Virus record (IMG/VR): IMGVR_UViG_3300036831_000241
Coordinates: 1 to 31,517 of that record
Reading direction: 5' to 3' (one strand)
Origin: a virus
DNA length: 31,517 nucleotides
In this document: one piece after another, positions 1 through 31,517 of the stretch
How the letters are laid out: every line of letters starts with the position of its first letter
Position numbering within the stretch: position 1 is the stretch's first letter
The notes under the pieces: model-generated
Told to the model about the DNA's origin: nothing
Database searches by the model: none
The model's input: only the letters and a program-made list of their open reading frames with translations
Position numbers and translations under genes: made by a program

Positions 1-483
1 TTACTTCGTGTTCCAGCAGGTGGAGTGAAAGACCGCCCCATCATCGGCAGTGACGAAACGCCTTCGCCCGATAGGTTCTCGGCATTCGGCGCAAATCGGC
101 TTGACCTTCGCCCGCCGCAACCGGCAATAGTTCCCCGCCGACTCGTAGTGCCAGCCGACATACTCGCAATCGAAGAGCATGCAGCCAACAGCCCGCCGAT
201 AAGAATGCAACCGTCCATTTGAAACGCGCGGGCCCAGTGATGCGCCACTCGTGAGCACCGTACCGAGCCACGTCGTAACGTCCGCCGTACCGCGTTCGAA
301 TGGTTGCAAGTGACTATAAGGCTTGACGTACAGGAACACCCGTTCGGGGTGTTCCTTGAGTGCAGCAATCTCTTGCTCTTCTATTGCGCGGTTATGCGCC
401 TCTACGTCAGGTACTTCGACCTGACCATTGGGCGTGAAGGTCTTGCCTGCGAATTGGAAAGCGTATTCGTGATTGGAGTGCAT
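1..483 (-). CDS. Small protein with C-terminal CxxC/HxxC zinc site, last gene of ArdC operon
   Basis: A complete 160-aa protein of unknown function. The last 30 residues contain C131-x2-C134 and H153-x2-C156, a likely four-ligand zinc site of the kind seen in small LIM-like or treble-clef modules. The middle is rich in aromatic residues and arginine. It follows the gene at 484-729 with no gap (stop TAA immediately followed by ATG). A GGGAGGG ribosome-binding sequence lies inside the end of the upstream gene, so translation is probably coupled. As the third gene of an ArdC operon it may be an accessory of the antirestriction protein or a small regulator. That is inference from position only; I do not recognise the family. 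Confidence 0.7.
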   Translation of the reverse strand: MHSNHEYAFQFAGKTFTPNGQVEVPDVEAHNRAIEEQEIAALKEHPERVFLYVKPYSHLQPFERGTADVTTWLGTVLTSGASLGPRVSNGRLHSYRRAVGCMLFDCEYVGWHYESAGNYCRLRRAKVKPICAECREPIGRRRFVTADDGAVFHSTCWNTK

Positions 484-729
484 TTAGCGTGCCCTCCCTG
501 GAAAGTACTTTCGTTGAAGTGCATGGTATATTTCCCTGCCGTTCTCGCTCAGCGACTCATAGCCGTCAAAGAGAGCACCGGGCTTGAATCCCATCCGGTG
601 CAACTGGTAATCGGTGCTCATATTGCGCCGTCGATTGCTTGGCCGTTCCTGCAAAATGCCGGAAACATGCCAATCCCACTCGAATGCGAGATGCGCCTCG
701 CAGATGTCAAAGCGGTCGAAGTAGGGCAT
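484..729 (-). CDS. Small conserved-looking protein, middle gene of ArdC operon
   Basis: An 81-aa soluble protein with an aromatic N-terminus (begins MPYFDRFDICEAHLAFEWDW) and a basic C-terminus. I see no catalytic motif. Its ATG directly follows the TAA of the ArdC gene, and it is preceded by GGGAGGG, the same arrangement as at the next junction at 483/484. The back-to-back spacing and matching ribosome-binding sites argue that the three proteins are made together. My impression is that small proteins starting this way accompany ArdC-like genes on mobile elements, but I could not check this. Function unknown. Confidence 0.7.
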   Translation of the reverse strand: MPYFDRFDICEAHLAFEWDWHVSGILQERPSNRRRNMSTDYQLHRMGFKPGALFDGYESLSENGREIYHALQRKYFPGRAR

Positions 730-1500
730 TTACTTTGCCCTCCCGGCTTTGAGAATCTGGTCCGCAGCATGGAAGATCTTCTGAGCACTGCGCTCGGGTA
801 CAGCTTGCCCGTGAAACCAATGCTGAATGTATCCACGGCTGAACTCTTCACCAGGTAAGCCGAGCGAAGCGCAGCAAAGCATAGCAACGCATTCCGCTTC
901 AAGTTCCCGTATATCCTTTGGCGTCCGTTCACTGGTATCGCTCATTAGCTCGGACGTGTGACCTAGCAGCACGTGGGCTAACTCGTGAAGCAGCGTCTTT
1001 GCCGGAAACTGCGCAATGGGACTAACTGCGACCTTGCGACCTTGCGCATACCCTTGTGTGTTCCCGTCGAGCATGTCGAAAGCAACTCGCTCGATGCTAA
1101 GCGATTCGAGAGCTTTGGACCCACTCCAATCCGGTAACGGTTCGGGAGTGTACTCATCCCCTTCCGTTTGGGAGAGCACAAACCAATTTCGCTTGTAGGT
1201 GAAGCGGGTGAACACTTCGGGCGTATCGTCTTCCGCGTCCGTTGCCTTGCGTTTGCAGGTAATCGGCATGCAGAGCATTAGCGCCTTTTCGCCCTTGCGG
1301 ACGTAACGCCCGCAGTCTTTCCAGCGCATGAACGTTCCAATCGGACCGGGTTCGATTCCGCGTCCCTTGCACTGGATGAGTGCGAGTATCTGGTTTCCGA
1401 TGCTGTAATTGTGAAATCGGCTATAAGCCGATGCGATAACTCCAGGGTCGGAGATTGCGCGATGCAATAACTCCGACCATCTGACGGTTTCGTTTTCCAT
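730..1500 (-). CDS. ArdC-like antirestriction protein with HELAH metallopeptidase domain
   Basis: A 256-aa protein. Residues 1-85 match the ArdC N-terminal ssDNA-binding domain pattern: W8-x2-LL, the FHNYSIGNQ block near 29-37, RG at 47-48, W60, and GRYVRKGEKA near 64-73. The C-terminal half carries H172-E-L-A-H176, a zinc metallopeptidase motif, with a candidate third ligand in E199-x-E201-x-E203. ArdC-type proteins protect incoming mobile DNA during establishment, so this is probably an early-expressed gene of the element. I chose the ATG at 1500 because CGAAGG lies about nine bases upstream. An in-frame GTG at 1560 would add 20 residues but has no clear ribosome-binding site. It leads a three-gene operon reading leftwards. 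Confidence 0.85.
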   Translation of the reverse strand: MENETVRWSELLHRAISDPGVIASAYSRFHNYSIGNQILALIQCKGRGIEPGPIGTFMRWKDCGRYVRKGEKALMLCMPITCKRKATDAEDDTPEVFTRFTYKRNWFVLSQTEGDEYTPEPLPDWSGSKALESLSIERVAFDMLDGNTQGYAQGRKVAVSPIAQFPAKTLLHELAHVLLGHTSELMSDTSERTPKDIRELEAECVAMLCCASLGLPGEEFSRGYIQHWFHGQAVPERSAQKIFHAADQILKAGRAK

Positions 1501-2036
1501 TTTGATCAACCTTCGATGTGAATTCCCGATTGGCGTCGGGTTATGGCTAATAAATGCCACTGAAACGAATCGCGAGACAATACCCCAAGGTGATTTTATG
1601 GTTTTAGTAGCGCGGTAAGTTAGTGAGTGCGAAGCGAATAAAAACGTGCGCTGAATTGTGACCGAGCATCGCTCAGCTAGTGTTATTTACCTGTGCAAGT
1701 AGCCTGAGGCGGGAATTGTGATTGAACGCGAGCAATTCGGCGCATTCTGTCAATCGACTGCCGCAATGCCACATAGGCGATGCACTGCCTTGCTCACTTT
1801 CACCCAATTCACGCCTGTAAGTCCTGTGTTTCCAATATTGGCTGAGAGTGCCCTGCTCTCAGCCGTGCCGGAGTACCTTTGAAAACGGGTCGGGGGTGGG
1901 GTGGGGCGCCTCGGCAGGTTCCCATATGGCAAAGTCACCTCTAACGTTTTCGGCTCAGTGACTTACAGGGGCCAAAAAGTAGGTTCCGCAACACGTTTGA
2001 AAGACTTCCCCTTACTAACTCAAAAAGAGGGGCTTT
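1501..2036. other. Largely non-coding region with hairpins between ArdC operon and HEPN gene
   Basis: I see no convincing gene here; a 62-codon minus-strand frame at 1750-1938 has no recognisable features. The right part holds a G-rich tract near 1888-1908, and the stretch 1929-2036 reads like the dispersed intergenic sequence I associate with Terriglobia-type Acidobacteriota. That association is memory-based and unverified. The left end should contain the promoter of the ArdC operon, but I could not identify clean -35/-10 boxes. The right end should hold the 3' end signal of the HEPN gene. A perfect hairpin within it is listed separately. Confidence 0.5.
1840..1864. repeat. Perfect inverted repeat, 9-bp stem with 7-nt loop
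   Basis: GGCTGAGAG (1840-1848) is exactly complementary to CTCTCAGCC (1856-1864), with loop TGCCCTG. No T-run follows on either strand, so it is not a classical intrinsic terminator. It may be an operator, a recombination-related structure or a relic. Confidence 0.6.
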
Positions 2037-2954
2037 TCAAAGCGTTTTTTGAAGTACCGCGCCGAGCAAGTAGCACGCCGCTTCGCTGAGAAAGAAGCAG
2101 TATTGTGTCGGTTGTGACCACGTGGTGAGGCTCACGGTTTTCAGAAGATCCACCGGAGTCTTCTCATTACTGGCCGCTTTCCTCAGATCCAGACCATGCG
2201 CTAACGTATTGCGGAGCATGAAAAGATCGAGCGCAATATCTGAGACCGTCGTATTGGGCGGCGAAAAGACCGGCGAATTCCAGTCTGGAAAAGCGAATGT
2301 GTCTGCACCCAGACAGGCTGAAACCTTCTTTTTGAAGTCGTATCTACCATTGGAGTTAAGCAGAGCTTCCAGGCCCGTGACCCAAAGCAAACCCGCAATA
2401 AGAGGGTGGCGATGTTCGAGACCTAGTTGAAGGAAAGACAAGGCGTTCTTCCTTTCCGCACTTTGATCGGCCATAACCGCCAGAACCCTTCGAATCATGT
2501 CGGGGACATAGGATAACAGACCGTCTTCAAAATGCCGCATCCATGCCCATTCCCCTGCGTCGGTCGGGCCGCGCCGCTCGATGCGTTCAAGATTGAACTG
2601 CGGAGTCCCATGGTCAGTTCCAGAAAAAATTAGGCCTAGAGATTGAACCGGCTTGATTATTTGAAACGCTAACAGTCCGTTCTGGAGATTCGCTACTATC
2701 GCTCCACGAGTTGGCCGCTGTCCCGATTCTGAGCGGGAGTGCCGATAAATCAAATAACGATGTGCTGTGGCAGCGTCCTTAAATTCCCCCTTGCCCATGA
2801 AGTATTCACTTCGTGCAGACAGGAGGAAATCGTTGGGTTTCACCAATGAAAAGCCACCACCCAGGTCTAGATCATCGTCGCTGCTAGGGTAAATGCCGTT
2901 TAGGCCGACGAAGGCCATGTCGATCGGACTCTCCATGATGTCCACGTCGGACAT
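2037..2954 (-). CDS. ApeA-like HEPN domain protein, putative RNase/defence protein
   Basis: A 305-aa protein. The C-terminal third fits the Apea-like HEPN pattern: an alpha-helical WVTGLEALLN block (191-200), a basic KKK segment (208-210), then R248-N-T-L-A-H253-G, the Rx4H motif that forms the RNase active site in HEPN proteins. The N-terminal 150 residues are predicted soluble and unrecognised; in ApeA-type proteins such a region acts as a sensing domain (family knowledge, not visible here). The gene reads away from the phage module and starts 68 bp from its first gene. It could be a host defence gene beside the insertion, or a superinfection-exclusion cargo gene of the element. The family call is fairly secure, the role is not. 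Confidence 0.7.
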   Translation of the reverse strand: MSDVDIMESPIDMAFVGLNGIYPSSDDDLDLGGGFSLVKPNDFLLSARSEYFMGKGEFKDAATAHRYLIYRHSRSESGQRPTRGAIVANLQNGLLAFQIIKPVQSLGLIFSGTDHGTPQFNLERIERRGPTDAGEWAWMRHFEDGLLSYVPDMIRRVLAVMADQSAERKNALSFLQLGLEHRHPLIAGLLWVTGLEALLNSNGRYDFKKKVSACLGADTFAFPDWNSPVFSPPNTTVSDIALDLFMLRNTLAHGLDLRKAASNEKTPVDLLKTVSLTTWSQPTQYCFFLSEAACYLLGAVLQKTL

Positions 2955-3022
2955 AGGTTAGCGCGATCACCCGTCACGACTAGGCTGTTTCGGACTTTCT
3001 CTCTGCTTCAGCAGGAGAACTC
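2955..3022. promoter_or_regulatory. Divergent intergenic region at the start of the virion module
   Basis: These 68 bp separate the leftward HEPN gene from the rightward virion genes and should contain both start regions. An AGGAGA ribosome-binding site (3014-3019) precedes the ATG at 3023. I found no convincing -35/-10 pair on either strand, so promoter assignment rests on layout only. Confidence 0.35.
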
Positions 3023-3334
3023 ATGCCTAGATTCACTGACTCCGTGTCCGACAGCAATAGCCCGATGGGCATCATGACCCGCCATCGTAAGCCCGGCGAG
3101 AAGCGTCCTGCCCACCCGCCGAAGCACAAGAAAGAGATGCACATCCGCCAGCTCGAACACGGGCATCACGTCATGGCCATCCATGAGGACGGCACCCCGA
3201 CAGAGTACGCTGCGCCTAACACCGAGGACTTACACGACCTGGTAGAACAACACTTCGCTCCTCCCGCCCAAGGGGCCGCACCTGAGGGCCACGAAGCAGA
3301 AGCCGAGCCCGCCGCTGCCGAGGAAGAGGAGTAA
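3023..3334 (+). CDS. Small histidine-rich phage protein with acidic tail, first gene of virion module
   Basis: A 103-aa protein with a lysine/histidine-rich N-terminal half (HPPKHKKEMHIRQLEHGHH around residues 31-49) and a strongly acidic Ala/Glu tail ending in four glutamates. The middle block ending in DLHDLVEQHF resembles short phage proteins of unknown function. AGGAGA sits correctly before the ATG. It lies two genes upstream of the large terminase, where a small terminase subunit is often found. Nothing in the sequence shows a DNA-binding helix-turn-helix, so I do not assign that role. Confidence 0.65.
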   Translation: MPRFTDSVSDSNSPMGIMTRHRKPGEKRPAHPPKHKKEMHIRQLEHGHHVMAIHEDGTPTEYAAPNTEDLHDLVEQHFAPPAQGAAPEGHEAEAEPAAAEEEE

Positions 3335-3340
3335 CTTCCC

Positions 3341-3565
3341 TTGGCCAACTCCTACCGATTGGTTCACGCCCACCGGCTGAAGACGGGCAAGGTCAAGATC
3401 CACATCAAGCCGAGCCACCAGGGACTCCTGCACGAGGAGCTTCACGTCCCCGAGGGTGAGCCGATTCCTGAACCCAAGCTCGAAGCGGCTAAGCGTTCCT
3501 CCGATCCTGCGGAACGGAAGCGGGCCACGTTCGCAGAGAACGCACGCGATTGGCACGACAAGTAA
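3341..3565 (+). CDS. Small phage protein upstream of terminase
   Basis: A 74-aa protein with a TTG start; GAGGAG lies about nine bases upstream, inside the end of the previous gene. The C-terminal block SSDPAERKRATFAENARDW has the look of a short motif (S-x-RKRA-x-FA-x-NAR-x-W) that recurs in small phage head-module proteins. It overlaps the terminase start by 16 bases, suggesting translational coupling. Function unknown; a small terminase subunit or packaging accessory is possible only by position. Confidence 0.6.
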   Translation: MANSYRLVHAHRLKTGKVKIHIKPSHQGLLHEELHVPEGEPIPEPKLEAAKRSSDPAERKRATFAENARDWHDK

Positions 3566-5181
3566 GCCCGGCACAGGGCCTGACCCTCACGCCGGAGAAC
3601 AAGGAAAGGCTCCGCGCCAAGTGCATCGAGGATCTGTATTTCCTCTGCCAGGTCCTAGAGAAGGATGTGATCGAGCAGCCCCACCGCGAGCTGTGTGACA
3701 CCTTCGTTCAGAAGCGTGAACCCGGCCCCGTAGAGGAGCTGGACGAAACCAAGGTCCGGCTCATCCTATATCCGCGCGGCAGCTTCAAATCGAGCATCAA
3801 CGTTGTCGATGCCGTCCAGTGGACCATCCGCGATCCCGACATTCGTATCCTGGTGCTCTGCGCCGAGCGCACCTTGGCTGCCGCATTTGCAGAAGAGTAC
3901 AGGAATTACTTTCTGGTTCGGGAGGGTGAACCCACGCTCTTCCAGCTCTTGTTCCCGGAATTCTGTGTGCCTGCCGGGAAGAAGATCAAGAGCAACCAGT
4001 GGCATTGCCCGGCCCGCGTTAACTACAAAAAGGAACCTACGCTCTGGGCCAGCTCCATCGAGTCCAACCTGCCCGGCTGGCATTGCACGGTTCTTAAGTG
4101 CGACGACGTCGTTACCAACGTCAATGCCGCCGATCCGGCCCAGATCGAGAAGGTCATCTCGAAATTCAACTTCGCGCGGAAGCTGGTGGACCCAGGCGGG
4201 TATATCGATGTGGTCGGCACGCCGTATGACCCGAATGACCTTTACAGCTTTTTAAAGAAAAACTCCGCGCCCGGCACGTTGAAAGTTTTGGAGCGTCCGG
4301 CCTGGACTGTTCGGCCCCACGCCAACTTCAAACCGGAGACGGAACTTACCGCCGATGACGTGGACCTGCTCTTCCCGGCGCGGCTCACGTTCGACTTCCT
4401 GCGGAAGGAAATGCTGTTGGACCCGATCACCTTCCGCAGCCAGTATTTAATTGACGCGCGATCGCGCTCTCGATCGCTCTTCGCCGAGGAGCAGGTCCGC
4501 GCCGCTATTCTGCCGTGGCAAGCGATTCCGGCTGAGCTTTCGTATTTCGCCGTGTGGGATCTGGCGTATGGCGGCAACGCTTTCCGCACGGATTACTCCG
4601 CCGGAGCGATCATCGGCGTCGACTCCAACTGTCGGATGTATGTGCTCGACCTGATGTACGGGCGTATGGTTCCGTCCGACCTATGCTTTCGCATCGCCGA
4701 CTTTATCCGCAAGTACCCGCTGACCATCACGCACATTGAGGATTCGCCCGGCGCGAAATTCTTGGAGCCTAACATTGCGCAAGCCTGCCAGCAGCTAGGC
4801 GTTAAGCCGGTTCTCAATTGGATTCCGATTGACCGGCAGAAAGACGCCAAGATTATCCGCGTCGCTGCGTTGGCGGAGTTACTAAAACAGGGCCGGGTGT
4901 TCTTCAGCGGCGCATGCCCATTTCTCGAAGACCTGGTCACTAACCTCTGCGATTTCACCGGGAACAAAAACGCCCACGATGACATCGCCGATTGCCTCGC
5001 TCTTGGGGCGAAGTATCTGCCCCGCATCCCGGAAGCACCGAAGGCGAACGTGGACGCCTGGGCTGAGATACAGCGGCGGGCCCTCGACGAGTTACTCTAT
5101 CCCACCGTCACCGAGACGCCGGTCGTCGAGGCGGAGCCGCCCGCCGATTATGTGGATTATTTTGGTGTGCCAGGGCTATAA
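3550..5181 (+). CDS. Terminase large subunit (packaging ATPase and nuclease)
   Basis: A 543-aa protein that pumps DNA into the prohead and cuts the concatemer. The ATPase half shows a Walker-A-like PRGSFKSS (75-82), a Walker B region ending in D185-D186, and a VVGTPYDPNDLY block (221-232) typical of the coupling region. The nuclease half has RNase H-like acidic residues: D337 in VWDLAYG, D348, E397-D398 in HIEDSPG, and D477-D478-x2-D481 in HDDIADCLAL. The full domain set and normal length argue for an intact protein. The start is TTG at 3550, overlapping the preceding gene, with only a weak ribosome-binding site. The next phage gene, the portal, is displaced by a minus-strand membrane-protein gene. 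Confidence 0.93.
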   Translation: MARQVSPAQGLTLTPENKERLRAKCIEDLYFLCQVLEKDVIEQPHRELCDTFVQKREPGPVEELDETKVRLILYPRGSFKSSINVVDAVQWTIRDPDIRILVLCAERTLAAAFAEEYRNYFLVREGEPTLFQLLFPEFCVPAGKKIKSNQWHCPARVNYKKEPTLWASSIESNLPGWHCTVLKCDDVVTNVNAADPAQIEKVISKFNFARKLVDPGGYIDVVGTPYDPNDLYSFLKKNSAPGTLKVLERPAWTVRPHANFKPETELTADDVDLLFPARLTFDFLRKEMLLDPITFRSQYLIDARSRSRSLFAEEQVRAAILPWQAIPAELSYFAVWDLAYGGNAFRTDYSAGAIIGVDSNCRMYVLDLMYGRMVPSDLCFRIADFIRKYPLTITHIEDSPGAKFLEPNIAQACQQLGVKPVLNWIPIDRQKDAKIIRVAALAELLKQGRVFFSGACPFLEDLVTNLCDFTGNKNAHDDIADCLALGAKYLPRIPEAPKANVDAWAEIQRRALDELLYPTVTETPVVEAEPPADYVDYFGVPGL

Positions 5182-5217
5182 GCTCCAGGCCCACTGGCGT
5201 TTCCTGGGCGTTAATCT

Positions 5218-6183
5218 TCAGTTGCCAAAAAATGACTGAAAAACGCGCAGCATGAGGGGCCTCGCGTTTTGCCTTAGCTTCCAGTAGACATCGAACCCCT
5301 TGACCAGTTGGTAGCCCCAGGTTTGTTTCTCGTCCTTGTCCATTACGCAATAAGTCTCGTTTTCGTTGATCCGATGACCCGCGCCGCTAACAGTCTTTGT
5401 GTTCAGGTCGATAGTGAAGACTTCGGTTGCGCAAGGGGAGTCTCTTCGCATGACAATAGCGTCCGGCGTCCAACTCTGAATGTCGTACTCGGAAATGTCA
5501 GACATCAGGACCGGGCTCGAACCGGAAGAAACGGATGCCGTGGCCTCTATGCATCGATTCTCTCTTTTGTCGCACTCGATTTTCGAGGTCTGAATAGGGT
5601 CCATGATCGTGTCGTTCGTTAGATCGGTTCGCGTCCACGTGCCTTGCACAGTCACAGAATCTCCGACCCTTATCACATCCAGAAATGAGCTAAGGCCGAC
5701 TGGGACTGTTCTATCAGCGGAAAGATTCAGAACCACAATGATTCCGAACAGGAGAGCGGCAACTGTGCTAAACACGCAGAAAACGACGAATGCTTTTTTG
5801 ACTCGCGATAGCCTCCCCCAGGGTACGACCGCTCTAAATCCGATGACCTGTGCCCGAGTGACATACAGAAGGATGCAGGCGGCAAGCCAAAACACGGGAA
5901 TCGGAGCGAGTGCTACGAAAAGGATGCTGCCACGGTCACCCGCCATCCACGTTTCGAGGTTCTTAACGCGCTCGGAATCGCAGCTCGATAGGTCAGGATC
6001 GTGGTTTTGCACCTTGCCGTCAGTGCAAGTCTTGTATGCGAATTTGGCGAATGACTCGGCGCTTCGCACATCTGCATTGTGGGTATGAATGCCTGCACCT
6101 ATTGCCCAAATGACGGAGAAGAGGATCATAAGCCGCACCTTTCGACTAAGCGGCATGAATCTGCTTGATTCGGGGCGGTTCAT
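5218..6183 (-). CDS. Three-segment membrane protein, moron-like cargo between terminase and portal
   Basis: About 321 aa. Three hydrophobic stretches are clear: one near the N-terminus (LMILFSVIWAIGAG), one beginning SILFVALAPIPVFWLAAC, and one beginning AFVVFCVFSTVAALLFGIIV. The C-terminal half is hydrophilic, with paired cysteines and a repetitive beta-rich look, probably extracytoplasmic. A small N-terminal unit with two membrane segments is a type I associate with chromosomal membrane proteins of many bacteria. It lies on the opposite strand inside the head module, 36 bp after the terminase stop, as lysogenic-conversion morons do. The ATG at 6183 is preferred over a TTG at 6192; neither has a strong ribosome-binding site. 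Function unknown; surface modification or superinfection exclusion is a guess. Confidence 0.7.
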   Translation of the reverse strand: MNRPESSRFMPLSRKVRLMILFSVIWAIGAGIHTHNADVRSAESFAKFAYKTCTDGKVQNHDPDLSSCDSERVKNLETWMAGDRGSILFVALAPIPVFWLAACILLYVTRAQVIGFRAVVPWGRLSRVKKAFVVFCVFSTVAALLFGIIVVLNLSADRTVPVGLSSFLDVIRVGDSVTVQGTWTRTDLTNDTIMDPIQTSKIECDKRENRCIEATASVSSGSSPVLMSDISEYDIQSWTPDAIVMRRDSPCATEVFTIDLNTKTVSGAGHRINENETYCVMDKDEKQTWGYQLVKGFDVYWKLRQNARPLMLRVFQSFFGN

Positions 6184-6192
6184 AGTATTCAA

Positions 6193-6327
6193 TGGCGATC
6201 TTCATTGCATAGTGGCATCGATTTTCAATTGTTCTCGAATCTGTTAGGGCTACTCGCATGACCTCTGGCGTCTGAGGTCGCGTGCTTCCCGCTTCCTTAT
6301 CAGCGGACTTTCAGCTTCCTTTTTTGA
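6193..6327. other. Intergenic region between membrane-protein gene and portal
   Basis: The region must carry the promoter of the leftward membrane-protein gene and the leader of the portal gene. It holds a 6-bp inverted repeat, GACCTC (6260-6265) and GAGGTC (6274-6279). The portal ATG at 6328 is preceded by a pyrimidine-rich stretch (CTTCCTTTTTTGA) without a Shine-Dalgarno sequence, which is unusual beside its neighbours. Confidence 0.4.
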
Positions 6328-8415
6328 ATGTCCGTAATCACCCCCGAGACTAACCCATACGGCCCTGTCGACCCCGAAGGCATGCTGTCGCCAGCCGAGG
6401 TCGAAGACGATACGGCCCTTCGTCTCGTGGTTCAGGACGCCGAGTCCGCCGCCGCCTGGCTGAGCACGAACTACTTCTCCGTCCGCTGGCTTGAGGCGGA
6501 CATTCTCTACCAGAGCCCGCCGATTTCGAAAACCTGGGAAGGCACCAGCGTCCCCCGCGCGAACATCTCCTGCTACACGATCGCGACGCACCTGAACGCG
6601 ATCCTGGCCCAGATCATGAACGCCCTGTTCTATGACGATCCGGCTTTCACGCTTCGCCCACGGCCTCGCACTACGCAGAACGCCGTCCGCGCGATCACCG
6701 CCGTGATGGGCGCTCAGCTCGATGCCATCGGTTTCAGGGAAGAAGCCAAGCGCGGCCTGTTCTCAGCCTTGCTCTTCGGCACCGGCATTTGGAAGTGGGG
6801 CTGGGAGACCTTCACCAAGACCGAGAAGAAGTACAAGCGCAAGGGTGAGCCGGTCGAAGTTGAATCCCGTGGCAAAACGATCAAGCTGCCGACCAGAAAT
6901 AGCGAGAAGGTTGAAGTCGTCGAGACCGACAAGGTTTGTAACCGGCCCACCTTCGAAGCTCTGGATGTTCGTTACTGCCTAGTTGACCCCGGCTGCCGCA
7001 CCGGCGATATCCGGGACGCGAAATTCGTCATTCATAAGTCCACGATGACTTATCGGGACTTGATAAAGCTTCGGGACGAGCAGGAAGCTCTCGGTAGCAC
7101 TGAGTACCAACTCCCTGGCGAGGAAGAGATCCGTTGGTGGTTCGAGCCGCCCACCGCCGCGTCAAACAACGACGGCGCGGCGGACAGTCAGATAGTTTAT
7201 CCCGGCACGGGACCTTATGTTCATCACGCTGCCCCACGCCTGCAGAAAACGACCGCCGATCCGCTCGACGAACCGCTCGAAGTCTTAGAGCGTTGGGATA
7301 ACGAAAAAGTCATCACGGTTCTCCAGCGGGCCCGAGTCATCCGCAACACCAGCAACCCCGTTGGCGAGCTGCCCTTTCTCTCGGTAAATTGGTGGGACAT
7401 CCAGGACGCATTCTGGGGTCTAGGTCTCGGCCTACTGCTCGGCAGCGAACAACGGATTCAGCAAGGATTAACGAACGCCTGTGTAGACATCGCTTCGCTC
7501 ATCGTCAATCCGCAGATCATCCGCGCTCGCGGCGCGAACATCACCTCGCAGTCGATCCGTCAACGGTTGGGCGGCATCATCGATGTGGACGGCGACCCGA
7601 AGACCGCTTTGCAATATGCTCCCGTTCCCACTATTCCCGCTGAGGTATTCGCACAGATTCAAGAATCCCAGGCGCGTTCCGAAGCGGTCAGCGGCGCGAA
7701 CGAGTTATTGACGATGGGTAACATGCCCAGCAAGGGGCGCACCTCGATCGGGCGCACGGCAACCGGCGCATCTGCTTTGAGTTCCGCCGCCGCGTCACGC
7801 ATCGGCTCATTCAGTGAAGACTTTTGCAACCAGGTCTTCGCGCCCTTCCTGTGGAGGCTACACGAGTTGAACTGCGAGCGGCTGCCTGTTACAGAACTCC
7901 GAGAAGTCCTCAACGACGAACTCGGCGAAGATTTCGAGTTAGACGAAGCCGAATACTTCGGCGCGGCGATTAAGAAATTCGAGGTGTTGGCCGGTTCGAA
8001 GTTGGCTGTGCGCCAGCAGATGGCGCAGTCGATCACGCTCATGATGCAGCTCTTCGAATCGCCGCAAACCATGCAGGAGCTTGCACAAGTGAACGGCGAG
8101 TATGTCGATGTCGCCGAGCTGCTGCACATGATCTCCGATGTCAGCGGCTGGAAGAACTATTACTCGATTGTCAAGAAAATGACGCCGGAGATGCAGAAGC
8201 GGATGATGGCGATGAATCCAGCGGTTATCCAGGCGAATAGCAAGGCGGCATTGCAGGCCCAGAAGACGCATGATCAGACCGGCATTTTGGAGCAGAAAGA
8301 CATTAACCGCTCAGTCGTTCTCGCCTTGCGCGATGCGCTCGAAAACTCGATTCGAAATGAAACCGTGACTGGCCAACCCGGCGGCGTGGGCTTCGGCTCC
8401 GAGGAGCAAGGTTAA
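6328..8415 (+). CDS. Portal (head-tail connector) protein
   Basis: A 695-aa protein that would form the dodecameric ring at the capsid vertex through which DNA is packaged. Support comes from position after the terminase and before scaffold and capsid genes, from length, and from sequence character: an early helical region ending in NALFYDDPAFTLRPRP (about 98-113), the FGTGIWKWGWE block (150-160) typical of podovirus-type portals, a long mixed wing and stem region, and a glutamine/methionine-rich helical C-terminus (MMQLFESPQTMQ) like a portal barrel. There are no transmembrane segments. No ribosome-binding site is visible at the ATG; a later ATG at residue 19 is possible but would remove sequence that looks conserved. 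Confidence 0.85.
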   Translation: MSVITPETNPYGPVDPEGMLSPAEVEDDTALRLVVQDAESAAAWLSTNYFSVRWLEADILYQSPPISKTWEGTSVPRANISCYTIATHLNAILAQIMNALFYDDPAFTLRPRPRTTQNAVRAITAVMGAQLDAIGFREEAKRGLFSALLFGTGIWKWGWETFTKTEKKYKRKGEPVEVESRGKTIKLPTRNSEKVEVVETDKVCNRPTFEALDVRYCLVDPGCRTGDIRDAKFVIHKSTMTYRDLIKLRDEQEALGSTEYQLPGEEEIRWWFEPPTAASNNDGAADSQIVYPGTGPYVHHAAPRLQKTTADPLDEPLEVLERWDNEKVITVLQRARVIRNTSNPVGELPFLSVNWWDIQDAFWGLGLGLLLGSEQRIQQGLTNACVDIASLIVNPQIIRARGANITSQSIRQRLGGIIDVDGDPKTALQYAPVPTIPAEVFAQIQESQARSEAVSGANELLTMGNMPSKGRTSIGRTATGASALSSAAASRIGSFSEDFCNQVFAPFLWRLHELNCERLPVTELREVLNDELGEDFELDEAEYFGAAIKKFEVLAGSKLAVRQQMAQSITLMMQLFESPQTMQELAQVNGEYVDVAELLHMISDVSGWKNYYSIVKKMTPEMQKRMMAMNPAVIQANSKAALQAQKTHDQTGILEQKDINRSVVLALRDALENSIRNETVTGQPGGVGFGSEEQG

Positions 8416-8418
8416 GTC

Positions 8419-8732
8419 ATGAGCCATACACCGCGCGTGATCCTCGAAACAGACCTCCACAACGACTGCGGGCTGATCGCGGCAGCGGCATGGAACTACC
8501 TCGACCGGCACGGCGTCAAAGCTCGAATCCTGAATGTCCGATACGGCCCCCGGGACGGCACACGGTGGTGGTGTTTCAGAGTTGCGAGAAACGGCTATCG
8601 ACGTATGACCACGGCGGCTGTCTCGTGTTTGACAGCAGCGCGACGTGGAAGACCGACCCCACATTGCTAGCCCGTGCTTGGGCGAAAGCTAATGGCGTGA
8701 AGAAGCGGGTTACGGAGGGGAAATGGCTATAA
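8419..8732 (+). pseudogene. Small conserved-looking phage protein split by a -1 frameshift
   Basis: Two overlapping frames join into one sensible protein. The frame from the ATG at 8419 gives MSHTPRVILETDLHNDCGL and on to NVRYGP. A frame one base back then gives GRHTVVVFQS and continues to the stop at 8732, ending in TEGKWL. The change of frame falls at or near a run of five C (8547-8551). With one more C the product would be about 104 aa, reading NVRYGPPGRHTVVVFQ without a break. The downstream gene starts at 8723, overlapping this gene's stop with AGGGG just before it, which supports 8732 as the original end. It may be a sequencing indel, a decayed gene or a frameshifted product. Function unknown. 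Confidence 0.65.
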
Positions 8733-9055
8733 ATCGGATACAGCCAGCAGGAGCAACTGGCGACAGCGAACTTACCACCGATCAACAGTTCCAGATTCAG
8801 GCGTTATCGATGTCGCCCGGCTACAAAACCCTGCTGGACCTCATGGAAGGCGAGTGCCAGAAGCTTGAGACCGAGCTGCTCCGCGCCGACCCCGCGCAGC
8901 CCGAGTTAGTTCGTGCCCTGCATGCGAGAGCGCAATCGGCCCGCATCTTTTTTGAGCGTGTCCAGAAGCAGGTCAACATGATCGTGGCCGAGTTGCAGCC
9001 ATCCGTCGATCCCGTGCTCTCGCCCGAAGAGCTGCTGCTTCGGCAGTACGTTTAA
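8723..9055 (+). CDS. Small helical phage protein between portal and scaffold
   Basis: A 110-aa soluble, glutamine/glutamate/leucine-rich protein expected to be mostly alpha-helical. It runs from a polar N-terminus through a helical stretch rich in E and L (LMEGECQKLETELLRADP) to LSPEELLLRQYV. GGAGGGG precedes the ATG closely, and the gene overlaps the end of the frameshifted gene by ten bases. By position it may be a head-completion or scaffold-accessory protein. I do not recognise the family. Confidence 0.65.
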   Translation: MAINRIQPAGATGDSELTTDQQFQIQALSMSPGYKTLLDLMEGECQKLETELLRADPAQPELVRALHARAQSARIFFERVQKQVNMIVAELQPSVDPVLSPEELLLRQYV

Positions 9056-9093
9056 CTTCCGAGCCCTTTGAATGAGGAGTATTTCCCCAACGA

Positions 9094-9969
9094 ATGTTTG
9101 AACCCGCCGTTCTCGATTCCCCAGAAACAGATGAAATTGATCGCACCGAGCGCGACCCGATTACGAAACTGGCCGATGGCCGTTTCTGCGCTACGGTTGA
9201 CCCTGGCGACGGAAGCCCCGTTCAAAAGTTTTACGGCTCCACGAAACAGCAAGTAATCGCAAAGCTCATTGAGGCCCAATCGCACGCCACGAAAAAAATC
9301 CGCGAACAGAAGCGGCTGCTCAAGACCGGCCACGCCCAGACCGAACCTGCGCAACCGGTGACTGAATTCAAACCGAGGTCACTCAGTACGGATGAGCAGT
9401 GGCGCATTTCTCAGGACTTGCAGGACCCCACCAAAACGGCAAGTGCCGTGAAGCGTCTGATCGAAGCCGAGATTGGAGCGCCCGTCGATATCGTTCGTTC
9501 GACGTTAAACCTGGCCCAACAGCAGGCCCGCCGCGCGAAGTGGATTGAAGAGGCGCGAGTGTTTGTCGATGAGCAGCCGGACTATCACAACGTGCCCGAG
9601 AACGAGCGCCTGCTGGTCCAATACCTCGAATCGCACAAACTCGACTACACGGCCACTAATTTAGCAGTAGCTTTTGAAGACCTAAGTTCGGGCGGATTGC
9701 TCCAGGTCAAGCCCGCAACAGATAATTCCCCGGGTCCCGAACCGGCTCCTGAGCAAGTTACTCAGCCGACCGGCGAAAGAGTCCGGCCACGGTCAGCGCA
9801 AACCGGAATCCCAGCCAGGGCGTCTACGCCGCGCCCAGCCCCGGTCCAGGTGAGGCTCACCGCCGATGAAGTGAACCGTATGAGCCCAGAAGAATACCGG
9901 CGCAGACTGAATGATCCTCAGTTCCGTGCGGCGGTGGACAAGCTGTTCGCTCCGGCACCTCAGCGCTAA
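9094..9969 (+). CDS. Putative capsid scaffolding protein
   Basis: A 291-aa, highly charged, glutamine- and alanine-rich soluble protein directly upstream of the major capsid protein, the usual place for a scaffold. The middle (about 70-200) is predicted helical, with many A/Q/R/E residues. A Pro-rich low-complexity linker follows (about 210-250), then a short charged C-terminal segment (LTADEVNRMSPEEYRRRLND and on to DKLFAP), like the coat-binding helix-turn-helix ends of scaffolds. GAGGAG lies upstream, slightly far from the ATG. The assignment rests on position and composition, not on a specific motif. Confidence 0.65.
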   Translation: MFEPAVLDSPETDEIDRTERDPITKLADGRFCATVDPGDGSPVQKFYGSTKQQVIAKLIEAQSHATKKIREQKRLLKTGHAQTEPAQPVTEFKPRSLSTDEQWRISQDLQDPTKTASAVKRLIEAEIGAPVDIVRSTLNLAQQQARRAKWIEEARVFVDEQPDYHNVPENERLLVQYLESHKLDYTATNLAVAFEDLSSGGLLQVKPATDNSPGPEPAPEQVTQPTGERVRPRSAQTGIPARASTPRPAPVQVRLTADEVNRMSPEEYRRRLNDPQFRAAVDKLFAPAPQR

Positions 9970-9998
9970 AAACGACTTTTTCATCAGGAAGGTAACCT

Positions 9999-11027
9999 AT
10001 GTCGGGTTATTCTCCCGCCAGTAACCTCACTGGCAACTTACCGCAGAGTACTGTCATTCACTATGACAAGAACTTTGTGAAGAATCTCAAAGCCGAGACC
10101 CCGTTTTTCCGCGTGGCCTCACGGCGCGATCTGCCGGAGAACTCGGGCAACCAGCTCCGACTGTTCATGTACGAGACGCTCGGCGCGAATACCACGCAGG
10201 CCACCGAAGGAACCCCCGGTACCGGTATCAGCGTCACTGTTGCCGACACCACCCCGACGATTGGCGAGTACGCCGACTACGCGAACTTCTCCAGTCTCGC
10301 GATCGCGACTGCGATTGACCCCGTCGTTGAGAATGTTGCGAAGGAATTCGGGTACCGCCTCGGTCAGTCGTTGAGTGCGGTTCTCCGCGCAACAGCGGAC
10401 ACGGCCCACTCGGTGGATTCCAGTGTGCAGGTTCAGTTAGCAGCAAGCTCGACCAGTTCCTACACCGTGCTGAGCAACTCTCAGTTGCGCAGCTCGACGA
10501 TGAGCTTGTCTGGCCGCTCGGTTCTCCCGTTCGATAAGGGAATGTACGCCGGTGTGATCCACCCGTTCGCGATTGGCGACGTCCTGGCCGACGCCTCGAA
10601 CAATTCTCCGATCGATATCCTGAAGCACACGGAAAGTGGGCTGACGGCTCTTGAGGAGATGGGGTCTGTGGAGCAGGCTGAGACGGTCGAGTTCCCCTCA
10701 ACCAGCATCAGCTTCTTCAAGACCAATCTCGTCACCACCATTGCGAACTACCAGAGCGTGACCGGGTTGACGGGCCTTCGCACCTATATCTTCGGCGAGG
10801 ACGGCCTGATCTCCGTTGTGCTGAAGGCGAAGGGCGATACGGCTCTCGGCGACGGCAGATATCAGAATATGCTCTGCAACGTCGTGCAGAACCCGCCGAC
10901 GTCTGTGGCAGATCCCGAAGGCTTGATCGCCGGATGGGTCAGCTACCGTGCGAAGTGGACTGCATCCCTGCCCCCGGATACCACGATGCGGATGCGGACC
11001 ATCGATGCGGCTTCCGGTATCAGCTAG
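9999..11027 (+). CDS. Major capsid protein
   Basis: A 342-aa protein with a strong ribosome-binding site (AGGAAGG) before the ATG, consistent with high expression. It is Ser/Thr/Ala-rich with an N-terminal arm (SPASNLTGNLPQSTVIHYDK) and a FFRVASRRDLPENSGNQL segment typical of podovirus-type coat proteins that follow a scaffold. Length and composition fit a HK97-fold coat protein, but no diagnostic motif can be read by eye. It is followed within 30 bp by a strong intrinsic terminator, which also fits a highly expressed coat gene. Confidence 0.8.
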   Translation: MSGYSPASNLTGNLPQSTVIHYDKNFVKNLKAETPFFRVASRRDLPENSGNQLRLFMYETLGANTTQATEGTPGTGISVTVADTTPTIGEYADYANFSSLAIATAIDPVVENVAKEFGYRLGQSLSAVLRATADTAHSVDSSVQVQLAASSTSSYTVLSNSQLRSSTMSLSGRSVLPFDKGMYAGVIHPFAIGDVLADASNNSPIDILKHTESGLTALEEMGSVEQAETVEFPSTSISFFKTNLVTTIANYQSVTGLTGLRTYIFGEDGLISVVLKAKGDTALGDGRYQNMLCNVVQNPPTSVADPEGLIAGWVSYRAKWTASLPPDTTMRMRTIDAASGIS

Positions 11028-11054
11028 ACAGCATCGAAACGAAGTAAGTGAACG

Positions 11055-11090
11055 GAGCCCGGCCTTAGCAGCCGGGCTCGTCGGCTTTTT
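11055..11090 (+). terminator. Intrinsic terminator downstream of the major capsid gene
   Basis: GAGCCCGGC (11055-11063) pairs perfectly with GCCGGGCTC (11071-11079) around a 7-nt loop, followed by GTCGGC and TTTTT (11086-11090). The stem is strong; the six bases between stem and T-run make termination probably partial, allowing read-through to the tail genes. Confidence 0.75.
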
Positions 11091-11735
11091 GTGGCGGCCC
11101 GACTTCTGCACCGCTTTAGTGTGCAGCCAGTAGCTGATACCCCGAAACCGCTGCCTTGGTCGGACGAAGCGTGGAACGCCGACATGGGCACTAATGATCT
11201 CTCCGACATACCGGACCCACAACTCCGCGCCGAATGCGAAGACTATGCTTCGCGTCGCGCCATTGACGGCACGTCGGAGACGAAGGAAGAGCTTCACCGT
11301 ATCACTGAGGAAAACACTGCAGGCGTGAAAAATTTCCGGTGGGAGAAGCAGGACGAACTGAAGATCTTTCGCCCAGGCCGGATTCTAAACGCAAGGGAAT
11401 TCCTCCGCCTTCTCAATCGCATCGTTCCCGCTCGCTTCTGGGGTATCTCAAAGTACGGCCTGATCGGCCTGCAGATCTACAAGCCCAACGAAAGCGGCGA
11501 CTGGCACTTCGTCTGTGGTGTGCAGGGAACGATGACCGAGTACTCCCAAATGTACTTTGACGCGCATAATTTGCCGACATCCGAGAAGTATCGTGGCTGG
11601 CGCACGGTGTTACTCCGCCTCATTACCGGCGGGTTCATCAGTGAGGAAGCGGCACATCGAGTGTTCGGCGAGCCGGTTGGTTCGGAGCAGTCCCGCCGAT
11701 ACCGCGAGCAACTCTACGCCTATAGAAACCGTTAA
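11091..11735 (+). CDS. Conserved-type phage protein of unknown function after capsid gene
   Basis: Up to 214 aa. The start is uncertain: GTG at 11091, GTG at 11121 or ATG at 11184 are in frame and none has a good ribosome-binding site. The GTG at 11091 begins immediately after the T-run of the terminator. The protein is soluble, with a well-formed centre (FWGISKYGLIGLQIYKP, then SGDWHFVCGVQGTMTEYSQM) and a basic C-terminus (SRRYREQLYAYRNR). Its place between coat and tail-adaptor genes suggests a head-completion or structural protein. I do not recognise it. Confidence 0.65.
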   Translation: MAARLLHRFSVQPVADTPKPLPWSDEAWNADMGTNDLSDIPDPQLRAECEDYASRRAIDGTSETKEELHRITEENTAGVKNFRWEKQDELKIFRPGRILNAREFLRLLNRIVPARFWGISKYGLIGLQIYKPNESGDWHFVCGVQGTMTEYSQMYFDAHNLPTSEKYRGWRTVLLRLITGGFISEEAAHRVFGEPVGSEQSRRYREQLYAYRNR

Positions 11736-11747
11736 TTAGGAGCATTA

Positions 11748-12185
11748 ATGCCAAAGTCCGATGTAAGTGAGGAGCTTCGCCTGGAACGCGAGCGGCTTGA
11801 ATTAGAGCGGGAGCACCTCGAACTCGAAGAGCTACGCGAGAGAGTGAACGTTCTTAAGTCCCGCAAAGCCATCCAGCAACAAGCGCATGCCCAGGTGGAA
11901 CGCGACCTGCGCGATTTCGACGCCCAGCAAAAGGCGCGGCAGCGGACCTGTACGCACATGAAGGGCGGACTGGACGTGCAGGGAGTAAAAGGCAACGGCA
12001 CCGATTCGGCGAATTACTCGATCATCAAGCATCGGATGCCCCACGGCAAGATCATGCTGCTCTGTACCCGCTGTCAGCTCATGAAGATGCCGGGTGATCC
12101 CGGCTATGACGAGATGTTCCGACTGCCCACAAAGAACACTATGTCGGAATCGGCTCAATTCACGTTCACGCCGATAACTGTCTAG
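11748..12185 (+). CDS. Coiled-coil protein with C-terminal Cys/His zinc-like site
   Basis: 145 aa, with TAGGAG before the ATG. Residues 8-60 are an uninterrupted E/R/L-rich coiled coil. A compact region follows with a CTHMKGG segment, a central HRMPHG, and LCTRC, giving C-x-H and C-x2-C pairs that could bind zinc. The coiled coil suggests an oligomer. Position between capsid and tail-adaptor genes points to a structural or assembly role. Family not recognised. Confidence 0.65.
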   Translation: MPKSDVSEELRLERERLELEREHLELEELRERVNVLKSRKAIQQQAHAQVERDLRDFDAQQKARQRTCTHMKGGLDVQGVKGNGTDSANYSIIKHRMPHGKIMLLCTRCQLMKMPGDPGYDEMFRLPTKNTMSESAQFTFTPITV

Positions 12186-12188
12186 CGC

Positions 12189-13205
12189 ATGGCCAGTAAC
12201 AGCTCCATCACGCTTCAGTCGGTAATCGACTACGCGCGCAGCTTCGGCGACTTACAGCCGGTACTCGCGGTCGGCGGTTATTCGCAGCAGCCAGCGCTCA
12301 CGATCGCCAACGACACGATGGCCGCGATGTGCAGCCCAGCGATCAATTGGAAGTGGAACCGCACCCGCATCCCACCCTTCTATACGAACAGTCTCCAGCA
12401 GGACTATGCAGTACCCGGCGTCGTTCGAGCGGGCTGGTTGGAGCACGGCTTCATCGTTGATATCAACAACACGGCCACGCCGCCGCCCCTGTGGCCCATT
12501 GAGACGGTTCGCGACCTCGAAGCAACCTCGTGGCAGTGGGGCCGCATCGGGCAAGTCGCCTGGCTGCCCAATGATCAGCTCACATACGGCACCTGGCAGG
12601 CGAATGCGACTTACACGAAGATCCTGGGTACGCCCGGCAATCCCGGCACGCCTCTGACTCAGATCGTCGACCCGAACGGGAATTTCTGGGCGGTCAGCAA
12701 CAACCTGAATGCGACGGTAACGACCGGCTCGACTCAACCCACTTGGCCGACCAGCCCGACGTTTCCGACTTACACGAACCCCACTCAGGCCGCAACGACG
12801 GTGACAGATGGAACAGTCGTTTGGGTTGCCATCAACCCTAAAGGCCAGGGATTCCGGGTGAACCCGCTGCCGCCGTCCTCCGGCCTTTATTACCAAATCA
12901 ATGTCATTGCCCAGATGCGGCCAGTGCAATTCACCGCCACCACCCAAACGCTGGACCCGATCCCGGACGACTATGCCAATTACTTCCGCCAGGGTTTCAT
13001 TGCGCACGCATACCGGCATTCCCCCGATCCGAAGATTCAAGCCAAGTTCAAAGTCGAGTTCGAACTCTGGACCGGCGCGATGGCGACTGCCGTTCGCCAG
13101 ATGGACCGGGAAAAAGAATCGAACGGAATCTACCCGAGTGAATCGGTGATGTCGAGCGGCTATCCAATCTACCCCGGTCCGGCCTATCCATTCCCCGTTT
13201 TCTAA
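12189..13205 (+). CDS. Tail adaptor/tube-type protein, shorter of two tandem paralogues
   Basis: A 338-aa protein. Its N-terminal block (TLQSVIDYAR through ALTIANDTM to INWKWNRTRI and QQDYAVPG) and its C-terminal block (DPIPDDYANYFRQGFIAHAY) match the corresponding parts of the next gene, so the two are paralogues. Between them, about 155-215, lies a small module with DPNGNFWAV and TVTDGTVVWV, which recurs in the third tail gene. The N/C framework resembles podovirus head-tail adaptor or tail-tube proteins that assemble under the portal. The gene starts three bases after the previous stop without an obvious ribosome-binding site. Confidence 0.65.
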   Translation: MASNSSITLQSVIDYARSFGDLQPVLAVGGYSQQPALTIANDTMAAMCSPAINWKWNRTRIPPFYTNSLQQDYAVPGVVRAGWLEHGFIVDINNTATPPPLWPIETVRDLEATSWQWGRIGQVAWLPNDQLTYGTWQANATYTKILGTPGNPGTPLTQIVDPNGNFWAVSNNLNATVTTGSTQPTWPTSPTFPTYTNPTQAATTVTDGTVVWVAINPKGQGFRVNPLPPSSGLYYQINVIAQMRPVQFTATTQTLDPIPDDYANYFRQGFIAHAYRHSPDPKIQAKFKVEFELWTGAMATAVRQMDREKESNGIYPSESVMSSGYPIYPGPAYPFPVF

Positions 13206-13216
13206 GGAGTTAATCA

Positions 13217-15430
13217 ATGGCATCAACAGTGACACTCGCGGACACCATCGACTGGGCGCTCCCGTTCTTGAGGTTCGCGCCGGTGACGATCGGAACATCG
13301 AACGAGCCCGCGATCACGTCGGCCAACACGATCTTACAAACCATTTTGGCCGCCCCGTTTAAGTGGCGCTGGAATCGAAAGACGCTCTCGATCAACACCG
13401 TTCCGGGCCAGCAAGACTATACGCTGAACGTCAATGACATGGGCTTTATGGAATTGGCGGATATTTCGCTCGGCGCATCTACTTTGCCAGGTCTTCAGTT
13501 TGGGTCTTCGCAGACCAGCATTAGTCCGTTCAACGTTCAGCCCTCATCGTTGATCACCCTCAATGAACAGTTTGCGTCCGATCAGGGTCAGTTTACGCGC
13601 TACACGGAAAACGTGATGGGATCGTACTCGATCAGTGGTGGTCAAATGACGGTTACTCACGCCAATTCTCCTACCGATGAGAACGACATCTTCGTTGAGA
13701 CATCGCAAACTGTCTCAATGCCCCAGTTCTTCACCTCGATTCAGATCGATAACAACGGCACCGGGGTAGGAAACTACGACAACGGTGGGGTCGGAATCGC
13801 GAAAGACGCGAATAACTTCCTTTGGGCGTCGCTGGATCGAAAGGGCGGCAATCTTCGCATCCAAATCAAGATCGCCGGAACGTCTACCTACCTCGCATCG
13901 GTTGCTTGGTCGGTTCCCAATGCCCCTTACCAGTTAGGGCTTTCACTCGTTTCTAACAGCGCTTGCGTCTGGGCGAACACAGGCTCAGGTTGGGTTTATG
14001 TGACCGGGGCTGACGCGTCGAGCTATTATGATTTTCGCACCGTTGGTAATTTGACCGGGTGGGCTCCAGGGTTCACCGTTGCCAGTCAGCTTGCAAGCAC
14101 CTGGGTCTACTCCAATTTTTTGTTTGGCTCTTATGGCACCGTCGGTTTACGTGACATTACACTTGTCACTAATCAAGATGGCACGCCATATGCTCAAGGA
14201 TCAGTGTTCACATTCACTGCTACCGCTGCTGACCCGAGGGCGGCTGCTTATTGTACAGTTTTTCAATACAACGTTACTACGAGCGCCCTAGCTCAGACGG
14301 GCGTCATCTTTGTGAATCGGGCCGGTAAGATTTACAATGACGGTGCCGCCCACATCATCTACTACAGCAATGGTGCACGGCGGTTAACAATCTCATCGTG
14401 GGGCAATCCCTATCCGCCCGGCCCCATCTTTGTAGCGAGTGCGCTCATTAACTCAGAGATCTTGACCGGGGCGGTTGTTGTGTCGGGTTTAACTCAGCTA
14501 AGTTTGGCGGGCACTGCCGGGGCCAGTTCCGTTTACGATCCGTTTTTGATTAACGACGGAACGAAATGGATCATGGCATACACAGTATCTCAAACGCTCA
14601 CGCCCGGTTATCCTGTTGCTGCCTATTCGTATGATCTTGTGACCTGGACGATGATAGGTCAGGATACGGCATCCGTTGGCTATGAAGGCACCAAGATTAT
14701 CAACTACAACGGCACATATTACCTAACCTGTAACGGCCCTTATGGCGCAGGCGCTAATGTGCCGCGCGTTTACTTGCTAGAATCGATGCAGTATGTGGGA
14801 ACGTTGAATATCACCATTCCGGCTCAGAATGTGACCGTCCCTCATATGATGGCGTTCTATTACAACAACGTTGAGTACGTCATCACATTCGATACAACCC
14901 AGTACAACAGCACTGCATGGACTTGGGGAAATTGGATTGTGTACGGCGCGAACGCTCCTGCAAGTTCGTTCTCTACTACAGGCTCTAATATATTTCCACT
15001 TGAGATTGCTGAAACACTCTCCCGTGGTTCTGAACAAGGTCGACCTACATTTATAGCGTTGCAAACTGACGATGATGCAGGGAACCTTACGTTTCGCGTG
15101 TTACCGGCCCCTGATCAGTCGTACAGCATCAGCGTTACCTACCAAGTAAAAGCGCCGCTTTTCAGTTCGCTAAGCCAAACATGGGCACCCGTACCCGATT
15201 TCATGGAGTACATCTACAACTGGGGCTTCCTGTCGCTCATGCTCGACTACAACGATTCGAGCAAGGCACAGCGCATGCGGCAGTTGTTCGTTGCTTCGCT
15301 GCTCGGAGCTTCCGAAGGATTGAGTGAGGCGGACAAGAATCTCTTCACGTATGCCTGGCTGGGCGACATGCGGCAGCAGCAAGCGGGTCAGCTATCCACT
15401 CAACTCGGTAATCAGGGCCGTGCAATTTAG
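13217..15430 (+). CDS. Tail adaptor paralogue with large lectin-like and beta-propeller insertion
   Basis: A 737-aa protein with AAGGAG before the ATG. Residues 1-120 and 590-737 are paralogous to the 338-aa protein upstream: DTIDWALPFLRF, SANTILQTILAAPFKWRWNR and QQDYTLN at the front; the GRPTFIALQTDDDAGNLTFR region and APVPDFMEYIYNWGFL at the back. Between them about 470 residues are inserted. Residues 125-320 look like a concanavalin-type beta-sandwich. Residues 400-580 look like a five-bladed propeller of the GH43/sialidase type, with YDPFLINDGTKWIMAY, SYDLVTW and GTKIINYNGTYYL blade signatures. I cannot verify a catalytic acid triad. The inserted DNA looks less GC-rich than its flanks. 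The protein probably combines tail structure with glycan binding or cleavage. Confidence 0.7.
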   Translation: MASTVTLADTIDWALPFLRFAPVTIGTSNEPAITSANTILQTILAAPFKWRWNRKTLSINTVPGQQDYTLNVNDMGFMELADISLGASTLPGLQFGSSQTSISPFNVQPSSLITLNEQFASDQGQFTRYTENVMGSYSISGGQMTVTHANSPTDENDIFVETSQTVSMPQFFTSIQIDNNGTGVGNYDNGGVGIAKDANNFLWASLDRKGGNLRIQIKIAGTSTYLASVAWSVPNAPYQLGLSLVSNSACVWANTGSGWVYVTGADASSYYDFRTVGNLTGWAPGFTVASQLASTWVYSNFLFGSYGTVGLRDITLVTNQDGTPYAQGSVFTFTATAADPRAAAYCTVFQYNVTTSALAQTGVIFVNRAGKIYNDGAAHIIYYSNGARRLTISSWGNPYPPGPIFVASALINSEILTGAVVVSGLTQLSLAGTAGASSVYDPFLINDGTKWIMAYTVSQTLTPGYPVAAYSYDLVTWTMIGQDTASVGYEGTKIINYNGTYYLTCNGPYGAGANVPRVYLLESMQYVGTLNITIPAQNVTVPHMMAFYYNNVEYVITFDTTQYNSTAWTWGNWIVYGANAPASSFSTTGSNIFPLEIAETLSRGSEQGRPTFIALQTDDDAGNLTFRVLPAPDQSYSISVTYQVKAPLFSSLSQTWAPVPDFMEYIYNWGFLSLMLDYNDSSKAQRMRQLFVASLLGASEGLSEADKNLFTYAWLGDMRQQQAGQLSTQLGNQGRAI

Positions 15431-15441
15431 GGGCAGAACAA

Positions 15442-18411
15442 ATGAACCAATCCCTCTTAACAGCGCACGGCGCTCAACCCGAGAAACCATCCCGCTACAA
15501 ACCCATCTGGACTGACCGGTTTTTTACTGGCTACTTCACAAACCGTAGTCCATTGCGATCGCCTTTGAGCGCGTTTTATGCAGAGGGCTGGAACCTCGGC
15601 AAGACTGACACACTCATCGACGGCTCGAATGTCGAAGTGTCGCCGCGCCTCACGCTGATCCGGCGGCCCGGCAATACCGCTTCTTCGCCTGCAATTCCGC
15701 AAGCTCCGAAAGGATTTTACTCGTTTCATCGGTCGGACGGAGTGATCTACCCTATCGTCGATACTCTCAGCGAGATTTACGCACTCACTTCCGGTACACT
15801 GACGACGCTCTATACAAAGACAACCGGAGCCGGTCAAGCAACGTTTCAGGGGATTGGAACTCAGTTGTATTGGGGTGACGGTACAACTGCGAAGGCTTGG
15901 GACTCAACGAACCCGACCATCACTGTACGGCAAATGGGCATTACCGCACCCGTGCAAGCTCCGGGTCTCGCGCGTATAGCCAACAGCGCAGGGACTGGCG
16001 CGACGATTACAGGCGCGAACTTTAGCGGTGGATATGTCAGCACGTCCCTCGGCTCGCGAGACTACGCCACACTCTCGATTGAGGCGTTTGTCAAGATCGG
16101 AACCGGTGCAACCGCAAACAGCGCCATTGCGAGTTTTGAATCGTCTCAAACCGGCTCCAGCCTGAACGTTTTCCACGTTCTTTATCTGAACTCATCTGGC
16201 GAAGTGTGCTATGCAATTCTGGACGGAAACACCGGCCAGATGAACGTAACCAATTCGCAGAAAGCCGTAACGGACAGCAACTGGCACATGGTCACGCTGA
16301 CAATGACTTATGCCGCGACGTTATATCAGGCAACCACGTTCACAAGTGGCACTCCCATAAAGCAAACGTCGGTCGGGGCACAAAACTACACTCCAGACTC
16401 AACCCTTCCGACGAACTTCGCTTATGTGAACGCTCCCGTGTTTTCATCCGGTCCATCGCCGCGCCAGATGCAAGTATCGATCTACGTTGACGGTCAATTG
16501 GCTGGTATATTCAACCCTTCCTTGGGAGCACTGTCTAATGCAGTTACAGGCTATTGGAGGCTTGGAAACTGTACCGGCTGGTCGGGCCAGTCATTCGGAG
16601 CATTCAACGGCTTACTCTCAAATGTTTCCATTTATACCGACGTCATTCCGGGACAAATGGCACGGTTCAATGAGCTGATGGTCGGCGGCGGATTGAGCGC
16701 ATACCAAGAGCAGGTCTTAGATATCCCGCCTCAATTTTACTGGTATCTTAACGAGACGAGCGGCACGACCGCCATAGATCAGGAATTCGTTAACAACGGT
16801 ACTTATCAGGGTTCGCCGACCTTGAACCAGAGCGCCCAGGCGGTCTATTTGCCTTACACGGCGAGCACGGCTTACTCTCAGGGGCAGTACATCGTTGATT
16901 CCAACGGCAATCTTCAGGCGTGTTCGTACTCTGGCACTTCAGGCTCAAGCGCTCCCTCTTGGAAAACAAACATCGGACAGTCAACCGTCGATGGAACCGT
17001 AACATGGGTAAACTCCGGGGCTGTGTCACTTACGCTGACGATCGGGACACAGTACGGATTTTGCTACGTGAACAAATACGGACATTTCAGTACGCTGTCG
17101 CCCTTGATGTCGCCTGTCGGCCCACGCACGGGCATTAACGTAACTATGGTAGGGCTATCGAGCCCCGATCCACAGGTCACGCAGATCGCGATTTTTCGCA
17201 CACCTGATGGCGGTACCACGCCGTTCTACATCGATTCAATCCCAAACCCCCCTACGGCGCTATGGGGCTTTGTCGATTTCACGCCTGAATCGAACCTCAA
17301 CGTGTTGATGGCAGGGCCACAGGCTCACTCGAACGATCCGCCGCCGCAAGGCTTGATCAACCTTGTTTATCACCTGGGCCGGATGTGGGGCAGCGTCGGC
17401 AATGTCCTCTATTGTTCCGGTGGTCCTGACACGCTTGTGGGAGATGGAAATGAAGCATGGCCTCCCGCTAACTCGTGGTCCTTTCCTTCTCCGATCACGC
17501 GGCTCGTTCCGACCGCGAGTGGTTTGATCGTCCTCACTTCGAGCGGCATTCAAATGATGGCCGGTGGACCGGCGATCTCGCAGTTTTATCCGCAGCCGAT
17601 GTTTGAGAAGATCGGCCTATCGAGCTATAACGCGCTCGACACGAACGGCACTCAGATTACTCTTTTCACGAGCGATAGGCAACTCATCACAATCGATCCG
17701 TCCACCGGTTTGGTGGATATTGGGTTCCCCATCGCCGATAAGCTCGCACAGCTCAGCCCAACCTCTGTTTACGTGACGCACCACCACAGCGGGCTTGATA
17801 ATGCGCTCTACATTGCGGACGGCTCAACGGGCTGGTATCGGTGTGTCCCCATGCAGCCGCCCGATTTCTCAATCACTGGGCCAGTCTGGTCGCCGAAGGC
17901 AACCGTGAACGGTGGCAACTGTGGGGCCATTGCTTCGATCGAGACCTCACCTGGCGTTTATCAACTCTTTGTCGGCAGCACGAGCGCGAATCAGCCGGTT
18001 CTAACCCGTGATTCGACCTATACGGCATTCAACGATGCCGGGTCTGCATATGACGCTTTCTTCACGGTCGGTTCAATCATTCTCGCGAATCCCGGTGAAT
18101 TGGCGGAGCTGAGTTTTCTCACGTGCGATTTCATCCGTGTTGGCTCCAGTCCATCCGTCTCAGTGCTGCTTGATGAGATTTCTGGTACATTTTCGCCGGT
18201 CATGAATGTTTCGGTGAGTGACCCGCCGCAAATATACGGCGCGACCGGCGCTCCGGTTTCTCTCTACGCGAATCGCTATTACTTCAGTCAAACAGGTCAA
18301 CCCGCATGGAGCCGTCATTTACAAGTCAAATGTGACTTCGGCAATAACGCTGTGATGAACGAGATCTTAAGCTCAACCATCTTTGGCGCGATCTTGGTGG
18401 AAGGAGCGTAG
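15442..18411 (+). CDS. Large tail-tube/nozzle-like protein with embedded LamG-like domain
   Basis: A 989-aa protein. The N-terminal segment (LIDGSNVEVSPRLTLIRRPG, about 58-77) is typical of podovirus tail-tube B or tail-stabilisation proteins. The later region (GRMWGSVGNVLYCSGG near 647-661; TRLVPTASGLIVLTSSGIQ near 686-704) continues the beta-propeller pattern of such nozzle proteins. Residues about 195-425 are an inserted LamG-like lectin fold, with WHMVTLTMTY, SIYVDGQLAGIF and FNGLLSNVSIYTD. A short module at 470-530 (GQYIVDSNGN and TVDGTVTWV) is shared with the protein at 12189-13205. It would form the tail nozzle and may bind cell-surface sugars through the insert. GGGG precedes the ATG weakly. 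Confidence 0.7.
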   Translation: MNQSLLTAHGAQPEKPSRYKPIWTDRFFTGYFTNRSPLRSPLSAFYAEGWNLGKTDTLIDGSNVEVSPRLTLIRRPGNTASSPAIPQAPKGFYSFHRSDGVIYPIVDTLSEIYALTSGTLTTLYTKTTGAGQATFQGIGTQLYWGDGTTAKAWDSTNPTITVRQMGITAPVQAPGLARIANSAGTGATITGANFSGGYVSTSLGSRDYATLSIEAFVKIGTGATANSAIASFESSQTGSSLNVFHVLYLNSSGEVCYAILDGNTGQMNVTNSQKAVTDSNWHMVTLTMTYAATLYQATTFTSGTPIKQTSVGAQNYTPDSTLPTNFAYVNAPVFSSGPSPRQMQVSIYVDGQLAGIFNPSLGALSNAVTGYWRLGNCTGWSGQSFGAFNGLLSNVSIYTDVIPGQMARFNELMVGGGLSAYQEQVLDIPPQFYWYLNETSGTTAIDQEFVNNGTYQGSPTLNQSAQAVYLPYTASTAYSQGQYIVDSNGNLQACSYSGTSGSSAPSWKTNIGQSTVDGTVTWVNSGAVSLTLTIGTQYGFCYVNKYGHFSTLSPLMSPVGPRTGINVTMVGLSSPDPQVTQIAIFRTPDGGTTPFYIDSIPNPPTALWGFVDFTPESNLNVLMAGPQAHSNDPPPQGLINLVYHLGRMWGSVGNVLYCSGGPDTLVGDGNEAWPPANSWSFPSPITRLVPTASGLIVLTSSGIQMMAGGPAISQFYPQPMFEKIGLSSYNALDTNGTQITLFTSDRQLITIDPSTGLVDIGFPIADKLAQLSPTSVYVTHHHSGLDNALYIADGSTGWYRCVPMQPPDFSITGPVWSPKATVNGGNCGAIASIETSPGVYQLFVGSTSANQPVLTRDSTYTAFNDAGSAYDAFFTVGSIILANPGELAELSFLTCDFIRVGSSPSVSVLLDEISGTFSPVMNVSVSDPPQIYGATGAPVSLYANRYYFSQTGQPAWSRHLQVKCDFGNNAVMNEILSSTIFGAILVEGA

Positions 18412-19335
18412 ATGGACACCCTACAAAGGGCGTCGATTCCTCCGGCCAATCTCGCCTCGTACTCACCGAAGCCGGCCCCGGTCAGTAACGCCCCGGCGGC
18501 AAACGGGCAAATAAGTGTCTCGGCATTGCGCTCGCCGATGCCGAATTCGCAACCCGTCACAAGCCCGTTTTATCCGTCAGTCGTTAGACACCAAACGCTT
18601 CCGGCTTCACTATCAAAGGTGGCCAGCTCATCGACGGCTTCAGGCCAGTCTCAGGCGAATCAAGCGGCAAATCAGGTCTACAACGTCCTGAACAGCAAGA
18701 TCGAAAACCTAAAACAGCAACAGACCACAATCATCAATAATTACCCGACGCCATCGCTCTTGCCATTACCGCCCGCACTTGGCAACTGGACGCAGGTGAA
18801 TTACGGGGGCTCAATCTCGGATAACGAGAACGGATACATCTATCTTCAGGCACCCGCGTCATCTGCCTATTCCTTGCGCATGCTGACGTTGCCAATCAAT
18901 GGCACGGCTTATACTCTCAAGGCTTCCTTCCGGCAGTTGTTTCCGGTGTCGTGGACTACAAGCGGACCTAGTTATGCGTGTGGCCTGGTGCTTCGAAACA
19001 GTACCAGTGGCCAGGTTATCTTCTTCTACGTCTCGTTCTTTGGCGGCATTCAGTTTGGCGTTAATCAGTACAGCAATCCGACAACCTACACTGGAACAGC
19101 ATTCTATACGGGCTGGCCGACGTGGGTGAACAATACATGCATTGGCATCCAAGAAACAGCCACGACCCGCATATATTCGTGGTCCAACGATGACGGCTTG
19201 CATTGGATGCCTGCTTATAGTGAACCGGCTGGCACCTTCACTGCGCCTGATCAGGTTGGAATCTGCGCGGACTCCGAGGACGCGGCCTCGGCTGTCGGAA
19301 TCACGTTGAACGGCTGGCAACTGACCACGCCCTAA
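18412..19335 (+). CDS. Fibre-like protein: Pro/Ser-rich N-terminus, coiled coil, C-terminal beta domain
   Basis: A 307-aa protein starting directly at the previous stop, with AAGGAG in place. Residues 1-75 are Pro/Ser/Ala-rich and likely extended. Residues 78-110 (QANQAANQVYNVLNSKIENL onward) form a short coiled coil that could trimerise. Residues 122-307 are a beta-rich domain rich in Trp, Tyr, Gly and Asn, ending in LNGWQLTTP, with a lectin-like appearance. The architecture and position suggest a short tail fibre or receptor-binding protein. I cannot identify a specific family, and enzymatic residues are not evident. Confidence 0.55.
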   Translation: MDTLQRASIPPANLASYSPKPAPVSNAPAANGQISVSALRSPMPNSQPVTSPFYPSVVRHQTLPASLSKVASSSTASGQSQANQAANQVYNVLNSKIENLKQQQTTIINNYPTPSLLPLPPALGNWTQVNYGGSISDNENGYIYLQAPASSAYSLRMLTLPINGTAYTLKASFRQLFPVSWTTSGPSYACGLVLRNSTSGQVIFFYVSFFGGIQFGVNQYSNPTTYTGTAFYTGWPTWVNNTCIGIQETATTRIYSWSNDDGLHWMPAYSEPAGTFTAPDQVGICADSEDAASAVGITLNGWQLTTP

Positions 19336-19394
19336 GCGATTTTTGTTTCCTCTCCCGTCTCGGGAGCACCGGACTTTCAAAAACCGTAAGTGGA

Positions 19395-19790
19395 ATGAAG
19401 ACGATCGCGTACCGCAGCCTGGACGAATCCGACAAGGCCCGCGTCAGTGAATGGCTAAAGAACGACCCCGAGCACCAGACGGCTGATTGCTCGCTGTTCA
19501 CCGATGCCGCGCCGGGCCGTACTCAGTTCGCAGTCGATGAGGACGGAGCGCCGGTGTTCTATGTCTGCGTCGAGAACGTCGCCCGCGTACACATCCAATT
19601 CGAGCCGGGCGGCGGCACACTGAAAAACGCAAAAACGCTCATCACTGGCTTCCGCTGGCTGATCGCCAATCTGAAGCAGCGCGGGTACCACGAACTCATC
19701 TTTGATTCCCGCTTTCAACCGCTCATACGCTTCTGCGAGAAGGCTATGGGTTTCCTTAAGAGAGAGCAGGATTACTCGGCGAGGCTGTAA
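19395..19790 (+). CDS. GNAT-like phage protein
   Basis: 131 aa. The order FYVCVENVARVHIQF (beta strands), a helix (NAKTLITGFRWLIANLKQRG), HELIFDS, then a final helix with AMGFLKREQDY resembles the acetyltransferase fold in its second half. The acetyl-CoA loop (Q/RxxGxG/A) is not recognisable, so catalysis is doubtful. Small degenerate GNAT-like proteins occur in podovirus tail modules. A 6-bp hairpin at 19352-19366 lies in the upstream spacer. A four-base gap follows to the next gene. Confidence 0.5.
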   Translation: MKTIAYRSLDESDKARVSEWLKNDPEHQTADCSLFTDAAPGRTQFAVDEDGAPVFYVCVENVARVHIQFEPGGGTLKNAKTLITGFRWLIANLKQRGYHELIFDSRFQPLIRFCEKAMGFLKREQDYSARL

Positions 19791-19793
19791 GCT

Positions 19794-20432
19794 ATGTGCG
19801 GATCTTCCCAAAACCAGAACAACATCAACAACGCGCAGATCCAGTTTATGGACACCTTGACTGCGCAGTACCAGCAGGAGTTCGCCCAGAACCAGGAGAT
19901 CCTCAACACCTTAACGTCGTCTCTGCAGCCGATCATCAACGGTGGACCGAGCCAGGAGGGTTACTCACCCCAGGAACTCGCGGCACTGAATACCCAAGCG
20001 ACGCAGCAGGCCGGTCAAGCCTACGCGCAAGCGAAGCAGGCGACTGACGAGTCCATCGCTGCCAAGGGCGGCGGCGATCTCTTTGTGCCGTCCGGGGCGA
20101 CGCAGCAGGTAGACGCAGACCTGGACATATCAGCAGAAAACAATCTTTCGAATCAGAAGCTGAACATTCTCCAGAGCGATTACGCGACCGGTCTGTCTGA
20201 ATATGAGAGCGCGATCGGCGCTCTCTCCGGCGTGCCAGGCGCGATCGACAACGCAAGCACGGGGGCAGCCGGGGCGGTCACAAATTCGAGCAACGCAGCA
20301 GCCAACGAGGCGAACGCGATCACAGAAGCGAATAACTCCTGGATGGGACTTCTAGGCGGAGTGGCAGGCGCGGCGCTGGGCACGGGCGGCGTTTCATCCT
20401 TCTTTCCGAAAGGCAACGGCGGCGGCGGTTAG
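19794..20432 (+). CDS. Ejection-type internal virion protein, gp14-like by position
   Basis: 212 aa. It begins MCGSSQNQN, is very rich in Gln/Asn/Ala/Ser, helical, and ends with a glycine/alanine-rich hydrophobic stretch (WMGLLGGVAGAALGTGGV, about 183-200) and a poly-Gly tail. This matches the character of podovirus DNA-ejection proteins such as T7 gp14, which starts MCWAA and inserts in the outer membrane. Order (followed by two larger proteins) supports the same role. Sequence homology to T7 itself is not visible. Confidence 0.6.
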   Translation: MCGSSQNQNNINNAQIQFMDTLTAQYQQEFAQNQEILNTLTSSLQPIINGGPSQEGYSPQELAALNTQATQQAGQAYAQAKQATDESIAAKGGGDLFVPSGATQQVDADLDISAENNLSNQKLNILQSDYATGLSEYESAIGALSGVPGAIDNASTGAAGAVTNSSNAAANEANAITEANNSWMGLLGGVAGAALGTGGVSSFFPKGNGGGG

Positions 20433-20435
20433 CGC

Positions 20436-20798
20436 ATGGACAAGATCGAGGCGCTCGCTCTCTGTATCGCGTCCGTGAGCGGGGCGTTTACTCCTGGCAG
20501 CGAGGCCATGCGTTTGAACAATCCTGGCCTCTTACGCGCTTTCTCGATGAGAGTGGAGGCCGAAGACGGCCTGCGGAAGTTCGGGTCCTGGTACGCCGGA
20601 TTCAAAGCTTTGTGTTTCGACTTGCAGACTAAGTGCAGCGGTAAATCGCGGGCCCACATTGCCGCTGAGTCGCCGCTAAAAGACTTACTCAAGCTCTGGG
20701 ATATTCGCTCCTGCCACGGCCAGGTGAACTTTCTCCGGCGTGCCATTGATGACGCGGCGATTACGGATGAGACGCCGCTCTCTTACTTCGTGAGGTAA
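20436..20798 (+). CDS. Small NNPG-motif protein, possible virion-associated murein hydrolase
   Basis: 120 aa. The block SEAMRLNNPGLLRAF followed by DGLRKFGSWYAGFKALCFDL resembles the NNPGNLR ... F-x-G-x-x-AL pattern of small lysozyme-like phage structural proteins. It also has a CSGKSRAHI region and a short helical C-terminus. No predicted signal peptide. It sits between the gp14-like and gp15-like ejection genes, fitting a peptidoglycan-opening function during DNA injection. The ribosome-binding site is unclear (GGCGGCGGTTAGCGC). The family call is tentative. Confidence 0.5.
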   Translation: MDKIEALALCIASVSGAFTPGSEAMRLNNPGLLRAFSMRVEAEDGLRKFGSWYAGFKALCFDLQTKCSGKSRAHIAAESPLKDLLKLWDIRSCHGQVNFLRRAIDDAAITDETPLSYFVR

Positions 20799-20800
20799 AT

Positions 20801-22285
20801 ATGTCGACTAACCTGAATCCTGCTCCGAGCACGGACGCCACTGCGCAGCCAGCGACTGGAACGGCTCTCAATCCGCCGATCGCATCGCCGTCACAAGCAC
20901 CCGCTCCCGCCGCTACTCCGGCCTCAAGCGGCCATCAAAGCCTGTGGCGCGGCATCCTCAGCGCCGTTGGCGGCGGGCCCACGGTGCAGTACAAGGTAGA
21001 TCCATCGAGCGGCCAAGTCCAATCGACGCCCGTGCCGCAGACCAAAGGCCAACTGTTCCGCAACCTGTTCGCGGGTATGCTCACCGGCCTCGCTGCGGGC
21101 GCGGAGTACCACGGGCCCGGCGCAGGCTTGACCAGCTTCGGGCGCGGCTTCGAGGCGGAAACCTCACGGAACCGCCAGAGCGATGAGCGCAACCGGACGC
21201 GGGCCATTCAAGATTTCGAAGTCAAGCAGAAGACGCAGCACGACAACGAGCAAATGGACATCGAGCAGCAGAAGCTTACGTTGCTCAAGGCCGCCGACGC
21301 TCGCGACCAATTGAAATCGATCGCTGATGTCCAGGAATCGAAAGCTCGCACGGCCCTGATCGAACAGGATGTGGCAAAGGGTAACTACGATCTGGCGCAG
21401 CGCAAGGTCGAAGACTCGCAAAAACAGATGGACCTTTACAACGCCCGCGTGCAGGCGGGTTGGGAGAAGATTCCAGGTGAACCGGAGTTCGACACGCTCG
21501 CGCAAGCGGGGGCCTGGGCAACGGACTATACCCGAAAGCACCCGGACTTCAATAAGGACTTCAAACCGCAGATCGCTGTTGATCCATCGACGAACAAGAT
21601 CGTGGTCTGGCAAGCGCCGAAGGCCACGCAGCTCTACAAGATCAAAATGCCGGATGGGAGCACCAGTACTCAGGAACTGACGCCTGAGCAGTTTGTGGAT
21701 GTGCAAGGCAAGCTGGCCGAGATCCGCACGCGCAATTCGGAAACGGCTAAGAACTACGCCGACGCGGAGAAGGTCCGGCGCGAAGGCGCTGAGGCGGAGG
21801 ACACCAAAAACGCGCTCGGGGAACTGAATAAGGTTGGCGGCGATATCACGAAACTCTCCCCCGGTGCCCGCCTCACTCTGAAGGTCTACAACGATAAGAC
21901 CATGCAGGCGGACATCTCGGCGTTGAAGTCGCTACGGGATCAGCTCAACCAACTCGACCCCGGCAAGGACAAAGACCAGTACGACTCATTGCAGACCCAA
22001 ATTGGAGAATTGCAGGAAAGCTTGGCCCGCGACCTGAACCTGCGAAAGCAGCTCGATGGGCAGAAGCCCGGAGCGGCAACACAAAACGTTGCGGCAACGC
22101 AGCGGACGATTGACCAGCAACTCGCATCCGGCGTTTCAGCCGACCAGATTCGGCAATCGATTGAGAAGATTCAGAACCCCAACGATCGGAAGGCGCTGCT
22201 CGCGTATCTCGATGGCAAGCGTCCGCAGGCACCTGCAACACCCGCAACCATACCCGATAAACCGGGTGGCGTCCCCATCCCATAG
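20801..22285 (+). CDS. Ejection-type internal virion protein, gp15-like by position
   Basis: 494 aa. An Ala/Pro/Thr low-complexity N-terminus (1-45) leads to a Gly-rich amphipathic segment (GQLFRNLFAGMLTGLAAGAE, 82-101), then a long charged coiled-coil-like region (about 125-240), a compact domain (about 240-300) and another helical region to a Pro-rich end. Length, helical content and placement between the gp14-like and gp16-like proteins fit a podovirus internal ejection protein. GAGG precedes the ATG. No enzymatic motif seen. Confidence 0.6.
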   Translation: MSTNLNPAPSTDATAQPATGTALNPPIASPSQAPAPAATPASSGHQSLWRGILSAVGGGPTVQYKVDPSSGQVQSTPVPQTKGQLFRNLFAGMLTGLAAGAEYHGPGAGLTSFGRGFEAETSRNRQSDERNRTRAIQDFEVKQKTQHDNEQMDIEQQKLTLLKAADARDQLKSIADVQESKARTALIEQDVAKGNYDLAQRKVEDSQKQMDLYNARVQAGWEKIPGEPEFDTLAQAGAWATDYTRKHPDFNKDFKPQIAVDPSTNKIVVWQAPKATQLYKIKMPDGSTSTQELTPEQFVDVQGKLAEIRTRNSETAKNYADAEKVRREGAEAEDTKNALGELNKVGGDITKLSPGARLTLKVYNDKTMQADISALKSLRDQLNQLDPGKDKDQYDSLQTQIGELQESLARDLNLRKQLDGQKPGAATQNVAATQRTIDQQLASGVSADQIRQSIEKIQNPNDRKALLAYLDGKRPQAPATPATIPDKPGGVPIP

Positions 22286-22292
22286 GTAAGCG

Positions 22293-25200
22293 ATGCCTGA
22301 GACAACCGATCCGATCTTGGCGGCCTATAATGGCGCGTCCGCGCCGCCTGCTGCCGCGAGTACGGGCGATGCCGATCCAATTCTCGCCGCCTATCATGGC
22401 GTGAATGCGCCAGTTTCGGCGTTGGAAGCTGAGGACAGCGACCCGATCGTAACCGCGTACCAGACCGGCAGAGAGCAGAAGCCGTCCCCGCCCAGCGAGA
22501 AAGATCCGATCCTCGCCGCATACCACGGCGCAGACACGACCGGCGAACCATCCGGGTCCAATGCCTCTGTCTTGAGCCGCGCCTGGAACTGGGCTAACTC
22601 CCCCGTTTACGAATTCAACCCAAATCACCAAGGCGGGTTTGTCGGCGGACTAGAGGACGTTGCCGACAGCCTTGCTACGCCGCTTTCGATCGGCCTCACT
22701 GTCGCCACGCTCGGCTCAGGGGCGTTGCTGCGCGGCCTAGGTGTTGCTGTCGAGGAACTTCCGGTCGCGGTGAAAGTGCTGCGCGGCTTGGTCACCACTG
22801 GATTCACGCTGCAACAGGCGCATGGAATGGTGGTCTCTTCCTCCCGCGCTCTTGATGCTATTAGGGATGGCGATACCGATCGCGCCAAAGAGTACGCCGT
22901 GCAAGCCGCTGCCGGTTTAGTTGGTGTGGCGCTCGCAGCCCGTGAGATGAACGAGCGTCCGATCATCCCGAACGAAAATCTGGGCCCGCTGAAATCTGTC
23001 GAGAAGACCGGCACGAAGGAACAGCTCGCCACGATCTACAAGCGTGAAAACATTTTCGGCAAGCGCGATGCGGATGTAGCAGCCGCCGAACAGCAGGCTC
23101 GCGAAACCGCCGATGCGCTCAACCGGCGCTTCGATGCCCTGGACAAGGGTGATGTTGACCCCGGCGTATTGCGCGGCGCTATATTCCGCCGCTTGGAGTT
23201 CCCTGGCCAGCAGGCGATCGAGGATGCGTTGAACAGGGCGAAGGCATCGGGCAAGATCGGCGCGGACACGCTCGCCAAGTACGAGGCCGCTACGAAGCTG
23301 ACGCCGGAGCAGATCGATTTCGTCCGGGATCTGCGGGCAGCATTCGAGAACAATTTTCATCTAGCGGAAGAGAACGACATCGCTCTCCAGCACCTCGATG
23401 ATTACGTTAGTCACGTCTGGAAGAAGCCGGAGGACGTACCGGGCGTAGCAATCTTCAGGGAAAACAACAAGCTGGGGAATTTCGACACGACGGTATCTTC
23501 CGCGCGTCATCGCGTGTTCTTGAAGGCACTCGATGGCGAAGCGGTCGGGCGCGAGCTGGTCGCCGACGATCCGGTGGGCCTCGCCGCGTGGCAAGAGCTG
23601 TCGCTTCGCAAGGCGATCGCGAACCGGCAAGCGCTTGAACGGATCAAGAGTGCGAATGTGCTCATGGATGACGGTAGGCCGATGGTCACGCACTCCGGTT
23701 ACGGCAAGGTGGTTGGCGATGATTCCACAAAGGCCCTGCTTGTCGACCCTAAGCCGTCGATGGATCGCACGATTCCGAAGAAGGTGTTGGTTCAGATGGG
23801 CCCGGACAAACTGCAAAAGGGTTTGAGCGACGGGACGATTGAATCCCTGCCGGACATCACCCGCGCCGATGGCACCACCATCACGAATCGCTATGCGTGG
23901 TCCGGCGCTGGGTATCGCGCGGTGGATCATCCCTCATTCGCCGACTGGCGCTACATCGCCGAGACCTCAGACGGGCCGGTGTTGATGAAGTCCGACGTCC
24001 GTGTGCATCCCGATGCTTACGACACCATCGTGAAGCGGCTCGGTATTGATCAGAGTGCCGTACGCAATAGCGCCGTAGGCCGCGCCGCATTGAAGCTCTC
24101 CACCGAAGCGAAAGGCTCCGTATTCGCCGGTTACAACCCGTTCCACATCATTCAGACGGGCCTGCGCTCGATCATGACGGGCACCAATCCCTTCCGCGTG
24201 CCTGACATCGACGTGGTGGGTGATCGGGCGCTGCGCGTCGGCGTCGTGCATGGCCTCAAGTTCAGCTCGCGCCATTCCGCCCTCAGCGACTTCACCAGCG
24301 ATGCGTCGCTTGAGAACGAAGGAATCACCAGCCAGGGAACATTCGCAAACCGGTTGCTTCCTGGGTCGGACAAATTCCATGAGTTCCTGTGGCGCTACGT
24401 CAACGGGCAGAAGGCACACGCCTACATCGATCTATATCGTCGGTACCGCTCCGCGTACCCCGAATGGACGATGGACCAAGTCGCAACCAAAGCGGCGGAT
24501 GACACGAACAATCGATTCGGGCTTCAGAACTGGGGGGCGCTCGGGACGAGTAAGTCCGTGCAGGATGCAATGCGCCTGGGCTTGCTCGCACCTGATTGGC
24601 TCACCTCCGAAATGCGGCTCGGCCTATCGCTGTTCCGTAGCGGATCGAAAATCCTGTGGCAAGACGTAGGCCGGATTAGCGCCGGAATGGTCCTTGCCGC
24701 TCGCGTGGGCAACATGCTCGTATCGGGCAACCCGCGATGGGATCAACCTTTCGGGATCGTCCTACCTGGCAACAGCAAACGCGATGACGTAGTGCTCAGC
24801 ATGCGCACGCTCCCCGGTGACGTTGTGCATTGGATGGCCGATTGGCATGGAGCTGCGGAGACGCGGCTCAGCCCCGGCTTTACTCGTCCACTGTTGGAGC
24901 TGATTACGCAGAGGGACCGCAACGGCAGGCGTGTGCTACCGGAGAATCAAATAACCGATTACCTCACTGCCATTGCGCCGATTCCGTTGCAGAATGTTTT
25001 GCAGCGCCAGGATGTGTCGATGGATGACAAAGAAAAGCTGGCGCTCGGTTTTACGAAGCTCGCGGCCTCCGTGTATCCAGCGCGGTCGGAAGCTGAGAAG
25101 CTGGCGCAACAATACGCTTACGATCGCAACAAGAGCGGGCCCGTCGATCCTGACGACTTGCCCAAGCATTTGCGGATCACGGCGCTGATGGATGGCATGC

Positions 25201-25481
25201 GCACGGGCAAGATCCCACCCGCGCAGGCGTATCAAGTAGTGCCTGCGGCGGAAGCGAAGAAGCTGATCGCGGATGCGAAGCTCACGCCCTTGCAGGGCTA
25301 TGTGTCGCGGCTGCCGTTGGGCGAAATGCTCGATGTTTATGCGCTGGCGACCGGCAAAGAACGCCAGCAGATACACCCCATGCTCATGAGGAAGCGCTTC
25401 GCGTACCTGGAGAAGACACCCGCGCGGTTTCGAGCGGATGATCCGACGTTCAGAAAGCTCAGGGAAGTCGGGCTCTACTGA
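22293..25481 (+). CDS. Large ejection-type internal virion protein with N-terminal DPILAAY repeats
   Basis: 1062 aa, the last and largest of the ejection set, like T7 gp16 by position and size. Residues 6-80 hold four copies of a DPILAAYHG-type motif at residues 6, 28, 50 and 71. Next come a hydrophobic, glycine-rich region (about 125-215, including LSIGLTVATLGSGALLRGLG) that may insert in membrane, then long helical segments and an R/K/D-rich C-terminus. I see no clear transglycosylase motif; that activity may reside in the separate small protein at 20436-20798. AGGTAAGCG precedes the ATG. Its stop codon overlaps the end of a convergent membrane-protein gene. Confidence 0.65.
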   Translation: MPETTDPILAAYNGASAPPAAASTGDADPILAAYHGVNAPVSALEAEDSDPIVTAYQTGREQKPSPPSEKDPILAAYHGADTTGEPSGSNASVLSRAWNWANSPVYEFNPNHQGGFVGGLEDVADSLATPLSIGLTVATLGSGALLRGLGVAVEELPVAVKVLRGLVTTGFTLQQAHGMVVSSSRALDAIRDGDTDRAKEYAVQAAAGLVGVALAAREMNERPIIPNENLGPLKSVEKTGTKEQLATIYKRENIFGKRDADVAAAEQQARETADALNRRFDALDKGDVDPGVLRGAIFRRLEFPGQQAIEDALNRAKASGKIGADTLAKYEAATKLTPEQIDFVRDLRAAFENNFHLAEENDIALQHLDDYVSHVWKKPEDVPGVAIFRENNKLGNFDTTVSSARHRVFLKALDGEAVGRELVADDPVGLAAWQELSLRKAIANRQALERIKSANVLMDDGRPMVTHSGYGKVVGDDSTKALLVDPKPSMDRTIPKKVLVQMGPDKLQKGLSDGTIESLPDITRADGTTITNRYAWSGAGYRAVDHPSFADWRYIAETSDGPVLMKSDVRVHPDAYDTIVKRLGIDQSAVRNSAVGRAALKLSTEAKGSVFAGYNPFHIIQTGLRSIMTGTNPFRVPDIDVVGDRALRVGVVHGLKFSSRHSALSDFTSDASLENEGITSQGTFANRLLPGSDKFHEFLWRYVNGQKAHAYIDLYRRYRSAYPEWTMDQVATKAADDTNNRFGLQNWGALGTSKSVQDAMRLGLLAPDWLTSEMRLGLSLFRSGSKILWQDVGRISAGMVLAARVGNMLVSGNPRWDQPFGIVLPGNSKRDDVVLSMRTLPGDVVHWMADWHGAAETRLSPGFTRPLLELITQRDRNGRRVLPENQITDYLTAIAPIPLQNVLQRQDVSMDDKEKLALGFTKLAASVYPARSEAEKLAQQYAYDRNKSGPVDPDDLPKHLRITALMDGMRTGKIPPAQAYQVVPAAEAKKLIADAKLTPLQGYVSRLPLGEMLDVYALATGKERQQIHPMLMRKRFAYLEKTPARFRADDPTFRKLREVGLY
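22308..22532 (+). repeat. Four in-frame repeats encoding DPILAAYHG-type motifs
   Basis: The encoded repeats are DPILAAYNG, DPILAAYHG, DPIVTAYQT and DPILAAYHG, beginning at residues 6, 28, 50 and 71 of the 1062-aa protein, spaced 22, 22 and 21 residues. The nucleotide copies are related but differ at many third positions, so the motif, not the DNA, has been preserved. Confidence 0.85.
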
Positions 25482-25759
25482 GCAGCCTTGCGCTCACTAT
25501 TCATAGACTCGTAATAGGCCTCAAGAATCGGATCGTGCCTGGCAGCATTGGGGTTCTTCGCCTCATCCCTGTCATGCATCATCCGACTCAAGCAAACATC
25601 GAGAGACTGCCCCTGCGGTCGTTGTGCGTGTTCGCACGCGTGAAGTAGCCGGTCATCACTCATATTGACTAACTGTTGTTCGTTGTGGCTATTCACGCAG
25701 CCGTAGCCGATCGCGCCGATAACCACTCCAATTAGGAAACCCGGAACGTAGTGCCTCAT
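25475..25759 (-). CDS. Single-pass membrane protein, convergent with ejection gene; carries DPILEAY motif
   Basis: 94 aa when started at the ATG at 25759, which has AAGG eight bases upstream; a TTG at 25879 would add 40 residues but lacks a site. Residues 4-20 (YVPGFLIGVVIGAIGYG) are a membrane segment or uncleaved signal, followed by C21; a lipobox is not convincing. The rest is hydrophilic with C42 and C56. Residues 76-84 read DPILEAYYE, nearly the motif repeated in the convergent 1062-aa protein. Its stop overlaps that gene's end by seven bases. It could be a spanin- or holin-related protein, or a cargo membrane protein; I cannot decide. Confidence 0.6.
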   Translation of the reverse strand: MRHYVPGFLIGVVIGAIGYGCVNSHNEQQLVNMSDDRLLHACEHAQRPQGQSLDVCLSRMMHDRDEAKNPNAARHDPILEAYYESMNSERKAAQ

Positions 25760-25887
25760 ACCGTCGACCTTATCGGAAAATCGAGGCTCACCGTGAGGCC
25801 CAGCGGTTCGGGTACTGCCTAGGCCGGAATGTAAGGTCGGGTTATTCCACGCTTCCCGGCCTTCCGACTTCCCAACCAATTAGTGAT

Positions 25888-26316
25888 TTGAAAATTCGGC
25901 TGCTCAAACAATCCCACCATTGCGCGGACATCTGGACGTTCGAGGTTCAAGTCGGCCCCTGGCGCGTCTGCGGTTTCCGCTACAATGCGCTCACTCGCGG
26001 CCTGATCCCGCCTGGCGTTAAGACGGCGAACGGGCGCTACCTCGAAGTCGTTTACACTGAGAGCCCGTACCACTGGCGGAACCTGCGCGATCTGATCGAA
26101 GCCATGATCTCGCTCGGCCTCACGAAATACGATCCGCAGTCACCGGGTGATATCGCGAAGATGCTGCAAGGCATGAGCCGCCTTCGGCTGCAAAAGCTCA
26201 TCGATCGGATGGAGGGCAACTCCGAAGACGATGATGATGACGAACAGGAACACGGGCGTATGTATGTCCCGGAGGACGATGACACGCCGCCGCTCGATTA
26301 CGAGGAGGGCAAATGA
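25888..26316 (+). CDS. Small phage protein with acidic C-terminal tail, upstream of endolysin
   Basis: 142 aa with a TTG start and no clear ribosome-binding site. The N-terminal 85 residues form a beta-rich unit (begins MKIRLLKQSHHCADIWTFEV and includes WRVCGFRYN). A short helical part follows (MLQGMSRLRLQKLIDRM), then a strongly acidic tail with five consecutive aspartates (DDDDD) and DDD later. It overlaps the endolysin-like gene with an ATGA junction, so the two are likely co-translated. Function unknown; a lysis or late accessory role is only suggested by position. Confidence 0.6.
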   Translation: MKIRLLKQSHHCADIWTFEVQVGPWRVCGFRYNALTRGLIPPGVKTANGRYLEVVYTESPYHWRNLRDLIEAMISLGLTKYDPQSPGDIAKMLQGMSRLRLQKLIDRMEGNSEDDDDDEQEHGRMYVPEDDDTPPLDYEEGK

Positions 26317-26660
26317 ACATCGACCAGTACCTCGTAGGCAAGCTCGCGGAGCGCATGTGGCGGGAGTCCGCGACGCATCCTGAAGCCATCGCGATCGGAT
26401 GCGCCTTGCGGAACCGCGTGCAGGATGGTCTGCTTAGTTGGCACCAAGTAGCGATGGAATCCGCAGGTGAAACGCATCGCGAGGTGACCGATCCGCGAGA
26501 CCCTGAGTTCCTCAAATGCCTCTGGGCTGCCGAGGATGTCTACTGCGGGCGGCAGGCCGACATCGTTGCTGGAGCGGCGTGGTGGATTCGGCTATTGCGT
26601 CACGGGCAGGTGCCCGCTGCTACGGTTGGGACGTTGCGGTTTTACCGGACGGCGAGTTGA
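26313..26660 (+). CDS. SleB-like cell-wall hydrolase, candidate endolysin
   Basis: 115 aa. The pattern LAERMWRESATHPEAIAIGC followed by ALRNRVQDG and a SWHQVAMES segment matches the SleB-type hydrolase core: a catalytic Glu early (E18 in WRES), then A-x-x-LRNRV and an aromatic loop. DPRDPEFLKCLWAAEDV and a GAAWW segment follow, as in the phage versions. No signal peptide or membrane segment, so it would need a holin or pinholin, not recognised here unless the membrane protein at 25475-25759 serves. Start coupled to the upstream gene by ATGA. It closes the late gene block. Confidence 0.65.
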   Translation: MNIDQYLVGKLAERMWRESATHPEAIAIGCALRNRVQDGLLSWHQVAMESAGETHREVTDPRDPEFLKCLWAAEDVYCGRQADIVAGAAWWIRLLRHGQVPAATVGTLRFYRTAS

Positions 26661-26699
26661 CAACAGGTCTTCGTTCAAAAAAAGCTGTTCTCTGTACGC

Positions 26700-27506
26700 T
26701 CAGCTAGGAATTTGAGTTGCAAGTTGCTGACGATCGACCATGCGAATGTTGTAAGTCGCCTTGAGCCAACCCTGGTTATCCTTATCGAACACAGAGCGGC
26801 GGCCACCTGTCGACTTGCCCTTATCCTCAGTACAGAGCAAATCGTTACCGCTGGCGATATGCGACGCGACCAAGTCTCCGTCGGCCCATTCTGCGATGGC
26901 TTTAGATATCCGCGCTTTTTCTGCGTCATCCTTCGCATATTGAAGAAGTTGCATGCCCCGTCGAGGATAAATGCTTACTGGTAATCGTTCTTCTAGCTCC
27001 TTTAGAATTGCAGCGACAGCGCCAACACCAACGCCACGCGTTTCAATCTCTCTAGCTATCTCCCAAAAGCGATCTGCGTACGATTGTGTTTCGAACAGCC
27101 GTGACTCATATAAATCGTGATCGTTCAAAAACTCCTTTGGAAGCTGGTTATTTGCGCTGGGGATGTACAGTAAACGCATGCCGAGACATCCCGCTCTCTG
27201 GAGCTTCTGGATAAGTATCGGCTCCAGACCGGGGTGGCGGTCGTGATCAACCTTGATTGTGATGTTGAGATCCGTGTTGGTTCCCGCCGTGAGGGTGGTC
27301 TTCGGTATTCGATTTGAGAAGTATTCTGGCCGTGTAGGTTTGTGGATCGCCTCAAGAGTTCCAATACTCTCGCAGATGAAGCCCTTCAGCCGACCGTCTT
27401 GAAGAGCAGTATTAATCTTTAAGAGATTGGCATGGTTTGGGTCCTTCTTATGGTTCTCTGGAACGGCCACGCTCTCCCATATATGACTGTCGAATGTAAC
27501 CCGCAT
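26700..27506 (-). CDS. PIN-like putative nuclease downstream of integrase
   Basis: 268 aa. It begins MRVTFDSHIW with D6 at the end of strand one, then E46 in FICESIGTLEA, and has a late block ADGDLVASHIASGNDLLCTED with D209, D211, D222 and D228, the acidic set expected of a PIN-like metal-dependent RNase. There is an extended middle region (about 60-150) not typical of short VapC toxins, and no antitoxin gene is adjacent. It is on the same strand as the integrase, 78 bp downstream. It could be a defence nuclease, an orphan toxin or a moron. No ribosome-binding site is evident. The PIN-like call is moderately sure. Confidence 0.6.
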   Translation of the reverse strand: MRVTFDSHIWESVAVPENHKKDPNHANLLKINTALQDGRLKGFICESIGTLEAIHKPTRPEYFSNRIPKTTLTAGTNTDLNITIKVDHDRHPGLEPILIQKLQRAGCLGMRLLYIPSANNQLPKEFLNDHDLYESRLFETQSYADRFWEIAREIETRGVGVGAVAAILKELEERLPVSIYPRRGMQLLQYAKDDAEKARISKAIAEWADGDLVASHIASGNDLLCTEDKGKSTGGRRSVFDKDNQGWLKATYNIRMVDRQQLATQIPS

Positions 27507-27584
27507 TTTTGAGCCGTAATCAGAAGCTTAGCAGGTTTTGAGTTAGAGCTGATCTAAATTCGGGTCGTCGACAGAGCCGGGAAG

Positions 27585-28598
27585 TTACGTCATCAAGAAC
27601 GGTGGCGGTAATCCGTGCGGTCTCAACCCGAGGGACCCAGACAACCTATTGATCCTCTCACGCGTCGCGGCGGAGTTCTTATCGCTGACTTCCAAATAAC
27701 GAAGGGTGACCTCCAGCGAGGAATGGCCGAGGTAGTCGCGTATGTCGTGCACCGGCGTTCCAGCCTGATGCAACTGTGATGCAAACGTACGCCGGAACTT
27801 GTGCAGGCCCACAGCGCTTCTACAGTTCGGATGTGCCGCGCAGGAACGGCCCTTCCGATCGGCACACTCCCCACAATTCAACCCCGAGCGGAAAGCGATC
27901 TCCTTCAATTGGCGCAGCATTTTGCCATTCGGCTTCGTCTGGTCCGACTGGCGCGGGAACACCAGCCGTGCGCTGGGCATCCGCCGCCTGCGCTCGGCGA
28001 GCATGTGGATCAGATCATCCGGCACGGGCACGGCGCGTGCGGCCTTGTCCTTTATCCGAAAGCCAAGATCGCGCTTGCCTTGGGCCCATACGAGCCTGTC
28101 CACCCAGTTGATGTCGGTCCAACACAAGAACATCATTTCGCGCTCACGGAAGCCCGTGCGCAGGAACGCATAGTACAGCTCGTGTTCCTCTTGCGTCATG
28201 GCAGCAAAGAGTCTCCGCAACTCGCCCTCCGAGTAGGCGGTCACGGCTCGCTCTTCATATTCGATGCGGTCCTTCTTCTTCATTGGCCAGGGAAGCTCGT
28301 GGTGAGAAATGAATGTGCGCAGGTCGCGAATACGGTTGTGTATGGTGCGATCGGCGTTCCCCTGCGTTCGTAGAAAGCCTTCGAAGGCGAGAATGTCCGG
28401 GCGGTTGATGTCTTCGATGAAGCTCCGCTTTACTGTGCCGACGAATCGCCCGATGCTGTCAACCCCGCCGCCAAGCGAGCGCCAAAACTGCCGGAGCGAC
28501 TCACGGTAATGCAGGTAAGTCGTGTGCGCTTTCTTTACGCTCACGTATCCGAGGTAATCAGCAAAGGCTGGCGCGAGTGGCGTCTTCGGGGTGTCCAT
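27585..28598 (-). CDS. Tyrosine recombinase/integrase with cysteine-rich insert
   Basis: 337 aa from the ATG at 28598; a GTG at 28664 would add 22 residues, and neither start has a strong ribosome-binding site. The N-terminal 1-110 is a SAM-like core-binding domain. Catalytic residues are readable: R151 (TGFRERE), K183/K185 region (IKDKAARAVPVP), H266-x2-R269 (LHKFRR), H292 (GHSS) and Y301 (TLRYLEV). Between them, C242, C245, C253 and C259 form a likely zinc-binding insert, seen in a subfamily I associate with Acidobacteriota. It would integrate and excise the element; the attachment site is not identifiable from this window. Confidence 0.9.
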   Translation of the reverse strand: MDTPKTPLAPAFADYLGYVSVKKAHTTYLHYRESLRQFWRSLGGGVDSIGRFVGTVKRSFIEDINRPDILAFEGFLRTQGNADRTIHNRIRDLRTFISHHELPWPMKKKDRIEYEERAVTAYSEGELRRLFAAMTQEEHELYYAFLRTGFREREMMFLCWTDINWVDRLVWAQGKRDLGFRIKDKAARAVPVPDDLIHMLAERRRRMPSARLVFPRQSDQTKPNGKMLRQLKEIAFRSGLNCGECADRKGRSCAAHPNCRSAVGLHKFRRTFASQLHQAGTPVHDIRDYLGHSSLEVTLRYLEVSDKNSAATRERINRLSGSLGLRPHGLPPPFLMT

Positions 28599-28742
28599 GA
28601 CGTCGACGGTAGCGAGACGCGGGCCCGAGGCGAAAGACCTAGCGGTAACGGGTGGGTACTGCACCGAAAATCAAGGGTTTGAGTGAGCGTATGCCGTCAG
28701 AGAAAGATAGAATCTGCGCGGTCAGCGTCCGATAAGCTCCAT

Positions 28743-28895
28743 ATGCCTTTATTGCCACTCGCAGCGGCTTTTGTCCTCGGCAAGGCGACGGGGAAGAAGA
28801 CAAAGAAGCAGGCGGTGTCCAAGTACAAACGGAAGAACGGGACACGGGTGAAAGCGTACACCCGCAAGGCCAAGACCAAGGTCCGGTACATCTAG
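28743..28895 (+). CDS. Tiny highly basic protein near integrase
   Basis: 50 aa starting at the ATG at 28743. A short hydrophobic stretch (LLPLAAAFVLG) is followed by a Lys/Arg-rich tail with YKRKNGTRVKAYTRKAKTK, a pattern (YxRKNGTxVxxYxR) that I associate with small proteins of mobile elements. A longer frame from 28683 is possible but lacks a start site. The basic end could bind nucleic acid. Divergent from the integrase. Function unknown. Confidence 0.5.
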   Translation: MPLLPLAAAFVLGKATGKKTKKQAVSKYKRKNGTRVKAYTRKAKTKVRYI

Positions 28896-28919
28896 GACAA
28901 GCGTGGTAGGCTTCCTCAA

Positions 28920-29468
28920 ATGCCCTTTCTGCTTTATAGCTTTGATCCACAGCCCGGAGAGTACAGACTGATCCGGGAGATCAGACTGGCGGGCAAAAAT
29001 GGTCCGCTCAAGGCTGTGTTTGACGATCTGGGAGGGCCAGAGTGGCATCTCATCGATACTCACATCCTGCGTCTTCTGGAGGAGTCCGAGCCTGAAGAGC
29101 ATCGCATTGTGATCGATCTAAAACCCAAGGCCCAAGGGGAGGTCTCTCTTTACCGGCTTCGTGACGTATGGGGGTACACGGAGAGCGGTTGGACGCCGCT
29201 CGCACTTCGACTCGAAAGCCTGTACGCAGATTACCCGCAACACAATCCGTCCGCATTCAAACACGCGTTTGTGGAACCGTCGGAGAGGCACTTTATTTAC
29301 GAATTCCTGTATCTCAAGGGAGATTGGAATTGGGGACAGGTCGGCGGCGTAAATGGGGCGATGCTTTGGCCCGATGCGCTCCGTTATTTTTTCAACGCAA
29401 TCAATCGGCAGGTAATTGCGGACGCACGAACCAACGCCAACGAACCCTATGCGCAGGGCGGCAGGTGA
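28920..29468 (+). CDS. Unknown 182-aa protein between basic protein and HNH gene
   Basis: A soluble protein with a beta-rich N-terminal part (LLYSFDPQPGEYRLIREIRL) and a striking C-terminal block HFIYEFLYLKGDWNWGQVGG, followed by VNGAMLWPDALRYFF, rich in aromatic residues and looking conserved. No catalytic motif is recognised. The ribosome-binding site is weak. It is likely an independent accessory gene in the zone past the integrase. It lies tail-to-tail with a possible 25-aa frame. Confidence 0.6.
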   Translation: MPFLLYSFDPQPGEYRLIREIRLAGKNGPLKAVFDDLGGPEWHLIDTHILRLLEESEPEEHRIVIDLKPKAQGEVSLYRLRDVWGYTESGWTPLALRLESLYADYPQHNPSAFKHAFVEPSERHFIYEFLYLKGDWNWGQVGGVNGAMLWPDALRYFFNAINRQVIADARTNANEPYAQGGR

Positions 29469-29473
29469 ATGCT

Positions 29474-29551
29474 TCAACCCGCAGGGCACACCCAAACTGT
29501 CAGGCTCAGCTCTTCCATCTTGTTCCCGCATTCCGGGCAGGTGCGCTTCAT
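29474..29551 (-). CDS. Possible 25-aa CxxC miniprotein
   Basis: This short frame encodes MKRTCPECGNKMEELSLTVW followed by VCPAG and a stop. It has the start of a zinc ribbon (C-P-x-C-G, then C-P) but lacks the fourth ligand, so it may be a truncated relic or a very small protein. It ends five bases from the convergent gene at 28920-29468. No ribosome-binding site seen. Confidence 0.3.
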   Translation of the reverse strand: MKRTCPECGNKMEELSLTVWVCPAG

Positions 29552-29739
29552 ATTTTCGAGCTGAGAACAGCACTAGGCGCGGGGCACCTCTGACCGTGCT
29601 ATAAAATCGAACCAATTAGGGGCCCGGACATCGTATCGTTGTTGTATTTCATCCATTACGTTCGAGCCATTTCCGGTTCAATTCAGGTGGGCCCGTGAAT
29701 GGTTTTTGCGCCTGCCCCTCGTCCGACAACGCGGCGCTA

Positions 29740-30822
29740 TTAATCGGGTTCGCCGACGACGGGCTTCAGAGGTGGTGCAGAGAATGGAACTGAACCGTAA
29801 TCGAGTGAGTGAACCTCGCCCGAAAACTTGCCTTCCTGCTCTTTCTCAAAATACGCGTAAAGATGACCGCAGCCGCTCGACCGGCTGTTGTCCACGTTCG
29901 AAGCAAGCTTGATCGTAAAAATGCGTGGGGGGAAGTCTTCACACACGAATAGTTGAACGTGGGCGAGACAGGCTTGGGCGTTGATTTCGGCTGCGACAAT
30001 GTGCCCCTTCCAGCCGTCGGGTCGGCCTCCGTCACGGAGTTGACCAATAAGTGCATGTTGGCGTTCTCCAATGAACTCGTTCGCCAGCGAGACCGGTCCG
30101 CCATCAGCAATGAAGCCCCGAATCATCCCGAACTGCGGCTCCGAACCAGAATAGGTGGGAAATTGGGTGAGGAAGTAGTGAAAGCCGATTTTGGCGATCG
30201 CGCGAAAATAGCGATCTGTCAGCTCTATCCTGACGGTCGCACCTGCTCGATACGATGTCGCCGCAAGCTCGCCTTCAGCAAATTTGATGTTGGGCCATAC
30301 GCCTCGCACCAGGGGCTCAATCCAGGTAGTTTCTTCGGGATCATAAAAGACACGGGCTTCCGCGATCTCCCCCACACCAAGCTCTTCGAAGGCTGCGCGG
30401 AGTTGGTCCGGGTTTCGCATGTCCTCCGGAATCGGTAGGTGCTTGACAGATCCAGATACTTCCCTGAACACGATCTGCCTTGACTGCCTCACTTGATTTC
30501 CTTCAATGATTTCCAATTCGAGATCGAGACCCAAAGAGGCATCGAAAGAGGTCATTTTTAGACGAGCGCCACCCGCGCTACGCCGATAATGAGGATTGAT
30601 TTCCTTATGCCTGCTGCGTCCGCGCACGCCATAGTAGAGCCGCATGAGCGCCTCTGGCCCACAGCGTGCAAGCTGTTCGTCCAACACACCCAAACGAGCG
30701 TTGTTGCACTGCTTGCAAACTCGATCGACCAGCAGGGGTGCACCTTTGAATTCACCGAATGCGGCGGGGAGTGGATGTTCTACAGAATTGGCTTCGTTGG
30801 TGCAGTAGAGGCAAGCGCCCAT
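29740..30822 (-). CDS. HNH-type endonuclease-like protein, divergent from TIR gene
   Basis: 360 aa from the ATG at 30822 (MGACLYC). The N-terminal 50 residues hold C4-x2-C7, E15-H16, then C36-x2-C39-N40, the zinc-HNH pattern (C-Y-C, EH-x-P, CxxCN). The remaining 300 residues (rich in basic, aromatic and beta elements) are unrecognised and could sense a target or partner. GAGG sits very close upstream of the ATG. A longer frame to 30984 would need a TTG start inside the TIR gene and is unlikely. It faces away from the TIR gene with 44 bp between them. It may be a defence nuclease; nuclease identity is likely, role is not known. Confidence 0.65.
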   Translation of the reverse strand: MGACLYCTNEANSVEHPLPAAFGEFKGAPLLVDRVCKQCNNARLGVLDEQLARCGPEALMRLYYGVRGRSRHKEINPHYRRSAGGARLKMTSFDASLGLDLELEIIEGNQVRQSRQIVFREVSGSVKHLPIPEDMRNPDQLRAAFEELGVGEIAEARVFYDPEETTWIEPLVRGVWPNIKFAEGELAATSYRAGATVRIELTDRYFRAIAKIGFHYFLTQFPTYSGSEPQFGMIRGFIADGGPVSLANEFIGERQHALIGQLRDGGRPDGWKGHIVAAEINAQACLAHVQLFVCEDFPPRIFTIKLASNVDNSRSSGCGHLYAYFEKEQEGKFSGEVHSLDYGSVPFSAPPLKPVVGEPD

Positions 30823-30866
30823 AGCCTCAGTTTGGCAGAAACCGGCATTATAGAAGAGGCCCTCGT
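30823..30866. promoter_or_regulatory. Short divergent region between HNH and TIR genes
   Basis: Only 44 bp separate the two divergent starts, so any promoters must overlap each other or extend into the coding ends. A TATAGA (30849-30854) could be a -10 element but lacks a clean -35. The layout alone suggests co-regulation. Confidence 0.3.
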
Positions 30867-31517
30867 ATGGCTCAAATCTTCGTCTCTCATAGTTCCAAAG
30901 ACGTCGCATCTCGTACGTTGCTCGCGAACGCGTTCGCTGCCACCAACGTGCGCGGTATGTTCGAGGAGTTCGATGCGATCGCAAAGGGACCAGCAGACGC
31001 TGCGCGGATCAGGGATGACATCCGACAATCGAACGCCGTCTTCATACTTCTGGGAACGAATGTAGAGGCTCTCCGGCATACACGTGACTGGGTAGGGCAC
31101 GAAGGCGGCATCGCTGCGGAAACGAACAAAGATATTTGGGTGCTGGAACCGATCACAGAAGCCGACGCTCTGTCGATTGTCATTCCGCACTTCAGGCACT
31201 ATGTTTCCTTCAACCCGGCAGATGAGCGCTGGCAGGGATATTTAACTCAAATCATTGCTTCGTACGATGACTCGCATTTTTTGAAAGGAATGTCGGCTGG
31301 GGCGGTTACTGGAGCTGCTCTCGCACCCAGGGAGGAGATGCTGGGCGGAATCGCACTGGGTGCGTTTTCTGGCGTGTTATTAGCGGCGTTCAGTTCGTCT
31401 ACGCGTCCTCCCGGCGCACCATTTCGGTGCCCACAGTGCCTCTCCGTCTATAGCGTCCACCTTTGCGCCAACTGGTTGCGCTGCCCGGTCTGCAACAGCC
31501 GATGGCAATTCGCATAA
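30867..31517 (+). CDS. TIR domain protein with hydrophobic segments and C-terminal zinc ribbon
   Basis: A complete 216-aa protein. Residues 1-100 are a TIR domain: MAQIFVSHSSKD at the N-terminus, FEEFDA (32-37), NAVFILLGTN (56-65), and DWVGHEGGIAAE (74-85), where E79 is the candidate NADase catalytic glutamate. Residues about 141-176 contain two glycine/alanine-rich hydrophobic stretches (GMSAGAVTGAALA and GGIALGAFSGVLLAAF), followed by C188-x2-C191 and C206-x2-C209, a zinc ribbon. The order TIR, hydrophobic segments, zinc ribbon is unusual. Ribosome-binding site GAGG seven bases before ATG. TIR proteins often deplete NAD+ in anti-phage defence; here that role is inference. Confidence 0.75.
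   Translation: MAQIFVSHSSKDVASRTLLANAFAATNVRGMFEEFDAIAKGPADAARIRDDIRQSNAVFILLGTNVEALRHTRDWVGHEGGIAAETNKDIWVLEPITEADALSIVIPHFRHYVSFNPADERWQGYLTQIIASYDDSHFLKGMSAGAVTGAALAPREEMLGGIALGAFSGVLLAAFSSSTRPPGAPFRCPQCLSVYSVHLCANWLRCPVCNSRWQFA

Follow-up and report, generated by a model that had tools for sequence, protein, structure and literature searches.

Phage domains that bind or cut glycans are usually carried on fibres and spikes. A 737-residue open reading frame in virus record IMGVR_UViG_3300036831_000241, which we analysed over its entire 31.5 kb (31,517 nt, hereafter the window), raises the question of whether a core tail component can carry them as well. A preliminary description, made from the sequence alone, had proposed that sugar recognition or hydrolysis was grafted onto such a component here. 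The insertion into a core tail adaptor is real, the inserted cassette is of a lectin-plus-hydrolase-like type, and its module family is undescribed in the libraries that we used. The insertion and both folds of the earlier proposal stand, whereas hydrolysis is what we infer. The explanation that we favour, with a probability of roughly 0.6, is that a lectin-like sandwich and a glycosidase-type propeller, lodged in an adaptor hairpin and displayed at the phage neck, bind host glycans and hydrolyse or trim them.

The window derives from a soil virus that infects bacteria, namely a short-tailed relative of Acidobacteria phage Tunturi_3. Its closest isolate is this Tunturiibacter phage, a podovirus (PMC11924767), and the two major head proteins are 62% identical. 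Genes for a terminase, an SU10-type portal and the major head protein lie upstream of the adaptor locus, where the 737-aa frame, a genuine gene, is directly preceded by a 338-aa paralogue and directly followed by a gene for a 989-aa nozzle-like protein. The order portal, major head protein, adaptor 1, adaptor 2, nozzle is common to the window, Tunturi_3 and the relatives L016 and L018, and it places the locus between portal/capsid genes and a nozzle gene, as is characteristic of SU10_adaptor proteins.

The 737-aa protein is an SU10-type head-tail adaptor, the second of two in this phage. Because the insert splits the domain, no Pfam family matches the intact protein; with the insert removed, its flanks score 41.4 bits (E = 2.7e-10; cut-off 27) against SU10_adaptor (PF24175), compared with 45.8 bits for the bare protein of L018 and 33.0 bits for that of L016. 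Tunturi_3 gp12 and gp13 are orthologues of the window's two adaptors, and BLAST of the 737-aa protein against gp13 (PP885686) or L018 aligns the two ends and nothing else, at 42-51% and 41-50% identity, respectively. The ends had previously been recognised by their resemblance to the 338-aa paralogue, which exists but is weak (33% over 98 aa, 32% over 63 aa), whereas the true orthologues match strongly. With gp11 of Kuravirus SU10 the window adaptor has the core profile (PF24175) and the order of portal and nozzle neighbours in common, although gp11 is only 250 aa long and lacks such a module, and a profile comparison of the insertion hairpin with gp11 gave no significant alignment.

An insert of about 501 residues (residues ~85-585) sits in the hairpin turn of the adaptor. 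This placement follows from the bare adaptors of L018 and L016, whose hairpin reads GFEEVASVAD-IGGLN-KEITFKKVLALDG; against both of them the best empty-site cut falls after residue 84 and before residue 586. Relatives of the module in other viruses confirm the bounds independently, since their homology starts at about residue 90, directly past the adaptor hairpin, and stops at about residue 583. The insert is thus present as the preliminary description had claimed, but it is slightly larger and starts earlier than the 125-590 given there.

Scanning with the C-terminal part of the adaptor recovered 28 viral loci (18 distinct proteins), none with the insert. The homologous adaptors are 235-313 aa long in 27 of these loci, and the remaining one, L019, is a 50-aa fragment; homologue L037 is truncated by its contig end. 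Among the adaptor homologues sampled, only that of the window has the large insert. In other orthologues, including the 304-aa gp13 of Tunturi_3, a small module of ~70 aa occupies an earlier loop that lies between QDYTV and the hairpin, and the 338-aa paralogue has a small module at a third place; the adaptor fold therefore tolerates additions at several loops. One could argue that the central region belongs intrinsically to adaptors of this class and was lost elsewhere. Nothing beyond the one protein speaks for this, and the bare orthologues in relatives, the Tunturi_3 orthologue without the insert, the 27 sampled adaptors that lack it and the occurrence of the module elsewhere, alone or on other proteins, make it extremely improbable.

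Our reading does depend on a single assembled contig, and the open reading frame might be a chimera in which assembly joined an adaptor to an unrelated tail protein. The metagenome-type nature of this single record and a third-position GC (GC3) of 0.76 before the first join but 0.58 after it would fit such an artefact. However, the frame is open across both joins, these lie in the same hairpin turn with both adaptor halves complete, and GC3 is still low (0.56) in the C part of the adaptor itself, past the second join, so that a chimera is very unlikely. For the same reason, low GC does not mark the insert as had been supposed: at 51.5% it is below the N flank (55.6%), but the C flank has 52.2%, and its GC3 is as low as the 0.58 of the insert. 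A duplicated junction, suggested earlier from similar peptides at the borders, had to be abandoned as well. The peptide LNEQFASDQGQF is found ~30 residues into the insert, where it represents an N-terminal motif that belongs to the module itself, with equivalents in non-adaptor relatives (LSEAFTSDTGQF in L056 and FSENFSADNGQF in L040), and the borders share only SDQGQ/SEQGR, a five-residue likeness that 1.6% of the insert's own 12-mers equal.

Table 1. Features of the adaptor locus (positions in the window; residues are those of the 737-aa protein).
Feature	Positions	Strand	Basis
338-aa adaptor paralogue, adjacent	12189..13205	+	Tunturi_3 gp12 orthologue, 46%; small module in another loop
737-aa SU10-type adaptor with internal module	13217..15430	+	ORF; end identity to orthologues; SU10_adaptor score
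Adaptor core, N part, residues 1-84, last strand is hairpin GFMELADIS	13217..13468	+	50% identity to L018 residues 1-83
Inserted two-domain module, residues ~85-585	13469..14971	+	Best empty-site cut 84/585 against L018 and L016; 13 viral relatives
Predicted concanavalin-type beta-sandwich, CBM66-like, residues ~111-307	13547..14137	+	Model residues 27-223; 4b1m match
Predicted five-bladed GH43/62/68-like propeller, residues ~308-584	14138..14968	+	Z 18-20.6 to GH62, GH43, GH159 and GH68 enzymes
D313, blade 1, candidate catalytic base/nucleophile	14153..14155	+	13/13 phage copies; G in Haladaptatus protein
D441, blade 3, candidate pKa modulator/stabiliser	14537..14539	+	12/12 phage copies and Haladaptatus
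E490, blade 4, candidate general acid	14684..14686	+	12/12 phage copies and Haladaptatus
H543, blade 5, candidate active-site histidine	14843..14845	+	11/12 phage copies and Haladaptatus
Adaptor core, C part, residues 586-737	14972..15427	+	41-52% identity to orthologues
989-aa nozzle-like protein after adaptor	15442..18411	+	Ends only: 37% to L016/L018 over ~480-500 aa

Thirteen further viral contigs encode the module, with identities of 28-47% across as many as ~490 aa (E down to 6e-137). These relatives were found by a hand-made, spaced DNA pattern that rests on columns common to the window protein and a Haladaptatus protein; scanned over IMG/VR, it retrieved 19 stretches, 13 of them encoding the module. 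Sequence searches of viral contigs with the insert or its halves as query yielded no relatives, genome contigs gave no matches when scanned once with the whole protein and once with the adaptor, and a first motif pattern (EG..I...NG.YYL) led to four loci that were irrelevant or distant. The module is absent from 50,697 phage records, and among plasmids tblastn recovered a single relative, from Haladaptatus salinisoli, with 24% identity across both domains; this is the only cellular relative found. The plasmid protein (L020:5647-7473), annotated as hypothetical, has a Tat-like signal and the same two domains.

Among the viral carriers are tail proteins of 1779 aa and 1705 aa, besides several others. 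In L046 the module is part of a tail-protein fusion (phrog_1101, E = 3e-302), and in L056 and L047 it forms stand-alone proteins of 508 and 521 aa encoded behind tail-tip and tail-fibre genes. Since the same module is joined to tail-tip proteins or stands beside them in other contigs, it looks like a mobile cassette that moves among unrelated viruses. At least 14 viral copies make up this conserved family. None of the profile libraries that we used recognises it, its members having no meaningful sequence-profile match in Pfam, PHROGs, NCBIfam or PDB.

Because MAFFT misaligned mixed sets of adaptor pieces and modules, the structure was predicted from the insert alone with 12 relatives (13 sequences). 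The resulting AlphaFold2 model (mean pLDDT 85.2, pTM 0.87) consists of strands almost throughout, whereas a single-sequence run on the whole 737-aa protein reached a pLDDT of only 32. Both domains that the preliminary description had read from the sequence appear in the model. The concanavalin-type sandwich has the CBM66 fold, matching 4b1m_C with Z 18.4 (155 of 161 residues aligned, 2.3 A), and it also matches the phage receptor-binding domains of mycobacteriophage TM4 gp23 (Z 19.3) and Douge gp20 (Z 18.6). Its identity to these phage domains and to the fructan-binding CBM66 module is 18% or less.

The second domain is predicted to be a five-bladed propeller of the type found in GH43-related hydrolases, and the YDPFL motif and the later blades noted earlier are real. 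In fold it is like GH43, GH62, GH68 and GH159 hydrolases (Z about 19-20.6), but it lies within a phage structural protein, and the GH43 profile (PF04616) matched neither the window, searched to E = 10, nor 12 relatives, searched to E = 1. The earlier label "GH43-like" is therefore right, and "GH43" would be wrong. The top viral-model match in BFVD was A0A140F3L4 of Pyrobaculum filamentous virus 1 (E = 1.3e-20, 19% identity, 443 columns), an uncharacterised protein of an archaeal filamentous virus, with a single match that spans both domains.

The innermost strands of the five blades start near D313, D375/H379, D441, E490 and H543. D313, D375, D441 and E490 are invariant in every phage copy that covers them. 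Successive spacings along D313, D441, E490 and H543 are 128, 49 and 53, compared with 128 and 52 in the triad of the GH32 enzyme BT1760 (PMC6560043) and 107, 56 and 61 for D14, D121, E177 and H238 of a GH43 xylosidase (PMC5919610). Judged from sequence spacing, D313/D441/E490 thus form a putative acidic triad (D, D, E) like that of GH43, GH62, GH68, GH159 and GH32 hydrolases, although none of these families is matched by sequence. The Haladaptatus protein may be inactive, since both D313 and D375 are replaced in it.

The conservation and spacing of these acidic residues support, but do not prove, an enzyme. A cassette that only binds, with a lectin and a non-catalytic propeller serving as a receptor-binding protein or as extra decoration, would account for the likeness of the sandwich to phage receptor-binding domains, for the missing catalytic base in the Haladaptatus relative, where D313 is a glycine, and for the lack of a GH family match. 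These last two points also weigh against our own reading, as does the fact that a common propeller fold is no proof of catalysis. Nevertheless, four acidic residues have stayed invariant in the phage copies despite identities down to 28%, and a plain scaffold would need no triad with glycosidase spacing. We consider pure binding unlikely on these grounds, while regarding it as the most serious competitor to glycan hydrolysis.

In our reading, a mobile two-domain cassette occupies a surface beta-hairpin turn of the second head-tail adaptor and combines binding with hydrolysis. In SU10, twelve adaptors connect the portal to the nozzle and hold the long tail fibres (PMC9509320). By analogy, the window adaptors would form a ring, and the cassettes would thus stand around the tail neck. 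The sandwich would bind a glycan on the host surface or an exopolysaccharide, the propeller would hydrolyse or trim it via D313/D441/E490, and the phage might in this way reach its receptor or settle on it. A structural part may then double as adsorption apparatus. The host of the nearest isolate relative is an Acidobacterium, and phages of that group are little known; the candidate triad makes the question of enzymatic activity directly testable.

A bolder version, which we put forward tentatively and as somewhat doubtful, is that the module represents an undescribed glycoside-hydrolase family that is always coupled to a lectin and moves as a cassette among unrelated viruses, being carried by tail tips of other tailed phages, by the adaptor of a short-tailed phage and perhaps by an archaeal filamentous virus. 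Here it would arm the neck ring and replace part of the tail-fibre role. The fibres of SU10 are separate proteins, and Tunturi_3 has separate tail-fibre genes between its adaptor and a later nozzle-like gene, whereas in the window no gene in this interval could be recognised as fibre-like; this is only suggestive, because the record may be incomplete.

Both ends of the 989-aa nozzle-like protein are common to the L016 and L018 nozzles, but its middle (about residues 154-520, LamG-like by eye) differs, and the nozzle therefore seems, from this comparison, to take varied central additions too. Copies of the small module, with the pattern VDSNGN.Q..T.AG.TG...P.W......T.DG...W.N.G, are present not only in adaptor 1 but also in relatives' adaptors and in nozzles; between residues 469-529 of the nozzle (16846-17028) and part of Tunturi_3 gp13, identity is 49%. 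The C-terminal half of a 307-aa protein (18412-19335), which matches phrog_19068 of unknown function (E = 1.3e-8), reads as a further lectin-like sandwich, and a 131-aa protein (19395-19790) that reads like an acetyltransferase fold has conserved counterparts, flanked by virion genes, in L016 and L018. Bigger nozzles, of 1183-1188 aa (L018:6406-9972) and with more repeated small modules, occur in the phages whose adaptors are bare, as if the decoration load had moved between proteins.
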